Position numbers and translations under genes: made by a program. The notes under the pieces are model-generated. The model did not search any database, had not been told where the DNA came from, and saw only the letters and a program-made list of their open reading frames with translations. Below, piece by piece: positions 1 to 64,000 of a stretch of DNA of 64,000 nt. Within the stretch, counting starts at the first letter, position 1. Each line of letters opens with the position of its first letter. The stretch covers positions 3,690,001 to 3,754,000 of the forward strand of contig NZ_SOAU01000001.1 of the NCBI RefSeq assembly GCF_004364865.1, written 5' to 3'. The stretch comes from Ilumatobacter fluminis (GTDB lineage: Bacteria > Actinomycetota > Acidimicrobiia > Acidimicrobiales > Ilumatobacteraceae).

Positions 1-3000
1 GTGCAGAGTTCGTCGAGCATGGCCGGGGTGAAGTCGCGCACCCGGCCGGCGAGGACGTCGCGTTCGACCGTCGAGGCCACCAGCGGCGCACCGGCCAGCT
101 GGCCGATCGACTCGACGAGCCCGTCGAGGCCCCGTCGGACACCGCCCCAGCCGTGCCAGGCAGGCAGGAACCGAGCCAACGCATCGGGTTCGACCGGCTC
201 GACCTCGCGCCGCAGCATCGCCAGCGAACGCCGGCGGAGCTGCCGGAGCACGTCGACGTCGCACCACTCGCGCTGCACGCCACCCGGGCGGAACTCACCG
301 CGCACGACACGCTCGTCGGCGGCCAACGCCGCGATCGCGCCCTCGACACGCTCGACCGGGGCGGCGAACCGGCGGGCTACGTCGGCGGCGAGGAACGGGC
401 CGTGGGTGCGGGCGAACCGACCGACGAGCGACTCGAGCGGGTGCGGCACCGGGTCGGTGAACGCGACCGGCAAACCGACCGGGATCGAACAGCCGAAGGC
501 GTCTCGGTAGCGCGCCGCGTCTTCGGCGGCGGCGTAGCGCACGTCGTCACCGATACCGATCTCGATGACGCGCCGTTCGCGGACCAGATCGTCGACCCAC
601 GCCCCACCCGTGTCGCCCTCGCACCGGGCGTCGACCTCGGCGAGGGTCAGGTCGCCGACGCGACGGAAGACGTCGTGGAGTTCGTCGGCGGTGCGGGCCC
701 GCCGACCGTCGGCGAGGTGTTGGAGCTCGAGTTCGACGTCGGCCAGGACGCCGGGGTCGAGCAGCTCGCGCAACTCTTCGGCACCGAGCAGCTCGCGCAG
801 GAGATCTCGGTCGAGCGCCAGCGCGGCGGCCCGTCGTTCGGCCAGCGGCGCATCGCCCTCGTACATGTACTGGGCGATCCAGTTGAACAGCAGGCTCGAC
901 GCCATCGGACTCGATGACGCGGTGTCGACCTGCACGAGGCGCACCTGCCGCGACTGCAGCTGGCCGAGCACCTCCTTGAGCGCCGGCACGTCGAAGACGT
1001 CTTGGAGGCACTCGCGTGACGTCTCGAGCAGGATCGGGAACGTCGGGTACTTGGAGGCGACGGTGAGCAGGTCGGCGGCACGCTGACGTTGCTGCCAGAG
1101 TGGCGTCCGCTGGTCGGGACGGCGGCGTGGCAGGAGCAGCGCTCGACCGGCGCACTCGCGGAAACGGGCCGAGAACAACGAGGTCTGCGGCAGCGACGAC
1201 ATCACCAGCTCATCGATCTCGTCGGGATCGATGCGGAACACCTCGGCGTCGATCTGGTCGGCCGCCTCGGGCAACCGGATGACGATGCCGTCGTCGCCGT
1301 ACATCGTCTCGACCGGCAGATCGAACTGGTCGACCAGACGTCGTTCGATCGCCATCGCCCACGGCGCGTGGACCGGGGTGCCGAACGGGCTGAGCACGCA
1401 CACGCGCCAGTCGCCGATCTCGTCGCGGAACCGCTCGACGACGATCGTGCGCTCGTCGGGCACCACGCCGGTCGCCGCCGCCTGCTCGGCCAGGTACGAC
1501 AGCACGTTCTGGGCGGCGAGCGGATCGAGGGCATAGTCGGTCTGGAGCCGCTCCATCGCCTCGCCGTCGGGCAGTTCACGGACGTCGCGCAGGAAGCGCC
1601 CGAGGGCACGGCCGAGTTCGAGGGGCCGACCCGGTCGGTCGCCGTGCCAGAACGGCATCTTGCCGGGCTCGCCCGGTGCCGGGGTGACCGTGACCCGCTC
1701 GAACGAGATGTCTTCGATCCGCCAGGTGGTGGCGCCGAGGAGGAACGTCTCGCCCGGGCGGCTCTCGTAGACCATCTCCTCGTCGAGTTCGCCGACCCGG
1801 GTGCCGTCGGGGAGGAACACCCCGAACAGGCCGCGATCGGGGATGGTGCCGCCGCTGGTGACCGCCAGGCGCTTCGAGCCGTCGCGGGCCCTGACCACAT
1901 CGTTGACGCGATCCCACACCAGGCGGGGCCGGAGCTCGGAGAACTCCTCACTCGGGTAGCGGCCGGCCAGCAGGTCGAGCACGTTGTGGAGCAGGTCGTC
2001 GGTGATCTCGTGGAAGTTGGCGCAGCGCCGCACGAGCCGGGCGACGTCGTCGACCGGTACTTCGGTGCGGGCCGCCGCGTGGGCGACGATCTGCTGGGCG
2101 AGCACGTCGAGCGGGTTGCGCAGGTACTTCGAGTGTTCGATCTCACCGTCGATCATGCGGCGGGTGACGACGGCTGCTTCGATCAGGTCGCCCCGATGCT
2201 TGGGGAAGATCGACCCCTTGCTCGGCTCGCCGACCTGGTGCCCGGCTCGGCCGATGCGCTGGAGCCCCCGGCTGACCGCACCCGGCGACTCGACCTGGAT
2301 AACCAGGTCGACCGCGCCCATGTCGATACCGAGTTCGAGCGACGAGGTGGCCACGATCGCCCGCAGCTCGCCGCGCTTGAGCTGGTCTTCGATCACGACG
2401 CGCTGCTCGCGTGCCAACGAACCGTGGTGGGCCTTCACCAGCTCGTCGGCCTGCTCACCGTGCGACTCCTCGTACAGCTCGTTGAGCTGTGCTGCCAACC
2501 GCTCGGCGCCACGGCGGGCGTTGCAGAAGATGATCGTCGAGCGGTGTTGGAGCACCAGGTCGAGGACGCGGGGATAGATGCTCGGCCAGATGCTCGACCG
2601 GCGTTCGCCCGAACCGGGTTGCCCCATCGGTGCCGCTGCATCGCCCGGAGCGCCCATGTCGTCGACCGGCACGATCACCTGCACGTCGAGCGGCTTGCGG
2701 ATGCCGGCGTCGATGATGCGGACCGGACGGGCCGCGCCGTCGTCGTCGAATCCGCCGAGGAAGCGTGCGATCTCCTCGAGCGGGCGCTGCGTCGCCGAGA
2801 GCCCGATCCGCTGCGGCGGTCGGTCGGTGACCTCTTCGAGGCGTTCGAGGCTGAGCGCCAGATGAGCACCGCGTTTGGTGGTGGCCATGGCGTGGATCTC
2901 GTCGATGATCACCGTCTCGACGCCGCGCAGCGTCTCGGCCGCCGAGCTGGTGAGCATCAGGTACAGCGACTCGGGGGTGGTGATGAGGAGGTCGGGTGGG

Positions 3001-3395
3001 CGCCGGATCAGCTTCTGGCGCTCGTTCGACGGGGTGTCGCCGGTGCGCATGGCGACCTCGGGCGCCGTGAACGGTTCGTCGATGCGCTCCGCGGCCAACC
3101 CGATGCCGGTGAGCGGGGCACGAAGGTTCTTCTCGACGTCGAACGCCAGGGCACGCAACGGTGAGATGTAGAGAACCCGCGTTCGATGGGTGCGCTCGTC
3201 GGGCTGCGGCGTCGTGACGAGCCGGTCGATCGAGGCCATGAAGGCCGTGAGCGTCTTGCCGGAGCCGGTGGGCGCGCAGATGAGGGTGTGTTCGCCGTTC
3301 GCGATGTGCGGCCAGCCCTGGATCTGCGGCGGCGTCGGCTCGGGGAACGACGACGCGAACCAGGCCCGAACCGCCGGCGAGAACGCCTCGAGCAC
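1..3395 (-). CDS. lhr: Lhr-type large SF2 helicase (C-terminus beyond window)
   Basis: ATP-dependent DEAD/DEAH superfamily II helicase of the Lhr family, which acts in DNA/RNA-hybrid processing and repair in the cytoplasm. About 1131 residues are visible; the reading frame is still open at base 1, so the C-terminal part is outside the window (actinobacterial Lhr is about 1500 aa). Visible motifs: Walker A APTGSGKT at residues 41-48, TTPESL (motif Ib), DEIH Walker B box at 165-168, the SAT motif (LSATQ), a helicase C domain with TSSLELGIDMG and QRIGRAGHQ, followed by the winged-helix and Lhr-specific regions. Start: a TAG stop lies in frame at 3420-3422, and the GTG at 3395 (MLEAFSPAV) is the first usable codon and matches the family N-terminus. 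It is transcribed away from the ABC-F gene side but on the same strand, 175 bp beyond two REP-like hairpins. No frameshift is seen. Confidence 0.93.
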   Translation of the reverse strand, partial: MLEAFSPAVRAWFASSFPEPTPPQIQGWPHIANGEHTLICAPTGSGKTLTAFMASIDRLVTTPQPDERTHRTRVLYISPLRALAFDVEKNLRAPLTGIGLAAERIDEPFTAPEVAMRTGDTPSNERQKLIRRPPDLLITTPESLYLMLTSSAAETLRGVETVIIDEIHAMATTKRGAHLALSLERLEEVTDRPPQRIGLSATQRPLEEIARFLGGFDDDGAARPVRIIDAGIRKPLDVQVIVPVDDMGAPGDAAAPMGQPGSGERRSSIWPSIYPRVLDLVLQHRSTIIFCNARRGAERLAAQLNELYEESHGEQADELVKAHHGSLAREQRVVIEDQLKRGELRAIVATSSLELGIDMGAVDLVIQVESPGAVSRGLQRIGRAGHQVGEPSKGSIFPKHRGDLIEAAVVTRRMIDGEIEHSKYLRNPLDVLAQQIVAHAAARTEVPVDDVARLVRRCANFHEITDDLLHNVLDLLAGRYPSEEFSELRPRLVWDRVNDVVRARDGSKRLAVTSGGTIPDRGLFGVFLPDGTRVGELDEEMVYESRPGETFLLGATTWRIEDISFERVTVTPAPGEPGKMPFWHGDRPGRPLELGRALGRFLRDVRELPDGEAMERLQTDYALDPLAAQNVLSYLAEQAAATGVVPDERTIVVERFRDEIGDWRVCVLSPFGTPVHAPWAMAIERRLVDQFDLPVETMYGDDGIVIRLPEAADQIDAEVFRIDPDEIDELVMSSLPQTSLFSARFRECAGRALLLPRRRPDQRTPLWQQRQRAADLLTVASKYPTFPILLETSRECLQDVFDVPALKEVLGQLQSRQVRLVQVDTASSSPMASSLLFNWIAQYMYEGDAPLAERRAAALALDRDLLRELLGAEELRELLDPGVLADVELELQHLADGRRARTADELHDVFRRVGDLTLAEVDARCEGDTGGAWVDDLVRERRVIEIGIGDDVRYAAAEDAARYRDAFGCSIPVGLPVAFTDPVPHPLESLVGRFARTHGPFLAADVARRFAAPVERVEGAIAALAADERVVRGEFRPGGVQREWCDVDVLRQLRRRSLAMLRREVEPVEPDALARFLPAWHGWGGVRRGLDGLVESIGQLAGAPLVASTVERDVLAGRVRDFTPAMLDELC

Positions 3396-3459
3396 GGGAT
3401 GATCAGCGATGATCCGAATCTACCCAGGGGGTGTCACAACCCCCGTCGCCCAGACGGAT

Positions 3460-3480
3460 GGTGTCGGATCCGTTGCGTCG
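3460..3480 (+). repeat. Solo REP-like half-unit, type B
   Basis: A 21-bp sequence beginning GGTGTCGGATCC and ending GCGTCG. It recurs with one mismatch at 31615-31635, and with three mismatches it forms the outer arm of the long inverted repeat at 33297-33377. It lies between lhr and the ABC-F gene, right beside the type A hairpin pair. No function is evident. Confidence 0.6.
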
Positions 3481-3483
3481 TCA

Positions 3484-3570
3484 GAACAGAAGGGGTCAGG
3501 CACCTTCTGTTCCCGACCGACTGCCACGCCCCGGGTTTGATGAACAGAAGGTGCCTGACCCCTTCTGTGG
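3484..3570. repeat. REP-like hairpin pair, type A (copy 1)
   Basis: Two stem-loop units in opposite orientation. Unit 1 (3484-3512) has arms GAACAGAAGG / CCTTCTGTTC around the 9-nt loop GGTCAGGCA. Unit 2 (3542-3570) has the same arms, with the last bases of the right arm degraded to TGG, around the reverse-complement loop TGCCTGACC. The pair is separated by 29 bp. Unit 2 ends on the base directly before the stop codon of the ABC-F gene on the minus strand, so on that transcript a hairpin would follow immediately after translation ends. The same unit occurs at 5249-5338 and 22272-23575. The paired, inverted arrangement is what is known for REP/BIME elements mobilised by RAYT (Y1-type) transposases; that link is an inference. 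Confidence 0.85.
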
Positions 3571-5178
3571 TCACAGGTCGATGGTTCTGGTGGTGCGGAC
3601 CCGGTCGAGGAAGGCCCGGTCGTGGGTCACGAGCAGGACCGTGCCGGGGAAGGTCTCGAGGGCCTGTTCGAGCTGCTCGATCGCCGGCAGGTCGAGATGG
3701 TTGGTGGGCTCGTCGAGCACCAGCAGGTTCGCCCCGTTCGCCATCAGTAACGCCAGTCCGGCCCGGGTGCGCTCCCCCGGTGACAGTGACGCCGTCTCGC
3801 GCTCGACGTGGTCACCCACCAATCCGAACTTGGCCAGCAGCGTCCGGGCGTCGGCCACGTCGAGGCCGGTCGCGTCGGTGAACGCCCGGATCAAGGTGGC
3901 GGCGCCGGTGAGCTGTGCTCGCACCTGTTCGATCTCGCCGACCACGACACCGCTCCCCCGTGTCACCTCACCGGCGGTCGGTTCGAGGCGTCCCGTGATG
4001 AGATCGATCAGGGTCGACTTGCCGGCGCCGTTGCGGCCGCGGATCGCGATCCGCTCGCCGTACTCGACCAGCAGGTCGATCGGCCCGAGGCGGAACGTGC
4101 CACGGTCGACCTCCGCCCCGGTCAGCCGGGCGACGACAGTGCCGCTGCGCTCGGCGGCGGGGATGTCGAGTCGCAGCTCCCACGCCTCTCGCGGCTTCTC
4201 GACCGTCTCCAGCCGGTCGATCGCCCGCTTGGTCTGGGCCGACTTGCCGGCCAGCTGCTCGGTCTGGTCGATCCGGAAGTTGCGGATGTGCTTGTCGTTC
4301 TCGCCCGATCGCCGCACCTTCGCCTGACCCTGTTGGGCCCACTCACGCTGGCGTTGCGCCCGCTGGGCGAGCGACTTGCGTTCGGTGTCGTACTCCTCGA
4401 ACCGTTCCCAGGCGTGCTGTCGGGCACGCTCGCGCTCGTCGAGATACGCCTGCCAGCCGCCGCCGTACACCTCGAGCCGGTGCGAGAACTCGTCGATCTC
4501 GGCGACGTCGGTCACGACACGGTCGAGGAACCGGCGGTCGTGGCTCACGAGGAGCACCGGCGCGCTCAACCCGAGCACCCACCGCTCCAGCCGGTCGAGC
4601 CCGTCGAGGTCGAGATCGTTGGTCGGTTCGTCGAGCAGGTACACGTCGAACCGCGACAACAACAGCGCCGCCAGGCCGGCCCGCGCCGCTTCGCCGCCCG
4701 ACAACTGGACGGTGGGCTGGGCGAGGGTGCGCTCGGGCAGGCCGAGGTCGTCGGAGACCGCGCCGACCCGGGCATCGAAGTCGGCGGCGCCGAGCGCGAG
4801 CCATCGCTGCAAGGCCCGGTCGTAGCGGTCGGCCGAGTCGGGTTCGTCGGCCGCCATTGCCTCCGTCGCCGCCGCGAGTTCGAGGTCGGCGCCGGCGACG
4901 CCCGTGCGGCGTCGGAGGAGATCGGCGACGGTCTCGCCGGTCCGCGAGGGTTCCTGGTCGAGCAGGCCGACGGTCGCGGTGGGTGGAGCGAGCCGCACCT
5001 CCCCCCGGTCGGGCGGGAGCAGACCGGCGGCTGCCCGGAGCAGGGTCGACTTCCCGACACCGTTCGGTCCGACGACGCCGATCCGGGCGCCGGGAGCGAC
5101 GACGAGCGACACGTCGTCGAGCAGGATGCGTGCACCGCGGGCGACGGTGAGTTCGTGGAGCGTCAGGGTGGCCGACAT
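3571..5178 (-). CDS. ABC-F family ATPase
   Basis: Soluble duplicated ATP-binding cassette protein of the ABC-F family. These have no membrane domain; they act at the ribosome E site in translation regulation or antibiotic protection. 535 aa, the usual size. Cassette 1: Walker A GPNGVGKST at 37-45, signature LSGGE at 159-163, Walker B DEPTND at 183-188, followed by the switch LVSHD. A charged linker rich in Arg/Glu/Gln lies at 245-330 (the P-site tRNA interaction motif region). Cassette 2: GRNGAGKST at 381-389, LSPGE at 465-469, DEPTNH at 489-494. The ATG at 5178 is preceded by a purine-rich stretch (CTCGAAAGG). REP-like hairpin pairs flank the gene on both sides, one abutting its stop codon. 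Subfamily and any resistance role cannot be decided from sequence alone. Confidence 0.93.
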   Translation of the reverse strand: MSATLTLHELTVARGARILLDDVSLVVAPGARIGVVGPNGVGKSTLLRAAAGLLPPDRGEVRLAPPTATVGLLDQEPSRTGETVADLLRRRTGVAGADLELAAATEAMAADEPDSADRYDRALQRWLALGAADFDARVGAVSDDLGLPERTLAQPTVQLSGGEAARAGLAALLLSRFDVYLLDEPTNDLDLDGLDRLERWVLGLSAPVLLVSHDRRFLDRVVTDVAEIDEFSHRLEVYGGGWQAYLDERERARQHAWERFEEYDTERKSLAQRAQRQREWAQQGQAKVRRSGENDKHIRNFRIDQTEQLAGKSAQTKRAIDRLETVEKPREAWELRLDIPAAERSGTVVARLTGAEVDRGTFRLGPIDLLVEYGERIAIRGRNGAGKSTLIDLITGRLEPTAGEVTRGSGVVVGEIEQVRAQLTGAATLIRAFTDATGLDVADARTLLAKFGLVGDHVERETASLSPGERTRAGLALLMANGANLLVLDEPTNHLDLPAIEQLEQALETFPGTVLLVTHDRAFLDRVRTTRTIDL

Positions 5179-5248
5179 GACGGCAGACCTTTCGAGGAGC
5201 GGGGCGGACGATGACTCGGCTCACAGACGCATGTGCCCAGTCTTGCAC

Positions 5249-5338
5249 GAACAGAAGGGGTCAGGCACCTTCTGTTCGCGCGGACTCGGTTCGCTGCGGT
5301 CGGTCGAGTGAACAGAAGGTGCCTGACCCCTTCTGTTG
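5249..5338. repeat. REP-like hairpin pair, type A (copy 2)
   Basis: Same architecture as the copy at 3484-3570. Unit 1 at 5249-5277 has loop GGTCAGGCA and unit 2 at 5310-5338 has loop TGCCTGACC, in opposite orientation and 32 bp apart. Arms are GAACAGAAGG / CCTTCTGTTC; the last base of unit 2 is changed to G. It lies between the start of the ABC-F gene (5178, minus) and the start of the helicase gene (5358, plus), that is, in a divergent promoter region rather than downstream of genes. Confidence 0.85.
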
Positions 5339-5357
5339 ATCCGACGCCTTTCGTCGG

Positions 5358-7097
5358 TTGATGCCCGGGCTTCGGCGGGGCAGAATCGACAGTCCCCTCT
5401 CCCCTCCCCTCACGTTGAGTTCGATCACCCTCCGACCCTGGCAGCGCGCGGCATTCGACCTGTTCGACGCGTCCGACGAGCCGGACTTCCTCGCGGTCGC
5501 GACGCCGGGCGCCGGCAAGACGACGTTCGCGCTCACCTGCGCCCGTGCCCAGCTATCGAAATGGGCCGCCGACGGCACCGCCCGCCGCCTCGTCGTCGTC
5601 GCACCGACCAGCCATCTCAAGGTGCAGTGGGCACTCGCCGCCCACCGGATGGGGCTCCAGCTCGACCCCGACTGGTCGCCCGACTACGGGCTGGCACGCG
5701 ACACCCACGGGCTCGTCACCACGTACCAACAGATCGCCACGGGCGCGGCGGCCTCGAAGCTGCAGGGGCTCTCCGCCGAGGGCATGGTGATCCTCGACGA
5801 GGTGCACCACGCCGGTCACGAGCGGGCGTGGGGTGACGGCATCGGCGCTGCGTTCGTCCACGCCGCACGTCGGCTGTCGCTGTCGGGTACACCGTTCCGC
5901 AGCGACGCCGCCCGGATCCCGTTCGTCCGCTACGACGTGACCGCCGAAGGCGACCAGGCCCACGCCGACTACACGTACGGCTACGCCGACGCCCTGCGCG
6001 ACGGCGGCGTCGTCCGCCCCGTGTACTTCCCGCGTGTCGACGGCCAGATGGAGTGGAGCACGCCCTCGGGTGACGTGTTGCGCGCGACGTTCCACGACGA
6101 GTTGGCCCGCGACCAGGTGTCGGCACGGCTCCGGACGGCCCTGAGCACCGAAGGCGACTGGATCGTCAACGTGCTCGGGCAGGCACACGAACGGCTCCGC
6201 ACGATCCGGGCCGAGCAGCCCGACGCCGGTGGCCTGGTCATCGCCACCGACCAGGAGCACGCCCAGGCGATCGCCCGCATGCTGCGCAACCGCTTCAACA
6301 CGACGGCCGAGGTCGTCGTGAGCGACGACCCGATGGCGTCGCGCAAGATCGCCGAGTTCGCCGGCAACGACCGGCCGTGGCTGGTGTCGGTCCGCATGGT
6401 GTCGGAGGGCGTCGACATCCCCCGCCTGCGGGTGGGTGTGTACGCCACCACGACGTCGACCGAGCTGTTCTTCCGCCAGGCCGTCGGACGCTTCGTGCGA
6501 TGGCAGGCCGGACGGTCGAGCCAGAAGGCGTACGTGTACGTGCCCGACGATCCGCGGCTGCGCAACCATGCGTTCCAGATCGCCGAGGCGCGCCGCCACG
6601 TGTTGCGACCGCCGGCGAAGCAGGACGACGACGAGATGTCACCGAACGGTGAACTCGACCGCCAGGTCGCCGTCGACGATGCCGCCGAACAGTTGGCCTT
6701 GTTCTCCGTCGTGTCGTCCACGGCGACCGGCGTCAAGTTCCACGCCGTGACCGAGACCGGCGTCGAGCACTACGACGACGAGCCCGATCCACCGACGCCC
6801 GACTTCGACGCCGACCCGGCCCTCGCGGTCGAACTGCCCGACGTGCCGACCGAGGCCGGTCTCGTCCCGTTCGGATCGCTCAGCGTCGCCGAGCAGAAGG
6901 ACGAGCTGCGAACCCGCAACGCCGACGTCGCCAAGCGGCTCGTCGACATGACCGGCTGGAACCACGCCCGGGTCCAGGGCGAGATGAACCGGCTGGCCGG
7001 GATCTCGAAGGTCAGTACGGCGACGGTCGACCAGCTGGAACGGCGTCTCCGCTACGCCGAGAGCTGGTTGCGCCGGTTGCGTCACCAGGGTCGCTGA
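5358..7097 (+). CDS. SF2 DEAD/DEAH-type helicase, DEVH box
   Basis: Putative DNA/RNA helicase of superfamily II. Motifs: a Q-like LRPWQ element near residue 26, Walker A ATPGAGKT at 48-55, VVVAPTSHL (motif Ia), DEVH box at 147-150, SGTPFR (motif III), and a C-terminal helicase domain with VSEGVDIPRL (motif V) and QAVGRFVR (motif VI). The last 100 residues are acidic and unassigned. The cellular role is not recognisable; related proteins are annotated simply as DEAD/DEAH helicases in actinobacteria. The start is uncertain: a TTG at 5358 is followed by ATG at 5361, while a TTG at 5415 (MSSITLRPWQR) would remove 19 proline-rich residues and leave the typical short N-terminus; none has a convincing ribosome binding site. 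The 3' end overlaps the convergent PAP2 gene by 86 bp. Confidence 0.85.
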   Translation: MMPGLRRGRIDSPLSPPLTLSSITLRPWQRAAFDLFDASDEPDFLAVATPGAGKTTFALTCARAQLSKWAADGTARRLVVVAPTSHLKVQWALAAHRMGLQLDPDWSPDYGLARDTHGLVTTYQQIATGAAASKLQGLSAEGMVILDEVHHAGHERAWGDGIGAAFVHAARRLSLSGTPFRSDAARIPFVRYDVTAEGDQAHADYTYGYADALRDGGVVRPVYFPRVDGQMEWSTPSGDVLRATFHDELARDQVSARLRTALSTEGDWIVNVLGQAHERLRTIRAEQPDAGGLVIATDQEHAQAIARMLRNRFNTTAEVVVSDDPMASRKIAEFAGNDRPWLVSVRMVSEGVDIPRLRVGVYATTTSTELFFRQAVGRFVRWQAGRSSQKAYVYVPDDPRLRNHAFQIAEARRHVLRPPAKQDDDEMSPNGELDRQVAVDDAAEQLALFSVVSSTATGVKFHAVTETGVEHYDDEPDPPTPDFDADPALAVELPDVPTEAGLVPFGSLSVAEQKDELRTRNADVAKRLVDMTGWNHARVQGEMNRLAGISKVSTATVDQLERRLRYAESWLRRLRHQGR

Positions 7098-7821
7098 ACG
7101 TCCCCATCCGGCTCGTGTCGAGGACACGGTCGATGATGATCAGTGAGACGGCACCGAGGACGACGCCACCGACCACGTCGGACAGATAGTGCATACCCTG
7201 GTACATCCGGGCCCAGATCACACCGATCTCCACGACGAGGAAGACGCCAAGCGACAGAGCGCGTGCCCACAGGGCGGCAGTGTGACGCCACACGACGATC
7301 ACGACGGCGAAGTAGACGGTCGCCGCGGCGACGTGGCCGGACGGGAAACTGCTGTTGACGGTGGACTCGAGGAGTCGATCGACGTCGGGTCGGGGCCTCC
7401 CGACGATGTGGGTGATGGTGATGAAGCAGGTCGCCTCGAACACCAGCGGCAGGGCGACGTACACCGCCTCGTCCCAGCGTCTGAACACCCAGAGCAGCAC
7501 TGCGCAGATGACGGTCGAGATGCCGATCTTGATGAACGTGTCGGCCGGGCCGGCCGCCCACGGCGCCAACGAGTTCAGGCCGTCCGTGCGGCCGTCGACC
7601 CACCAGTTCGCGACGCGTTCGTCGAGACGCGTGACGGCGTTGGGGGCGGTCCAGTCGGTGAAGGTGAGCCCGATGGCGGCGCCGGTGCCGACGACGGCGA
7701 CGAAGCCGACCAGTAGTCGGACGAGTTCGTGGCCCTTCACCGGCCAGGCGTTGTCCCACGACGGTGAGGAGCTCGGCTCGTCGACCGATTCGCACTCCGA
7801 AGCCAGCGACGGGGCGCTCAT
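7012..7821 (-). CDS. PAP2-family membrane phosphatase
   Basis: Integral membrane phosphatidic-acid phosphatase type 2 / undecaprenyl-pyrophosphate phosphatase-like enzyme, 269 aa. The three PAP2 signature blocks are present: C1 as HIVGRPRP, C2 as PSGH (SSFPSGH), C3 as ARMYQGMHYLSD with the expected Arg, His and Asp. About six hydrophobic segments; the active site would face outside. It is the last gene of a three-gene minus-strand operon (lipid kinase, DUF1206, this gene) with ATGA start/stop overlaps at both joints. A lipid kinase and a lipid-phosphate phosphatase in one transcript suggests phosphatidate/diacylglycerol balance; that is inference. The 3' end overlaps the convergent helicase by 86 bp. 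Confidence 0.9.
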   Translation of the reverse strand: MSAPSLASECESVDEPSSSPSWDNAWPVKGHELVRLLVGFVAVVGTGAAIGLTFTDWTAPNAVTRLDERVANWWVDGRTDGLNSLAPWAAGPADTFIKIGISTVICAVLLWVFRRWDEAVYVALPLVFEATCFITITHIVGRPRPDVDRLLESTVNSSFPSGHVAAATVYFAVVIVVWRHTAALWARALSLGVFLVVEIGVIWARMYQGMHYLSDVVGGVVLGAVSLIIIDRVLDTSRMGTFSDPGDATGATSSRRSGDAVPAGRPSPY

Positions 7822-8756
7822 GACGCCACCGTGTCCTCGTCGGTCGCCACCACCTTGCGCGCGGGCGAGGTGATGACGCAGAAGGCGCCGTACAGCGTGA
7901 GGCCGAGCGCCACGACGAGGACCAACACCATGCCGAGTGTGTCGTCGGCGACGCGTCGCAGCGAGTCGTCAAGACCGCGGGCCTCGTCGGGGTCGAAGTT
8001 GATGGCGGCCCGGGTGACGAACACGCCGATCAGCGCCATCATCGCCGACCGACCGACCCAGCCGACCCGTCCCATGATGCGCACGGCGTGCCATGAGAAC
8101 GGGCCGATACGACGATGCTCGATCTCCTTCTCGAACGACGCCGAGTAGGCCTTGTACCCGAAGTAGATCGCGATGCCGATCACCACGAGCCCGCCGAGGC
8201 CGACCAACCAGCGGCCGGCCGGCCACTCCATGACCGACTGGGTGACCTTGGTGACCTGTGAGTCCTGGCTGCGCCCCCCGTCACCGCTGCCGGACGACCC
8301 GGGCTTGGCGGCGAGCGACACCGCCGTGATGCCCAACAGGATGTACGTCGCGGCGCTCACCGAGTAGCCGATCCGACGCAGCACGGAATGCCCGTCGACG
8401 TCGGCCGGGAGCAGCACGGTGACGATTCTCCAGGCGGCATAGAGGAACAGTCCGGCCGCAACGACCCACAGGATCAGCTGGCCGAACGGCTGCTGCGCGA
8501 TCGTGGCCACTGCGCCGGACGGGTCGGCCTGGCCGCTCGAGCCTCCCGACTGATCGGAGTTGCCGCCGTCGGCGGCGATCGTGAACGCGAGCAGGCCGGT
8601 CAGGACGTAGACGACGCCCTTGGCGGCCCACCCGACGCGGGCGAGCTTGACGACCCCGGGGTGCCGTTGGACGAAGTCCTCGGCGGCGTCGGAGCCGACG
8701 TCGTCGTCCGGACCGTCGAACGATCGGTCGGAATCGGTGGATGTTTCGATGCTCAT
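7818..8756 (-). CDS. DUF1206 multi-pass membrane protein
   Basis: 312-aa membrane protein with the repeated DUF1206 pattern: about six transmembrane helices arranged as three two-helix units, each opening with an aromatic/Gly-rich ARxGWxAKGVVY-type motif (first near residues 38-52, ARVGWAAKGVVYVLTG). The N-terminal 35 residues are Asp/Ser rich and probably cytosolic; a Gly/Ser/Gln-rich loop follows the first unit. The function of DUF1206 is unknown. Start and stop overlap both neighbours by four bases, so it is translationally coupled between a lipid kinase and a PAP2 phosphatase, which hints at a role in membrane lipid metabolism. Confidence 0.88.
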   Translation of the reverse strand: MSIETSTDSDRSFDGPDDDVGSDAAEDFVQRHPGVVKLARVGWAAKGVVYVLTGLLAFTIAADGGNSDQSGGSSGQADPSGAVATIAQQPFGQLILWVVAAGLFLYAAWRIVTVLLPADVDGHSVLRRIGYSVSAATYILLGITAVSLAAKPGSSGSGDGGRSQDSQVTKVTQSVMEWPAGRWLVGLGGLVVIGIAIYFGYKAYSASFEKEIEHRRIGPFSWHAVRIMGRVGWVGRSAMMALIGVFVTRAAINFDPDEARGLDDSLRRVADDTLGMVLVLVVALGLTLYGAFCVITSPARKVVATDEDTVAS

Positions 8757-9682
8757 GCTGGGTCTTCCTCCGCCGCTCGACGCGGCTGACAGATCGAGAC
8801 CGCGGCCGGCAGGACGCGTATCTCGAAGTGATCGGTTCGGTCGCGGTCGCCACCGTCAGCTTCCCACGGCAGCGTCCGGTCCAGATCGACGACGATCTTC
8901 TCCGCCGTGGTCACCTTGGCGAACGGCGACGCCTCGACGCGGTTCGTGAAGACGGATCCGAACAGTCGCGCCCACTCGCTCGCGGAGCGGGCGGTGACGA
9001 TGCCGACATCGAGACGACCGTCGGTCGGCGACGCACTGCCGAAGGCGGGGATGCCGCCGATGAGCGTGCCCACGTTGGCGGCGATCACGCTCGATGCGTC
9101 GCCGGTGAACCAGGGGTCGCCGTCGACCGAGATCTCCATCTGCGCCGGGCTGACGTTGCGGTTCTTGACACCGGCCCACACGTACCCGAGGCGGCCGTAC
9201 TTGTCCTTCATGCCACTGTCGTCGGCGTCGCGAATCAGCAGTGCGTCGAAGCCGGTGCCGGCCATCACCAAGAAGTGCTGTTCGTCGTTCACCACGCCGG
9301 CATCGAGACGCCGAGGCTCACCGTGGACCGCGACGTCGACCGCGCCGCGGAGATCGATCGGGATACCGAGGTTGACGGCGAGCAGGTTGCCGGTGCCGGC
9401 CGGCAACACACCGATCGTGACGTCGTCGTACCCCTCGTGGAGCAGGTGATCGGCACACCGTCGTACGGTGCCGTCGCCACCCCAGACGAGCAGACGATCG
9501 ACGCCGTCGTCCTCGATGAGCTTGGTGACCTTCTTCGGCGCCTTCTTGCTCTTCGGCACCTCGTACCACGGCGGATCGGCGTGGCCGACGTCGGCGAGCG
9601 CAGCACGGAGTTCTTCCAAGCCGGATCCGGCGAGCTGCTTGCCCTCGTTGATGATCACCCCGATACGGGGACGTCCCTCCAT
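8753..9682 (-). CDS. Diacylglycerol kinase / sphingosine kinase-like lipid kinase
   Basis: Soluble lipid kinase of the DAGK catalytic-domain (LCB5/YegS) family, 309 aa from the ATG at 9682 (MEGRPRIGV); a longer open frame upstream is noncoding. It should phosphorylate diacylglycerol or a related lipid with ATP. Visible: the nucleotide-binding GGDGT at 68-72 and the second family motif VLPAGTGN near residue 96, then the C-terminal beta-sandwich with GTGFDA. First gene of the coupled operon with the DUF1206 and PAP2 genes. It is divergent from the cation antiporter, with 90 bp between the starts. The exact substrate (diacylglycerol or another lipid alcohol) is not decidable here. Confidence 0.9.
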   Translation of the reverse strand: MEGRPRIGVIINEGKQLAGSGLEELRAALADVGHADPPWYEVPKSKKAPKKVTKLIEDDGVDRLLVWGGDGTVRRCADHLLHEGYDDVTIGVLPAGTGNLLAVNLGIPIDLRGAVDVAVHGEPRRLDAGVVNDEQHFLVMAGTGFDALLIRDADDSGMKDKYGRLGYVWAGVKNRNVSPAQMEISVDGDPWFTGDASSVIAANVGTLIGGIPAFGSASPTDGRLDVGIVTARSASEWARLFGSVFTNRVEASPFAKVTTAEKIVVDLDRTLPWEADGGDRDRTDHFEIRVLPAAVSICQPRRAAEEDPA

Positions 9683-9772
9683 GGGCAGGCCGATACCCCG
9701 TCGTTTGCGCTCCTCAAACGTTCGCCGAAGGTTTGAGGCGGGGGATCGCGCCGCCAGACTCGTACCACCCGC

Positions 9773-10864
9773 ATGGACATCTTGACCGTCATCTTCTTCG
9801 TGGTCGGCGTCGCCGGGTTGGTGATCGGCGCCGAAGCACTCGTTCGGGGCGCCGCCCGACTCGCCGGCCGAACCGGCCTCTCCCCCGTCGTCATCGGCCT
9901 CACCGTCGTCGCCTTCGGCACGAGCGCGCCCGAGCTCGCCGTCAGCCTCGGCGCTGCGATCCGCGACGAGGCCGACCTCGCGGTCGGCAACGTCGTCGGC
10001 TCGAACATCGCCAACGTGCTGCTCGTCCTCGGCCTGTCGGCCGTGATCGGTGGCGGTCTGGTCGTGGCACAACGGATCGTGCGGATCGATGTCCCGATCA
10101 TGGTCGTGTTGTCGTTCGCCGTGTTCTTCCTCGGCCTCGACGGCGAACTGAACCGCTGGGAGGGCATCGCCTTCGTGCTGACGCTGATCGGCTACATCAG
10201 CTGGACGGTCATCAGCGCCCGACGGTCGAACGCCGAGGTCGCGACGGAGTACGACGACGCGATCGATCTCGACGACCTCTCGGCCAGCTCTCCGTTCGTC
10301 GACGTCGGCTACGTCCTGCTCGGCCTCGTGCTGCTCGTGATCGGATCGACGGCACTCGTCGAGGCGGCCACCGACATCGCGACCGAACTCGGCGTCAGCG
10401 AACTCGTCATCGGTCTGACCGTCGTCGCCGTCGGCACGTCGCTCCCCGAGATCGCGACGTCGGTCCTCGCCGCCGCACGGGGGCAACGCGACCTCGCCGT
10501 GGGCAACGCGGTCGGTTCCAACCTGTTCAACATCCTCGCCGTGCTCGGCATCACCGCCGCCGTGTCCCCGACGTCGATCCCGATCCCCGACGGTGCGATC
10601 TCGCTCGACATCCCCGTCATGATCGCCGTGGCGGTGGCGTGTCTGCCGATCTTCTGGAACGGATATTCACTGATGCGCTGGGAAGGCGTGATCTTCCTGG
10701 CCTACTACGCCGGGTACATCACCTACCTCGTGCTCGACAGCAGTGACCACGACGCCACCGGACAGTTCGGCGCTGCGATGCTCTACTTCGTGGTGCCGCT
10801 GACGGTGCTCACCTTCTCGGTCGCCGCCTACCGGCGCAACCGTCTCGGTCGCGTCCCGCTCTGA
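9773..10864 (+). CDS. Ca2+/Na+ (cation/proton) antiporter, CaCA family
   Basis: YrbG-type calcium/cation exchanger, 363 aa, with the internal two-fold repeat of the CaCA family. Alpha-1 repeat: GTSAPELAVS with GNVVGSNIAN; alpha-2 repeat: GTSLPEIATS with GNAVGSNLFN. The Glu of each GTSxPE is the cation ligand known for the family. About ten transmembrane helices with an acidic central cytoplasmic loop (DDAIDLDDL) around residues 160-175. The ATG at 9773 is the natural start (MDILTVIFFVVG is the first helix). Standalone gene; divergent promoter region shared with the lipid-kinase operon. Confidence 0.93.
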   Translation: MDILTVIFFVVGVAGLVIGAEALVRGAARLAGRTGLSPVVIGLTVVAFGTSAPELAVSLGAAIRDEADLAVGNVVGSNIANVLLVLGLSAVIGGGLVVAQRIVRIDVPIMVVLSFAVFFLGLDGELNRWEGIAFVLTLIGYISWTVISARRSNAEVATEYDDAIDLDDLSASSPFVDVGYVLLGLVLLVIGSTALVEAATDIATELGVSELVIGLTVVAVGTSLPEIATSVLAAARGQRDLAVGNAVGSNLFNILAVLGITAAVSPTSIPIPDGAISLDIPVMIAVAVACLPIFWNGYSLMRWEGVIFLAYYAGYITYLVLDSSDHDATGQFGAAMLYFVVPLTVLTFSVAAYRRNRLGRVPL

Positions 10865-10885
10865 GGCGGGCGTTCCGCCCTGCGC

Positions 10886-11620
10886 TCAGTGGGCCGGTGC
10901 GTGCAGCGCAGCGCCGGCGATGCCGGCGTTGTTCTCGAGCGCCGCGATCTCGACGTCGCAGTCGACGTCGATCTGCGGCAACCACTTGTGCGCCCGCTTG
11001 CTCGCGCCGCCGCCGAGGATGATCAGGTCGGGGGACACGATGAACGCCACGTGCCGCAGATAGCGGTTCACCCGCTCACCCCATTCGCTCCACGAGAGGT
11101 TGTGGGCCTTCCGGGCCCGAGCGGCAGCGGCGAGTTCGGCGTCGGCACCGTCGAGCTCGACGTGTCCGAGTTCGGTGTTCGGTACCAGCACGCCATCGAC
11201 GAACAGAGCCGACCCGATCCCGGTACCGAAGGTGAGACACAGCACGACACCGCGCCGATCGGCACCGGCACCCCACGTCATCTCGGCCTGGCCGGCGGCG
11301 TCGGCGTCGTTGAGGACGTGCACCGGGGCGCCGATCACGTCGGTGAAGAGAGTGTCGGCGTCGATGCCGACCCACGAGTCGTCGATGTTGGCCGCGCTGC
11401 GCACGACGCCGTGCATCACGACCGACGGCATGCACACCCCGACCGGCCCCGTCCAGCCGTGATGACCGACGAGTGCTGCCGCGACCTCGGCGACCCGTTC
11501 GGGCGTCGCCGGTTGCGGTGTGTCGATCCGCATCCGCTCCGCGGTGAGGTCGCCGGTCGCCAGATCGACCGGTGCCGCCTTCATCCCGGTGCCACCGATG
11601 TCGATCCCGAAGCGTTGCAT
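10886..11620 (-). CDS. ppgK: Polyphosphate glucokinase
   Basis: ROK-family kinase, 244 aa, that phosphorylates glucose to glucose-6-phosphate using polyphosphate (and often ATP). The N-terminal phosphate-binding loop FGIDIGGTGMKA is at 4-15; the sugar-binding segment has NDADAAGQAE; the second phosphate loop has LTFGTGIGSA; the C-terminus has ILGGGASKRAHKW, the ROK-type GGG signature followed by a basic stretch typical of PpgK. The classical ROK zinc-binding Cys cluster is absent, as is normal for PpgK. Length matches the actinobacterial enzyme (about 250 aa). Convergent with the antiporter gene, 21 bp apart. Confidence 0.92.
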   Translation of the reverse strand: MQRFGIDIGGTGMKAAPVDLATGDLTAERMRIDTPQPATPERVAEVAAALVGHHGWTGPVGVCMPSVVMHGVVRSAANIDDSWVGIDADTLFTDVIGAPVHVLNDADAAGQAEMTWGAGADRRGVVLCLTFGTGIGSALFVDGVLVPNTELGHVELDGADAELAAAARARKAHNLSWSEWGERVNRYLRHVAFIVSPDLIILGGGASKRAHKWLPQIDVDCDVEIAALENNAGIAGAALHAPAH

Positions 11621-11682
11621 CGCCTGCGAAGGTAGACGATCGGGCTCGCGGCCGTCGACGATCGGTCGACGGGCGTTCCGGG

Positions 11683-12906
11683 TCAGGCCTTGGCCCGGGT
11701 CTTGCGGAGCACGGGGTCGGCGAGGCGGAGCGTCGCGGAGGCGGCCTGCATCGTCCGACCGGCAGCGCCGGGTGTGTCGGCATCGACCAGGTTGCCCATC
11801 ACCTGCAGCGTGATCTTGGCGATGGCGTCGGTGCCGACCGCGAACCGGAGACCGGTGCGCATCAACCGGGGATGCCCGATCAGGAAGGCGAAGCGGCGTC
11901 CGGTACGGAGGAAATCGTCGAAGCGTTCACCGATCAGGCGGTCGTACTCGGCGGGCGCCGTGGCCGGGTCGGCGAGGAACAGGTCGGCGGCGAGCATCCC
12001 CGACTCGAGGCCGTAGTCGATGCCCTCCCCGTTCATCGGGTTGACGAGTCCGGCGGCGTCACCGATCGCCACCCAGCCACGGCCGTGGCGCTTGATGGCA
12101 CTCATCGGGAGGCGCCACGCCCGGGGCCGCTCGAGGTTCTCACCGATCTGCCACGGCTCTGCGACGAGGGAGCGGTACGAGTCGAGCAGGTGGTTCAGGT
12201 TGAGCGACTTGAAGCCCTTCATGGTCGACAGGGCGCCGACGCCGATGTTGACGGTGCCGTCGCCGCACGGGAACATCCAGCCGTAGCCGGGCACCCAGGT
12301 GCCGTGCTCGTCCTTGATCGTCAGGCACGCCTCGATCATGGCGTCGTCGTGCCGCGGGCTCTCGACGTACGAACGGATCGCCAGACCGTACGGCTCGTTC
12401 GGATCGCGCTCGGCGCCGAGCATGCGAGCGACCTTGCCGGGTGCGCCGGTGGCGGCGACGACGAGATCGGCGTCGATCGTGTCGGCACCGACCTGGACGC
12501 CGGTGACCGCGCCGTCGGGGCCGAACACCGGCTCCGCCTCGGTCTCGAACCGCACGTCGGCGCCGGCCTCGATCGCGGTGTCGATCAGGGCGGCGTCGAG
12601 ACGACGGCGTGGCCACACCGCACCATGGGCCGGGAATCGGTCGCCGTCCGACCAGGGCAACTCCCGCTGACGCTTGCCGGCGATCATCCGGAGCCCGTCG
12701 ACGAGGTGGGCGTCGGTGAGCGGGATGTCGAGCTCGTCCAACGCCTGGACTGCCCGGGGTGTCAATCCGTCGCCGCAGATCTTGTCGCGACCATGGGGCG
12801 CCTTCTCGAAGACGACCACCTTGGCGCCGGCTCGGGCGGCTCGGATGGCGGTGGCGGCTCCCGCTGGCCCACCACCGATGACGGCGATGTCGACGCGTTC
12901 GTTCAT
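11683..12906 (-). CDS. Geranylgeranyl-reductase family FAD-dependent oxidoreductase
   Basis: 407-aa flavoprotein of the geranylgeranyl reductase family, which saturates polyprenyl chains. In actinobacteria close relatives (MenJ type) reduce a double bond in the menaquinone side chain; that role is an inference here. Visible: the Rossmann dinucleotide motif GGGPAGAATA at 11-20, the family motif KICGDGLTPRAVQAL near 41-55, and the second FAD motif AIGDAAGLVNPMNGEGI near residue 285. No membrane helix. Start ATG at 12906. The neighbouring small chorismate mutase gene lies 54 bp upstream on the same strand; chorismate is the precursor of menaquinone, which fits but does not prove the assignment. 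Confidence 0.85.
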   Translation of the reverse strand: MNERVDIAVIGGGPAGAATAIRAARAGAKVVVFEKAPHGRDKICGDGLTPRAVQALDELDIPLTDAHLVDGLRMIAGKRQRELPWSDGDRFPAHGAVWPRRRLDAALIDTAIEAGADVRFETEAEPVFGPDGAVTGVQVGADTIDADLVVAATGAPGKVARMLGAERDPNEPYGLAIRSYVESPRHDDAMIEACLTIKDEHGTWVPGYGWMFPCGDGTVNIGVGALSTMKGFKSLNLNHLLDSYRSLVAEPWQIGENLERPRAWRLPMSAIKRHGRGWVAIGDAAGLVNPMNGEGIDYGLESGMLAADLFLADPATAPAEYDRLIGERFDDFLRTGRRFAFLIGHPRLMRTGLRFAVGTDAIAKITLQVMGNLVDADTPGAAGRTMQAASATLRLADPVLRKTRAKA

Positions 12907-12960
12907 GTCACCATCGATTCAATCGCCGTTCCGGCTGGGCCGGACGCGAACGGCGCCGGT

Positions 12961-13245
12961 TCAGCGCTGTTCGGCGATGCGCTGATGGTGGTGGATCACC
13001 TCGGCGACGATGAACCGGAAGTACTTCTCGGAGAACACCGGATCGAGTCCTGCGTCCTCGGCGAGGGATCGCAGCCGCGCGATCTGACGGGCTTCGCGCT
13101 CGGGGTCGGCGGCCGGCAGCCCGGCCTCGGCCTTGTAGTGACCGACCGCCTGGGTGATCTTGAACCGCTCCGCGAGCAGGTGGATGAGGGCCGCGTCGAT
13201 GTTGTCGATGCTCGACCGGTAGCCGTCCAGTTGCTCGTCGCTCAC
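12961..13245 (-). CDS. Chorismate mutase, AroQ class (monofunctional)
   Basis: Small all-helical chorismate mutase of 94 aa that converts chorismate to prephenate for Phe/Tyr synthesis. The AroQ pattern is visible: the first helix SIDNIDAALIHLLAERFKI, the conserved Lys in VGHYKAEAGLP, then DPEREARQIARL, and a C-terminal helix ending with IHHHQRIAEQR. No signal peptide, so it is the intracellular type. The GTG at 13245 (MSDEQLDGY) gives the standard length; the open frame upstream of it is Arg/Gly-rich noncoding sequence. Confidence 0.88.
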   Translation of the reverse strand: MSDEQLDGYRSSIDNIDAALIHLLAERFKITQAVGHYKAEAGLPAADPEREARQIARLRSLAEDAGLDPVFSEKYFRFIVAEVIHHHQRIAEQR

Positions 13246-13342
13246 GAGCCGCAACCTACCGGATCGGGCCCTCGCCGACCCGATGGGCACCGCATGGTCG
13301 GGCGGCTGCAGTCCGTCGCATCGTGTCTGCCAGAATCCGCCC

Positions 13343-14116
13343 ATGAGCTTGCGACAACAGTGGGCCGCCGGCGACGAGACGCTCGGCCTGTGGATCCAGC
13401 TGCCGTCACCGATCACGGCCGAGATCGCCGCCCGGCAACCCGTGTCCTATGTGTGCGTCGACACCCAGCACGGTGTGAACGACGCGATGACGTGCGTGGC
13501 CACCTTCTCGGCGATCGAGCTCGCGGGCAACGTGCCGATCGCTCGGGTGCCGTGGAACGAACCGGGCGTGATCGGCAAGACGCTCGACGCCGGGGCGCAC
13601 GGGGTGATCGTGCCGATGGTGAACACCCGATCGCAGGCCGAGGCGGTGGTCGACGCCGCACGGTACGCGCCTGCCGGCAGCCGCAGTTGGGGCCCGATGA
13701 TGGCCGGTCTCCGGCGCCCCGACTACCAACAGTGGGCCCACGACAACGTCACCGTCATCCCGATGATCGAGACCGTCGAAGCGCTCGACAACCTCGACGA
13801 GATCCTCGAGTGCCCGGGCGTCGACGCCGTGTACGTCGGCCCAGCCGACCTGTCGGTGAGCCTCGGGCTGCCGCCCGGCAACAACGACGGCACCCCGGCG
13901 TTCGACGACGCACTCGGCCGGATCACCGACGCTTGCGCCCGCCACGAGGTGGTCGCCGGCATCCACGCCACCGGGTCGCTCGCCGCCCGGCGACGCGAGC
14001 AGGGGTTCCGCATGATCACGATCGGCAGCGACGCCCTCGCCGTCCGGTCGGGCTTCGAGGCCGAGCTCGCGGCCGCCGCCGGCGGGCACGCGGGCGGCAC
14101 CGACGCGATGTACTGA
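13343..14116 (+). CDS. HpcH/HpaI-family aldolase
   Basis: Class II (metal-dependent) aldolase of the HpcH/HpaI / 2-keto-3-deoxy-sugar-acid family, 257 aa TIM barrel. Family features: LGLWIQLPSP at the N-terminus, the DTQHG motif (typically DxEHG) near 37-41, PIARVPWNEPGVIGKTLDAGAHGVIVPMV in the middle, the metal-binding IETVEALDNLDEI segment, and YVGPADLSVSLG. It cleaves or forms 4-hydroxy-2-oxo acids using pyruvate as enolate donor; the aldehyde partner is unknown. The Glu that usually precedes HG is Gln here (DTQHG). The ATG at 13343 fits the family N-terminus. Monocistronic between the chorismate mutase (divergent) and prmC (convergent). Confidence 0.87.
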   Translation: MSLRQQWAAGDETLGLWIQLPSPITAEIAARQPVSYVCVDTQHGVNDAMTCVATFSAIELAGNVPIARVPWNEPGVIGKTLDAGAHGVIVPMVNTRSQAEAVVDAARYAPAGSRSWGPMMAGLRRPDYQQWAHDNVTVIPMIETVEALDNLDEILECPGVDAVYVGPADLSVSLGLPPGNNDGTPAFDDALGRITDACARHEVVAGIHATGSLAARRREQGFRMITIGSDALAVRSGFEAELAAAAGGHAGGTDAMY

Positions 14117-14211
14117 CGCCATGCACTGACGGTCCCGAGAGCGTCGCGCGGCTCGTCGGCACACGCGTCGAGAGCCGGACCACCGTCACGGGTTGACCGA
14201 CTGGAACGGGG

Positions 14212-15060
14212 TCAGCGGGTGGCGACGACGATGCGGTCGTGGCCGGCGAGGTCGGCGCGGACGTCGACGGACCGGTAGCCGGCGGCGTCGCACAAGGCGC
14301 GCACTGCAGCACCTTGATCGGCGCCGATCTCGAGCACGAGCGAACCGGTCGGGTCGAGGTGCCGGAGGGCACCGGGCACGAGGCGGCGATAGTCGTCGAG
14401 CCCATCGGCGCCCGCGAACAGCGCCTGCGGCGGTTCCCAGTGGCGGACAGACTCGTCGAGCAGCTCGGAGTCGTCGGCGACGTACGGCGGATTGCTCACG
14501 ATCACGTCGAACGACGTGTCGGTGGGGAGCGCGTCGAACCAGTCGCCGCACTCGACCCGTACGTTGCGGGCGGCGCGCCCGATTCCGGCGAGATTGGACC
14601 GGGCCACGTCGAGCGCGTCGGCGTCGGCGTCGGTGAGCCAGATCTCGGTGCCGTCGATCGGCAGTTCGTCGGCAAGGGCCAGGCCGATCGCTCCCGAACC
14701 GGTGCCGAGATCGGCGATACGGCGGGTCGACCGGTCGCCGACCAGATCGAGTACCGCCTCGACCACGAGCTCGGTCTCGGGGCGTGGGATGAGCACCCGT
14801 CGGTCGACGGCCAGGTCGAGCCGACGGAACCCCCAGCGCCCGAGGACGTACTGGAGCGGTTCGCCCGCCCGATAGCGACCGACCATCGCATCGTGGTGCT
14901 GCACCATCCGGTCGGTCACGTGTTGATCGAGCGAGGCGTCGAACTCGGCACCGTCGAGCGCCGTCGCGACCTCACAGATCCAGCGGGCTTCGGGCCGGCT
15001 CCGCAGGACCGACGACGTCTGGTCCCAGAGCTGCCGCAGGGTGAGCGTGTCGTCGGTCAT
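14212..15060 (-). CDS. prmC: Release-factor glutamine N5-methyltransferase
   Basis: PrmC/HemK, 282 aa, an S-adenosylmethionine-dependent methylase that modifies the glutamine of the GGQ motif of release factors RF1/RF2. It has an N-terminal helical substrate-binding domain (residues 1-80), PRPETELVVEAVL, the SAM motif I ADLGTGSGAIGLALA, and the diagnostic catalytic NPPY motif (VSNPPYVADDS). Its ATG at 15060 overlaps the prfA stop by four bases (ATGA), giving the classic coupled prfA-prmC pair in which the enzyme is made with its substrate. Confidence 0.96.
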   Translation of the reverse strand: MTDDTLTLRQLWDQTSSVLRSRPEARWICEVATALDGAEFDASLDQHVTDRMVQHHDAMVGRYRAGEPLQYVLGRWGFRRLDLAVDRRVLIPRPETELVVEAVLDLVGDRSTRRIADLGTGSGAIGLALADELPIDGTEIWLTDADADALDVARSNLAGIGRAARNVRVECGDWFDALPTDTSFDVIVSNPPYVADDSELLDESVRHWEPPQALFAGADGLDDYRRLVPGALRHLDPTGSLVLEIGADQGAAVRALCDAAGYRSVDVRADLAGHDRIVVATR

Positions 15061-16142
15061 GACGACGAGTCGGCGAGCTGGCGGGCACGTTCGTCGTGCA
15101 ACAGGGGCTCGACGACCAGGTCGAGTTGGCCACCCAGCACGTCGTCGAGACGGTACACGGTGACCCCGATCCGGTGGTCGGTGACGCGGCTCTCCTTGTA
15201 GTTGTACGTGCGGATCTTCTCGCTCCGACCGCCGCCGCCCAGCTGCGACCGCCGCTCCTCGGAGAGCTCGGCGTCGCGCTCGCGTTGGGCGCGTTCGTAC
15301 AAACGGGCTCGCAGCACCTGCATCGCCCGGGCGCGGTTCTGGAGCTGGCTCCGCTCGTCCTGCATCGTCACGACGATGCCGGACGGGATGTGGGTGATCC
15401 GGACTGCCGAGTCGGTGGTGTTGACGTGCTGCCCGCCCGCGCCCGACGAGCGGTACACGTCGATCTCGAGATCTCGGTCGTCGATGGAGACCTCGACCTC
15501 GTCGACCTCGGGAAGGACGGCGACGGTGGCCGACGACGTGTGGACCCGGCCCTGGCTCTCGGTGACGGGGACCCGTTGCACGCGGTGCGGCCCGCCTTCG
15601 AACTTGAGGTGCTGCCAGGCGTCGTCGCCGCGGACGACGAAGGTGACCTGGTTGACGCCGCCGAGGTCGCTCGGATCGAGCGACAGCGTCTCGACCTTCC
15701 ATCGGTGCACGCCGGCGTAGGCGACGTACATGTCGTAGAGATCACGCGCGAACAGGTTGGCCTCCTCGCCGCCCTCGGCGCCGCGGATCTCCATGATCAC
15801 GGCCCGCCCGGCGTTCGGGTCGCGCGGAAGGAGGAGTTCGCGCAGTTCGGCCTCGAGCCGAACGAGGTCGGCGTCGGCCTCGGCGATCTCGGTCTCGGCC
15901 AGCTCGCGATCGTCGGGCGAGGTGGCGCCGGCGAGGAGTTCACGGGCTGCGTCCAGGTCGTCGGCGCGCCCCCGATACGTCGTCCATGCGGCGACGAGGG
16001 GTTCGAGTTCGCGATATCGCTGCGACACGGTGCGCAGCGTCGCCGGGTCGGCATGCGTCGCCGGGTCGGCGAGGCGCGCTTCGAGTTCGCGGAATTCCTC
16101 CCCGGCCGACGTCAGGCGGTCGGCGACACCGGTGTCGAGCAT
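15057..16142 (-). CDS. prfA: Peptide chain release factor 1
   Basis: RF1, 361 aa, which recognises UAA and UAG stop codons and triggers peptide release. The anticodon-mimic tripeptide is PVT (in RVQRVPVTESQGR), which marks RF1 rather than RF2 (SPF). The catalytic GGQ (GAGGQHVNTTDSAVR) is present for peptidyl-tRNA hydrolysis. Full length from ATG at 16142 (MLDTGVADRL). Coupled to prmC downstream; upstream is the divergent hsp20 control region. rpmE is not adjacent here, although it precedes prfA in many actinobacteria; it lies 6 kb away on the same strand. Confidence 0.97.
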   Translation of the reverse strand: MLDTGVADRLTSAGEEFRELEARLADPATHADPATLRTVSQRYRELEPLVAAWTTYRGRADDLDAARELLAGATSPDDRELAETEIAEADADLVRLEAELRELLLPRDPNAGRAVIMEIRGAEGGEEANLFARDLYDMYVAYAGVHRWKVETLSLDPSDLGGVNQVTFVVRGDDAWQHLKFEGGPHRVQRVPVTESQGRVHTSSATVAVLPEVDEVEVSIDDRDLEIDVYRSSGAGGQHVNTTDSAVRITHIPSGIVVTMQDERSQLQNRARAMQVLRARLYERAQRERDAELSEERRSQLGGGGRSEKIRTYNYKESRVTDHRIGVTVYRLDDVLGGQLDLVVEPLLHDERARQLADSSS

Positions 16143-16190
16143 GGCAGTCGAAGGCTACCGCCCCCACTCTCGACCGACCGTTCCCAGATC

Positions 16191-16223
16191 CTGAGTTGCC
16201 ATCACTCAGCTTTTCTGTATGAT
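16191..16223 (+). promoter_or_regulatory. hsp20 promoter with HAIR-like (HspR) operator
   Basis: CTGAGT at 16191-16196 and ACTCAG at 16204-16209 form an inverted repeat with a 7-nt spacer. It matches the HAIR operator of HspR (known consensus CTTGAGT-N7-ACTCAAG) apart from one T/A pair missing in each arm. It overlaps a good sigma-70-type promoter: -35 TTGCCA at 16196-16201, 16-nt spacer, -10 TATGAT at 16218-16223. A second dyad, TCCTGA-N12-TCAGGA, lies at 16237-16260. Binding of an HspR-type repressor would cover the -35 box. The promoter reads into the Hsp20 gene; HspR control is inference from the motif. Confidence 0.7.
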
Positions 16224-16317
16224 TGCAGACATCAGTTCCTGAGTGTTCACCACATCAGGAACCGCAACCGACCAACCCACCGCACACAACGCATCACGAC
16301 AGACAGGAGAAACCACG

Positions 16318-16788
16318 ATGATCGTCCGTCACCGCACCAGCCCCGCCGCCTTTGCCGCGCCCGCCTTCGACACCAGCGTCAACCGAGCGTTCGACCAGCT
16401 CACCAGCTCGTTCTTCGACAACCGTCGGCCATCCGGCCCGGTGGTCGACGGATCCTGGACCGACGACGAGTACGTCCTCACCGTCGACCTCCCCGGCGTC
16501 CCGGCGTCGGCCGTCTCGGTCGACGTCACGGGCACGACCCTCACGATCGCCGTCGCCACCGACGAGCTGTCGTGGAAGCGCAGCCTGCGCCTCGGCGGCC
16601 GCCTCGACCCCGACAAGGTCGGCGCCCGCCACGTCGACGGTCGCCTGACCGTCACCGTCGGCGCCTACGACACCCCCGCTCCCCGGTCGATCGAGATCTC
16701 GACCGAGATGCCGGCGATCGAGACGAGCGACACCGAGGCGATCGAGGCGTCGTCGTCCGACGAGACCGACTCGACCGACGAGTCCTGA
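16318..16788 (+). CDS. Small heat-shock protein, Hsp20/alpha-crystallin
   Basis: ATP-independent holdase chaperone, 156 aa. The alpha-crystallin domain runs from about residue 40 to 120: DGSWTDDEYVLTVDLPGVPASAVSVDVTG, then the beta-strand with LRLGGRLDPDKVGARHVDGRLTVTV (the ADGVLxVxVP-type family signature in variant form). The C-terminal tail is strongly acidic (Glu/Asp/Ser/Thr, residues 130-156) and the usual IXI/V motif is not obvious. Start ATG at 16318 with AGGAG eight bases upstream; an 88-nt leader follows the HAIR-controlled promoter. A hairpin terminator lies 47 bp after the stop. Confidence 0.9.
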   Translation: MIVRHRTSPAAFAAPAFDTSVNRAFDQLTSSFFDNRRPSGPVVDGSWTDDEYVLTVDLPGVPASAVSVDVTGTTLTIAVATDELSWKRSLRLGGRLDPDKVGARHVDGRLTVTVGAYDTPAPRSIEISTEMPAIETSDTEAIEASSSDETDSTDES

Positions 16789-16834
16789 TCCCCCAGGGCG
16801 TCCGGCCCTCCCCTCACCCGGACGCCGCGATCAC

Positions 16835-16864
16835 GATGCCCGGCCGGCCCACCGGCCGGGCATC
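16835..16864. terminator. Bidirectional hairpin terminator between convergent genes
   Basis: Perfect 13-bp stem GATGCCCGGCCGG / CCGGCCGGGCATC with a 4-nt loop (CCCA). It sits between the hsp20 stop (16788, plus) and the stop of the unknown protein (16897, minus). There is no T-tract on either side, as is usual for terminators in high-GC actinobacteria. Confidence 0.7.
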
Positions 16865-16896
16865 GGCGCGTCCGGGGGCGGGTCGGCGCAGTGGGT

Positions 16897-17871
16897 TCAG
16901 AGGGTGGCGAACGAGGTCGGGCGGCGAAGGGCGCCGGCCAGTTCGTCGACGGCGCGTACGCGGTCACGTTCGGGGAGCACGAAGAGGAGCGACCCGTCGT
17001 GGGCCGCCGCCGCGTCGGCCGCGAACGGTACGAGGTCGAGATCGACCCCCGAGCTGCAGACGACGACCTGCGGGCCGTCGGGGCCGTCGCCGAGCGCCAC
17101 GCACGGCACCGGGTCCTTGAGGTTCGTCCGCGGCACCGGCGGCGCCACGGCGTGGACCGACTCGAGCCCGACGAGTGACGGGTCGTCGACGATCCGCCAT
17201 CGCACGAAACGCTCGGCACCGAGGCGGTTCAGCGGATGCTGCGGAGCGTCGACGGCGCGGTGTCGGGCGACGGTGTCGACGATGCGGGCGAGCGACTCGA
17301 CCGCGGGCACGTCGCCGTGCAGCATCTGGAACGCCTCGCGGTCGTGGGCACCGACGCCGACCTCGAGTCGGGTGGTGTCGGTGTGCGGATCGTCGGCCAC
17401 GCGACAGACCTCGAGACCGCGCACCTCGCCGACGAGAACACCGTGTTCGACCGACGGCTCGGCGCCGCCGTCGACGATCAGCTGACGGAACGATTCGTGA
17501 TGGGCGGGCACATCGGGCGCGTCGGGCAGCGGCTCGGCGAGCGCCGGCAACAGGGCGCGGCCGTCGGCGTGCCACACCTCGACGGGCATCTCGAACGCTC
17601 CCGCGCGTCGGGCCAGTTGACCGGTGGCCGACTCTGCCACCACGTGCACGCCGTTGGCGCCATTGCGCATCGCCCACAGCAGGGCGGCACCGAGGCGCCC
17701 GCCGGGTTGGTCGTCGAGCAGGACCCAGGCGTCGCCGTCGGCGAGGAGCGCGGCACCCGGGGCGAACTCGCTCGCCTCCGGCACCTCGTCGACGCCGAGG
17801 TGGTCACGCACCAGGGCGCGCAGCTTCAGTCCGTTGAGTCGGCTCCTCCGGGCGGCATCGTCCTCGCTCAC
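16897..17871 (-). CDS. Conserved-looking protein of unknown function
   Basis: 324-aa soluble protein that I do not recognise. The GTG at 17871 (MSEDDAARRSRLNGLKLRALV) is the likely start; the frame upstream of it is Ser/Pro/Arg-rich noncoding sequence. The sequence has normal amino-acid composition and codon bias for the window. It has an N-terminal segment resembling an alpha/beta domain (WVLLDDQPGGRLGAALLWAMRNGANGVHVV), and a repeated pattern of short strands ending in Val-Val-Cys-Ser-Ser-Gly. No signal peptide, no membrane helix and no catalytic motif is evident. It is 46 bp downstream of the divergently organised exported DUF1501 gene end, on the same strand, so the two may not be one transcript unit functionally. 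Confidence 0.65.
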   Translation of the reverse strand: MSEDDAARRSRLNGLKLRALVRDHLGVDEVPEASEFAPGAALLADGDAWVLLDDQPGGRLGAALLWAMRNGANGVHVVAESATGQLARRAGAFEMPVEVWHADGRALLPALAEPLPDAPDVPAHHESFRQLIVDGGAEPSVEHGVLVGEVRGLEVCRVADDPHTDTTRLEVGVGAHDREAFQMLHGDVPAVESLARIVDTVARHRAVDAPQHPLNRLGAERFVRWRIVDDPSLVGLESVHAVAPPVPRTNLKDPVPCVALGDGPDGPQVVVCSSGVDLDLVPFAADAAAAHDGSLLFVLPERDRVRAVDELAGALRRPTSFATL

Positions 17872-17917
17872 CGCAACGACGGTATCGGCGGCTGCCCGGC
17901 AGGCGGCGCGCGATGTG

Positions 17918-20428
17918 TCAGGGCACGAAGTAGCCGAGCACGTCGGCGACGAGGTCGCAGCCGGCGAGCGGATTGGCGAGGGAGACCGATTGCTGCTCTC
18001 CGACCCGGCAGATGACCAGGTTCGCGATCGTCTGCCCGGCGACCACGTTGAGATTCGAGGTCGAGGGCTCGGAACCGCCGCGAGGCCACACCGACACGTG
18101 GGAGGCACCGGCGACCTTGGTCGCGGTGACGTTCAACACGACGGCGGTCGCCGCAGCCGGCACGCCCTTGAGACCGGCGACCTGGAGATCGACGCGTCGC
18201 CCCGGGCCGAGTGGTCGCTTCGGTGCACCCGTGCCGTCGCGGGTGTCGAGCAGGCGTCGGGGCGCCATCGTGATCAATCGCTCGCCACCGTCGGCGAAAT
18301 AGCCGAAGACGTCACCGACGACGTGCGTCGAGGCACCGGTGGCGTCCATGCGGAGCTTGCCGCCGTCGCCGAGCTCGCAGATCACGAGGTTCGGGACGAC
18401 GTCGCCGGCGGCGAAGTTGACGTTCGACGTGGTCGCGGGCGTGCGCCCGGTCGGTGTGACCCGGAGGTGTCCTGGCTGATCGGGGTTGACGGCGGTGACG
18501 TTCACGACGACGGCCGTGGCGCCCGTCTTCGGGACCCCGGCCTTGCCGGCGACCTGCACGTCGACGGCCACGCCCGGGGCGAGTGCCCCGCGTCGCATGC
18601 CGGTGCCGTTGCGGGAGTCGAACAGGCGCTTCGGTGCGGTCGGGTTGAACTTCGCCCCGCCGTTCGAGCGACCGTCGGTGTAGCCGAAGACGTCGACGAG
18701 GCAGTGGGTCTGGCCGTTCGAGTTGTAGATCTCGATGTAGCCGTCGTCGCCGACCGCCATGGCGACGAGGTTCGGGACGGGCCGCCCGGGAACGGCGTTG
18801 AGGTTCGATGTCTCCGGTCGGTCGACGCGGCCGGGGTACACCGTGAAGTGCATCGGCTGCGTCGGCCGCACCGCGGTCACGTTGGCGATCACGGCGGTCA
18901 ACCCGGTGGCCGGGAGTCCGGCGGCGCCGGCGACCTTCACCCGGATGCGCTGACCGGGTCCGATCGGCTGACGGGGAGCACCGATGCCCTCGCGGGTATC
19001 GACGATGCGCACCGGCGAGACCGGGTGGAAGAACGACTTCCCGGTGGGGACCGGAGTCGGCGACGGGCTGGGGGTGACGGTGCCGCCGTCTCCGAGCACG
19101 ATGCCGTTGGGCGGCGTCGACCCGGGAGGACCGTGGAACAGCCCCAGCTGTTCGAAGTTGCCCCCGAGCACGTCCGACGAGCCGCCGCCCATCCAACCGT
19201 CGAGGATCGAGGCGTAGTACGAGCGGAAGTCGACGTGGTGGGCCATCCGGTCCCACCGACGGAGGTTGGCCAGCGACGGCTGCTGCCCGTACAGGCCGCC
19301 CTTCACGTTCGCGCCGATCACGAAGTGCGGCGCCGAGGTCCCGTGGTCGGTCCCGGCGCCGTCGTTGTCCCACGGGGTGCGGCCGAACTCGGAGAAGGTC
19401 ATGACGGTCACCCGGCTCGCCCATGCCGGATCGAGCACGGCGAAGAAGCGGCTGATGGCGGCGTCGAGTTCGGCCATGCGGTCGGCGTGCTGCCCTGGCT
19501 GGCCGGCATGGCTGTCGAAGTCGCCCCACCCGGCCGTGACGACGCGGAACCCGAGGTTGGCGTTGACGAGGCGGGCGGCGACCTCGAGCTTGGCGACGAT
19601 CTCGGCGTCGGGGAGCTGGTCCTCGTCGGGGATGACGGGGGCCAGGGTGCGAGCCAGGTCGAGCTGGTCGACGAAGGCCTGTCCGACGGGTGCACGCCAG
19701 CCGGCGCCTGCACCGCCGGCCATCGCACGGATCGCGGCGTACTGACGCTCGGAGCGGGCGTCGGTGGCGCTGCCGTAGCCGGGCCGGGACGCGCCGACCA
19801 CGGTGCCCTTCTTGTGGTTGCCGACGAGGTGGAGCGGCACCGACGTGCCGACCTCGGCCGCGGCGTAGAGGTCGTTCGTGCCGCCGAGGTAGCCGTCGAG
19901 CCATCGGCCCATCCACCCGCTCGACGGGAGCGCATTCGGGCGGCCCGCCATCCAGTACGCCATCGAGTTGAAGTGCGACAGGTCGGGGTTCGCGTAGCCG
20001 ATGCCCTGCACGACGGCCAGGTGGCCGTCGTCCCACGCCCGCTTCAGCGTCGGCAGGTTCCCGTTGAGGCCCTGCGACGAGTTCAGGCGGAGTGTCTGGT
20101 TCGCCGGGATCGCCAGGCCACCGTGCATCTCGGCGTAGTTCGGGTCGGTGAACGGAACGACGGTGTTGAGCCCGTCGTTGCCGCCGTACATGCCGATGAT
20201 GACGAGCACACCGTCGTCGGCGCCGATCGGCCCGGCGGCCCAGGCGCTCGGGTCGTGGCCGAAGGCGTGGTCGAGCAGCGATCCGCTGCCACCGGCGACG
20301 ACGCCGGCGCCGACCCCCATGCCGACGAGGCGCAGGAAACGACGACGGTCGAGCGCCGCGGCGGTCGGTTCTTCGTCGAACGACAGGTGACGCAGGGCGT
20401 CGGCGGTGGAGATGTCGGGGTCGAGCAT
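17918..20428 (-). CDS. Exported DUF1501 protein with three C-terminal surface repeats
   Basis: 836 aa. N-terminus: a twin-arginine-like signal LDRRRFLRLVGMGVGAG at residues 26-42 followed by a hydrophobic Gly/Ala stretch, so probably Tat-exported. Residues about 70-450 form a DUF1501 (sulfatase-like alkaline-phosphatase fold) domain with MYGGNDGLNTVVP, GYANPDLSHF and FSEFGRTPWDNDGAGTDHG, the last carrying metal-binding-type residues. Residues 467-836 are three ~120-aa repeats, each opening with (I/L)(V/L/F)D(T/S)R-G-G and closing with a DVFGY or DVLGY strand; such repeats are common at the C-termini of exported acidimicrobial proteins. A Pro/Ser/Thr-rich linker precedes them. The gene directly follows the DUF1800 gene with three bases between, and the two families are commonly paired. 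Substrate unknown. Confidence 0.88.
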   Translation of the reverse strand: MLDPDISTADALRHLSFDEEPTAAALDRRRFLRLVGMGVGAGVVAGGSGSLLDHAFGHDPSAWAAGPIGADDGVLVIIGMYGGNDGLNTVVPFTDPNYAEMHGGLAIPANQTLRLNSSQGLNGNLPTLKRAWDDGHLAVVQGIGYANPDLSHFNSMAYWMAGRPNALPSSGWMGRWLDGYLGGTNDLYAAAEVGTSVPLHLVGNHKKGTVVGASRPGYGSATDARSERQYAAIRAMAGGAGAGWRAPVGQAFVDQLDLARTLAPVIPDEDQLPDAEIVAKLEVAARLVNANLGFRVVTAGWGDFDSHAGQPGQHADRMAELDAAISRFFAVLDPAWASRVTVMTFSEFGRTPWDNDGAGTDHGTSAPHFVIGANVKGGLYGQQPSLANLRRWDRMAHHVDFRSYYASILDGWMGGGSSDVLGGNFEQLGLFHGPPGSTPPNGIVLGDGGTVTPSPSPTPVPTGKSFFHPVSPVRIVDTREGIGAPRQPIGPGQRIRVKVAGAAGLPATGLTAVIANVTAVRPTQPMHFTVYPGRVDRPETSNLNAVPGRPVPNLVAMAVGDDGYIEIYNSNGQTHCLVDVFGYTDGRSNGGAKFNPTAPKRLFDSRNGTGMRRGALAPGVAVDVQVAGKAGVPKTGATAVVVNVTAVNPDQPGHLRVTPTGRTPATTSNVNFAAGDVVPNLVICELGDGGKLRMDATGASTHVVGDVFGYFADGGERLITMAPRRLLDTRDGTGAPKRPLGPGRRVDLQVAGLKGVPAAATAVVLNVTATKVAGASHVSVWPRGGSEPSTSNLNVVAGQTIANLVICRVGEQQSVSLANPLAGCDLVADVLGYFVP

Positions 20429-20431
20429 GGT

Positions 20432-21796
20432 TCAGGCCAGATGGAAATCGGGGGCGACGAGGATCAGGGCGAGGAGGTCGGCTCGTTCCCACCGTTCCGA
20501 CGCAGTTGAATAGGCGACGAGCGCATCGCGACTCGCCGACGAGTAGGACAGGTGCATCAGCTCGAGGAATCGATCGACGAGATCGGCGGGGCGGTCCCGA
20601 TACGTCTCGTAGACCTCGGTCTTCGAGATGGTCCCGCCGGCGAGGTGGATGAGCTCGTCACCGTCCCAGTACCCGCGCATCGACTGCCATGCAGAACGAC
20701 GCGCCGACTCGGTTCGCTTCGCCATGGCAGACGCGTTGACCCAGTAGCCATTGTGCTTCCACCCCGACACGTTGGGTGGGAACAGCGGGCGCTGCCCCAT
20801 TCCCTCCATCAGCCAGAGCGGCGTACCGACCTCCGACCGCTGGCCCGTGGCGACGAGTGACGCCACGACGAACTCGACGGGCGTTCGCACTCGCCCGCTC
20901 GACACGTCGCTCGCATAGAACGCGTCGGACAGCAGCAGCGCTCGGAGCCAGGGTCGGATCTCGAAATCGTTGGCGAGCGCCACGTCCCGGAGGTGCGACA
21001 GCGTGGCCGGCGGGATGGGCGTTCCGGCGAACTCGGCCCACAGCTTCTTCGAGACGAACTCTGCTGCGACCGCACGGGTCTGACGTCCGGTGTTCGGCCC
21101 GACGGGCACCTGCCCGGCGCCGAGGACGACCTCGATCGTCTCCGCCCCGTGCAGCTTCGGGTCGCCGCCTTGGTTGATCGTCCGGCCGAGGTACTGCTTC
21201 GCCGAGCCGTCGTGCCAGTCGGCCCGCCAGACGTACTGGTCGGTGTCCCACTGGTCGGTGTGGCCGGTCCAGGCGGCGGTACTCGCCTCGACGTCGGCCT
21301 CGGTGTAGTTGCCGACGCCGAGCAGGAAGAGTTCCATCAGCTCGCGGGCGAAGTTCTGGTTCGGCGAGGTCGCCTTGTTCTGGTTGTTGTCGAGGTAGCG
21401 CAGCATTGCGACCTGGGTCGACATGGCGATGGCGAGGTCGCGTAGATTGCCGAGTCCGTCCGTGCGGAACAGGTCGATCTGCTCGCGCATCAGGGCGGCC
21501 GATCCGGCCTTGGTCAGGTCGGAGCAGAAGTGGCCGTGCCAGAAGAACGCCATCTTCTCCTGGAGCGGTTTCGGCGAGTCGTGCGCCATGCGGTCGAGCC
21601 AGAAGTGGGTCAGCTCGACACCGCGCTCCCAGTTCTCGGACGCAGTCAGAGACGCCGTCCCCGGGTTCACCGGCACGTCGAGGACGTTGTCGACGGCCTG
21701 GGCGAGGGTCAGCGGCGTCAGTTGGGCCACGCGGTCGGGGCGCGCCACGAACTCGGTCCGGCGCAGGAGGTGCTCGATCTGGGCGGTGTCGGCCAT
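20432..21796 (-). CDS. DUF1800 family protein
   Basis: 454 aa, start ATG at 21796 (MADTAQIEHLLRRTEF). DUF1800 hallmarks: HLLRRTEFVARPD at the N-terminus, MAFFWHGHFCSDLTKAG, NQNFARELMELFLLGVGNYTEADV (the most conserved block), PPNVSGWKHNGYWVNASAM near the C-terminus. No signal peptide is visible. The family is of unknown function, usually encoded beside DUF1501, as here (three bases apart), and presumably forms a complex or pathway with it. Upstream is a 187-bp region holding the rpmE terminator. Confidence 0.88.
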   Translation of the reverse strand: MADTAQIEHLLRRTEFVARPDRVAQLTPLTLAQAVDNVLDVPVNPGTASLTASENWERGVELTHFWLDRMAHDSPKPLQEKMAFFWHGHFCSDLTKAGSAALMREQIDLFRTDGLGNLRDLAIAMSTQVAMLRYLDNNQNKATSPNQNFARELMELFLLGVGNYTEADVEASTAAWTGHTDQWDTDQYVWRADWHDGSAKQYLGRTINQGGDPKLHGAETIEVVLGAGQVPVGPNTGRQTRAVAAEFVSKKLWAEFAGTPIPPATLSHLRDVALANDFEIRPWLRALLLSDAFYASDVSSGRVRTPVEFVVASLVATGQRSEVGTPLWLMEGMGQRPLFPPNVSGWKHNGYWVNASAMAKRTESARRSAWQSMRGYWDGDELIHLAGGTISKTEVYETYRDRPADLVDRFLELMHLSYSSASRDALVAYSTASERWERADLLALILVAPDFHLA

Positions 21797-21907
21797 ACGG
21801 TTCTCTCGACGTGTCTCTTCGTGTATCGACGGCCGCCCGACCGTGCTTGAGTCACTCGGGCCAGTTTGACCCAATCCTGAGGACTGTCGCGATCGCCCCG
21901 AAAACGA

Positions 21908-21940
21908 CGACACCGCCCCGGTGGGACCGGGGCGGTGTCG
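21908..21940 (-). terminator. Rho-independent-type terminator of rpmE
   Basis: Perfect 14-bp GC-rich stem CGACACCGCCCCGG / CCGGGGCGGTGTCG with a 5-nt loop. On the minus strand it follows the rpmE stop by 44 bp and is followed by GTCGTTTTCG, a short T run. Confidence 0.8.
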
Positions 21941-21983
21941 GCTCAGTTCGTTCGACGTGGATGCGGCGCTCGGGCCGCTGGCA

Positions 21984-22196
21984 TCACTTCTTGTCGCGAC
22001 GGCCGTAGCGCTTGTTGAAGCGCTCGACGCGGCCACCACTGTCGACCAGCTTCTGCTTGCCGGTGTAGAAGGGGTGGCACTCGTTGCACAGCTCGAGCAG
22101 CTGCTCGCCGGGGCTGGTCGACTTGGTCGTGAAGGTGTTGCCGCACGAGCACTTCACCGTGACGTCGGCGTACGTGGGGTGGATATCGGTCTGCAT
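21984..22196 (-). CDS. rpmE: Ribosomal protein bL31, zinc-binding type
   Basis: Large-subunit protein L31, 70 aa. It keeps the zinc site typical of the C+ paralogue: Cys at 16 and 18 (KCSCG) and Cys at 37 and 40 ([13 protein letters not shown]). The C-terminus is basic ([12 protein letters not shown]). Start ATG at 22196 with AGGAG nine bases upstream. Monocistronic, with its own hairpin terminator; a type A REP-like unit lies 75 bp upstream of the start. Under zinc limitation the C+ form is usually replaced by a C- paralogue, which is not in this window. Confidence 0.97.
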
Positions 22197-22347
22197 GATG
22201 CGAACTCCTGAGAAATCGGACGGTTGAGCTTACCGGAGAGAAACCCGACGCGCTCCCGGCGCATTCCCACCGAACAGAAGGGGTCAGGCACCTTCTGTTC
22301 GCTGCGCCGGGACGTGAAGCCACCGACATCGGAACAGAAGGTGCCTG

Positions 22348-23559
22348 GCTGGATTCCAGTGGTCAGTGCAACACGAGTTGGTCGAAGACTTCTAATGGTG
22401 TCAGGAAGCTGTGGCGTTTGCGTGGCCGGTTGTTGAGTTTGTGAGCGATCGCGTCGAGTTGTTCTTGGCTGAACTGGGACAGGTCACTGTCTCTGGGTAG
22501 GTATTGGCGTAGCAGCCCGTTGATGTTTTCGTTGCTGCCTCGTTGCCAGGGAGCGTGCGGGTCGCAGAAGTACACCTTCATGTCGGTGGCCATCGTGAAC
22601 CGGCGGTGAGCAGCCATTTCGGTGCCGCGATCCCAGGTGAGTGTTCCCTGCAGCACGGCCGGCAGGGTTCGGACACGTGCTGCGATCGCGTCCGCGACGT
22701 GATCGGCTTGTTTGGTGCCAAGTTTGGACAGCATCACGAGTCCGGTGGTGCGCTCCACGAGCGTGCCGACCTGGGAGCCGTTGTTGCGACCCATGATCAG
22801 ATCGCCTTCCCAATGGCCAGGCACCAGACGGTCCTCGATGTCGTCGGGACGTTCCGCGATCGACACCAGGTCCGGGATCGAGGACTGGTCCCGGTTCCGA
22901 GCCGTGACCGGGCGGGCCCGGCGATGCTGACGTTGAGTACGTAGACACGCAGCGAGTTCTTTACGGAGCCCGCCCCGACCATGCACATACAACGCTCGAT
23001 AGATCGTTTCGGGGGACACTCGCATCGTCTCGTCGTCGGGAAACTCGAGCACCAGCCTGGCACTGATCTGTTCCGGCGACCACTGCTCGAGATCAAGCCA
23101 GCACGCAACCACCATCGCCAGCAACGGGAACTGCTCGAACTTGAACAACTTCGGTCGCTTCGCACGCTGCTGAGCGGCCAGATGCGCAGCAACCGCCCGA
23201 TACTCGTCGCGGCCACCGTTGTTGTTGATCTCACGGCCCACCGTTGAACGATGCCGATCAATCCGACGCGCGATCTCAGCGTTGGAAACCCCTTCCACGA
23301 TCCCACGAGAGATCTCTTCCCGGCCGGTCAACGTCAACCGGCTCACTGATGTGTCACGAACCTGTTTCTCCACCTCGGGATCATGAGCAATCCGACGCAC
23401 CGTTGTCGAAGACAACCCGAACCGTCGAGCCACCCCAGCTTGTGTGTGACCATCGGCCACCAACAACCACACCCAACAACGAACCTCATCAGCAACACGC
23501 TGCCTCGGCATGAACACCTCCAAAAGATCAAGGTGTTGCAACGACCCTCGGAACCCAGC
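22348..23559 (-). mobile_element. IS30-family insertion sequence, complete
   Basis: 1212-bp element. The ends are imperfect inverted repeats: left GCTGGATTCCAGTGGTC, right (read inward) GCTGGGTTCCGAGGGTC. It is flanked by a 3-bp direct repeat CTG (22345-22347 and 23560-23562), in the 2-3 bp range known for IS30. It carries one intact transposase gene on the minus strand. The target is the loop of a REP-like hairpin, and the pre-insertion site can be reconstructed exactly, so the insertion is recent relative to REP decay. Third-position base use is less GC-biased than in flanking genes. Confidence 0.93.
22363..23511 (-). CDS. IS30-family transposase
   Basis: DDE transposase, 382 aa from the ATG at 23511 (MPRQRVADEV). 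N-terminal helix-turn-helix segments: AGVARRFGLSSTTVRRIA near 27-44 and NAEIARRIDRHRSTVGREI near 77-95, the second being the IS30 HTH. Catalytic core: first Asp in GHWEGDLIMG, second Asp in LTWDRGTEMA, Glu in GSNENINGLLRQYLP, all with IS30 spacing. Intact from start to stop, so probably functional. The stop lies 15 bp inside the left end of the element. Confidence 0.95.
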   Translation of the reverse strand: MPRQRVADEVRCWVWLLVADGHTQAGVARRFGLSSTTVRRIAHDPEVEKQVRDTSVSRLTLTGREEISRGIVEGVSNAEIARRIDRHRSTVGREINNNGGRDEYRAVAAHLAAQQRAKRPKLFKFEQFPLLAMVVACWLDLEQWSPEQISARLVLEFPDDETMRVSPETIYRALYVHGRGGLRKELAACLRTQRQHRRARPVTARNRDQSSIPDLVSIAERPDDIEDRLVPGHWEGDLIMGRNNGSQVGTLVERTTGLVMLSKLGTKQADHVADAIAARVRTLPAVLQGTLTWDRGTEMAAHRRFTMATDMKVYFCDPHAPWQRGSNENINGLLRQYLPRDSDLSQFSQEQLDAIAHKLNNRPRKRHSFLTPLEVFDQLVLH

Positions 23560-23573
23560 CTGACCCCTTCTGT

Positions 23574-24239
23574 TCAGGTGAGGGTTCGGTCGAGGAGGTC
23601 GACGAGCATGCGGGCGGTGGCACCCCAGATGGTCTCGTCGTCGAGCTGGAAGAAGTGCAGGACGTGGTCGGTCGGGCCCAGCTTCCAGCGTTCGCTGTGG
23701 TACGTGTCGGGTCGGGTCAGCTCGGCGAGCGGGACCCACAGCACTCGGTCGACCTCCATCGTCTGACCGGTGAGTTCCGGTCGGGCGGGGAGATCGATGG
23801 TGGCGACCTTCGGGACGATGTAGCTGCGGCTGGCGACGGTGTTGAGGTGCGACAGCTCGCCCCGGACCGCCACCCCCGCCGGTTCGAGCCCGACTTCTTC
23901 GTGGGCTTCACGGAGGGCGGCTTGGGTGGGCGTCTCGCCAGGATCGATCCGACCGCCGGGGAAGGAGATCTCGCCACGGTGGTTCCGCATCTCCCACGAT
24001 CGGCGGGTGAGCAGCACTTCGGGCCCCTCGGCACCGTCGGCCAGGGTGACCAGAACGGCGGAATGCTTCGCCCCGGCGAACGCCGGCAGGAGCGGCTCGT
24101 CGACCTCGGGCACGACCGACAGCACGCGGTCGAGCGTGGTCGTCGCGCCGGGTTCCCACCGCGGGGCGGGCCCGTACTCCCAGTCGGCGGGGCGGGGAAC
24201 GATCTGCTCGCCCCCGGCCCGGTACCCGGGCAGCGTCAC
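23574..24239 (-). CDS. Nudix hydrolase, CoA diphosphatase-like
   Basis: 221-aa Nudix hydrolase. The Nudix box is complete: GGRIDPGETPTQAALREAHEEVGL (catalytic helix with REAHEE) around residues 96-118. It is preceded by LLTRRSWEMRNHRGEISFPGG, which matches the extra upstream motif of CoA pyrophosphatases (LLTxRSxxMRxHxGxxSFPGG). Predicted to split CoA or acyl-CoA into phosphopantetheine and 3',5'-ADP. Start ATG at 24239, one base after the stop of a 55-aa reading frame, so the two are probably co-translated. The stop codon overlaps the REP-like unit that hosts the IS30 element. Confidence 0.88.
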   Translation of the reverse strand: MTLPGYRAGGEQIVPRPADWEYGPAPRWEPGATTTLDRVLSVVPEVDEPLLPAFAGAKHSAVLVTLADGAEGPEVLLTRRSWEMRNHRGEISFPGGRIDPGETPTQAALREAHEEVGLEPAGVAVRGELSHLNTVASRSYIVPKVATIDLPARPELTGQTMEVDRVLWVPLAELTRPDTYHSERWKLGPTDHVLHFFQLDDETIWGATARMLVDLLDRTLT

Positions 24240-24240
24240 G

Positions 24241-24408
24241 TCAGCCGGCGGGCGTCCAGCCCGAGGCGATCAGCTCGTCGAGGACCTCGGGCAGACCAGC
24301 GGTCTTGAGGTTCGCGAGCACCTTGCCGGGCAGCTGTTCGCCTTGCTCGAACTCTTCCCAGGCATCACGGAGCTTCTGGAGGTCGGGGGCAGGGCGCTCG
24401 AACGACAT
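24241..24408 (-). CDS. Small conserved-looking protein upstream of Nudix gene
   Basis: 55 aa from ATG at 24408 (MSFERPAPDLQKLRDAWEEF). Acidic, helical, Leu-rich, with no cysteine and no membrane segment. It ends one base before the Nudix start, and composition and codon bias match the neighbours, so it is probably a real small gene in a two-gene operon. I do not recognise a family. Between its start and the divergent ArsR-type gene lie 81 bp containing an operator-like dyad. Confidence 0.6.
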   Translation of the reverse strand: MSFERPAPDLQKLRDAWEEFEQGEQLPGKVLANLKTAGLPEVLDELIASGWTPAG

Positions 24409-24464
24409 GGGGACCAGCCTACGAGCGAGGGTCCGCCGATCGTGTGCCTCCGTTTGCGTTTCGT

Positions 24465-24496
24465 CCGGCATTTCCCTATCGTTCGAGAAATGTCGG
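24465..24496 (+). promoter_or_regulatory. Operator-like dyad overlapping the ArsR-type gene start
   Basis: CCGGCATTTC at 24465-24474 and GAAATGTCGG at 24487-24496 are inverted repeats (9 of 10 paired) with a 12-nt spacer. The right arm contains the ATG of the regulator gene (24490). The AT-rich arms stand out in a GC-rich background. A dimeric winged-helix protein bound here would block its own expression; autoregulation is inference. Confidence 0.6.
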
Positions 24497-25086
24497 ACGT
24501 TCCCCAATCGGTCGATGCTCGCACCGGCGTCCGCCGCGACTACGAGCTCGACGAGATGCTCGACCTCGACGAGCCGCAACAGCTCAAGGCGCTCGGCGAC
24601 CCGCTCCGGCTCCTGATCTGCGACCTGGTACTCGAGCGGGCCATGTCGGTGACCGAGATCGCAGAACGGGTCGGCCGCCCCAAGGGTTCGGTCGCCTACC
24701 ACGTCGACGTCCTCGTCGATGCCGGGCTGCTCCAGATCGTCCGCACCCGACAGGTGCGAGCGGTCGAAGAGCGCTTCTACGGGCGCACCGCCCTCACGTT
24801 CATGATCGAAGGCACCCCGGGCGAACTGGGATTCATCCGCGACGTCGTCGCCGAGGTCGACGGCGACCGACTCCGAGAGATCGCCGCCGCCGGCAAGGCC
24901 GACGACGAGGGGTGGGGTACGGCGACGTACCGGCACGCCCGGATCCCCCACGACCGGGTCGCCGAGTACACGCGACGCCTGCACGAGCTGTCGCTCGAGT
25001 TCGTCGAGGAGCCACGCGACGGCGACGTCGAGTTCGGCCTGTACATCGCCCTGTTCCCCACCAACCGACCGATCGGACGCTCCTGA
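24490..25086 (+). CDS. ArsR-type winged-helix transcriptional regulator
   Basis: 198 aa. The winged-helix DNA-binding domain spans residues 30-95: QLKALGDPLRLLICDLVLERAMSVTEIAERVGRPKGSVAYHVDVLVDAGLLQIVRTRQVRAVEERFYG, the helix-turn-helix being SVTEIAERVGRPKGSVAYHV. No ArsR metal-site CVC motif, so the ligand is not a classic ArsR metal. The C-terminal half (100-198) is a putative effector domain. One base overlaps the start of the MFS gene (TGATG), so regulator and exporter form one operon. An inverted repeat covers the start codon. Confidence 0.88.
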   Translation: MSDVPQSVDARTGVRRDYELDEMLDLDEPQQLKALGDPLRLLICDLVLERAMSVTEIAERVGRPKGSVAYHVDVLVDAGLLQIVRTRQVRAVEERFYGRTALTFMIEGTPGELGFIRDVVAEVDGDRLREIAAAGKADDEGWGTATYRHARIPHDRVAEYTRRLHELSLEFVEEPRDGDVEFGLYIALFPTNRPIGRS

Positions 25087-26459
25087 TGACGACCACCCCG
25101 AACGCGCCGGCCTCGCCCGACGACGAGATGCCGGACGAGGCGCAGCCTGTCGAGACCCCGTCGAAGAAGCTGGGGGCCAGCTACTACAAGCTGTTCACCG
25201 GCACCGTCGTCTCGAACATGGGCGACGGCATCGGCACGATCGCCTACCCGTGGCTCGCATCGGCGGTCACCCGGAACCCGATCCTCGTGGCGTTCGTCGC
25301 CGTCGCCCAGCGGTTGCCGTGGCTGCTGTTCACCCTGCCGGCCGGCGTGATCACCGACCGGGTCGATCGTCGCAAGGCGATGATCTCGATGGACGTGATG
25401 CGCGGCGCCCTGACCCTCCTGGTCGCGTTCGCCGTGCTCGGCGAACAGGACGCGCTGCCCGCACCCGACGAGCTCGAGATGGTGACGGGCACCAACACCG
25501 GCCTGTACCTGACGGTGGTCGCCGCGACCCTGCTGCTCGGCATGGCCGAAGTCCTCCGCGACAACGCGAACCAGACGATCATGCCGAACATCGTCCGAGC
25601 CGATCAGCTCGAGAAGGCCAACGGACGGGTCTGGAGCGTCGAGGGGATCATGAACCTGTTCGTCGGTCCCCCGCTCGGCTCGCTGATGCTGCTCGTCGCG
25701 TTCTCGCTGCCGTTCTTCGTCGACGCCGCCACGTTCTTCGTCGCCGCCGCGCTCGTGTTCCTCATCCCGGGCTCGTTCCGGGCCGAGCGCGAGCCCGACG
25801 AACAGCCGCAGTCGTTCCGCCAGGAGCTGAGCGAGGGCGTGCGCTGGCTGATGGGACACTCGTTGCTCAGGCCGATGGCGATCATCCTCGGCCTCATGAA
25901 CGGCGCCTCGATGATCGCCGGGTCGGTGATGGTCCTCTACGCACAGGACGTGCTGGGGATCGGCCCGTTCCTGTTCACGGTCATGTTCTTCGGGATGGCC
26001 GTCGGCGGGTTCGTCGGCGGCAACATCGCCTCGATCATCTCGAAGCGCCTCGGCAGCGGCACCTGTCTGGCGTTGACCCTGGTCGGCACGGCGGTGGTGT
26101 CGACCATCGTCTTCTTCCTGCCGTACTGGCCCGTCGTCATGGTCGGGATGGGCTTGGTGGCGTTGCTCGGGATCCTCTGGAACGTGATCACGGTCAGCCT
26201 GCGCCAGACGATCATCCCGCCACGACTGCTGGGCCGCGTCAACAGCGTCTACCGGTTCTTCGCCTGGGGGATGATCCCGATCGGGGCCGCCGTGGGCGGT
26301 GTGCTCGTGTGGGCGCTCGAGCCGAGCGTCGGCCGCGAGTGGGCGTTGCGGTCGACGTGGCTCGCCGAGGCCGCCGTCTACCTCGTGCTCTACCTCTTCG
26401 GCCGCCGCAAGCTGACGACCGAGAAACTCGAAGCCGCCCGGCAGGCCGCGCTCACCTGA
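25086..26459 (+). CDS. MFS transporter, exporter type
   Basis: 457-aa major facilitator with 10-12 predicted membrane helices. Similar in layout to the MFS_3 (EntS/macrolide-efflux-like) group: a cytosolic 30-residue acidic N-terminus, first helix with FTGTVVSNMGDGIG, the A-motif-like loop GVITDRVDRRKAM between helices 2 and 3, NQTIMPNIVRADQLEKANG after helix 4, and RLLGRVNSVYRFFAWG in the second half. Both AxxPxxxGxxxDR-type and NxxY features fit drug exporters. Cotranscribed with the winged-helix regulator; the substrate is presumably the effector of that regulator. Confidence 0.87.
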   Translation: MTTTPNAPASPDDEMPDEAQPVETPSKKLGASYYKLFTGTVVSNMGDGIGTIAYPWLASAVTRNPILVAFVAVAQRLPWLLFTLPAGVITDRVDRRKAMISMDVMRGALTLLVAFAVLGEQDALPAPDELEMVTGTNTGLYLTVVAATLLLGMAEVLRDNANQTIMPNIVRADQLEKANGRVWSVEGIMNLFVGPPLGSLMLLVAFSLPFFVDAATFFVAAALVFLIPGSFRAEREPDEQPQSFRQELSEGVRWLMGHSLLRPMAIILGLMNGASMIAGSVMVLYAQDVLGIGPFLFTVMFFGMAVGGFVGGNIASIISKRLGSGTCLALTLVGTAVVSTIVFFLPYWPVVMVGMGLVALLGILWNVITVSLRQTIIPPRLLGRVNSVYRFFAWGMIPIGAAVGGVLVWALEPSVGREWALRSTWLAEAAVYLVLYLFGRRKLTTEKLEAARQAALT

Positions 26460-26561
26460 CCGTCGGTCGCTGCCGGTCGGCGATGCCACTCTCGAGCATC
26501 TGCATGCGGCGCGCGACGAGTGCAACGAACGCTCGCTGCCGTCCTGCAGCAAGATGGAGCG

Positions 26562-27260
26562 ATGCCGAGGGTGCTCGTGACAGGTTCGTCGGGCCAAGTC
26601 GGCGGCGCTGTCGCACGACGGCTCGAGGCCGCTGGCTGGTCCGTGGTCCGCTTCGACGTGGCAGACGGACACGACGTTCGAGACGCGACCCAGGTCAGCG
26701 ATGCCGCCGACGGGTGCGACGCGATCGTGCACGCAGCTGCGATCGCCCACGACTCGGCGGGGACACCCGACGAGATCATGGCAACGAACGTGCTCGGAAC
26801 CTGGCACGTGTTGTCCGCGGCCGAGGAACATGGCGTTCGAAAGGTCGTGTACTTCTCATCGGGCCAGGTGTTCGGATGCGCCGAAGGCGAAGGCGTCCCC
26901 GACTCACTCCCCATCGACGACCACCATCCGCTTCGGGTCGCACGTCCCTACGGCATGTCGAAACGTCTCGCTGAGGAGATGTGCGAGATCTGGACGAGGC
27001 GAACTGCCGTGCCCACGGTGGTCTTGCGGCCGGTCATGATCCTCGACGACGCCGCATCGGCCCGCTCTTCGCCGGCCGACCTGGAATACGGCGCGTTCGT
27101 CCACCTCGACGACGTCGTGTCCGCGACGCAGCTCGCCCTTGCGACGCACCTCGATGGACACGTACGCATGTTGCTCTGCGGACCGGGCGACTTCGACTCG
27201 ACGGTCGCTCGTCAGACGCTCGGCTGGCGCCCTCAACACGGTTGGCCGGACGTGCGGTGA
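26562..27260 (+). CDS. NAD-dependent epimerase/dehydratase, short form
   Basis: 232-aa extended SDR. N-terminal Rossmann motif VTGSSGQVGGAVARRL (TGxxGxxG), then FDVADGHDVRD, the AAAIAH segment, ATNVLGTWHVL, the SSGQVFG strand, and the catalytic YGMSK (YxxxK). Typical relatives are about 300 aa, so the C-terminal substrate-binding part is reduced; no frameshift is seen. Start ATG at 26562 with AAGATGGAG just upstream. Standalone. Substrate unknown. Confidence 0.82.
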   Translation: MPRVLVTGSSGQVGGAVARRLEAAGWSVVRFDVADGHDVRDATQVSDAADGCDAIVHAAAIAHDSAGTPDEIMATNVLGTWHVLSAAEEHGVRKVVYFSSGQVFGCAEGEGVPDSLPIDDHHPLRVARPYGMSKRLAEEMCEIWTRRTAVPTVVLRPVMILDDAASARSSPADLEYGAFVHLDDVVSATQLALATHLDGHVRMLLCGPGDFDSTVARQTLGWRPQHGWPDVR

Positions 27261-27349
27261 CCGTTCCGTCGCAGACACACGGCGGCGCGGCGGTCGAGGA
27301 ATTTCTGGGATTTCTTCGTCGGGAAGGCCTGGGATCAGGAAACCCTGTC

Positions 27350-27374
27350 ACACCCCTTCGTCATGATGGGGTGT
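27350..27374 (+). promoter_or_regulatory. Hairpin abutting the DUF222/HNH start codon
   Basis: ACACCCC at 27350-27356 pairs with GGGGTGT at 27368-27374, directly before the ATG at 27375. The right arm includes the only Shine-Dalgarno-like purine stretch (GATGGGGTG), so folding would hide the ribosome binding site. A control role is inference. Confidence 0.4.
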
Positions 27375-28670
27375 ATGAGTTCTCCCGACCCCGCAGCCGA
27401 GTTGACCGCGATCTTCGCCGTCGATGTCGCTGCGGCCGACCCGACCGAGTGCGCCACGGTGCTGGGCGCGACGCGTCGCCTGCGGGGGTTCATCGATCAG
27501 GTGGAGGCGGGTGTGACGCGTCGGATGATCGAGTTGCACGAACAGCAAGGCGCAGCACCGGCTGCCGATGTCCATGCTCGGACAGGTGGGGTGTCGTCCG
27601 CGGAGGGGAAGCGCAAGGAGCGTCGGTCGAAGACGTTGGACGAGGCGCCGTCGTTCGAAGATGCGTTGGGTGCGGGTGAGATCGGTGCCGAGCATGTCGA
27701 TGCGTTGGCGAACGCCACGGCGAAGCTCGACGATGACGTGAAGGATCAGCTGTTCGACCGTGAAGACGATCTGTTGGATGATGCGAGGCGTTTGTCGCCG
27801 GAGGAGTTCGGTCGATCGGTACGTGATCTGGCTCGGGTGATCGAGCGCGACAACGGCATCGAGCGTGCGACGAGGCAGCGCAAGGAGACGTTTCTGTCGC
27901 GCAAGACGAACGCGGCGACGGGGATGGTGGAGGGACGATTCGCGTTCCACCCCGAACTCGCCTCGAAGGTGTTCGGTCCGGTCGATCGTCATGTCGGCAC
28001 CCTGATCGCGGAGGGCGCAGCGGCGGGCGATGCGGAATGTCGGGGCCGCAGTGTGGATCGGAACCGGTTGGCTGCCGAAGCACTCGGTGATCTCGTCGCA
28101 GCCGGGAACCAGCATCTGCACCCTGGAACCGGTGATGTGACGTTGATCGCGGATGCTGACACGGTCGCCTCCGGTGATCTTGGTGATGAGTCGGTGTGTG
28201 AGACCGCCGACGGTTGTGGTGTGGCGCCGGCGACGGTGCAGCGCACGATGTGCAACGCACGAGTCACGGTCGTGTTCGTCGACGAACACGGTGTGCCAAT
28301 CTCGGCGGGGCGCACCGCACGCCACGCGAACCGTGCCCAACGCAGGGCGCTACGGGCCATGTACCGCACCTGCGGGTTCGCCGGCTGTGACGTTCCGTTC
28401 GATCGGTGCGAGATGCACCACATCGTCCCGTGGGAACAAGGCGGACCAACCGATCTCGACAACATGATCCCGCTCTGCTCACGGCACCATCATGTGGTCC
28501 ACGAAGGCGGCTGGGCCCTCGAACTCGCTCCGGATCGGACACTCACGATCCGTCAACCCGACGGCCAGATCTTCACCGTGAGTGAACCGGATGTGCCGCC
28601 ACAGCGCCGGCGACGGTCTCGAACGGTCGACGACCCGGAACGGGTCAGGGAGCGACAACCCGCAGCGTGA
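27375..28670 (+). CDS. DUF222 / HNH endonuclease-domain protein (13E12 repeat type)
   Basis: 431 aa from ATG 27375 (MSSPDPAAEL); an alternative ATG lies at 27363. Residues 1-300 are DUF222 (long helical region with GxSxxEGKRKERRSK and LSxEEF blocks). The C-terminal HNH nuclease domain reads RTCGFAGCDVPFDRCEMHHIVPWEQGGPTDLDNMIPLCSRHHHVVH, with zinc-binding Cys pair and HH-N-H catalytic residues. This is the actinobacterial 13E12-repeat family, often present in many copies and thought to be mobile-element related. Third codon positions carry visibly more G/T (many TTG, GTG, GAT, CGT) than neighbours, consistent with separate ancestry. The C-terminus is Arg-rich. Confidence 0.88.
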   Translation: MSSPDPAAELTAIFAVDVAAADPTECATVLGATRRLRGFIDQVEAGVTRRMIELHEQQGAAPAADVHARTGGVSSAEGKRKERRSKTLDEAPSFEDALGAGEIGAEHVDALANATAKLDDDVKDQLFDREDDLLDDARRLSPEEFGRSVRDLARVIERDNGIERATRQRKETFLSRKTNAATGMVEGRFAFHPELASKVFGPVDRHVGTLIAEGAAAGDAECRGRSVDRNRLAAEALGDLVAAGNQHLHPGTGDVTLIADADTVASGDLGDESVCETADGCGVAPATVQRTMCNARVTVVFVDEHGVPISAGRTARHANRAQRRALRAMYRTCGFAGCDVPFDRCEMHHIVPWEQGGPTDLDNMIPLCSRHHHVVHEGGWALELAPDRTLTIRQPDGQIFTVSEPDVPPQRRRRSRTVDDPERVRERQPAA

Positions 28671-28910
28671 CGCACGCCGCCCGACCCCGAGTTCATCGAC
28701 TCGAGAACCGATCGACCAGCCCCGGCCCGTGGCCGGGCGGCGGCGCGTGCTGAAGAACTCCGAACTCGGCTGGAAGCCCACCCGCGTCAGGACGTGGAGC
28801 GGCAGGTTCGACACACGTCCGAGCGTGTCCGGCGGCCTGATGGCCTGCAGCGAGCACGCGACCGAATCAGCGACGTGGAGTGGCGAGCTCGGCACGCTGC
28901 TCGAGCCGGG

Positions 28911-29378
28911 TCAGTCGTCTCGGTCGATCATCTTCTTGCCCGCCTTGTAGTACTCGGCGGCCTTGCGGCCGGCCGTCGTCCCGATGTCCTCGCTCCGCTG
29001 ACTGCCCTGTGCGGCACGACGCTGCTTGCGCTCGGCCCGGGTGCCCCAGTCGGTGTACCACCACGAGAAGGCCAGCGGGACGACGATGCCGATGAGTGCG
29101 AGCCGCCCGAGGCTCGACATCTCGACCCACGGCTGCACGGCGGCGAACACCAAGAACGCCATCACGATCACGTCGACCCAGCGGTGGATCCGGCGAGAGA
29201 TCAATCGGAACGCCCCGAACGGGCCGTGCACGACGGCGGCGTTGATCACGACCACGACGCCGACCACGGCCGGCACCACCGGATGGGTGTCCTGGAACCC
29301 GAATGCGATCAGCGCGAACCCGACGACGTATTCGATGAATTGGTGGATCCAGAACGGTCGCTGAGCACGATCGGTCAC
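28911..29378 (-). CDS. Small integral membrane protein, unknown function
   Basis: 155 aa from GTG at 29378 (MTDRAQRPFWIHQFIEYVVG). Four predicted membrane helices at about 13-32, 35-50, 68-86 and 90-108 and a basic, Lys/Arg-rich cytosolic tail (RAERKQRRAAQGSQ). No enzyme motif. It lies between the HNH gene (plus, 240 bp away; that gap holds nothing I can identify) and groEL, and is on the groEL strand but beyond the groEL terminator. Confidence 0.65.
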   Translation of the reverse strand: MTDRAQRPFWIHQFIEYVVGFALIAFGFQDTHPVVPAVVGVVVVINAAVVHGPFGAFRLISRRIHRWVDVIVMAFLVFAAVQPWVEMSSLGRLALIGIVVPLAFSWWYTDWGTRAERKQRRAAQGSQRSEDIGTTAGRKAAEYYKAGKKMIDRDD

Positions 29379-29417
29379 CCTGCGAACCTACCCGCAGCAC
29401 GGGGTCGGAGACGCGAA

Positions 29418-29447
29418 ACGGCCCGGGAGCCGAAGCTCCCGGGCCGT
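29418..29447 (-). terminator. groEL hairpin terminator with UUCG tetraloop
   Basis: Perfect 13-bp stem ACGGCCCGGGAGC / GCTCCCGGGCCGT. Read on the minus strand the loop is TTCG, an extra-stable UUCG tetraloop, followed by TTTCGCG. It begins 39 bp after the groEL stop. Confidence 0.85.
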
Positions 29448-29486
29448 GTCAGACGTTGCGGTGCAACGACGCTCAGCAGAGCGTCA

Positions 29487-31142
<1,656 letters not shown>

Positions 31143-31181
31143 TCAGTTCGTTCGTGTTCGTTCGTTCGGTTCGTGCGGAGA

Positions 31182-31472
31182 TCACTCGACGATCGCGAGC
31201 ACGTCGCGAGCGTTGAGCACGAGGAGCTCGTCGCCGTCGACGGTGATCTCGGTGCCGCCGTACTTCGAGTACAGAACGGTCTGACCCTCTTCGATGCCGA
31301 CGGGGATCAGCTCACCGCTCGACTCGGCGCGCTTGCCGGGGCCGACGGCGAGCACGGTGCCTTGCTGGGGCTTTTCCTTGGCGGTGTCGGGGATGACGAG
31401 ACCCGATGCGGTCTGGGTCTCGGCCTCGTTCGGCTTGACGACGATGCGGTCATCCAGCGGCTTGAGCTTCAT
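31182..31472 (-). CDS. groES: 10 kDa co-chaperonin GroES
   Basis: 96-aa co-chaperonin. Conserved start [17 protein letters not shown], mobile loop [11 protein letters not shown], and C-terminal [19 protein letters not shown]. Start ATG at 31472 with the Shine-Dalgarno GGAGG ten bases upstream; an upstream in-frame extension of nine residues is not supported. First gene of the operon. Confidence 0.98.
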
Positions 31473-31529
31473 GGGTGCAGGCCTCCGTTGGCGTGTCACA
31501 GGGGTTGTTTGGATCGGTGTCCGGGGCGG

Positions 31530-31605
31530 TTAGCACTCACCCCGACCGAGTGCCAATGTTACGCGCATGTTGCCGCCGTTAGCAACCGCCACCCGAGAGT
31601 GCTAA
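31530..31605 (-). promoter_or_regulatory. groESL promoter with two CIRCE (HrcA) operators
   Basis: CIRCE 1 at 31530-31556: TTAGCACTC-N9-GAGTGCCAA (one mismatch to the known TTAGCACTC-N9-GAGTGCTAA). CIRCE 2 at 31579-31605: TTAGCAACC-N9-GAGTGCTAA (two mismatches in the left arm as printed). The minus-strand promoter lies between and across them: -35 TTGCTA (31585-31580), 18-nt spacer, -10 TAACAT (31561-31556). So CIRCE 2 covers the -35 box and CIRCE 1 touches the -10 box and covers the start site. The leader to groES is about 80 nt. HrcA itself is not in the window. Confidence 0.9.
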
Positions 31606-31614
31606 CGGAGGAAC

Positions 31615-31635
31615 GGTGTCGGATCCGTTACGTCG
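31615..31635 (+). repeat. Solo REP-like half-unit, type B (second copy)
   Basis: Twenty of 21 bases equal the unit at 3460-3480 (GGTGTCGGATCC ... CGTCG, with A for G at one position). It lies between the CIRCE operators and the ECF sigma factor, 28 kb from the first copy. Confidence 0.55.
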
Positions 31636-31699
31636 CCGGAGCGATGCGGCAGTCACGGAAGGTGTAGGAGTTTGGCGGTCTGGGACGATGGAGGGGGTG

Positions 31700-32236
31700 G
31701 TGAGCGAGACGGCGAACGATCGGGGGCACGAGGCCCGGCGGCGACTGGTCGAGCTGTACGACGACGCCGTCGGCGAGGTGTACGGCTATCTCGCACGACG
31801 GTGCGAGTCGCCGGCCGTCGCCGAGGAACTCACCTCCGAGACGTTCCTCGCTGCCGCCGACGCCGTCGTCCGACGGCCACCGCCCGATCTCAGCGTCGCC
31901 TGGCTGATCGGGATCGCCCGCCACAAGCTCGCCGATCACTGGCGTCGACGCGAACGCGAGCAGCGTCTCCTCGTCGCCGTCGACGCCCAACCCGACGACA
32001 CGTCCGACGTGTGGGACGTCGAACTCGACCGCATCACCGCCCACGACGTGTTGGCCGAGTTGGGTCCGCACCATCGCGGTGCGCTCACCCTTCGCTACGT
32101 CGACGGCCTACCGGTGCGGGAGGTCGCCGCCCTCCTCGGTCGCACCGAGAAGGCGACCGAGGTGCTGCTGGTCCGAGCCCGGGCCGCGTTCCGGACCGCC
32201 TACGAATCCCGACCGGCCGGAGGGATGACGCCATGA
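31700..32236 (+). CDS. ECF-type RNA polymerase sigma factor
   Basis: 178 aa. Sigma region 2: YDDAVGEVYGYLARRCESPAVAEELTSETFL, with AWLIGIARHKLADHWRR as the conserved 2.4-like block. Region 4: LGPHHRGALTLRYVDGLPVREVAALLGRTEKATEVLLVRARAAFR (helix-turn-helix). Start: GTG at 31700 is preceded at five bases by GGAGG; an ATG at 31688 would add four residues but has no binding site. The stop overlaps the ATG of the next gene (ATGA). No anti-sigma factor with a membrane anchor follows; instead a VOC protein does. It diverges from groES across the CIRCE region. Confidence 0.88.
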   Translation: MSETANDRGHEARRRLVELYDDAVGEVYGYLARRCESPAVAEELTSETFLAAADAVVRRPPPDLSVAWLIGIARHKLADHWRRREREQRLLVAVDAQPDDTSDVWDVELDRITAHDVLAELGPHHRGALTLRYVDGLPVREVAALLGRTEKATEVLLVRARAAFRTAYESRPAGGMTP

Positions 32237-33273
32237 GCAACGACCCGTTCGACACCCTCGCCGTACCCGACGGCGGCGCGCCCACCCCGGACGTCGGGTT
32301 CGTCACCCGACTCCGTGCCCGTCTCGTCACCGCCCTCGATCTCGATCACGACGACGACTCGCCACTCATCGATCTGCCGGAGAGGAAGCCCACCATGAGC
32401 ACCACCGAGACATCCATCACGACGGCGACCGTCGTGCCGTACCTCTGCGCCCACGACGGCGCCGCAGCCCTGCGCTTCTACGCCGACGCCTTCGGCGCAT
32501 CCGAGGTGATGCGCGTGGAGGGCGACGACGGCCGGCTCGGCCACGCCGAGTTCGTGATCGGCGGCACCTCGTTCTACCTGTCGGACGAGTATCCGGAGAT
32601 GGGCGTCGTGTCACCGCGCACCCTGGACGGCACGCCCGTCGCACTCCACCTCACCGTGACCGACGTCGACGACGTGTTCACCCGCGCCGTCGCCGCCGGC
32701 GCCACCGCAGTGATGGAACCCGCCGATCAACCGCACGGATCACGTCACGGCACCCTCGTCGATCCGTTCGGCCACCGCTGGATGCTGTCGCAGACGATCG
32801 AGGATGTCGACGTCGCGACCTATCGCGAACGGGCTGCCGACGACGGCTTCACGGTGACGGCGCCGGCGTCACGCCCGACCGGCCAGATCTGGGCGGCGAT
32901 GCCCTACGCCGACGCACCGGCCGGCATCCGGTTCCTCACCGACGTGCTCGGATTCGAGGAGCAGATCGTCGTGCCGAACGAGGACGATCCGACGGTGATC
33001 GAGCACAGCCAGCTCCGTTGGCCCGAGGGCGGGATCCTGCAGGCGTCGACCGCGAACCGGCCGGGCAACCCGTACTCCCGGCGCCCGACCGGGAGCGAGT
33101 CGCTGTACATCGTGACCGCCGACCCCGAGGCGGTGTGGCGACGCTGCCAGGACGCCGACGTCGAGGTCGTCGACCCACCCCGGGTGCCCGAGTACGCCCC
33201 CGACACCATGGTCTTCTCGATCCGCGACCCCGAAGGCAACATCTTCAGCATCGGCTCCTACGCCGGCGAGTGA
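32233..33273 (+). CDS. Double VOC (glyoxalase-fold) protein coupled to ECF sigma factor
   Basis: 346 aa. Residues 1-54 form an N-terminal segment MSNDPFDTLAVPDGGAPTPDVGF-type with TRLRARLVTAL, seen in sigma-factor-linked proteins of actinobacteria. Residues about 60-190 are a first VOC domain (PYLCAHDGAAALRFYADAFGASEVMR ... VDPFGHRWMLSQ) and about 210-345 a second (PYADAPAGIRFLTDVLGFEEQIV ... IRDPEGNIFSIGSY). The fold serves glyoxalases, dioxygenases and bleomycin-type resistance proteins; ligand unknown. An internal ATG at 32395, preceded by GGAGAGGAAG, could start a form lacking the N-terminal segment. Start overlaps the sigma factor stop by four bases. The N-terminal segment may hold the sigma factor; that is inference. 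Confidence 0.85.
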   Translation: MSNDPFDTLAVPDGGAPTPDVGFVTRLRARLVTALDLDHDDDSPLIDLPERKPTMSTTETSITTATVVPYLCAHDGAAALRFYADAFGASEVMRVEGDDGRLGHAEFVIGGTSFYLSDEYPEMGVVSPRTLDGTPVALHLTVTDVDDVFTRAVAAGATAVMEPADQPHGSRHGTLVDPFGHRWMLSQTIEDVDVATYRERAADDGFTVTAPASRPTGQIWAAMPYADAPAGIRFLTDVLGFEEQIVVPNEDDPTVIEHSQLRWPEGGILQASTANRPGNPYSRRPTGSESLYIVTADPEAVWRRCQDADVEVVDPPRVPEYAPDTMVFSIRDPEGNIFSIGSYAGE

Positions 33274-33296
33274 CGCTCGACGACAGGATGCAGCAA

Positions 33297-33377
33297 CGAA
33301 TGGGGTCGGATACGTTTCGTCGCTCGAAGGGCTGCGAGCCTTCCGACTGTCCGACGAAACGTATCCGACCCCGTTCG
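33297..33377. repeat. Long inverted repeat, type B, between convergent genes
   Basis: Arms of 26 bp at 33297-33322 and 33352-33377 pair with a single mismatch; the core is GGGGTCGGATACGTTTCGTCG-like (positions 33302-33322). The 29-nt centre itself contains a small GC hairpin. It lies 24 bp after the VOC stop and 14 bp before the stop of the alpha/beta hydrolase on the other strand, so it may serve as a terminator for both. Confidence 0.85.
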
Positions 33378-33390
33378 TCGTGTCGGCGCG

Positions 33391-34422
33391 TCAGGTCGTG
33401 CGGGCGAAGTTGGCGATGCTGAGGGCGAGGTCGGTGCTCAGGTCGGGGCAGGCGATCGCCATGATCTCGGCGGCGTGCGTGGTGCCGAGCTGGTTGTCGC
33501 AGCGGGTCTGCACGCCGGCGCGCAGCAGCAGCCGGTAGAACTCGATGCCCTCGTCACGCAGCGGGTCGCACTCGTTCACGTGGATGACGGTCGACGGCAG
33601 CCCGCGCACGTCGTCCTCGGTCGCGAACGACGGCCAGGCGAGCGGGTTGCCGTCCTCGAACTCCTCGATGCCGTACGCCATCGCCCCACGGTTGTGGTGC
33701 AGGTTGAGCAGGATCCCCTCGTTCTCGGTCGACGACGGGAAGCGACCCTGCGGCCAGGCGCCGGCGATGTAGGGGCACAGCGGATAGAGGCCACGCACGA
33801 GCCCGATGTCACCGTCGCGCAGCAGCTTCAGGCCGGTCGCGATCGTCAGGTTGCCACCGCCGCTCTCACCGGCGACGACGATGTGATCGGGATCGACGCC
33901 GATCTCTGCGGCGTTCGCGTGCACCCACTTCAGCCCCGACACGCAGTCGTTCAAACCGGCCGGGAACGGCGCGATCTCCTCGACCGCCGACGGACGGAGT
34001 GCATTGCGGAACTCGACCATGACGACGCAGACGCCCTGGTTCGCGATCAATCGACCCCACGTGCGATACATCCCGTTGAACGCCGACAGCGTCTGCATGC
34101 CGCCACCGTGGATGTAGTAGACGCACGGCAGCGGATCGTCGGAGTGCGGACGGATGACCTGCAACTTGATCGTGTTGCCGTCGGGCTGCGACTCGATGTC
34201 GCGCGACGAGATGTCGAGCCCAGACGACGGGGCGACGTCCTCGTTGTCGAACAACTCGAACATCCCCGCCATCATCTGCTCGGCGGCGAGCGCTTCGGGC
34301 GTCGTCGCCTCGGCGATCAGCGCCTCACGGCTCTCGATGTCGCCTTGGGGGACGCTCGGCAGGTCGCCGAGGATCGCCTTGATGCGCGGATCGATGCGCG
34401 GATCGCTCTTGATGGTGGGCAT
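33391..34422 (-). CDS. Alpha/beta hydrolase, hormone-sensitive-lipase family
   Basis: 343 aa esterase/lipase of the alpha/beta hydrolase-3 (HSL, family IV) group. The oxyanion-hole motif HGGGM is at about 104-108, the nucleophile elbow GESGGG (GDSAGG in most relatives) near 182-187, an acid in VNECDPLRDEG, and the catalytic His in LGTTHAAEIM. No signal peptide; likely cytosolic carboxylesterase. Start ATG at 34422 (MPTIKSDPRIDPRIK) with GGAAAGAACG-type purines upstream. Twelve bases separate it from maf upstream, suggesting one transcript coxL-like / maf / hydrolase. Confidence 0.88.
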   Translation of the reverse strand: MPTIKSDPRIDPRIKAILGDLPSVPQGDIESREALIAEATTPEALAAEQMMAGMFELFDNEDVAPSSGLDISSRDIESQPDGNTIKLQVIRPHSDDPLPCVYYIHGGGMQTLSAFNGMYRTWGRLIANQGVCVVMVEFRNALRPSAVEEIAPFPAGLNDCVSGLKWVHANAAEIGVDPDHIVVAGESGGGNLTIATGLKLLRDGDIGLVRGLYPLCPYIAGAWPQGRFPSSTENEGILLNLHHNRGAMAYGIEEFEDGNPLAWPSFATEDDVRGLPSTVIHVNECDPLRDEGIEFYRLLLRAGVQTRCDNQLGTTHAAEIMAIACPDLSTDLALSIANFARTT

Positions 34423-34434
34423 GAATCGTTCCTT

Positions 34435-35034
34435 TCAGACTCTGGCGACGGTGACGCCGCAGGCTCGGAGGACGTCGATGGTCTCGGCCAGCGGCAGGCC
34501 GATCACGTTGCTCGGACTGCCGTCGATGCGCTCGACGAGCGCGCCGCCGGCGGTCTGCATGCCGTACGCGCCGGCCTTGTCGAGATGTTCGCCGATGCCG
34601 AGGTACCAGTCGATGTCGGCGTCGGTGAGGGTACGGAACGTGACGTCGGTGGTCACCACGGTGGCGATCGCCTCACGGGCGGTCCAACCGACGACGGCGG
34701 TGTGCACCTGGTGCGCTCGGCCCGACAACGCCTCGAGCATCTGGCGAGCGTGGGCGTCGTCGTCGGGCTTGGCGAGGATGTCGTCGTCGAGATCGACGGT
34801 CGTGTCGGCGGCGAGGACACAGATTCCGCCGTCACGGTCGAGCAGATGCGCGACCTTCTCGGCCTTGTCGATCGCCACCCGCTCGACGTACGCCCGAGGG
34901 TCTTCGCCGCGTTCCCACGACTCGTCGACGTCGGCCGGCTCGACCCGGAACGTCAGACCGAGCCCGCGCAGCAGCTCGTGACGTCGCGGCGATTGCGACG
35001 CGAGGACGAGCTCGGTCGACGACCCGCCCGTCAA
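34435..35034 (-). CDS. maf: Maf-family nucleotide pyrophosphatase
   Basis: 199 aa Maf/Ham1-like pyrophosphatase that hydrolyses noncanonical or excess nucleoside triphosphates (dTTP/UTP or m7GTP types). Motifs: LVLASQSPRRHELL at the N-terminus, VEPADVDESWERGEDP, KAEKVA, VLAADTTVDLDDDILAKPDD (the ADTxV catalytic block), AYGMQTAGGALVERIDGSPSNVIGLPL. Start is a TTG at 35034, overlapping the stop of the upstream gene as TTGA; there is no in-frame ATG or GTG nearby, so a TTG start is well supported. Confidence 0.92.
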   Translation of the reverse strand: MTGGSSTELVLASQSPRRHELLRGLGLTFRVEPADVDESWERGEDPRAYVERVAIDKAEKVAHLLDRDGGICVLAADTTVDLDDDILAKPDDDAHARQMLEALSGRAHQVHTAVVGWTAREAIATVVTTDVTFRTLTDADIDWYLGIGEHLDKAGAYGMQTAGGALVERIDGSPSNVIGLPLAETIDVLRACGVTVARV

Positions 35035-37334
35035 CGGGCGGCCTGGATGGCGGCCCAGACGCGCTGAGCGGTGCACGGCATGTCGACGTGCTGCACGCCC
35101 ATCGGCGCCAGTGCGTCGCACACGGCGTTGTGGATGGCCGGCGTGGCTCCGATCGTGCCCGATTCGCCGATGCCCTTGGCGCCGAGCGGGTTGCGCGGGC
35201 TGTCGGTCTCGGTGTTCGAGGTCTCGAAGCTGCACAGCTCGGCCGCGGACGGCATCGCGTAGTCCATCAGGTTCGACGTGATCGGGTTGCCGTCGCTGTC
35301 GTACATGACCTGCTCGTACAGCGCCTGGGCGGCACCCTGGGCGATGCCGCCGTGCTGCTGACCGCGAACCAGCATCGGGTTGAGGATGCGACCGCAGTCG
35401 TCGACCGCCACGTGGCGGAGCATCTTGACGTGGCCGGTTTCGGTGTCGACCTCGACGACCGACACGTGTGCACCGAACGGGAACGTGGAATCGGAGCCGT
35501 CGAAGTCGAGCTCGTGGCGGAGCGCGCCGGGCTCGATCCCGTCGGGCAGCTTCGAGGCGTCGTTCGAGGCCGCCGCGAGATCGCCCCACGACACGGCCTT
35601 GGCCGGGACGCCGGCGACCTGCAGGCCACCGTCGCCGACCTCGATGTCGTCGGCCGACGCCTCGAGCATGTGCGCTGCGATCTGCTTCGCCCGGCTCACG
35701 ACCTCTTGCGAGGCGGAGTAGATGGCGGAGCCACCGGTCTGCAGCGACCGCGACCCGAGCGTGCCCGAACCACGCGGCACCTTGGCGGTGTCGGAGTTGA
35801 CGAAGGTGATCTTGTCCATCGGGATGCCGAGCACCTCGCTGGCGAGCATCGAGAACGAGGTCTGGTGTCCCTGACCGTGAACGCTCGTGCCGGCGGCGAT
35901 CGTGGCGGTGCCGTCCTCGTGGACCTCGCACGAGCCCCACTCGACGTGGAGCCCGACCGGTGCAGTGACCTCGACGTACGCCGAGACCCCGATGCCGATC
36001 TGCTTGGCGTCGCCCGAGTCGCGTCGCCGCTGCTGCTCGGCGCGCAGGTCGGCGTAGCCCGAGGCCTCGAGCACGGCGTCGAGCGACTTCTCGTACTCGC
36101 CGGAGTCGTAGTTGCCGCCGGTGATGGTGGTGAGCGGGAAGGCGCTCGGCTGCAGGAAGTTCTTGCGACGGATCTCGGCCGGGTCCATGCCGATCTCGGC
36201 GGCGGCACGGTCGATGACCCGTTCGATGAGCTGGGTCGCCTCGGGCCGGCCGGCGCCGCGGTAGGCACCGATCGTTGTGTTGTTCGTGAGCACGGTCTTG
36301 GCATCGAAGCGCACCTTCGGGACGTCGTACACGCCGACCGACATCATCTGGGTGAGCATCGGCAGGATGGCGCCGATCGCCGGATAGGCGCCGGCGGCAG
36401 CGATGACCGAGGCGTCGAGACCGACGATGGTGCCGTCGTTGTTGACGCCCAGCCGGGCCTTCATCTTGAAGTCGCGGCCGTGCACGAGCGAGACCATGTC
36501 CTCGGACCGGGCCTCGACCCACTTGACGGGCTTGCCGAGCGTGAGCGCCGCCTTACCGGCGACGACGTGCTCGACGTAGGTGGCGGCCTTCGGGCCGAAC
36601 CCGCCGCCGACCCACGGGCACACCATGCGGAGTTGCTCGCCCTCGAGGCCGAGCATCGGCGCGTAGGCGGCGTGGGCCGAGTGCGGCGCCTGGTGGCTCA
36701 CCCACATGGTGAGGGTGCCGTCGTCGCCGGGCACGGCGACGACGCCGTTGTTCTCCATCGGCACGCCGGCCAAGCGCTGGCTGACCATGGTGACCTCGCC
36801 GACGGCGTCGGCGCCGGCGCACGGGTCGTCGTCGGTGCCACCCTCGGGGTACTGGCTCGCGAAGCAGATGTTGGTGCCGGTGTCGGGGAAGAGCAGCGGC
36901 GCGTCGGGCGCCAGACCGTCTTCGGGGTCGATGATGACCGGCAGCGGTTCGATGTCGGCGAAGATCTGCTCGGCGGCGTCGGTGGCCTGCTCGAGCGATT
37001 CGGCGACCACCGCAGCGATGATGTCGCCGACGAACCGCACCTTCTCGGTGGCGAAGATCGGCCGGTTCAGCTCGGGCGGCATCATCGGGAAGAACTGCAT
37101 CGACGGCAGCCCGAGATCGTCACCGGCGTAGACGGCGACCACGCCGGGCATCGACGCCGCGTCGCCGAGATCGATCGACTGGATGTCGCCGTGCGCCACC
37201 GGTGATCGGACGAAGGCGACGTGCAGCATGCCCGTCTCGCGGATGTCGTCGACGTACTTGCCGTCTCCGGTGAGCAGCGTCGGGTCTTCCACCCGCTTGA
37301 CGGCGTTGCCGAGAATCGAGCCAGATGCAGCCAT
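35031..37334 (-). CDS. Molybdopterin hydroxylase large subunit (CoxL/XdhB type)
   Basis: 767 aa from ATG 37334 (MAASGSILGNAVKRVEDP). Xanthine-oxidase/CO-dehydrogenase large subunit that binds molybdopterin cytosine dinucleotide. Visible: the a/b hammerhead N-terminus (GKYVDDI, LHVAFVRSPVAHG), VGGGFGPKA, the active-site loop GAYRGAGRPEATQ, GQGHQTSFS, and the C-terminal GAKGIGESGTIGATPAIHNAV with the catalytic Glu (GxGE). The loop AYRGAGR marks the form-II/aldehyde-purine-oxidase-like group, not the form-I CO dehydrogenase loop (AYRCSFR). No FAD or 2Fe-2S subunit gene and no maturation gene flanks it, so the partners are elsewhere. An ATG/GTG further upstream (37409) would add 25 residues without family support. 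Confidence 0.88.
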   Translation of the reverse strand: MAASGSILGNAVKRVEDPTLLTGDGKYVDDIRETGMLHVAFVRSPVAHGDIQSIDLGDAASMPGVVAVYAGDDLGLPSMQFFPMMPPELNRPIFATEKVRFVGDIIAAVVAESLEQATDAAEQIFADIEPLPVIIDPEDGLAPDAPLLFPDTGTNICFASQYPEGGTDDDPCAGADAVGEVTMVSQRLAGVPMENNGVVAVPGDDGTLTMWVSHQAPHSAHAAYAPMLGLEGEQLRMVCPWVGGGFGPKAATYVEHVVAGKAALTLGKPVKWVEARSEDMVSLVHGRDFKMKARLGVNNDGTIVGLDASVIAAAGAYPAIGAILPMLTQMMSVGVYDVPKVRFDAKTVLTNNTTIGAYRGAGRPEATQLIERVIDRAAAEIGMDPAEIRRKNFLQPSAFPLTTITGGNYDSGEYEKSLDAVLEASGYADLRAEQQRRRDSGDAKQIGIGVSAYVEVTAPVGLHVEWGSCEVHEDGTATIAAGTSVHGQGHQTSFSMLASEVLGIPMDKITFVNSDTAKVPRGSGTLGSRSLQTGGSAIYSASQEVVSRAKQIAAHMLEASADDIEVGDGGLQVAGVPAKAVSWGDLAAASNDASKLPDGIEPGALRHELDFDGSDSTFPFGAHVSVVEVDTETGHVKMLRHVAVDDCGRILNPMLVRGQQHGGIAQGAAQALYEQVMYDSDGNPITSNLMDYAMPSAAELCSFETSNTETDSPRNPLGAKGIGESGTIGATPAIHNAVCDALAPMGVQHVDMPCTAQRVWAAIQAAR

Positions 37335-37427
37335 GTCGAATGATCCCCAATCGTTCGAGTTGTCCCCCAGGTGGCCCTGATCCTTGCCGCGATCGACCAG
37401 GACAGTCAAACCGTACGGCCCGTCGGC

Positions 37428-37498
37428 TGGGGTCAGACCTCAACCGACACGCCTCGAGGACCACCGATCCCCTCGATGTCGGTTGAGGTCTGACCCCA
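37428..37498. repeat. Perfect long inverted repeat, type C
   Basis: 22-bp arms at 37428-37449 and 37477-37498 pair perfectly (arm starts TGGGGTCAGACCTCAACC) around a 27-nt centre. It lies between the start of the CoxL-type gene (37334, minus) and the stop of dusB (37534, minus), so it could terminate dusB transcription. The outer GGGGTCAG matches the core seen in type A and B repeats. Confidence 0.9.
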
Positions 37499-37533
37499 TC
37501 CGACATCAACCGACCAGGATCGACCGGCTCGGG

Positions 37534-38676
37534 TCAGCCGCCGGAGAGGGCCATGACGTCGGCGTCGTCGGGGATCGCCAGCTCGTCGGGGTCGTCGAGG
37601 TAACCCTCGGGGAGCGCGACCTTGATCGGCCCGTTGGTGTGACCGCGCTTGATGCGCTCGCCGCCCTCGACGATCTCGGCGTCGGGGTCGAACGCGCCGA
37701 GGACGTCGTCGAGCTGTGCCAGCGACGAGACCTGGGCGAGGGTGCGGCGGACGTCGGGGCCGACCGGGTAGCCCGACAGGTACCAGGCGCAGTGTTTGCG
37801 GAAGTCGCGCATCGCGTGCTCCTCGCCACCGAACCCGGCGTAGTGGTCGGTGAGCAGTCGGGCGTGGCGGCGCATCGCCTCGGCGACCTCGCCGAGGCGG
37901 CGCGGGGCCGGCGCCTCGCCACCGTTCAGCACGGTGATCAGGTCACCGAACAGCCAGGGGCGTCCGAGGCATCCGCGGCCGATCACGACGCCGTCACAGT
38001 CGGTTTGGGCCATCATCGCCACGGCGTCTGACGCCTCCCAGATGTCGCCGTTGCCGAGGACCGGAATGTCGGTCACCGCTTCCTTCAGGGCGCCGATCGC
38101 CTCCCAGCGGGCCTCGCCGGAGTAGTGCTGCTCGACCGTGCGGGCGTGGAGCGCGATCCATCCGATGCCCTCGTCGGCGCAGATGCGGCCGGTCGTGATG
38201 TCGGTGCGCAGGTCGTCCCAGAGTCCCATCCGGAACTTGGCGGTGACCGGCACGCCGTACGGTTCGGCGGCCTGCACGGCACGCCGGACGATCTGCTGGA
38301 GCAGCTTCGGCTTCGCGGGTACGGCGGCACCGCCGCCCTTGCGGGTGACCTTGGCAGCCGGACAGCCGAAGTTCAGGTCGACGTGATCGACCCGCCCCTC
38401 GTCGCACACCTGATGCACGGCGCGGCCGAGCATGTCGGGATCGCTGCCGTAGATCTGGAGGCTGCGCGGCGACTCGTCGTCACCGAACTGCATCATCGTC
38501 AGCGTCTTGTCGTTGCGGTACACGACGGCATGCGACATGACCATCTCGTTGACGTAGACGAGTTCGTCGCCGTACGACCGGCACATCGCGCGGAAGGCGC
38601 GGTTGGTCACGCCCGCCATGGGGGCGAGCACCACGGGCGCCTTCGGCGTGAACGATCCGATCTGCAGCGGCAACAT
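37534..38676 (-). CDS. dusB: tRNA-dihydrouridine synthase
   Basis: 380 aa FMN-dependent Dus enzyme reducing uridines in the D-loop of tRNA with NADPH. TIM-barrel signatures: VVLAPMAGVTNRAFR (FMN site), the catalytic cysteine block DLNFGCPAAKVTRKGGGAA, TAKFRMG, HARTVEQHYSG, IPVLGNGDIW, VVIGRGCLGRPWLF. The C-terminal helical tRNA-binding domain follows from about residue 270. DusB-like by overall pattern; exact D-site unknown. The start at 38676 lies only 26 bp from the divergent GNAT gene. Confidence 0.93.
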   Translation of the reverse strand: MLPLQIGSFTPKAPVVLAPMAGVTNRAFRAMCRSYGDELVYVNEMVMSHAVVYRNDKTLTMMQFGDDESPRSLQIYGSDPDMLGRAVHQVCDEGRVDHVDLNFGCPAAKVTRKGGGAAVPAKPKLLQQIVRRAVQAAEPYGVPVTAKFRMGLWDDLRTDITTGRICADEGIGWIALHARTVEQHYSGEARWEAIGALKEAVTDIPVLGNGDIWEASDAVAMMAQTDCDGVVIGRGCLGRPWLFGDLITVLNGGEAPAPRRLGEVAEAMRRHARLLTDHYAGFGGEEHAMRDFRKHCAWYLSGYPVGPDVRRTLAQVSSLAQLDDVLGAFDPDAEIVEGGERIKRGHTNGPIKVALPEGYLDDPDELAIPDDADVMALSGG

Positions 38677-38702
38677 CAGGTCGAAAACGGTACCGTCGCC
38701 CC

Positions 38703-39170
38703 GTGCCGACCGCGACGACCGTGATCTCGAAGCCGTTCGCGGCGTTGACGGTACGAGAGTTCCACGACCTGCTCCGGCTCCGCATCGACGTGTTCGTCGT
38801 GGAGCAAGCGTGCCCGTACCCCGAACTCGACGGCCGTGACGTCGAGCCCGGAACGGGGCACCACTGGATCACCGGTAGCGCCGCACGGGGTTCTGCCGAT
38901 GACGGTGATGCCGTCGCGGCCTACGCCCGCACGCTCGACGACGGCGACGCGATCCGTATCGGTCGGGTCGTGGCGGCGCCGGACGCACGCGGCGCAGGTC
39001 TTGCCGCGGCGCTCATGGCCCACCTCGTCGATCGGTTCGAGGGGCAGGCGATCGTGCTCGATGCCCAGTCGCACCTCGTCGACTGGTACCGCCGCTTCGG
39101 ATTCGAGCCCGACGGCGAGGAGTTCGTGGAGGACGGTATCCCCCACGTCCCGATGCGCCGAGTCGGCTGA
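38703..39170 (+). CDS. GNAT N-acetyltransferase, ElaA-like
   Basis: 155 aa GNAT protein. ElaA-type features: FHDLLRLRIDVFVVEQACPYPELDGRD at the N-terminus, then the acetyl-CoA motif A IGRVVAAPDARGAGLAAALMA, LDAQSHLVDWYRRFGFEPDGEEFVEDGIPHVPMRR at the C-terminus. Substrate unknown. GTG start at 38703 with no Shine-Dalgarno sequence, divergent from dusB with 26 bp between, so a leaderless mRNA is likely. Confidence 0.88.
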   Translation: MPTATTVISKPFAALTVREFHDLLRLRIDVFVVEQACPYPELDGRDVEPGTGHHWITGSAARGSADDGDAVAAYARTLDDGDAIRIGRVVAAPDARGAGLAAALMAHLVDRFEGQAIVLDAQSHLVDWYRRFGFEPDGEEFVEDGIPHVPMRRVG

Positions 39171-39256
39171 GTCGGCCGCGCCGCCGATCCGTCAATCGCC
39201 CCCGTCGATCATCCAGCCGCCCGCCCGCCAGTGCCGGCCGTCGCCACGGAACGCTG

Positions 39257-39285
39257 TTGCAGAGAGAGTACTCACTCTCTAACAT
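39257..39285 (+). promoter_or_regulatory. tetR promoter with operator inside the -35/-10 spacer
   Basis: -35 TTGCAG at 39257-39262, 17-nt spacer, -10 TAACAT at 39280-39285. The spacer is occupied by the dyad AGAGAGT-ACTC-ACTCTCT (39263-39280). The regulator ATG (39292) is seven bases after the -10 box, so the transcript is predicted to be leaderless. The layout fits an autorepressing TetR dimer. Confidence 0.8.
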
Positions 39286-39291
39286 GGCGGC

Positions 39292-39918
39292 ATGCCGACC
39301 CAGGCCGAGCGCCGCGCCGCCACCCGTGCCACCCTCCTCGACGCCGCCGCCGAGGTCCTCGTCGAACGCGGGCTGGCCGGATTCACCACGACGGCGGTCA
39401 CCGACCGCGCCGGGGTAAGCAACGGCGCCCTGTTCCGTCACTTCCCGACGCGCCTCGACCTGATCGCCGCAACGGTCGAACACGTCCTGGTTCGCCTCCG
39501 CACGACCTACGAGACGACGTTCGGCGATCTGCCCGATCGTCCCGACGTCGAGACCCTGCTCGACCTGTTGTGGTCGGCGATGTCCGACACCCAGTTCGGC
39601 GCCGTGCTCGAGGTGTACACCCAGGCCCGCACCGACACCGACCTGCTCGCAGCAATCCACCCGATCGTCGCCGAACACGGCGACTACGTGAACGCGCTGA
39701 CCGCACGAGTCGCCGCAACGCTCGGCGACGGCACCGACACCGCTCCCCTGGCCGGCCTCGGCAGCCTCGCCATCCTCGCCATGCAGGGGCTCGTGGTCGG
39801 CCAGATGGCCGGCGCCTCGCCCGGCTACGAACGCGATGTCCTCGCCGACTTCCGAACCCTCATCGACACACTGATCGACACGGGGCGATCCCCGACCCGA
39901 ACCGGAGCACCGTCATGA
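39292..39918 (+). CDS. TetR-family transcriptional regulator
   Basis: 208 aa. N-terminal TetR helix-turn-helix at residues 8-55: RRAATRATLLDAAAEVLVERGLAGFTTTAVTDRAGVSNGALFRHFPTRLDLIAATVEHV, with the recognition helix VSNGALFRHF. The variable C-terminal helical domain binds an unknown ligand. Its stop overlaps the ATG of the fatty-acid hydroxylase-like gene (ATGA), making that gene the likely target along with itself. The operator is the dyad at 39263-39280. Confidence 0.92.
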   Translation: MPTQAERRAATRATLLDAAAEVLVERGLAGFTTTAVTDRAGVSNGALFRHFPTRLDLIAATVEHVLVRLRTTYETTFGDLPDRPDVETLLDLLWSAMSDTQFGAVLEVYTQARTDTDLLAAIHPIVAEHGDYVNALTARVAATLGDGTDTAPLAGLGSLAILAMQGLVVGQMAGASPGYERDVLADFRTLIDTLIDTGRSPTRTGAPS

Positions 39919-40640
39919 ACACGAACACGAGCACGAACACCGGCATCGACCCCACATCGGCCGACGCCACCACCGGTATCCGCTCGACCGACCTGACGAC
40001 CAAGCGTGAGATCTGGCGCTTCCTCGTCACCCGGCCATCGGCACAGGCCCTCGCCGTCGCGATCGTCGTGCTCGGCACTGCACGACTCGTCGTCGGCGAC
40101 TACGGCCGCGGCGACCTGATCGCGATCGTCGCGACGCTCGCCATGACGGGCACCGTCGAGTGGATCATCCACAAGTACCTGCTGCACGCCCCGCTCGACT
40201 CGTGGGCCACCCGGACGCTCGGCACCGGCACCGGACACCACCAACACCATCTCGATCCGACCGATCCCGACTGGCTCCTGCTCGGCGGCCTCGACGCGGC
40301 CGTGTTCGTCACGATGTTCGGGGCGGTCACAGCCGCATGGTCGGTTCCCCTGATGTGGATCACCGGTTCGTCGATCCTCGGCGGCTTCCTCACGGCGTGG
40401 CTGTGCGCCGCGATCGGGCTGTTCCACTACGAGTTCGTCCACCTCATGGTGCACACCCGGTACCGACCCCGAACCCGCTTCTACAAGGGGTTGGCCCGAC
40501 ACCACCGACTCCATCACTACCGCAACGAGCACTACTGGCTCGGTGTCACCTCGAACACCGGCGACCGACTCCTGCGCACCCTCCCGAAGCACAAGACCGA
40601 CGTCCCCCTCAGCGACACCGCCCGAACCCTCGGCCAATAG
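39915..40640 (+). CDS. Fatty-acid hydroxylase / sterol-desaturase superfamily membrane protein
   Basis: 241 aa di-iron membrane enzyme. Four membrane helices and the His clusters that bind the metals: HKYLLH near 91-96, HHQHH near 116-120, HYEFVH near 169-174, HHRLHHYRNEHYW near 193-205. This pattern matches the FA_hydroxylase superfamily (beta-carotene hydroxylase, C4 sterol oxidase, 2-OH fatty acid type). Substrate not decidable; the short length is nearest bacterial carotenoid or lipid hydroxylases. Start ATG at 39915 overlaps tetR. N-terminal 30 residues are Thr/Asn/Ser-rich. Confidence 0.86.
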   Translation: MNTNTSTNTGIDPTSADATTGIRSTDLTTKREIWRFLVTRPSAQALAVAIVVLGTARLVVGDYGRGDLIAIVATLAMTGTVEWIIHKYLLHAPLDSWATRTLGTGTGHHQHHLDPTDPDWLLLGGLDAAVFVTMFGAVTAAWSVPLMWITGSSILGGFLTAWLCAAIGLFHYEFVHLMVHTRYRPRTRFYKGLARHHRLHHYRNEHYWLGVTSNTGDRLLRTLPKHKTDVPLSDTARTLGQ

Positions 40641-40759
40641 CGACGATCAGGTCATCCCGGTTCGTCGCAGGTCGCAGCACCCTCGGTCACCCATCGGACC
40701 GACACATCTCGATACTGATTCGGGAGCGACGGCGTCGAGGGCAAGGCGCGGTAGGGCGA

Positions 40760-40777
40760 CGCTGACTTCCGTCAGCG
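40760..40777. terminator. Hairpin overlapping the tsaD stop codon
   Basis: Stem CGCTGAC / GTCAGCG (7 bp) with loop TTCC; the tsaD stop (40772-40774 on the minus strand) lies inside the right arm. Possible end of the envelope/t6A operon transcript; weak because the stem is short. Confidence 0.4.
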
Positions 40778-41854
40778 AGCCCGATCCGCAACGCCGCCAT
40801 CGGCGTCGTCGAACCGAATCAGGGGGAGTTTGAGGTTGGGGTGGGCCCCGTCGGCGAGGTCGGTCGGGCCGTCGCTCGCCAGGCGGTACCAGCCCGCCGC
40901 CGCGATCATCGCCGCGTTGTCGGTGCACATCGACCGGCTCGGCAGGAAGCCACGCACCCCGTCCTTGGCGCACGCGCCGAGCAGTTCCTCGCGCAACAGT
41001 GAGTTGGCGGCCACTCCCCCGCCCAGCACGATCCCCTTCGCGCCGGTGACCTGGGCCGCCCGGCGGGCCTTGGTGACCAACACGTCGACCACGGCCATCT
41101 GGAAGCTCGCGGCGACGTCGGCCGAGGAGACGTCCGGGTGCTTGCGCACGTAGTTCATGACCGCGGTCTTGAGGCCGCTGAAGCTGAAGTCGAGGTTGTC
41201 CGGGTCGTCGCTGAGCGCCCGCGGGAACCGGATGGCGTCCGGGTCGCCGTTGAGCGCCTCGGCGTCGATGGCCGGTCCGCCCGGATAGCCGAGGTCCAAG
41301 AAGCGCGCCACCTTGTCGAACGCCTCGCCGGCAGCGTCGTCGATCGTCTGGCCGAGCAGCCGGTACCGGCCGTGGTCCTGCATCTCGATCAGCATCGTGT
41401 GACCGCCCGACACGAGCAGCACGACCATCGGGAACTCGAGCGTCGGGTCTTCGAGGAACGCCGAGTAGAGGTGAGCCTCGAGGTGGTTGACGCCGACGTA
41501 CGGCACGTCCCACGCGAGCGCCAACGACTTCGCCGCCGACACACCGACCAACAGCGCGCCGATCAGACCAGGGCCATGCGTGCACGCGACGGCGTCGATG
41601 CGCTGTTCGTCGATGCCGGCTTCGACGATCGCACGTGCGATCACCGGGTTGAGCGCCTCGAGGTGGGCGCGGCTGGCGATCTCCGGCACGACACCGCCGA
41701 AGTCGGCGTGGATCTCGATCTGGCTCGACACCACACTCGACACCACGTCGTTGCCGCCCATCACGATGGCGGCGGCGGTCTCGTCGCAGCTGGTCTCGAT
41801 GCCGAGTACGACGGTGGATTCGTCGGGGGTCGACGTCGGTCGATCGGCGCTCAT
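40772..41854 (-). CDS. tsaD: tRNA N6-adenosine threonylcarbamoyltransferase TsaD
   Basis: 360 aa ASKHA-fold enzyme that transfers threonylcarbamoyl to A37 of ANN-decoding tRNAs (t6A). Motifs: VLGIETSCDETAAAIV, the metal-binding HLEAH (VGVNHLEAHLYSAFLEDP), LLVSGGHTMLI, DDAAGEAFDKVARFL and GGGVAANSLLRE. Start ATG 41854 overlaps the rimI stop by four bases. Works with TsaB and TsaE, both encoded just upstream in the same operon; the fourth partner, TsaC, is not in the window. Confidence 0.97.
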   Translation of the reverse strand: MSADRPTSTPDESTVVLGIETSCDETAAAIVMGGNDVVSSVVSSQIEIHADFGGVVPEIASRAHLEALNPVIARAIVEAGIDEQRIDAVACTHGPGLIGALLVGVSAAKSLALAWDVPYVGVNHLEAHLYSAFLEDPTLEFPMVVLLVSGGHTMLIEMQDHGRYRLLGQTIDDAAGEAFDKVARFLDLGYPGGPAIDAEALNGDPDAIRFPRALSDDPDNLDFSFSGLKTAVMNYVRKHPDVSSADVAASFQMAVVDVLVTKARRAAQVTGAKGIVLGGGVAANSLLREELLGACAKDGVRGFLPSRSMCTDNAAMIAAAGWYRLASDGPTDLADGAHPNLKLPLIRFDDADGGVADRAR

Positions 41855-42420
41855 CGGCCGTCCTCCTGCAACTCTCGTTCGATGGTGTCGAGTCGGGCGG
41901 CGTACTCGTCGGTGGCCAGGTCGTGGCACCACATGACGATCGCGTCCTCGACGTTGTCGTAGTAGCGGCGGCGGATGCCGGCCGGGGCGAAGCCGAACAC
42001 GCGATAGAGCTCCTGAGCGCCCGTGCTGCCGGCACGCACCTCGAGCGTCCACGCGACGCACCCGCGCGAGCGCGCCGTGCGGGCGAGGTCGAGCATCAGC
42101 CGGCTCGCGACGCCACGGCGACGGTGCGCCTCGTCGACGACGATGTTCGTGATGTGCGCCTGATCGCCATCGGGGTCGATGACGTGCCACAGGCCGGCGT
42201 ACCCGACGATGTCGCGGCCGTCTCGGGCGACGAGGTAGTAGCGGCTGCCGTTGCCGACCTGGTCGAGCTCGGTCTCGAAGATCCGCCTCGACCACGAGGT
42301 GGGATACGCGGCGTCCTCGATCGGCATGACCGCCTTGAGGTCGCGGCGACGCATCGGCTCGATCACGATCGGACCGGCGTCGGGGTGCGAGCGGCGGAGC
42401 CGGTTCGACAGGATGCTCAC
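41851..42420 (-). CDS. rimI: Ribosomal protein S18 alanine N-acetyltransferase RimI-like
   Basis: 189 aa GNAT enzyme from the GTG at 42420 (MSILSNRLRRSHPD), overlapping the tsaB stop as GTGA. Motif A: ITNIVVDEAHRRRGVASRLMLDLARTAR; RimI signature LEVRAGSTGAQELYRVFGFAPAGIRRRYY (usually LEVRxSNxxAxxLYxxxGFxxxGxRxxYY). It acetylates protein N-termini, classically ribosomal protein S18. The tsaB-rimI-tsaD order is conserved across bacteria. A C-terminal 25-residue acidic helix is extra. Confidence 0.93.
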   Translation of the reverse strand: MSILSNRLRRSHPDAGPIVIEPMRRRDLKAVMPIEDAAYPTSWSRRIFETELDQVGNGSRYYLVARDGRDIVGYAGLWHVIDPDGDQAHITNIVVDEAHRRRGVASRLMLDLARTARSRGCVAWTLEVRAGSTGAQELYRVFGFAPAGIRRRYYDNVEDAIVMWCHDLATDEYAARLDTIERELQEDGR

Positions 42421-43112
42421 GCCCGCTGCTCCCGGGTCGCCCAGTTGATCTGGGCGTCGGGCGGCCGAAGGTAGATGGGTTCGATCTCGTTCGGCCGCAC
42501 CCACTCCTCGCGCAAGGCCTTGGCGTGTGCCAACTCGACGAGTGCACCCGGCGACGGGTGGACGGGTGCGGCGATCTCGCAGCGGTATCCCTCGAGGATC
42601 TCGTCGCGGTACCGGTGGGCGCCGTCGCCGACGAGGAGCGCCTCCTGGCTCCGGGCGAGCAGATCGGCGACGAGCTCGTCGACCGGCCCGACGGTGGGCG
42701 TGGCGACCTGTTGCACACCACCGGGCACCTGCCGGTACATCGCCCATGACACCTCGCTCTTGCGCGCGTCGATCACGGGGACCACGACTCGGTCGGTGTG
42801 TCGGCACGGGAACGCCAGGAGGTCGAGCGACGAGATGCCGATCATCGGGATGCGCAGCGCCTGCGCCATCGCCTTCGCCGCCGAGATACCGACACGCATG
42901 CCGGTGAACATGCCGGGACCGATGTCGACGGCGATGCAGCCGAGTTCGTCGACGTCGATGTCGGCATTGCGGAGTACGAACTCGATCGCGGGGGTGAGGA
43001 TCTCGGCGTGTCGGCGACCGCGCGTCACCTCGAACGTCGCGATGACGCCTTCGTGGCCGCCGATCGCGACACCGACCTGTTCGGTCGCCGATTCGATCCC
43101 GAGGATCAGCAT
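42417..43112 (-). CDS. tsaB: tRNA threonylcarbamoyladenosine biosynthesis protein TsaB
   Basis: 231 aa, ATG at 43112 (MLILGIESATEQVGVAI); the longer upstream frame overlaps tsaE too far. Inactive ASKHA paralogue that dimerises with TsaD. Motifs: LGIESAT, RGRRHAEILTPAIEFVL, IAVDIGPGMFTGMRVGISAAKAMAQAL, IPMIGISSLDLLA, VVPVIDARKSEV. Overlaps tsaE by seven bases upstream and rimI by four downstream, so translation is coupled. Confidence 0.96.
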   Translation of the reverse strand: MLILGIESATEQVGVAIGGHEGVIATFEVTRGRRHAEILTPAIEFVLRNADIDVDELGCIAVDIGPGMFTGMRVGISAAKAMAQALRIPMIGISSLDLLAFPCRHTDRVVVPVIDARKSEVSWAMYRQVPGGVQQVATPTVGPVDELVADLLARSQEALLVGDGAHRYRDEILEGYRCEIAAPVHPSPGALVELAHAKALREEWVRPNEIEPIYLRPPDAQINWATREQRA

Positions 43113-43642
43113 CGGTACGCCTCCATCGCCGCCGCCAATCGGTCCCATCGACCGGCCCAGCCCGGGCCGGTGGCGTCGAGCGTGATCAGCCGCGACCCGT
43201 CGAGGCCGAAGTCGTCGTCCGCGTCGCCATCCGCATCCGCAGCGTCATCGTCGTCAGCGTCGTCGTGGTCGATCCGCACCTCGAGGTGGTCGCCCAACGT
43301 CGCGGCGGCCACGTCGCCCCACTCGACGAGCACGATCCCACCGAACTCGGCGAGTTCGTGCAGCGCCAGTTCGTCGACGTCGCCGGTCGTGTCGAGGCGG
43401 TAGAGGTCGGCGTGGTGCATCGTCACCTTGCTGTTCGGCACGGGGTAGCTGTGCACCAGGGTGAACGTCGGCGAGGTGATCGCCTCGACGATGCCGAGCG
43501 CACGTCCGAACCCCTGGGCGAAGGCGGTCTTGCCGGCGCCAATCTCACCGGCCAGCACGATCAGGTCGCCCGGACGCGAGACGCTCGCCAACGCGGCGGC
43601 GATGGACTGGGTGGACGCGAGCGAGTCGGCGCGCAGCAACAT
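43106..43642 (-). CDS. tsaE: tRNA threonylcarbamoyladenosine biosynthesis ATPase TsaE
   Basis: 178 aa P-loop ATPase needed for turnover of the TsaBD complex. Walker A GEIGAGKT at 32-39, SPTFTLVHSY at 57-66, HADLYRLD at 77-84, Walker B-like VLVEWGD at 104-110. Odd feature: after the LEVRI strand, residues 126-144 are almost only Asp and Ala (HDDADDDDAADADGDADDD), a low-complexity acidic insertion in a protein normally about 150 aa. Start ATG at 43642; alr lies 45 bp upstream. Confidence 0.95.
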   Translation of the reverse strand: MLLRADSLASTQSIAAALASVSRPGDLIVLAGEIGAGKTAFAQGFGRALGIVEAITSPTFTLVHSYPVPNSKVTMHHADLYRLDTTGDVDELALHELAEFGGIVLVEWGDVAAATLGDHLEVRIDHDDADDDDAADADGDADDDFGLDGSRLITLDATGPGWAGRWDRLAAAMEAYRC

Positions 43643-43687
43643 GGCAGTCCCCGATGTTACGGCGTCGCGGAGCCTGCGACGCCGACC

Positions 43688-44869
43688 TCACCGATGCCCG
43701 CCACCGACGACTCGGCGCGGCACCCGGGCCGAGATGCCACAGACGATCTCGTAGCCGATCGTGCCGAGCCGTTCCGCCCAGTGCTCGGCACGGATCTCGT
43801 GCTCCCCTTGGCGACCGATGAGGACGACCTCGTCCCCGATCGTCACGGGTGCGTCGCGGACGTCGACCACCAACTGGTCCATGGTGACGACGCCGACGAT
43901 CGGGCAGCGTCGGCCTCCGATCAGCACGTCGAACCCCGGCGCGTCGGGCAGGGTGCCGAGCCGGCGTGGCACCCCGTCGGCGTAGCCGATCGGCACCGTC
44001 GCCACGGTCGTGTCCCGGTCGAAACGGTGGCGCCACCCGTACGACACATGGGTGCCCGCGTCGACCTGCTTGACGTACGACACCCTCGCCTTGAGTGCGA
44101 GCGCCGGACGGAGATCGGCGACCAGATGGTCGACGTCCGGTCCCGGCGAGATGCCGTACATCGCGATCCCGAGGCGGACGAACGACCGACGGGCGGACGG
44201 CGCCGCGAGCGCACCGGCCGAATTCGCGGCGTGGACGGCCGGCAGGTCGGCGTCACCCAGCGAGCCGAGCGCGGCGTCGAATGTCGCCAGCTGTTCGGCG
44301 GTCGCCCGGTGTTCGGGCTCGTCGGCGACAGCGAGGTGGGTGAACACGCCGCCGAGCCGGAGCGAGTCCGACGAGCGCACGGCGTCGACGAGCGATGCGA
44401 TCAGGTCGGGGGCCGCGCCGACCCGCTGCATCCCGCTGTCGATCTTGAGATGCACCGAGACGACGGCGCCGACACGGGTCGCCGCTGCTGCGAGCGCGTC
44501 GACATGGTCGAGCCGGTAGGCGGTCGCCTCCAGTCCGGCGGCAGCGAGCGAGTCGAGTTGCTCGGGCGGTTGCTCGGTCAGGACCAGGATCGGCGCGTCG
44601 ATGCCGGCGGCTCGCAGCTCGACGCCTTCCTGCACGAGCGCGACGCACAATCCTGCGGCGCCGGCGTCGAGGGCGGCCCGTGCCGCCGTCACGGCGCCGT
44701 GGCCGTAGCCGTCGGCCTTGACGACCGCTCGGACGTGCGACGGGCTCACCGCTCGGGTGAGCGAGCCGACGTTGTGACGCAGGGCGTCGACGTCGACCTC
44801 GGCCCACGCCCACCGGCTCGCCGCCACGTCGACGTCGTCGCGCCGGCCCTCGTCGTTGTCAGAGGGCAC
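43688..44869 (-). CDS. alr: Alanine racemase
   Basis: 393 aa PLP enzyme making D-alanine for peptidoglycan. PLP lysine in AVVKADGYGHGA (Lys about 51), catalytic Tyr block RLGIAMYGISPG plus YVKQVDAGTHVSYGWRH, and TMDQLVVDV in the C-terminal beta domain. Start: GTG at 44869 (MPSDNDEGRRDD), overlapping the upstream gene by 11 bases; a shorter N-terminus near the WAWAEVDVDALRHN block is also possible, the first 17 residues not being part of the fold. Fits the envelope-precursor operon. Confidence 0.95.
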   Translation of the reverse strand: MPSDNDEGRRDDVDVAASRWAWAEVDVDALRHNVGSLTRAVSPSHVRAVVKADGYGHGAVTAARAALDAGAAGLCVALVQEGVELRAAGIDAPILVLTEQPPEQLDSLAAAGLEATAYRLDHVDALAAAATRVGAVVSVHLKIDSGMQRVGAAPDLIASLVDAVRSSDSLRLGGVFTHLAVADEPEHRATAEQLATFDAALGSLGDADLPAVHAANSAGALAAPSARRSFVRLGIAMYGISPGPDVDHLVADLRPALALKARVSYVKQVDAGTHVSYGWRHRFDRDTTVATVPIGYADGVPRRLGTLPDAPGFDVLIGGRRCPIVGVVTMDQLVVDVRDAPVTIGDEVVLIGRQGEHEIRAEHWAERLGTIGYEIVCGISARVPRRVVGGGHR

Positions 44870-45974
44870 TGACGTCGAATCCCAACGCGTCGAGGGTGTC
44901 GATGTCGGCGTTGCCGGTGACCGGCAGATCGTTGTCGTCCTGGAATGCGCTGACGGCGTCGGTCGTGGTGTCGCCGTAGACGTTGTCGACGGCGTCGGCG
45001 AACAGATCGAGTCGCTGGAGCCGGGTCTGGAGCGCACCGACGTCGGATCCCGACATGCCGGGTTCGAGTTCGCGTGTGAGCTGCAGGACGTGGTAGTCGG
45101 TGCGGCACTCGAACCGCCGCTGTTCGCCGATCTCGTAGCAGAGCAGACCGTCGACACCGACCGGGTACAGCGCCTCGACGTCGGCGACGGGGCCCGTCTC
45201 GTCGGGGTCGGGACACGGGTTCTCGACGAGGCGGTTCGGGGCGGTGGGGAACGGGCACGGTCGTTCGTCGAGGAACGCCATCTTCCGCGTGAGGTAGTCG
45301 GCCGCCGCCCAGGCTCCGACGGCCCGGTAATGCACACCGTCGGTCGCGAACCATTCGCGCTGGTCGGCGGTGAAGCCACCCCAGTCGGCGATGACGACGT
45401 CGGGGAAGTCGCCGGTGGCGATCAGGCGGCTGAGTTCGGCGTTGTTGTCGGCGAAGGTCTCGTGATTGCCGACCGAGCCGGGCGAGACGTAGTCGACGTC
45501 GGATCGCAGGGTGTACCAGACGATCCGTTCGTACCCGAGGCTCCGTGCCCGACTGACGATGTTCCGGAACGATGCCTCGAATCCGAACGTGCCGTCGTTG
45601 TAGCCGGTGGCGACGACGAGGGTGTGGTAGTTGTCGGAGTGGTCGAGCAGGGCGGCATGCACCGACGGCGGTGTGCGGCCCTCACGGCCTCGACACGAGG
45701 CGTAGTAGAGGCGCCGACACGACTCGAGGTCGAGGGTGTGTTCGAAGCCGACGATCGCGAACTCGGCGTTGGGCACCCAGCGCAGGGCCGCGATGGCGCT
45801 GTCGCCGATCACCACGGCCGGTTCGGGCGGGGCGACACGGACGGCCTGTTCGGCGACCGGATCGGCGGCGTCGCCGATGCCGACCGACGCCGCGTACGCC
45901 GTCACACCGGCGAGCGCGACGACGATCGACGCCAGCAGCGCGGCGGTGCGGGAGGGGCGAGATGGCGTGGTCAT
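44859..45974 (-). CDS. Secreted SGNH hydrolase-like protein with peptidoglycan-binding domain
   Basis: 371 aa. Residues 1-30 are a signal peptide (RPSRTAALLASIVVALAGVTAYA). Residues 50-225 look like an SGNH/GDSL hydrolase: block I GDS at 57-59, block III GYND at 124-127, block V DGVH at 212-215, so the Ser, Asn, Asp and His of the family are all present. Four to six cysteines suggest disulfides. Residues about 305-371 form a PGBD1-type peptidoglycan-binding domain (LEPGMSGSDVGALQTRLQRL, VYGDTTTDAVSAFQ). Predicted to act on the cell wall, perhaps as a murein or glycan esterase; unproven. Overlaps nnr by four bases upstream and alr by eleven downstream, an unusual position for a secreted enzyme. 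Confidence 0.82.
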   Translation of the reverse strand: MTTPSRPSRTAALLASIVVALAGVTAYAASVGIGDAADPVAEQAVRVAPPEPAVVIGDSAIAALRWVPNAEFAIVGFEHTLDLESCRRLYYASCRGREGRTPPSVHAALLDHSDNYHTLVVATGYNDGTFGFEASFRNIVSRARSLGYERIVWYTLRSDVDYVSPGSVGNHETFADNNAELSRLIATGDFPDVVIADWGGFTADQREWFATDGVHYRAVGAWAAADYLTRKMAFLDERPCPFPTAPNRLVENPCPDPDETGPVADVEALYPVGVDGLLCYEIGEQRRFECRTDYHVLQLTRELEPGMSGSDVGALQTRLQRLDLFADAVDNVYGDTTTDAVSAFQDDNDLPVTGNADIDTLDALGFDVSAL

Positions 45975-47338
45975 GCGTCGGTGGCGAGGAGATCGGTGAA
46001 CACCGCCGGCAGCTGTTCGACGAGGTCACCGGCGATGACGCCGACGGAGGCGCATCGTTGCACGGCGAGGCCGTGGACGAACGCTCCTGCGGCGGCGGCA
46101 CGATGGGCGGGGATCTGTCGTGCCAACAGTGCGCCGATGATACCGGCCAGGACGTCGCCCGTCCCTGCCGTCGCCAGTCGCTCGTCGCCGGCGTCGACGA
46201 TCAGGGGCACCTCGCCGGGCGTGGCGACCACCGTGGCCGGTCCCTTCAACAAGACCGTCGCACCGGTCGTGTCGGCGAGTGAGGTGGCGGCGGCGAGGCG
46301 GTCGTCGTCGGGTCGGCGACCCGTGAGCAGGCCGTACTCGCCGTCGTGGGGTGTCAGGACCGTCGGAACCTCACGGTCGACCAGGACCGCCGGCGACCCG
46401 GCTTCGTTCCAGGCGAGTGCGAACAGACCGTCGCCGTCGATGACCATCGGGACGACGGCGTCCTCCACACAGCGCAGCACGGAGGCGACCGTGTGCTCCT
46501 CGCGGCCGAGACCCGGTCCGATGACGAGGGAGCGGAACCGATGGAGGTCGTCGAGCACCGCGGTGTACCAGTCGAACCCGGGGACTCGTCGATCGAGGGC
46601 CTCCACGGGTGCGTCGGCGTCGACGCCCGGGCTCGAGACGGCGACCAGGCTCGCTCCGGCCCGCTGTGCCGCCGTGGTGGCCAGGTGGCCGGCGCCGGTC
46701 ATGCCGGGTGTCCCGGCGACGATGCGGACCGCCTCACGCCACTTGTGCGCATCGGTCGGGCGGTGCGGCAGCCAGTGCCGGACGGCTGCGGCGTCGACGA
46801 GGAGGGCATCGGCTCGATCGACCCCGAGGCCGATGTCGACGACTTCGAGATCACCGCATCGGGCCGGACCGTCGGCGAAGACGTGCCCCGGCTTGGCGGC
46901 CTGGAACGTCACCGTCCGCACGGCGTGCGGCGTCGACGGACCGGCGACGCCGGTGGCGGCGTCGAGTCCGGTCGGCACGTCGACCGCCAGCACCGGTGTG
47001 GCCCCGACATCGGGGAACTGCCAACCACCGCGGAAGCCGGTGCCGAACGCAGCGTCGATCACCAGGTCGGCTCGTGGCAGGCGCTCGGGCAGGTCGAGCG
47101 CGTCGACCACCGCCACACGGACGCCCCGTTCGCGCAACCGTGTCGCTGCGACCCGGCCGTCCGCGCCGTTGTTGCCCGGTCCGGCGACGACGAGGACCCG
47201 TCGGCCGTACGTGCCGCCCAGCTGGCGGATCGCCGCTCGGGCCACGGCGGCGCCGGCGCGTGCGATCAGTTCGTCGAGGGGCACCTCGCTGGCGTCATCG
47301 ATCGCCTGCATGTGCTGCGGGGTGACGACCTGGATCAC
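45971..47338 (-). CDS. nnr: Bifunctional NAD(P)H-hydrate epimerase / dehydratase
   Basis: 455 aa fusion that repairs damaged NAD(P)HX. N-terminal epimerase (YjeF_N, residues 1-205): VVTPQHMQAIDDAS, VVAGPGNNGADGRVAAT, VIDAAFGTGFRG. C-terminal ATP/ADP-dependent dehydratase (ribokinase-like, 215-455): VIGPGLGREEHT, PMVIDGDGLFAL, LTPHDGEYGLL, ATAGTGDVLAGIIGALLA (the nucleotide/NADHX site). GTG start at 47338, four bases after the acpS stop. Its place between acpS and alr matches many actinobacteria. Confidence 0.95.
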   Translation of the reverse strand: MIQVVTPQHMQAIDDASEVPLDELIARAGAAVARAAIRQLGGTYGRRVLVVAGPGNNGADGRVAATRLRERGVRVAVVDALDLPERLPRADLVIDAAFGTGFRGGWQFPDVGATPVLAVDVPTGLDAATGVAGPSTPHAVRTVTFQAAKPGHVFADGPARCGDLEVVDIGLGVDRADALLVDAAAVRHWLPHRPTDAHKWREAVRIVAGTPGMTGAGHLATTAAQRAGASLVAVSSPGVDADAPVEALDRRVPGFDWYTAVLDDLHRFRSLVIGPGLGREEHTVASVLRCVEDAVVPMVIDGDGLFALAWNEAGSPAVLVDREVPTVLTPHDGEYGLLTGRRPDDDRLAAATSLADTTGATVLLKGPATVVATPGEVPLIVDAGDERLATAGTGDVLAGIIGALLARQIPAHRAAAAGAFVHGLAVQRCASVGVIAGDLVEQLPAVFTDLLATDA

Positions 47339-47342
47339 GACA

Positions 47343-47708
47343 TCACTCGGCGATCACGTAGGCCACAGCGACCAGGTCGGAGTGGGTGAGGCTGAGGTGC
47401 CAGCGGGACACGCCCGCGGCGTCGGCGAGTTCGGCGGCGCGCGCGGTCACGGCGAGCGAGGGCTTGCCCGACGGGTCTCGTTCGACCCAGACGTCGTGGA
47501 ACCCGAATGCCCCGAGCCCGAGCCCGAGCGATTTCATGACCGCTTCCCTCGCGGCGAACCGCGCCGCCAGCGACGGCACCGGGTCGGATTGCGGAGCGAC
47601 GTACTCGAGTTCGACCGAGGTGAAGAGCCGCTCTCGCATCGTCGGCGTCCGCTGGAGCGACACCCGGAATCGTTCGATGTCGACGACGTCGACCCCGATC
47701 CCGATCAT
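47343..47708 (-). CDS. acpS: Holo-[acyl-carrier-protein] synthase
   Basis: 121 aa 4'-phosphopantetheinyl transferase that activates ACP. Motifs: IGIGVDVVDIERF (first Asp for Mg/CoA), AARFAAREAVMKSLG (the second conserved FxxKEAxxK block, with Arg for Lys), and WHLSLTHSDLVAVAYVIAE (third motif). ATG 47708 starts seven bases after the glmS stop. Standard length for AcpS. Confidence 0.95.
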   Translation of the reverse strand: MIGIGVDVVDIERFRVSLQRTPTMRERLFTSVELEYVAPQSDPVPSLAARFAAREAVMKSLGLGLGAFGFHDVWVERDPSGKPSLAVTARAAELADAAGVSRWHLSLTHSDLVAVAYVIAE

Positions 47709-47715
47709 GGTCGGA

Positions 47716-50700
47716 TCACCCGTCGCGCCACAGATCGGCGGTGTCGGAGATCGGAGCGATGAGGAGGTCGTCGACCGGCAACTCGCCGAGCCGCGACTCG
47801 TCGAAATCGCCCTCGGTCTCGGTGACCCAGTCGACCAGGCGGGCGTAGCGGTTGTCGTAGCCCTGCAGGACACCCCGCATGGTGGCCGCGTCGAGACGGT
47901 CGTGCATCGTGACGTGGAGCAAGGTGATCCCGGTGCAGACCCCAGCTTTGACCTCGGGGACGAAGATGACGGTGCGACCGTCGCGCCGACCGCGAGCGAC
48001 GAGCAGTTCGCGTCCATCGGCGACCCGGTGCTTCGTCCCGACGAGTCGGCTGTCGGTGTCGACCCGGCTCGTGAGGTCGCGGGAGATGCCACCCCGGTCG
48101 AGGATCGACACGGTGGCGCCGTCGATGCGATACCGGGTGAAGCCGACGACACTGTCGATCGCCGGGCTGAGGTCGGCGAGGATCTTCAGGGTGCGGTAGC
48201 TGAGCACGTCACGGCCGGCGCCCGCCTCGAGCGTCGCCTGCACCAGCAAGCGGTCGATGATGCCCTCGTCGCTGCGGCTGATGCCGACGGTGACGGTCTT
48301 GGCCTGGTGCTTGATGGCGTCGACCGGCCGGGTCAGCTCCTCGATCGCCCCGGTGAGCGCGGCCACCAACTCGTCGATGAGCGCAGCGGGCGTGCCGACC
48401 TTGCCCGACGAGCGGGCGTAGGCCTCGACCGGAGCATCGGACTCGAGGTCGCGGAGCAGGCCGACGAGTCGGACGGCGGTGCCGGCTTCGAGGTGGCCGT
48501 CGTAGACACGGTCGCGGAGCCCGTCGGTGAACCGCTGCGCCAGCGGCGGCAGTTCGTGTCGAATCGCGTCGAGAACGGCGTCGCCGCCGACGTGATCGGC
48601 GACCGACCGCTCGACCAGTTCGCGAGCTTCCCGCAAGGGCCGAGCCGACGCGTCGATCGCGAGGGCCGCCTCGTAGCCGAACAGGTGGCCGACCATCGCA
48701 GACAGGACGAACCCGAGTGCCGGGTCGACCGGTGGCACGGTGATGGTGGCCGCAGCGCTGAAGCGGGTCTCGCCCTCGTCGGCCACGACGATCGGCGTCG
48801 CCTTGTGGGCCCGGAAGATGGCGGTCTCCTTGGCGACGTCGTCGGCCGTGCTGCCACGGAGTCCGGCGGCGCACACGAGGATGAGCGGTTCGCTCGACAG
48901 GTCGATGTGCTTCTTGTCCTCGGTCGAGTCGGAGGCGATCGACTTGTAGCAGAGCTCGCTCAGCTTGATCCGCACCTCTTCGGCGGCGACCTTGTTCGGC
49001 CCGTTGCCGACGACCGCCCAGTACCGCTTCGGTGGGGCGAAGCGGCGTGCCGCCTCACCGATCTCGTCGCGTTTGGCGAGCACCTGCTGCATCGCCGCCG
49101 GCAGTTCGCGCAGACCCTGGAGAAGGTCGTGGCGTCGCCGAGGTTCGCCGACGCCCGCCGCCTCGGCGACGGCACAGGCGAGCAGCGCGCCGGCCGCGAC
49201 CTGCGCGTAGAACGCCTTGGTCGACGCGACGCTCATCTCGACGTCGCGCCCGTCGGAGGTGTACAGGATGCCGTCGGCTTTGTCGACGAGGTCGCTGGCA
49301 CGACGGTTGACGATGCCGATCACGGCGGCCCCGCGCGCCCGGAGCAGATCGACGGTGCGGTTGGTGTCGGTCGTCGTGCCGCTCTGGCTGACGGCGATCG
49401 CGAGCGTGTCGCTCATGTCGAGCCGCAGGTGGAAGCCGCTCAGCTCGGTCGCCGTGATGGCGTCGACGTCGAGCGCGCCTTGGCAGAGTTCGTCGAGGAT
49501 CGCTGCGGCGCTCTGGCCGGCGACGGCGGCGGTGCCCTGGCCGATGACCCGGATCCGGGTGATCGAACCGTCGGCGAGACGGGCGGCGATCTCGGGCGGC
49601 AGGGCTCGCTCGCCCACCGATGCGCGCAGCATGCCGTCGTGTTCGACGATCTTGGTCCGCAGCGTCTTGCGGAAGCTGTCGGGCGACTCGCCGATCTCCT
49701 TGACGAGGAAGTGCGGGGCGGTACCGCGATCGATGTCGCGCGTGGTGACCTGGGCGGTGACGATCTCGTCGGCGGTCACCGGGACGTCGCTCCCGTCGTA
49801 GCGGACGCGGCGGAGACCGGCGAGTTCGCCGGCATGGGCCGCGTCGAGCACGACGATCTCGCCGCCGTGTTCGCCGTCGAGTCGCAGGTACGAGTCGGTC
49901 TCTTCGACGACACCGTACGGCTCGCTGGCGACGATGTATGCGTCGTCGGCCAGGCCGACGTACAGCCCTTGGCCGCTGCCGTTCAGGGCGAGCATCATCG
50001 TGGTCGGGTCGCTCGCCGCCATCGCACCGATGGCGACCGACCCGTCGAAGGTGGAGACGGTGCGCCGGAACGACTCGACGAGATCGGTGCCGCTGCCGGC
50101 GTGTCGTGCGACGAGCGTCGGGATGATCTTGGCGTCGGTCGTGACCTGCGGGTGCACGCGCAGGTGGTGCTCGACTCGGAGGTCGGCGTGGTTGTCGACA
50201 TCGCCGTTGAGTGCGGCGACGACGTACGGCGTTGCATCGATGGACGGCGACGATTCGAGCTCGTCGCTGTTGAGCGGATGGGTGTTCGGTTCGGAGATGA
50301 TGCCGACGCTCGCCCAGCGGGTGTGCCCGAGGACGGCAACGCGAGCGGTGTCGACCGCGAGGGCGCGTCGGAGCAGGTCGTCGCCTGCGACGGCGGCTCG
50401 GAGCACACGGGTGTTGTCACCGAGTTCGCCGATCTCGGCGGCGGCCTTGTACGCGAACGAGAGCACGCCGTCGGCGACGCGCAGCGATCCCGACTGGTAC
50501 ATCGGGTCGGCCGACCGTTCGGTGACGGCCGCCCGAACCGCCGGATCGTCGAGATCGAGACCGTGGTCGTGCACGAAGACGTTGATGCCGGCCGAGTCGC
50601 GGCCGCGGACCTCGAGGCGGTCGATCGCCGACAGCGACTGTTGCACGGCGAGGTAGCCGGCAACGGCTCCTCGGCTCGCTTGACGTCCGGCGAGCGCTGC

Positions 50701-51075
50701 GACCTCGCGAGCGGTCCGCAGACGATCGTGTCGGATCGACCACAGCACGTCGCGGAGCGCGATCGATGCCGCCGCCCGGCGCTCGACCTCGTCGGCGGCG
50801 ACAACGCCCTCGTCGAGCTCACCGTCGAATTCGGCGATCGCAGCGTCGAGGCGAGTCAGGCGCGCCTCGATCTCGACGACGAACTCGTGGCGGTCGATCA
50901 GCGCGAGTGCACCCGGCACGCCGGCGAGGAGTCGGTCGGCGGCCGACAGCTCGGTCGCCGCCGTCGCCGGGTCGGCAACGGCGGCCTCGGCAGCGTCGAA
51001 GGCCGCGAGGATCTCCTGCTCGGTCGGGATCGGCCGGGTCGGGGGACGGCTGATGATGCCGACGATGCCGCACAT
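47716..51075 (-). CDS. glmS: Giant glucosamine-6-phosphate synthase (isomerising) with insertions
   Basis: GlmS makes glucosamine-6-phosphate from fructose-6-phosphate and glutamine, the first step to UDP-GlcNAc. It is 1119 aa against about 610 in the usual enzyme. Class II glutaminase: nucleophile Cys2 (MCGIVGI), then an insertion of about 125 mostly helical residues (12-150) before LEVRGRDSAG (155-163), HTRWASVG at 251-258, NGDVDN at 290-295. Two SIS domains: SQSGTTTDT and VASTKAF in the first, LIL...STADDVAKE and FGYEAALAI in the second, ending near 822. Then about 95 extra residues precede VDAIKHQAKTVTVG (918-931), which aligns with the canonical catalytic C-tail VDQPRNLAKSVTVE, and 188 more residues follow. 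The reading frame is intact and composition uniform, so this is a real long gene, the head of the acpS-nnr-alr operon. Confidence 0.93.
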   Translation of the reverse strand: MCGIVGIISRPPTRPIPTEQEILAAFDAAEAAVADPATAATELSAADRLLAGVPGALALIDRHEFVVEIEARLTRLDAAIAEFDGELDEGVVAADEVERRAAASIALRDVLWSIRHDRLRTAREVAALAGRQASRGAVAGYLAVQQSLSAIDRLEVRGRDSAGINVFVHDHGLDLDDPAVRAAVTERSADPMYQSGSLRVADGVLSFAYKAAAEIGELGDNTRVLRAAVAGDDLLRRALAVDTARVAVLGHTRWASVGIISEPNTHPLNSDELESSPSIDATPYVVAALNGDVDNHADLRVEHHLRVHPQVTTDAKIIPTLVARHAGSGTDLVESFRRTVSTFDGSVAIGAMAASDPTTMMLALNGSGQGLYVGLADDAYIVASEPYGVVEETDSYLRLDGEHGGEIVVLDAAHAGELAGLRRVRYDGSDVPVTADEIVTAQVTTRDIDRGTAPHFLVKEIGESPDSFRKTLRTKIVEHDGMLRASVGERALPPEIAARLADGSITRIRVIGQGTAAVAGQSAAAILDELCQGALDVDAITATELSGFHLRLDMSDTLAIAVSQSGTTTDTNRTVDLLRARGAAVIGIVNRRASDLVDKADGILYTSDGRDVEMSVASTKAFYAQVAAGALLACAVAEAAGVGEPRRRHDLLQGLRELPAAMQQVLAKRDEIGEAARRFAPPKRYWAVVGNGPNKVAAEEVRIKLSELCYKSIASDSTEDKKHIDLSSEPLILVCAAGLRGSTADDVAKETAIFRAHKATPIVVADEGETRFSAAATITVPPVDPALGFVLSAMVGHLFGYEAALAIDASARPLREARELVERSVADHVGGDAVLDAIRHELPPLAQRFTDGLRDRVYDGHLEAGTAVRLVGLLRDLESDAPVEAYARSSGKVGTPAALIDELVAALTGAIEELTRPVDAIKHQAKTVTVGISRSDEGIIDRLLVQATLEAGAGRDVLSYRTLKILADLSPAIDSVVGFTRYRIDGATVSILDRGGISRDLTSRVDTDSRLVGTKHRVADGRELLVARGRRDGRTVIFVPEVKAGVCTGITLLHVTMHDRLDAATMRGVLQGYDNRYARLVDWVTETEGDFDESRLGELPVDDLLIAPISDTADLWRDG

Positions 51076-51120
51076 GCCATGCAGGCTACCGACACCGAAC
51101 TGTCACATTCGGTCACGTCC

Positions 51121-51164
51121 GGTCGGATGATGTCTGACATCATCCGACCGTCATCATCCGACCC
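51121..51164. repeat. Perfect palindrome plus third half-unit, type D
   Basis: Arms GGTCGGATGATGTC (51121-51134) and GACATCATCCGACC (51136-51149) pair perfectly around one base; a third arm-like copy (GTCATCATCCGACCC) follows at 51150-51164. It lies between the glmS start and the acyl-CoA ligase stop (both minus strand), five bases before that stop, so it may terminate the ligase transcript. Contains the GGTCGGAT core of the type B repeats. Confidence 0.85.
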
Positions 51165-51168
51165 GGCG

Positions 51169-52614
51169 TCAGGAGCGTTGTTGGGCGAGGAGGCTGCGGC
51201 GCACCTTGCCGGCTTCGTCACGAACCGGTTCGTCGACGAACTCGTACGAGCTGGGACACTTGTACGACACGAGGTGTTCGGCCATGTGGGCCCGGAGCTC
51301 GGCCTCGTCGGCACCGCCCGGTGCCTCGACGACCGCATGGACCCGTTGTCCGAGGTCGTCGTCGGGGAGGCCGATGACGGCGCAGCTGTGGACGGCGGGG
51401 TGGGCGTCGAGCGCCGCCTCAACCTCGGCCGGATAGATGTTCGCCCCGCCGCGCAGGATCATGTCCTTGCGGCGATCGGCCAAGTAGACGTATCCGTCGG
51501 CGTCGATCCACCCCATGTCGCCGAGGCTCTCCCACTCGCTGTCGCTGAGCCGCTTCGGGTCGGCGCCGAGATAGCGGTACGTGCTGCCCGCCCCGGCATC
51601 GGCCCGCATGTAGATCTCCCCGACCTCGCCCGGCGGGACCTCGACCCCGTCGTCGTCGAACACCCGCATCTCCCCGACGATGGGTCGGCCGACCGAACCA
51701 CGGTGCTCGAGCCACTCGCGGCCCGTGATCCAGGTGATCGACTGCACCTCGGTCCCGGCGTACAACTCGCACAACACGTCGGGCCCGACCCACTCGATCC
51801 ACTCCTGCTTCAGCCACGCCGGGCAGGGAGCGGCCATGTGGATGCACGTCTCGAGCGATGTCAGGTCGGCCGCCGCCTTCACCTCGTCGGGCAGCTTCGA
51901 GATGCGCTGCATCATCGTCGGGACGAGGTACAGGTACTTGGGCCGCAGCTCGGTCACGGCACGAAGGACCTGCTCACCGTCGAACCGGGGGAAGTTCACC
52001 ACGTGGTTACCGTTGACGAGGCCGAGCGTGGTCGAGGTGAACGGCGCGTTGTGGTAGAGCACGCCGGGCACGATGCAGGTGTCCCGGAGCGGGATCGACA
52101 ACCCGACGGCACCGACCTCGAACGCTCCGGGGTTCTGCGCCAGGATGATCTTCGGTCGCCCGGTGCTGCCGCCCGAGGTGGGCGCCTTGAAGTGGGTCGC
52201 CGTGCGATCCGGCAGCGGCTCGTCGCTGATCGAGGGATCGGGCTGCCAACCGACCGGGATCGACCGATGGTCGGGAACGCGCCCCGGGTCGGCGCCGACG
52301 ACCAGTGACGAGTCGGCGAGCTCGACGATCTCGGTCAGTTCACGACCCGGCAGCTTCGCCGACACGGGCTGCGGCGTCGCCCCGAGCTTCCAGACGGCGA
52401 TCGCCGCGGACACGAAGTCGGTCGAGTTCGGGAGCGCGATTGTGACGAGATCGTCCTGTTCGACGCCGAGCTCGGCGTACGCACGTGCCAACCGGTTGGT
52501 CCCGCGGTCGAGTTCGCGCCACGAGAGCGTCGTGTCACCGCAGGTGAGTGCCGGGTCGTGCGGCCGCTCGGCGGCGTGTCGCGAGATGATCGACGAGATC
52601 GACTGAAGCGCCAT
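51169..52614 (-). CDS. AMP-forming acyl-CoA ligase
   Basis: 481 aa adenylate-forming enzyme (ANL superfamily) that activates a carboxylic acid to acyl-AMP and then acyl-CoA. Motifs: P-loop TSGGSTGRPKII (A3), LYAGTEVQSITW-type A5 region, LGDMGWIDADGYVYLADRRKDMILRGGANIYPAEVE (A7-A8), and a C-terminal GKVRRSLLAQQ with the A10 region, though the usual catalytic Lys appears as Lys in GKVRR. Shorter than typical (about 510-550). The closest general type is bile-acid/short acyl-CoA ligase; substrate unknown. Not obviously linked to glmS, from which the palindrome separates it. Confidence 0.87.
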   Translation of the reverse strand: MALQSISSIISRHAAERPHDPALTCGDTTLSWRELDRGTNRLARAYAELGVEQDDLVTIALPNSTDFVSAAIAVWKLGATPQPVSAKLPGRELTEIVELADSSLVVGADPGRVPDHRSIPVGWQPDPSISDEPLPDRTATHFKAPTSGGSTGRPKIILAQNPGAFEVGAVGLSIPLRDTCIVPGVLYHNAPFTSTTLGLVNGNHVVNFPRFDGEQVLRAVTELRPKYLYLVPTMMQRISKLPDEVKAAADLTSLETCIHMAAPCPAWLKQEWIEWVGPDVLCELYAGTEVQSITWITGREWLEHRGSVGRPIVGEMRVFDDDGVEVPPGEVGEIYMRADAGAGSTYRYLGADPKRLSDSEWESLGDMGWIDADGYVYLADRRKDMILRGGANIYPAEVEAALDAHPAVHSCAVIGLPDDDLGQRVHAVVEAPGGADEAELRAHMAEHLVSYKCPSSYEFVDEPVRDEAGKVRRSLLAQQRS

Positions 52615-52673
52615 GTCCGCGCACTGTAGGGAGCCGCTGGCCCGGCGTCGCTACCGAGCAGCCGGACGGACGA

Positions 52674-53570
52674 TCAGTCGTGCCGGTGACGCCAGTACAT
52701 CGGGACGCTGGCGACGAGGTAGCGCGCCCCGCCGACCATCGCCGTCACCCGCGCCCGGCGCGTCGGGAGCGTGCGGCGACGGATCCGGTCGAACTCCGGC
52801 TCGCCGATCGACTCGCGCCACGCCAGGCTCTTCTGTGCCGCGTGGGTCGTGAACCCGCCGAGGAACCTCGGCAGACGTTCGAATCGAGCGCCGGCGTCGG
52901 CCATCCGGCACACGAGGTCCCAGTCCATCGCGAACTGGAACGAGTCGTCGATACCGCCGATGCGTTCGTGGAGTGACCGCCGCCAGAACATCGTCTCCTG
53001 GGTGATGTAGCAGCGCCACTGATAGGCGCCCCTCGAGTGTCGCGGCAGCACCCATCGACCGACCTCGCGGGCCCGATCGTCGAGCACGATCCGGTGCCCG
53101 TAGACGACGTCGACATCGGGGTGATCACGAAAGTACCGGCCGACGGTGACGAGTGCGCCGGGGAGCGACAGGTCGTCGGAGTTGAGCCAGGCGACGATGT
53201 CGGTGTCGATCCGCGCCATGCCTCGGTTGATCGCGTCCGACTGACCGTCATCGGGTCCTGACTCGACGGTCAGCCGGCCGGATTCGGCGTAGGCCCGCAC
53301 GATGTCGACGGTGCCGTCGGTCGACCCTCCGTCCTGCACGGTCATGGTCAAACGGGGATAGTCCTGGTCGAGGACACTGTCGATCGATCGGGCGATGAAC
53401 GTCGCCTGGTTCATCGTCGGCATCACGACGCCGATCGTGGGCAACGTCTCGTCCGGCTCGGCCCACAGTGGCTCGGGCATCCGGGCGGGTTCGGGCTCGT
53501 GCTGCTCGAACGATCCCAGCACGAGGCCGGCGGGCATCAACAGACGTTTGACGGTCCGGGGGATCCCCAC
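52674..53570 (-). CDS. Family 2 glycosyltransferase
   Basis: 298 aa GT-A fold transferase. VVMPTMNQATFIARSIDSVLDQDYP at 48-72 (nucleotide-sugar site), VQDGGSTDGTVDIV, the DXD-equivalent WLNSDD near 128-133, and FQFAMDWDLVCRMAD with the acceptor-side ED-like residues. The C-terminus is basic with a weak amphipathic helix. No transmembrane helix; likely membrane-associated through the basic tail. GTG start at 53570, nine bases after the glmM stop, so cotranscribed with glmM. Sugar and acceptor unknown, probably an envelope glycan. Confidence 0.88.
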   Translation of the reverse strand: MGIPRTVKRLLMPAGLVLGSFEQHEPEPARMPEPLWAEPDETLPTIGVVMPTMNQATFIARSIDSVLDQDYPRLTMTVQDGGSTDGTVDIVRAYAESGRLTVESGPDDGQSDAINRGMARIDTDIVAWLNSDDLSLPGALVTVGRYFRDHPDVDVVYGHRIVLDDRAREVGRWVLPRHSRGAYQWRCYITQETMFWRRSLHERIGGIDDSFQFAMDWDLVCRMADAGARFERLPRFLGGFTTHAAQKSLAWRESIGEPEFDRIRRRTLPTRRARVTAMVGGARYLVASVPMYWRHRHD

Positions 53571-53579
53571 GGGCGGTCG

Positions 53580-54875
53580 CTACCGGACCTGTGCAGCGAG
53601 GCGATCGGCCGTCGCCCGTGCCTGTTCGGCGGTCGGCGCCTCGACCATGACGCGGACGAACGGTTCGGTTCCGCTCGCTCGGACCAGGATCCGACCGGTC
53701 TCGCCGAGTTCTGCCTGGGCGGCGGCGATCTCGTCGGCGAGTTCGGCGGCGATGTCGGGGCGGCGTTCGGCGACGGGGATGTTGACGAGCACCTGCGGCA
53801 GCTGCGTCATGGCCTCACGGGCGAGTCGCGACAGTCGGCGCCCGGAGCGCTGGACCACGTCGAGCAGCACGAGCGCGGTCAGGAGGCCGTCGCCGGTGGT
53901 CGCCCAGTCGGAGAAGATCACGTGGCCCGACTGTTCGCCGCCGAGCGAGTAGCCGTGTTCGTTCAGCGCTTCGAGCACGTAACGGTCGCCCACCGGGGTC
54001 TCGACCACGGCGATCCCGGCGGCTTCCATCGCCAAGCGGAACCCGAGGTTGGTCATGACGGTCACGACGACGGTGTCGTCGCGCAGGAGTCCGCGAGCGC
54101 GCAGATCGGCGGCGCAGATCGCGATCACGTGGTCGCCGTCGACCACGTCGCCCTGCTCGTCGACGGCGATCAACCGATCGGCGTCACCGTCGAGCGCGAT
54201 GCCCACCTGGGCCCGTTCGGCGGTGACGACGGCGCGCAACCTGTCGACGTCGGTCGCACCGCAGCGATCGTTGATGTTGCGGCCGTCGGGCCGGTCGTTG
54301 ATCACGACGACCTGGGCGCCGGTGCGTGTGAACACGTCGGCAGCGAGGTGCGACGCCGCGCCGTTGGCGGCGTCGACCACGACCCGCATGCCGGTGAGGT
54401 CGCGGCCGTCGAGCGTGCGGAGCAGGTGCTCGACGTACGCGTCGGCCGAGCCGCCACGACCGTGGACGAGGCCAGGGTCACCCGACGGCGGGTCGAGTTC
54501 GACGAGTTGCGCCTCGATGGCACGCTCGACGTCGTCGGGCAGCTTGGTGCCGCCGACGGCGAACAGCTTGATGCCGTTGTCGTGGTACGGGTTGTGCGAG
54601 GCCGAGATGACGGCACCCATCGCACCGAGGCGTTGCGCCTCGAAGGCGACCGCCGGGGTCGGCGTGACACCGAGTCGGTGCACCTCGACGCCTTCGGCCG
54701 CCAGCCCGGCGACGAACGCCGCCTCGAGCATCGGCGTCGACAGTCGGCTGTCACCGCCGACCACGGCCACAGACGCACGAAGGACCTTGGCCGCTGCGCG
54801 ACCAAGGTCCAGTGCGAACGAGGCGGTCAGATCGGTGTTGGCCCGACCCCGAACTCCGTCGGTGCCGAACCGCAC
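53580..54875 (-). CDS. glmM: Phosphoglucosamine mutase
   Basis: 431 aa enzyme converting glucosamine-6-phosphate to glucosamine-1-phosphate, directly after GlmS in UDP-GlcNAc synthesis. Active-site phosphoserine in ISASHNPYHDNG (Ser about 93), Mg2+ loop DGDADR (IALDGDADRLIAVDE), sugar loop GGEQSGH, phosphate loop RASGTEPFVRVM. GTG start at 54875 (MRFGTDGVRG). 31 bp downstream of rpsI, preserving the rplM-rpsI-glmM order of actinobacteria. Slightly short of the usual 445 aa. Confidence 0.97.
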   Translation of the reverse strand: MRFGTDGVRGRANTDLTASFALDLGRAAAKVLRASVAVVGGDSRLSTPMLEAAFVAGLAAEGVEVHRLGVTPTPAVAFEAQRLGAMGAVISASHNPYHDNGIKLFAVGGTKLPDDVERAIEAQLVELDPPSGDPGLVHGRGGSADAYVEHLLRTLDGRDLTGMRVVVDAANGAASHLAADVFTRTGAQVVVINDRPDGRNINDRCGATDVDRLRAVVTAERAQVGIALDGDADRLIAVDEQGDVVDGDHVIAICAADLRARGLLRDDTVVVTVMTNLGFRLAMEAAGIAVVETPVGDRYVLEALNEHGYSLGGEQSGHVIFSDWATTGDGLLTALVLLDVVQRSGRRLSRLAREAMTQLPQVLVNIPVAERRPDIAAELADEIAAAQAELGETGRILVRASGTEPFVRVMVEAPTAEQARATADRLAAQVR

Positions 54876-54906
54876 GCCCGAAACGCCTCGTGGATACGCC
54901 GACGAA

Positions 54907-55299
54907 TCAGCGCTTGGTGAACTGCGGAGCCTTACGAGCCTTCTTGAGGCCGTACTTCTTCGACTCCTTCTTGCGGGAGTCGCGAGTGAGGAGACCGGCT
55001 TCCTTGAGCGCCGGACGGAGCTCGGGGTCGATCTCGATCAGCGAACGGGCGATCGCCATCCGGAGCGCTCCGGCCTGGCCGGTGATGCCACCGCCGTGGA
55101 TCGAGGCGTCGATGTCGTACGACTCCTCGGCCTCGGCGACGCGGAGCGGCTCGGACACGACCATCCGCTGCGCGGAGGTCGGGAAGTACACGTCGAACGG
55201 ACGACCGTTGATCGTCACGGTGCCGGTGCCGGGGCGGAGGCGGGCACGAGCCACGGCTTCCTTGCGGCGACCGGTGGTCTGGGTGAGCGGGTGCGTCAT
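54907..55299 (-). CDS. rpsI: Ribosomal protein uS9
   Basis: Small-subunit protein S9, 130 aa. [19 protein letters not shown] at the N-terminus, [19 protein letters not shown] in the middle, and the basic C-terminal tail [23 protein letters not shown] whose last Lys-Arg contacts P-site tRNA. ATG 55299. 17 bp after rplM, one transcript. Confidence 0.98.
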
Positions 55300-55316
55300 G
55301 AGTCTCTCGTCTTCTC

Positions 55317-55754
55317 TCAGCGCTTGATCTCGAGCGGCGTGGGCGACTGGGCGGTGTGCGGGTGCTCGGGGCCGGCGTAGACCTTCAGCTTCGAGACCTG
55401 CTTGCGGCCCAGCGGGCCCTTGGGGAGCATGCCGCGGATCGTGCCACGGACGGCTTCGGCCGGCTTGCGGTCGAGCAACTCGGCGTACGACTGCGACTTG
55501 ATGCCGCCCGGGTACCCGGAGTGGCGCCAGACCCGCTTGTCCTCGGCCTTGTTCGAGCCGCTCATCACGACCTTGTCGGCGTTGATCACGATGACGTGAT
55601 CGCCGGTGTCGATGTGGGGGCTGAACGTCGGCTTGTGCTTGCCGCGCAGGACACGGGCGACCTCGGTGGCGAGGCGACCGAGGATCATGCCCTCGGCGTC
55701 GACCACGTACCAGTCACGCTGGATCTCGCTGGCTTTCGGGGTGTACGTCTTCAT
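55317..55754 (-). CDS. rplM: Ribosomal protein uL13
   Basis: Large-subunit protein L13, 145 aa from ATG 55754 ([20 protein letters not shown]). Conserved blocks: [43 protein letters not shown]-type ([12 protein letters not shown]), [29 protein letters not shown]. The upstream frame to 55901 is leader, not coding. Promoter candidate in the 94-bp leader region: TTGCAG and GATGAT with 17 bases between on the minus strand. First gene of rplM-rpsI-glmM-GT2. Confidence 0.98.
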
Positions 55755-55848
55755 CGTTCTGAGCTTTCGACTGCTTTTCGTCGGCACAGCCCACCGCGAA
55801 TCAATCATCGAATCAGTGGCAGAAGGCTGCAAAATGAACCGGGTAATC

Positions 55849-57333
55849 CTACGGGCGCGCGTTGCGCTGCGACAACGCCGCGTCGCGCGAGTTCGCGTCA
55901 CGACCTGAGCGGCGCCGACGGACGGCGTCGATCAGCAGCCACCCGCCGAGCCCGATGACGAGCGGGTCGATCGCGTTCCGGAAGCGGACCTGCTCCCCCA
56001 ACTCGAAAGCGATCCCGGCGACGAGGGTCCACGCGACCGTCCATGCCGCGACGATCTCGGGCAGATGTGCGGCGCCGTCCCGACCGACCGCGACGCCTCG
56101 CCGGACGCCGGTGACGAGTACTGCTCCGGACAGGGTGATGAGCAGGATCGAGACCGGGGTGCGATGGACCCAGAGCGACGGAGCCCCCCAGCTGTCGGGC
56201 AGGGGCGGGTGAGGCGCACCGACGAGGGCGGCCCGGGTGCCGAGTTCGAGTGGTGTCCAGAGTGCGGACCGGTCGGCGGGGTCGACCTCGGGGAGTCCGA
56301 ACCAGTTGTTCGCCGCCCAGAGTCGCCCGCGCACCCACGCGCCAGGGTGTTCGCGAATGATCGTCGACGCGTCGCTCGACGCCTGGTCGTACGCCACGAG
56401 GAAGCAGCGCGCGTTGTAGTTCGGCACGACCCCGTCGTCGAACGCGCCGGTCCGGTACTGCCGGGGCAGGGTCCGGGTCGGCGAGTCGAGCGCGCCGGTG
56501 CCGCTCTGGTCGGCGTCGAGGCACGGTCCGTCGAGTGCCCATCGAGCGAGTCCGACACGCCAGATCTCGCTGATCCGGCCGTCGGTCGTCATCTGCTCGA
56601 GCGCCGTCTCGTCGGTTGCCGGGGACACCGAACGCAGCAGGTTCATGCCGGTCAGGGTCGACACCGTCGGGCGTTCGACGACGACCTGGTTCTTGACCGC
56701 CCATCCGCCGATCACCACGAGCGGAACGGCGATCGCGACGGCGACGTTGGCGGGTCGGAGGACACGTCGGTGGGCGATCAGTACCAGGACCACGACGCCG
56801 ACGAGCCAGACGGGGTGATAGAGCGTGCGGGTCGCTGCGAGCGTGGTCGAGACGACGATCGGCGCGGCGACGGCCCATCGGCTGCCCGCCGGCCGGGTCG
56901 TCGTCCAGACCAGGAGGCAGGTGAGCGTGGCGACGGCGAAGTCGTACCGCGGTTCGAAGGCGTGCAGCATCACCTGCGCGTTCAGGGTCGCGAGCGCCGT
57001 CAGTCCGACTGCCCATCCGGGTGGTGCGCCGAGCGCGCCGAGGAGGGCACAGAGTGAGGCGGCGAGGCCGATGCCGAGCGCCAGGGTGACCAGTTGGAGC
57101 GTCAATGCGTCGCCGAACGGGCTCCAGCCGCCGGCGGCGCCGACGACCAGGTTCCACACCGGCGGCTGGATGTGGAGGCTCCACACGGCCGACACGGGGG
57201 CGTCGAACAGGTCGTCGGCGGGCACGAACTGGTAGCCGGCGTAGACCGGTCGCAGCGAGTACCCCTGGCCGGTGACGCGTAGCAGCAGCCACCATGACGC
57301 CCAGATCCCGCCGGCGACGACGGGAGGTGTCAC
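55849..57333 (-). CDS. Polytopic membrane protein, GT-C glycosyltransferase-like
   Basis: About 494 aa with 9-11 hydrophobic helices. The first extracytoplasmic loop carries an acidic pair and aromatic residues (VPADDLFDAPVSAVWSLHIQPPVWN), like the catalytic loop of GT-C mannosyl/arabinosyl transferases that use polyprenyl-phosphate sugars. The central outside loop is large (about residues 230-370) with two Cys. Function is inferred by layout only. Start uncertain: GTG at 57333 (MTPPVVAGGIWAS), 57351 or 57357, none with a strong binding site. It lies 65 bp after truA on the same strand and ends 94 bp before the rplM start region. Confidence 0.7.
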   Translation of the reverse strand: MTPPVVAGGIWASWWLLLRVTGQGYSLRPVYAGYQFVPADDLFDAPVSAVWSLHIQPPVWNLVVGAAGGWSPFGDALTLQLVTLALGIGLAASLCALLGALGAPPGWAVGLTALATLNAQVMLHAFEPRYDFAVATLTCLLVWTTTRPAGSRWAVAAPIVVSTTLAATRTLYHPVWLVGVVVLVLIAHRRVLRPANVAVAIAVPLVVIGGWAVKNQVVVERPTVSTLTGMNLLRSVSPATDETALEQMTTDGRISEIWRVGLARWALDGPCLDADQSGTGALDSPTRTLPRQYRTGAFDDGVVPNYNARCFLVAYDQASSDASTIIREHPGAWVRGRLWAANNWFGLPEVDPADRSALWTPLELGTRAALVGAPHPPLPDSWGAPSLWVHRTPVSILLITLSGAVLVTGVRRGVAVGRDGAAHLPEIVAAWTVAWTLVAGIAFELGEQVRFRNAIDPLVIGLGGWLLIDAVRRRRSGRDANSRDAALSQRNARP

Positions 57334-57398
57334 CCGACGCGATTCCCACACGACCACGTGTTGTAGCAGACCGGCGGGCGGCGACGCGGCGCAGGCGG

Positions 57399-58232
57399 TC
57401 AGGCGTCCCAGCGGCGGCCGTCGTACCCGACGGCCCAGAGCACCAGCCCGTGGGGTGGTGCGACGCCGCCGGCGGCGTCGCGGTCGCAGGCGGCGATGAT
57501 GTCGGGGATCGACGCGGCGCCGAGCCGGCCGAGCCCGATGTCGACGAGGGTGCCGACGGTCGACCGAACCTGCTGGTGGCAGAAGGCGCTGCCCTTGATC
57601 TCGAAGCGGAGCATGGGCGTGTCGTCGACACGTGTCCAGCCGACCTCGTGCATGATCCGCACCATGCTGGGGAGCGGATGGTCGGCGTCGACCTTGGGTT
57701 TGCGGCAGAACGAGCTGAAGTCGTGTTCGCCGAGGAAGTCGGCGGCGGCACGCTGCATGGCGTCGAGATCGAGGGGGCGGCCGACGTGCCAGGCGACGTC
57801 GGCCAGGATCGGGTTGGGCGCCGGGTCGTTCCAGACGTGGTAGCGGTACTGGCGCCAGGTGGCCGAGAAGCGGGCGTCGAAGTCGGGTTCGGTCCAGTCG
57901 CCATCTCGGATCGAGACGTCGGGTGCGCACAGCTTGTTGATGCGCCGGGCGAATCGGTGGAGGTCGGTGTCGGCGGGGAGATCGCCGGTCACGACCTGCC
58001 CCCAGGCGTGGACGCCGGCGTCGGTGCGACCGGCCCCGGTCAGCTCGACGGGCCGACGGAGCACCCTGGTCATCGCGGCCATGAGGTCCCCCATGACGGT
58101 CCGCACCCCGTGATTCGGCGCAAACCCCCGAAACTTCGCCCCGTGATACGCCACCGTGAACCGACACCGCCGCAGCACCACATCGGCGGTATCGACGCCA
58201 TCGACGGTCCGGCCTGGCTCCCCCTCGCTCAC
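57399..58232 (-). CDS. truA: tRNA pseudouridine synthase TruA
   Basis: 277 aa. Converts U38-40 in tRNA anticodon arms to pseudouridine. Catalytic Asp in GAGRTDAGVHAWGQV; FTVAYHGAKFRGFAPN at the N-terminus; DFSSFCRKPKVDAD; FEIKGSAFCHQQVRSTVGTLVDIGLG. GTG start at 58232. It follows rplQ in the same direction beyond a terminator, preserving the rplQ-truA order. The N-terminal 20 residues are not part of the core. Confidence 0.96.
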   Translation of the reverse strand: MSEGEPGRTVDGVDTADVVLRRCRFTVAYHGAKFRGFAPNHGVRTVMGDLMAAMTRVLRRPVELTGAGRTDAGVHAWGQVVTGDLPADTDLHRFARRINKLCAPDVSIRDGDWTEPDFDARFSATWRQYRYHVWNDPAPNPILADVAWHVGRPLDLDAMQRAAADFLGEHDFSSFCRKPKVDADHPLPSMVRIMHEVGWTRVDDTPMLRFEIKGSAFCHQQVRSTVGTLVDIGLGRLGAASIPDIIAACDRDAAGGVAPPHGLVLWAVGYDGRRWDA

Positions 58233-58262
58233 CGCCCCAGTATGCCGTGAAGGGAAAACGCA

Positions 58263-58290
58263 GAAGTCCGGCCCCGCAGGACCGGACTTC
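58263..58290 (-). terminator. Rho-independent terminator after rplQ
   Basis: Stem GAAGTCCGG / CCGGACTTC (9 bp) with a 10-nt loop. On the minus strand it is followed by TGCGTTTTCCC. It is about 130 bp past the rplQ stop and 30 bp before truA, so it closes the infA-to-rplQ transcript. Confidence 0.8.
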
Positions 58291-58419
58291 GCAAGTTCTT
58301 CTCAGTTCACTGATTCGGGATCAGATTCGTCGAGCGCAAGGCAGACGAGTCCCGAGTTGCCTTTCGGCAACGAGCGGACGATGTCAACGCAGCGATCGGC
58401 GAATCTGGCCCGAAGCAGA

Positions 58420-58788
58420 TCAGACGAGTTCGATGCGGGCCATGGGGGCTTTGTCGCCCTCACGCGGCCCGAGCTTCAGGATGCGGGTGTAGCCACCGTT
58501 GCGCTCGATGTACCGCGGGGCCACGTCGTTGACGAGCTTGTGGGTCATCTCGCGGTCACCCAGGTAGCCCTGGATCTGACGGATGCGGTGCACGCGCATC
58601 GGACCGTCCTGGGCCTTCTTGGCCTTGGTGATGAGCTTCTCGGCGACCGGGCGCAGCGCCTTGGCCTTGGCCTCGGTCGTGGTGATGCCCTCGGCGGCGA
58701 AGAGCGAGGCAGCGAGGTTCGCCATCATGAGGCGCTGGTGCTGCGAGCTGCCGCCGAAGTTGCGGGCGCGTCGTGGGGTTGCAGGCAT
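58420..58788 (-). CDS. rplQ: Ribosomal protein bL17
   Basis: Large-subunit protein L17, 122 aa. Typical block FGGSSQHQRLMMANLAASLFAAEGITTTEAKAKALRPVAEKLITKAKK and the C-terminal GGYTRILKLGPREGDKAPMARIELV. ATG 58788, 35 bp after rpoA. Last gene of the ribosomal/RNA polymerase operon. Confidence 0.98.
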   Translation of the reverse strand: MPATPRRARNFGGSSQHQRLMMANLAASLFAAEGITTTEAKAKALRPVAEKLITKAKKAQDGPMRVHRIRQIQGYLGDREMTHKLVNDVAPRYIERNGGYTRILKLGPREGDKAPMARIELV

Positions 58789-58822
58789 GTCGGTTCTTTT
58801 CCTTGTATCCGTTCGAAGCGGT

Positions 58823-59755
58823 TCAGCCGCGCAGCGTCAGGCCGCGCTCGTCCAGCTTCTCCTTGACCTCGTCCAGGCTCTTCTGGCCGAAGTTCGTGAT
58901 GTTGAGCAGGTCGTCCTCGGTCTTGGTGAGGAGTTCGCCGACCGTGTTGACCTGGGCGCGCTTGAGGCAGTTGCGGGGGCGCTCCGACAGGTCGAGGTCT
59001 TCGATCGGGAGTTCGAGGTCGGGCGAGCTCGTGGCCGTGTCGACCATCTCGCCGAGCTCGAGACCCTTGGGCTCCTCGGCCATGTTGGCGACGAGGTCGA
59101 CCAGCGAACGCAGGGTCGCACCGGCCGAGGCGAGGGCGTCGGCGGCCGGCATCGAGCCGTCGGTCTCGACCTCGAGGATCAGGTTGTCGTACTCGGTCGA
59201 CTGCTCGACGCGGGTCGGCTCGACCTCGAAGCTGACGCGACGGACCGGGCTGAAGATCGCATCGATCGGGATGACGCCGATCGTGCGGGACTCGGTCTCG
59301 CGCTGGCTCGAGGCGTAGCCACGGCCCTGCTCGACCGTGAGGTCGATGGCGAGGCGGGCCTTGCCGTTGAGGGTCGCGATCGGGAGATCCTTGTTGAGGA
59401 TCTCGACGTCGGCCGGGCATTCGATGTCGCCGGCGGTGACGACGGCCGGGCCGCGCACGTCGAGGCGCAGGTTCACCGACTCCTCGGCCTCACAGGTGAG
59501 GACGACGTCTTTGAGGTTGAGGATGATGTCGGTGACGTCCTCGGCGACACCGGAGATGGTGTCGAACTCGTGGAGGGCGTCGTCGAAACGAACCGTCGTG
59601 ATGGCTGCGCCGGGGATCGACGACAGGAGGGTACGACGGAGCGAGTTGCCGAGCGTGTGGCCGAAGCCGGGCTCGAGCGGACCGATCGCGAAGCGCTGCT
59701 GATTGTTGGACTCCTCGCCGAGGGCTTCGACGGAGGGGCGCTGCATGACGAGCAT
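58823..59755 (-). CDS. rpoA: RNA polymerase alpha subunit
   Basis: 310 aa. N-terminal assembly domain: FAIGPLEPGFGHTLGNSLRRTLLSSIPGAAIT, LNLKDVVL, QGRGYASS, DAIFSPVRRVSFEVE. C-terminal domain (240-310): IEDLDLSERPRNCLKRAQVNTVGELLTKTEDDLLNITNFGQKSLDEVKEKLDERGL, which contacts UP elements and activators. ATG 59755. Follows rpsD by 85 bp. Confidence 0.98.
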   Translation of the reverse strand: MLVMQRPSVEALGEESNNQQRFAIGPLEPGFGHTLGNSLRRTLLSSIPGAAITTVRFDDALHEFDTISGVAEDVTDIILNLKDVVLTCEAEESVNLRLDVRGPAVVTAGDIECPADVEILNKDLPIATLNGKARLAIDLTVEQGRGYASSQRETESRTIGVIPIDAIFSPVRRVSFEVEPTRVEQSTEYDNLILEVETDGSMPAADALASAGATLRSLVDLVANMAEEPKGLELGEMVDTATSSPDLELPIEDLDLSERPRNCLKRAQVNTVGELLTKTEDDLLNITNFGQKSLDEVKEKLDERGLTLRG

Positions 59756-59839
59756 GATGCTGCGGTGATCCTTTCTGAGGGTTGAACGGTCGTTCGGGTC
59801 TTGATCTGCAGCGGCTCACGCCGCGGCCTACGCGAGGGA

Positions 59840-60457
59840 TTACTTCGAGTAGAGCTCGACGATGAGCGATTCGCGGACGGGCACGTCGATGTGCTCGCGC
59901 TGGGGAAGGTCGCGGACGGTGACCTGCTTGCCACCGTCGCCGACCTCGAGCCACCCGACGACCGAGCGGTCGAGCACGTCGAGGTTGTGCTGGATGACGA
60001 TCATGTCGGCGGCCTTCGGCGACAGCGAGATGACGTCGCCCTGGCGGACGCGGTACGACGGGATGTCGACGCGCTTGCCGTTGACCTGGATGAGACCGTG
60101 GTTGACGAACTGTCGGGCCTGCGGGCGGGTGGAGCCCCAACCGGCGCGGTACACGACGTTGTCGAGGCGGCACTCGAGCATGATGAGGAGGTTCTCACCA
60201 GTGTTGCCGTCGGTGCGGAGCGCCTCGTTGTAGGTCTTCTTGAACTGCTTCTCGAGCAGGCCGTAGATGTACTTGGCCTTCTGCTTCTCCTGCAGCTGGG
60301 CCAGGTACTCGCTGCCGGCGTTGCGGCGGCGGGTGCGACCGTGCGCACCGGGCGGGAAGGGGCGGCGGTCGAGCGCCTTGCGGCCCTTCTCGTTCTCGAA
60401 GATGTTGGTGGACAGGCGACGCGAGAGGCGCACCTTGGGTCCGGTGTAACGAGCCAT
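59840..60457 (-). CDS. rpsD: Ribosomal protein uS4
   Basis: Small-subunit assembly protein S4, 205 aa. MARYTGPKVRLSRRLSTNIF start, RRNAGSEYLAQLQEKQKAKYIYGLLEKQF, and the S4 RNA-binding domain CRLDNVVYRAGWGSTRPQARQFVNHGLIQVNGKRVDIPSYRV. It lacks the N-terminal zinc-finger Cys motif (C- type). ATG 60457, 21 bp after rpsK. Confidence 0.98.
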   Translation of the reverse strand: MARYTGPKVRLSRRLSTNIFENEKGRKALDRRPFPPGAHGRTRRRNAGSEYLAQLQEKQKAKYIYGLLEKQFKKTYNEALRTDGNTGENLLIMLECRLDNVVYRAGWGSTRPQARQFVNHGLIQVNGKRVDIPSYRVRQGDVISLSPKAADMIVIQHNLDVLDRSVVGWLEVGDGGKQVTVRDLPQREHIDVPVRESLIVELYSK

Positions 60458-60477
60458 GTGTCTTCGTTCCTCTGTTC

Positions 60478-60876
60478 TCAGCCGCGACGACGCTTGGGCT
60501 GGCGGCAGCCGTTGTGCGGGACCGGCGTGACGTCCTTGATCGAGATGACCTCGATGCCGGTGTTCTGGATGGAGCGGACCGCGGTGTCGCGACCCGAACC
60601 CGGGCCCTTCACCTGCACCTCGGCGCGGCGGAGGCCGTGCTCGATCGCCGCGTTGGCGGCGCGCTCGGCGGCCTGCTGCGCGGCGTACGGGGTGCTCTTA
60701 CGGCTGCCCTTGAACCCGACGCCACCCGACGACGCCCACGAGATGACGTTGCCGGCGGTGTCGGTGATCGTGACGATCGTGTTGTTGAACGAGCTCTTGA
60801 TGTGCACGACGCCGGTCGAGATGTTCTTCCGGTCGCGACGGCGGGGGCGGCGACCGCCCGATCCTGCCTTGGCCAT
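60478..60876 (-). CDS. rpsK: Ribosomal protein uS11
   Basis: Small-subunit protein S11, 132 aa. [64 protein letters not shown], and the C-terminal [20 protein letters not shown], the near-invariant VTPxPHNGCRPPKRRR with Gln for the usual Pro. The ATG shares one base with the rpsM stop (TAATG), so it is coupled. Confidence 0.98.
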
Positions 60877-61256
60877 TACTTCCTCACAGCCTTCTTCTTG
60901 TTGGCAACGGTGCGCTTCGGGCCCTTGCGGGTACGAGCGTTGGTGTGGGTGCGCTGGCCACGGACCGGCAGCCCCTTGCGGTGACGGACGCCCTGGAGGC
61001 TTCCGATCTCGATCTTGCGCTTGATGTCGTTCTGGACATCGCGACGCAGGTCACCCTCGATCGTCAGGTTCTGATCGACGTACTGACGGATCTGGTTGAC
61101 CTCGTCCTCGGTGAGCGAGGAGACCTTGGTGTTGCGGTCGAGGCCGAGGTCGTCACACATCTTCTGGGCGGTCGTCTTACCGATCCCGAAGATGTAGGTG
61201 AGCGAGATCTCGAGCCGCTTTTCGCGGGGGATATCGACGCCGGCGATACGTGCCAT
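60876..61256 (-). CDS. rpsM: Ribosomal protein uS13
   Basis: Small-subunit protein S13, 126 aa. [34 protein letters not shown] at the N-terminus, [66 protein letters not shown] at the C-terminus. ATG 61256, 23 bp after rpmJ. Confidence 0.98.
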
Positions 61257-61278
61257 GGTGTTCGTTGCTTCCTCTTAC

Positions 61279-61392
61279 TCAGCCCTGGCGCTGCTTGTGG
61301 CGCGGGTTCTCACAGATGACTTGGACGCGCCCGTGCCGGCGGATCACGCGGCACTTCTCGCACATCTTCTTGACGCTCGGTCGGACCTTCAC
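61279..61392 (-). CDS. rpmJ: Ribosomal protein bL36, zinc-binding type
   Basis: 37 aa, the universal length. Zinc ligands Cys11, Cys14, Cys27 and His32 ([28 protein letters not shown]), so the C+ form. The GTG at 61392 ([11 protein letters not shown]) is the start. Ten bases after infA and 23 before rpsM in the operon. Confidence 0.95.
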
Positions 61393-61402
61393 AGCGGTTC
61401 TC

Positions 61403-61657
61403 TCACTTGTAGCGGTACGTAATACGGCCTCGGGTGAGGTCGTACGGAGTGAGCTCGACCTGCACCTTGTCGCCTGGCAGGATGCGGATGTAGTGCATGC
61501 GCATCTTCCCGGAGATGTGAGCCAACACCTTGTGGCCATTTTCCAGTTCGACCCGGAACATCGCATTGGGGAGTGACTCGATGATCGTGCCTTCGAGCAC
61601 GATGGCATCTTCCTTGGGCTTCGGCAGGGCTACGCTCCTCGTTGTGGACCGGGGCAT
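61403..61657 (-). CDS. infA: Translation initiation factor IF-1
   Basis: S1-like OB-fold factor occupying the 30S A site. Conserved: [66 protein letters not shown]. The start is ambiguous: ATG at 61657 gives 84 aa with an extra N-terminal [10 protein letters not shown], whereas the family is 72-73 aa. A CTG at 61627 would give 74 aa ([13 protein letters not shown]) and is preceded seven bases upstream by GAGGAG, a good Shine-Dalgarno sequence; no ATG, GTG or TTG lies there. First gene of the operon that runs to rplQ. The 151 bp upstream hold a TAGCAT-type -10 candidate but no clear -35. Confidence 0.93.
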
Positions 61658-61808
61658 TCACCCAGGTCAGCGGACTCTTCGTTTCGGCCGACACGCGCGG
61701 ATGCGCACAGACCGGCAGATCATGCTATCGGAGCCTTCCGCGATCCCCACTGCCCAGATCCGCCACTTTTTCGGGCCGCTGTGCTAGTGGTCGACGGCTC
61801 CCGACAGC

Positions 61809-63158
61809 CTAGGAGGGAGCCGGTTCGGGCGGCATCCGACCGTGTCCGGTCGGGGCACGGATCCCGAGCAGGTAGTTGAACGCCGCGAGCGCGAACACGC
61901 AGGTCACGAGGGCGAAACCGACCCGTCCGGGCAGGTCGAGCAGGATCGGGATCACGGCGGCGATCACCCAGCCGAGCTGGAATCGCGTCTCGAATTGCGC
62001 GAACGCTTGGCCGCGGTTGGTGTCGGGGCCGTCGCGTTGCACGATCGATTCGAACGACAATCGGCCGAGCGCGGCGGCGAAATTCACGACGGTGGCGACG
62101 GCGATGCCGAGCAGTGGTCCGCCGACGATGGTGGCGGCGAGCCCGACGATCGCGGGTGCGACGAGCGCGACGACCAGCATCCGCTCCTCGTGGAGCGTCC
62201 GTCTGAGCCGGGGTGCCACCGAGTTGCCGATCAGCGTCCCGATCGACGACAGGCCGACGGCCAGGGCCAGCAGCTGCTTCTCGTTGGGTTCGCCCCGGAA
62301 CCAGAACGCGAGGTGGAAGAGCATGAAGCCGGCCGCTGCTCGCAGGATGAACATCGCGACCCAGCCGAGTTGGAGGCCGACGGTGGGTTCGAGCTCGGTC
62401 GCCGCGGAGGGCTCGTGGGTGTCCACGCGCAACTCGTCGGGCAGGCCGATCGAGAACATCAGGGCGACACCGAAGAGCAGCGCGCCGTAGAGCAGGGTGG
62501 CGGGCGACCCGATCGTGAGCTGGAGCGCGCCCGCAGGGATGACCGCGATCGTGCCGGCGACACCGGCGATGACACCGAGCTTCGAGTTCGCCTCGACCAG
62601 TTCGGCGTCGCCGCGCACCACGGCGGGGACGAGCGCCGATTTCGAGACCGTGTACGTCTTCTGCAGCACCAGCGCCGCGAACACGAGCGGGAACAGCACG
62701 ATGTCGTCGGCGAAGCGCATCATGAGCAGTTGCACGACGATGCGCGACGCGGCGACGACCTGCACGATCAGCTTGCGACCGCCTCGCACCCGGTCGATGG
62801 CCGGGCCGATCGCCGGGGCGACGAGCAGGAACGGGGCGAAGCTGACGAGCAGGAAGGCCAGCACCCGGCTCCGGGCCCCGTTCGGGTCGACGTCGAAGAA
62901 GAACGAGTCGGCGAGCGCGACGACCATCGCCGCCTCGCCGCCCATCATCGCCGCATGGGTGAACGCGAGCTGCTGGAACCTCGAGTTCGCCTTCCATCCG
63001 GACACGGCGCCGATCGTACGCGGCGGCTCGCCGCCGTCGGCGCCTCGACCGGTCGAGACCGTCCGTTCACCTGGTCGACGCCTCGACGTCGCACCGATCC
63101 CGCCTGACGGCCACCGTGGGGCCGCTGGATCGTTGCCCGATCGTCGGTTCGACGCCAC
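61809..63158 (-). CDS. MFS-fold membrane transporter
   Basis: Polytopic membrane protein with 10-12 helices, MFS type. It has the helix 2-3 loop AIGPAIDRVRGGRKLI (variant of GxxxDRxGRR), long helices in VSKSALVPAVVRGDAELVEANSKLGVIAGVAGTIAVIPAG, and a second half beginning VGLQLGWVAMFILRAAAGFMLFHLAFWFRG. The open frame begins with GTG 63158 (449 aa), but residues 1-51 are Arg/Gly/Ser-rich; a GTG at 63005 (MSGWKANSRFQQLAF, 398 aa) is the more natural start of the conserved region. Substrate unknown; not obviously linked to the ribosomal operon it precedes. Divergent from the glycosyltransferase at 63205. Confidence 0.78.
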   Translation of the reverse strand: MASNRRSGNDPAAPRWPSGGIGATSRRRPGERTVSTGRGADGGEPPRTIGAVSGWKANSRFQQLAFTHAAMMGGEAAMVVALADSFFFDVDPNGARSRVLAFLLVSFAPFLLVAPAIGPAIDRVRGGRKLIVQVVAASRIVVQLLMMRFADDIVLFPLVFAALVLQKTYTVSKSALVPAVVRGDAELVEANSKLGVIAGVAGTIAVIPAGALQLTIGSPATLLYGALLFGVALMFSIGLPDELRVDTHEPSAATELEPTVGLQLGWVAMFILRAAAGFMLFHLAFWFRGEPNEKQLLALAVGLSSIGTLIGNSVAPRLRRTLHEERMLVVALVAPAIVGLAATIVGGPLLGIAVATVVNFAAALGRLSFESIVQRDGPDTNRGQAFAQFETRFQLGWVIAAVIPILLDLPGRVGFALVTCVFALAAFNYLLGIRAPTGHGRMPPEPAPS

Positions 63159-63204
63159 GAATCACACCCGTGTCGTTCACGTCGGCCGTCGACAATGACC
63201 TGAC

Positions 63205-64000
63205 GTGAGCGACCACCCCCTGCGTGTGCACTTCGTCTGGACCGGTTCGCGCTTCCCCTACCACGCCCGATTGGCGATCGAGTCGGCGATCGTGGCGATG
63301 CCGGAGGCGAGGATCGACCTGGATCTCGTCGTCGGCGAGAACGGTGACGTGCCGGCCACCGATCACTTCCGAACGGTCGCCGCCTACGACCGGGTCGACG
63401 TCACTCGATGGACGCCGGGTGAACTCTTCGAGCCGTGTCCGCTCGGCGCCTCCCCGTATGTCGATCTGCTGCAGCGGTTGCGGTCGCCGGCGGCGATCTC
63501 GAACCTCGCCCGGCTGGCGGTGCTGTACGCCCGCGGCGGTGTCTACCTCGACACGGACGTGCTCGTGCTCCGCGGGCTCCACCGGCCGTCGGTGCACGGC
63601 AGCTACGTCGGCGTCGAGCGCGTGTGGGACGGCAACCGGTCGCGGATCGAACGGGGCTTCGGTCCGATCGCAGCGTTGAAGGCGACCCCGTGGGCCGTCC
63701 GGTGGGCGGCGTGCCGGGTCGACAGCGCGGTGTGGCACGGCCGACTCCGCCTGGCCGACCGGATCAGCGACGACGGTCACACGCGCGAGCAGGTCAACAA
63801 TGCGGTCATCGGCGCACCGGCGGAGTCGCCGTTCATCGCCTTCGCGCTGGCCCAGGCCCTCGAGGTCGATCCGAGCATCCGGTTCGCACTCGGCCCGAAC
63901 CTCCTCGACGACGTCGTGCGAACCGAACCGCGGCTGGCCTGGGTCGCGCCGACGTCTCGGTTCTACGCCGTGCCTCCGGGCCTCAGCCATCGCTTCTTCT
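63205..64000 (+). CDS. DXD-type glycosyltransferase (C-terminus beyond window)
   Basis: Partial, 265 residues visible; frame open to the last base. GTG start at 63205 (MSDHPLRVHFVWTG). Family 32-like/TcdA-TcdB-type sugar-binding region with the DXD motif: ISNLARLAVLYARGGVYLDTDVLVLRGL (residues about 95-122), where the two Asp bind the metal and nucleotide sugar. Later, HTREQVNNAVIGAPAESP is the family's C-terminal active-site block (N-A-x-I/V-G-x-x). Sugar and acceptor unknown; with the GT2 and GT-C-like genes it suggests envelope glycan synthesis in the region. Confidence 0.8.
   Translation, partial: MSDHPLRVHFVWTGSRFPYHARLAIESAIVAMPEARIDLDLVVGENGDVPATDHFRTVAAYDRVDVTRWTPGELFEPCPLGASPYVDLLQRLRSPAAISNLARLAVLYARGGVYLDTDVLVLRGLHRPSVHGSYVGVERVWDGNRSRIERGFGPIAALKATPWAVRWAACRVDSAVWHGRLRLADRISDDGHTREQVNNAVIGAPAESPFIAFALAQALEVDPSIRFALGPNLLDDVVRTEPRLAWVAPTSRFYAVPPGLSHRFF

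What the first reader, a model, noticed from the sequence alone, without database searches (positions are those of the whole stretch)
3484..5338. Paired inverted hairpins (type A REP-like) in three intergenic regions
The same 29-bp stem-loop (10-bp arms, 9-nt loop) occurs six times in three pairs (3484/3542, 5249/5310, 22272/22332), each pair with loops in opposite orientation and 29-32 bp apart. Arms and loop are almost invariant despite separation by up to 19 kb, so they spread recently or are maintained. The pairing matches BIME-like units moved by RAYT transposases, none of which is in the window.
Basis: partly seen in the sequence, partly recalled or inferred. Interest (0 to 1): 0.65.

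Follow-up and report, generated by a model that had tools for sequence, protein, structure and literature searches.

The report
Mobile hairpin pairs between bacterial genes
Short mirror-image DNA hairpins, nearly always in pairs and often at the ends of genes, occur about 140 times in this bacterium; they look like passenger elements of a single-strand-cutting transposase whose matching gene was found in a related species, and another related species often carries a different hairpin family at the very same spots.

Summary
Five of the six 29-nt units are intact; the sixth (22332) is split by an IS30-type element. The genome (4.78 Mb, genus Ilumatobacter) carries 142 copies; 55 fetched sites hold 48 convergent pairs, mostly 57-58 nt apart, depleted from coding DNA and often abutting stop codons. 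They are REPIN-like pairs but not GTAG REPs: the invariant part is GGGGTCAGGCACC, which fits the GGGGWSAS motif printed for 'TIRYT' tyrosine transposases. No matching transposase was found here; the only Y1 gene carries a different unit family. A congener with 130 copies has a Y1/HUH gene flanked on both sides by this very pair. The 17-mer core is multicopy in other phyla too, where part of the related transposases carry GGGGTCAG units at their ends. New to me: of 18 orthologous sites compared with a second congener, 8 hold a pair of another family (B'), 2 a third family (C), 6 the same family or its remnants, 2 no pair. In the reverse direction 2 of 2 tested sites held no A pair. So slots are often, not always, reused. 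Mobilisation by the transposase is inferred, not shown.

The parts
3484..3512 (+). unit A, left member of pair 1
3542..3570 (-). unit A, right member of pair 1; next to the stop codon of the gene 3571-5178 (-), two ABC_tran domains, by my reading an ABC-F type ATPase
5249..5277 (+). unit A, left member of pair 2
5310..5338 (-). unit A, right member of pair 2
22272..22300 (+). unit A, left member of pair 3
22332..22347 (-). first part of the right member of pair 3, cut by an IS30-family element
23560..23575 (-). remaining part of the right member of pair 3, beyond the IS30-family element
22348..23559 (-). IS30-family element inserted in the loop of the unit, CTG on both sides
3453..3481 (+). 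single B'-type unit (GGTGTCGGATCC core) directly outside pair 1, probable remnant of an older pair
5339..5357 (-). B'-type half unit directly outside pair 2, probable remnant of an older pair
33296..33378 (.). pair of sister family B (GGGGTCGGATAC core), 29-nt spacer
37422..37504 (.). pair of sister family C (GGGGTCAGACCTCA core), 27-nt spacer

Best explanation
Each pair is a REPIN-like non-autonomous mobile element of the GGGGTCAG kind: two inverted 29-nt hairpin units around a spacer of nearly fixed length and free sequence. In single-stranded DNA the pair folds into one long hairpin. A Y1 (HUH tyrosine) transposase of the RAYT/TIRYT group recognises the GGGGTCAG(G) core at the two ends of the element, cuts and rejoins it as single strand, and so copies it into gaps between genes, often at stop codons. 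The matching transposase gene is present in a congener and was not found here, so this genome's population is probably orphaned, or served by the distant Y1 gene still present. Shown: the units, pairing, hairpin potential, intergenic bias, and the transposase gene flanked by the same pair in a congener. Inferred: recognition, cutting, movement.
For: 142 copies, 0 for the reversed pattern. 48 convergent pairs, start spacing 56-63, 35 of 48 at 57 or 58. Pairs 1 and 2 fold as one long stem in ssDNA, z -8.5 and -8.9. The two units of a pair share the same change at the same position 10 times against 1.1 expected, at most 6 in 500 shuffles. In congener G112 (130 copies) a Y1 gene of about 300 aa with NHYH and YIHRNP motifs is flanked on both sides by complete unit-A pairs. 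Of 10 Ilumatobacter Y1 loci tested (of 11; L032 was left out) 3 have inverted same-family GGGTC[AG]G flanks on both sides and 8 a unit in a flank, reversed motif 0 and 0; of 30 loci of other genomes 7 and 20, reversed motif 0 and 9. With the stricter GGGG[AT][CG]A[CG]: 2 and 4 of 10 (reversed 0 and 0), 7 and 22 of 30 (reversed 0 and 3). An empty site in this genome, window 34437, for a G112 pair together with a B-type half unit.
Against: No movement was observed. The cognate gene was not found in this genome, although 92 of its 142 copies have an exact 17-mer core, more than I would expect of a long-orphaned neutral family. G067 (81% complete) also shows no such gene and has 44 copies. Only 3 of 10 and 7 of 30 Y1 loci pass the strict two-sided flank test. 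Twenty changes are in one unit of a pair only, and no change is compensated inside a single unit's hairpin (38 uncompensated). Spacers are almost unrelated between pairs (mean identity 0.397, shuffled 0.379), which copying of whole pairs does not predict unless copies are old.
Confidence: 0.8

Rival explanations
1. The pairs are kept by selection as working RNA or DNA hairpins at gene ends (terminator, mRNA 3' stabiliser, or protein-binding site), and are not mobile any more.
For: 24 of 40 gene 3' ends facing the 40 intergenic sites lie within 3 nt of the unit, against 2 of 39 gene 5' ends. RNA of pair 1 folds with z -8.2 and -7.7 on the two strands. Cores are near invariant while spacers are not. 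In G067, 13 of 18 slots hold a pair or array of some family, 3 a remnant and 2 nothing recognised.
Against: No terminator-like site was found in 3300-5600, no Rfam family reached its threshold in the window, different families sit at the same place, 7 of the 10 genomes of the genus (this one counted) have no or one copy, and the unit frames a transposase gene.
Confidence: 0.3
2. The population is not orphaned: the remaining Y1 gene of this genome (4552098-4552832) moves unit A in trans through the shared GGGGTCAGG core.
For: Its own downstream units read GGGGTCAGGTG.., sharing the first nine bases of the core with unit A; its frame is open, with NHYH and YVALNP motifs.
Against: It is only 33% identical to the G112 gene and no unit A was seen in its locus. 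By the literature section read, each such gene goes with its own repeat family (PMC6006769).
Confidence: 0.2
3. The change of family at shared slots is only independent insertion into the limited spots that tolerate insertions, not a linked process.
For: Units abut stop codons, a limited set of spots. Sites without a pair exist: 1059511 in G067, G101 and G054 at pair 2. In the reverse direction, a B' pair and a C pair of G067 both face sites without A, B or C in this genome.
Against: B' pairs occur once per 61 kb in 669.9 kb of G067; B' at 8 of 18 slots has P about 2e-10 with one possible slot per kb and 4e-5 with one per 5 kb. Half units of other families abut A sites in 8 of 110 flanks against 6 of 550 more distant stretches.
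Confidence: 0.37

Closest known systems
REPINs / BIMEs with GTAG REPs (Pseudomonas, Enterobacteria)
   Same: Inverted pairs with fixed spacing, long single-strand hairpin, paired changes, less conserved spacer, mostly extragenic, linked to a Y1 transposase gene (passages of PMC3116915).
   Different: No GT[AG]G foot; the invariant GGGGTCAGGCACC forms the top of the stem and the loop of the unit.
TIRYT genes and TIRtrons with GGGGWSAS terminal repeats (Di Nocera 2013)
   Same: GGGGTCAG fits GGGGWSAS; repeats at both ends of a Y1 gene; some of those repeats form dimers and families in a genome (PMC3733652, section read).
   Different: Those authors saw moderately abundant families in some genomes and thought TIRYTs less productive; here about 140 copies, and a 17-mer core found in several phyla.
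TnpA-Y1 subclass 2.1 (Quentin 2018; Bertels group 1 in its table)
   Same: Class 2 signature Y...NP, NH[YF]H, C-terminal extension, GGGGTCAG flanks (PMC6006769).
   Different: That paper reports no REP-like sequences near subclass 2.1 genes; here a pair population goes with such a gene. Pfam shows no HTH in the five Ilumatobacter proteins scanned at E 0.1.
REP orthoswitch (Nunvar 2013)
   Same: Related strains differ in the repeat class at orthologous RAYT genes, and new variants may partly replace old ones (passages of PMC3686654).
   Different: Here different families are seen at the same dispersed, non-transposase slots.

Membership tests
REPIN / GTAG REP | GT[AG]G tetranucleotide at the foot of the unit hairpin | tested here: not met
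   the 29-nt unit read in both directions holds neither GTAG nor GTGG
REPIN / GTAG REP | inverted pairs of fixed spacing that fold as one hairpin | tested here: met
   48 convergent pairs in 55 sites, fold z -8.5 and -8.9
REPIN / GTAG REP | mobilised by a cognate RAYT | not testable with these tools
   only linkage in G112 shown
CGTC REP | CGTC (TGTC, CCTC) tag at one end of the unit | tested here: not met
   unit consensus GA[AC]CAGAAGGGGTCAGGCACCTTCTG
TIRYT / TIRtron repeats | GGGGWSAS motif in inverted repeats at both ends of a Y1 gene | tested here: met
   G112 gene, GGGGTCAG at both ends
TIRYT / TIRtron repeats | such a gene, with the same repeats, in the genome that holds the repeats | tested here: not met
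   one Y1 gene found in G000, flanked by another family
TnpA-Y1 subclass 2.1 | HUH NH[YF]H and Y...NP motifs | tested here: met
   NHYH and YIHRNP in the G112 protein
TnpA-Y1 subclass 2.1 | C-terminal HTH domain | tested here: inconclusive
   none at E 0.1 in 5 of 5 Ilumatobacter proteins; Bac_DnaA_C in the 1 other protein scanned, of the Geomonas genome G173
NCBIfam REP_Tyr_transpos (NF047646) | curated cut-off of 80 bits | tested here: not met
   46 to 59 bits in 6 of 6 Ilumatobacter proteins scanned, of 11 Y1 matches in the genus
intrinsic terminator | hairpin followed by a T-run | tested here: not met
   0 terminator-like sites in 3300-5600, pairs 1 and 2; flanks of pair 3 read only

The most novel reading that the evidence does not exclude
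The gaps at gene ends are long-lived slots whose occupant is rewritten in place: a new palindrome family swaps into the position of an older pair, through the transposase cutting the shared GG[GT]GTC core of the resident, so that genomes switch family (B' in one species, A with AA arms or CC arms in others, C at some) while positions stay. This would be a concerted, transposase-driven conversion of dispersed 29-nt repeats. (Lowered from 0.27 after the reverse-direction check, where 2 of 2 sites held no pair.)
Probability: 0.25. Interest if true: 0.75.

Novelty: new variant of a known kind. Interest (0 to 1): 0.52.

Why it matters
As far as the papers seen here show, REPIN work has rested on GTAG repeats. 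A second tag, GGGGTCAG, with paired populations and linked Y1 genes in several phyla, would give a large transposase group, for which one survey found no REPs, a candidate substrate. Slots whose occupant family differs between species would allow a direct test of whether such repeats are mobile parasites, rewritten markers, or selected gene-end hairpins.

Tried and rejected
Transposase remnants between close pairs at 3038862-3040901: tblastn with six relatives found none (a seventh query was in a wrong frame). A remnant of the G112 transposase in this genome: besides the Y1 gene at 4552098, the 22 other matches up to E 10 lie in the C-terminal part of the query, whose coding end overlaps the unit. 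At the orthologous place G000 has a different stretch between the same flanks. Rfam at gathering score: no match. Solved structures at E 0.01: no sequence match. Spacers derived from the target site: not supported by the two empty sites looked at, window 34437 and 1059511. Spacer test for in-place swapping: inconclusive; mean local scores 8.3 at ten shared-A sites, 7.25 at eight A/B' sites, 5.7 and 6.5 for non-orthologous ones, and 8.7 to 10.4 simulated for 60 to 65% identity, the four-fold-site identity of one gene being 0.63. Printed copies of the 13-mer core in papers: none; one search listed two papers with GGGGTCAG, on vertebrate chromatin by their titles.

Rows dropped from the slot count of 18: 683795 (contig end), 3823659 (low-complexity hit), 3040821 (one flank only, nothing recognised). 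Kept with one flank: 1234442, 1344156. Assigned by eye: 244468 (C-like), 3967000 (one B' core in the gap, its partner in the matched flank), the three remnants. Sites with A in both species are over-represented, because G067 loci and contigs were partly chosen for holding unit A; in G112, 6 of 6 two-flank sites hold A, but those loci were chosen for holding A. The C count (0) is an artefact of a nearly palindromic pattern, so the combined B'+C probability printed there is not used. Gene ends come from a rough codon-usage gene finder of my own. laid some loci in the wrong orientation and is replaced.

Full report
What is there. The window lies at 3690001-3754000 of a single-contig genome of 4,775,416 bases. 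The genus is Ilumatobacter: congener G112 shares a contig and its unit positions with a record titled Ilumatobacter sp. HKST-UBA13, and G067 with one titled Acidimicrobiaceae bacterium NAT239. The units at 3484, 3542, 5249, 5310 and 22272 are as described. The unit at 22332 is cut in its loop by an IS30-family element and goes on at 23560.

Genome-wide. The 17-mer AAGGGGTCAGGCACCTT occurs 68 + 74 times with up to two mismatches, 92 of them exact, 0 for the reversed pattern. The listing stops at 100 places, so I fetched a part: 55 sites with 124 units. They hold 48 convergent pairs; 37 sites are plain pairs, 7 single units (one of them pair 3 of the window, whose partner is split), 11 longer arrays. 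One array has 1 + and 11 - units with a 59-nt period. Spacing is 56-63, 35 of 48 at 57 or 58. The conserved stretch ends sharply six bases outside the 17-mer. A rough gene finder puts 15 of 55 sites mostly inside coding DNA against 1835 of 2120 random stretches; around the 40 intergenic sites 24 of 40 facing gene 3' ends lie within 3 nt of a unit against 2 of 39 5' ends.

Pairs are the unit of history. The pair folds as one long hairpin. The same change at the same position of both members occurs 10 times against 1.1 expected; 20 changes are in one member only, and none is compensated inside a single unit. Spacers keep length, hardly sequence: mean identity 0.397 against 0.379 for shuffled ones. 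Conserved ends, a less conserved spacer and paired changes were reported for REPINs (passages of PMC3116915).

Transposase. One Y1_Tnp gene was found in this genome, 272 aa, flanked by units of another family, GGGTCAGGTG. In the genus 8 of 10 genomes have a Y1 match. In G112, which has 130 copies of unit A, one of the two Y1 genes is flanked on both sides by complete unit-A pairs, the downstream one overlapping the end of the frame. In G067 (44 copies) the only Y1 match has a stop codon inside and lies among family C units. So genes seem to go with their own families, and this genome has lost, or never had, the partner of unit A. At the place where G112 has the gene, G000 has the same flanks around a different stretch.

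Wider distribution. Unit A (up to one mismatch) was not found in the 140 sampled genomes of the family outside the genus. Yet an exact scan of named genomes found the 17-mer in many distant organisms (119 stretches; the scan stopped at its limit). Of 43 genomes counted, each chosen for having a match, 19 have at least ten copies with up to one mismatch, 17 of them not G067 or G112: for example Solirubrobacter soli 118, Heyndrickxia ginsengihumi 71, an Acidobacteria MAG 38, an Omnitrophica MAG 28, Geomonas propionica 14; the reversed pattern gives at most 1 in any. I searched 30 of the 43 with the Ilumatobacter transposase alignment; 25 of 30 have a relative, 75 matches in all. Of the 30 loci returned, 7 have inverted same-family GGGTC[AG]G flanks on both sides and 20 some such motif in a flank; reversed motif 0 and 9. 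With GGGG[AT][CG]A[CG] it is 7 and 22, reversed 0 and 3. Some of these loci are cut by contig ends. In 159 genomes of the phylum drawn evenly, this one counted, 19 hold a GGGGTCAG...CTGACCCC pair and 8 hold five or more; the reversed control rings in 4, with 1 or 2 each. Whether the shared 17-mer is one by descent is not shown. Phyla are judged from the record titles and from memory.

Slots. I compared the A sites with stretches of G067 (669.9 kb of 4.4 Mb, plus loci). Of 18 informative sites, 3 hold a full A pair, 3 an A remnant, 8 a B' pair (GGTGTCGGATNC core), 2 a family C pair or array, 2 no pair, one of these a clean empty site. Window pair 1 is shared with G067, but with CC/GG in place of AA/TT in the arms; at window pair 2 G067 has a B' array, G101 and G054 nothing, and G079, whose next gene differs, a pair close to the type beside its own transposase. 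At 3564563 G000 and G112 have A and G067 B'. B' pairs are rare in G067 (11 in 669.9 kb), so chance co-location is unlikely (P about 2e-10 to 4e-5 by the number of slots assumed). In 8 of 110 flanks an A site is abutted by a unit or half unit of B, B' or C, against 6 of 550 more distant stretches (P 6e-4); junctions such as GGGGTCGGA|ACAGAAGG suggest that A entered older pairs. The reverse direction gives less: two G067 pairs could be placed in G000; the C pair faces a gap of 16 bases, and the B' pair faces other sequence with none of these units. Spacer comparison does not decide between rewriting in place and fresh insertion.

Against my reading: no mobility was seen; the cognate gene was not found here although most cores are intact; strict two-sided flanks are a minority of transposase loci; the slot comparison rests on one congener and 18 sites, part of them on contigs chosen for unit A; the two reverse tests showed no reuse.

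Literature. PMC3733652 (abstract, two result sections, passages) names TIRYTs with GGGGWSAS repeats and says that GTAG REPs often supply a stop codon. PMC6006769 (abstract, one section whole, one in part, passages) places 20 of 26 TIRYT examples in subclass 2.1, found no REPs beside that subclass and asks for further analysis. PMC3686654 (passages) describes the orthoswitch. PMC8266576 and PMC8049555 were seen in passages only. An old gene-conversion hypothesis for REPs (Higgins 1988) was seen only as a reference title. A search for Ilumatobacter with 'repetitive extragenic palindromic' gave nothing; one for REPIN, RAYT, gene conversion and concerted evolution listed nine papers, of which I read passages of some.

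Verdict. A real, sizeable population of REPIN-like pairs of the GGGGTCAG kind, apparently orphaned in this genome, with a cognate transposase gene in a congener, and with an unexpected change of family at shared slots.

Noticed in passing
window 22348-23559: IS30-family element sits in the loop of a unit A hairpin with CTG on both sides; insertion sequences found in such repeats are known elsewhere (ISPpu9 in the abstract listed).
   Followed up: partly
window 33296-33378 and 37422-37504: Two more pair families (B, C) of the same layout; family B core GGGGTCGGATAC recurs in the part of the genome listed.
   Followed up: partly
L043 1954-2615 (G000 4355451-4356116): Tandem array of 1 + and 11 - unit-A copies with a 59-nt period, while G067 has a B' array at the same place.
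   Followed up: partly
L031 1250-2430: The only Y1 transposase gene found in the genome is framed by tandem units of 36 and 32 nt of a fourth family (GGGGTCAGGTG); two pairs of it are seen elsewhere in the partial list (1471451, 1475702).
   Followed up: no
G067 site orthologous to G000 1009723: A collapsed single palindrome that looks like a central deletion of an A pair, like the 'double foot' REPs described in PMC6006769.
   Followed up: no
L032 (G112): A second Y1_Tnp match, much closer to the Pfam model (235 aa frame, 144 bits), without GGGGTCAG units in its locus, perhaps an ordinary IS200-type gene.
   Followed up: no
L297, G000 near 4631440: Where G067 has a B' pair, this genome has a different perfect inverted repeat around GACTTCAACCATGGTTGAAGTC.
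   Followed up: no
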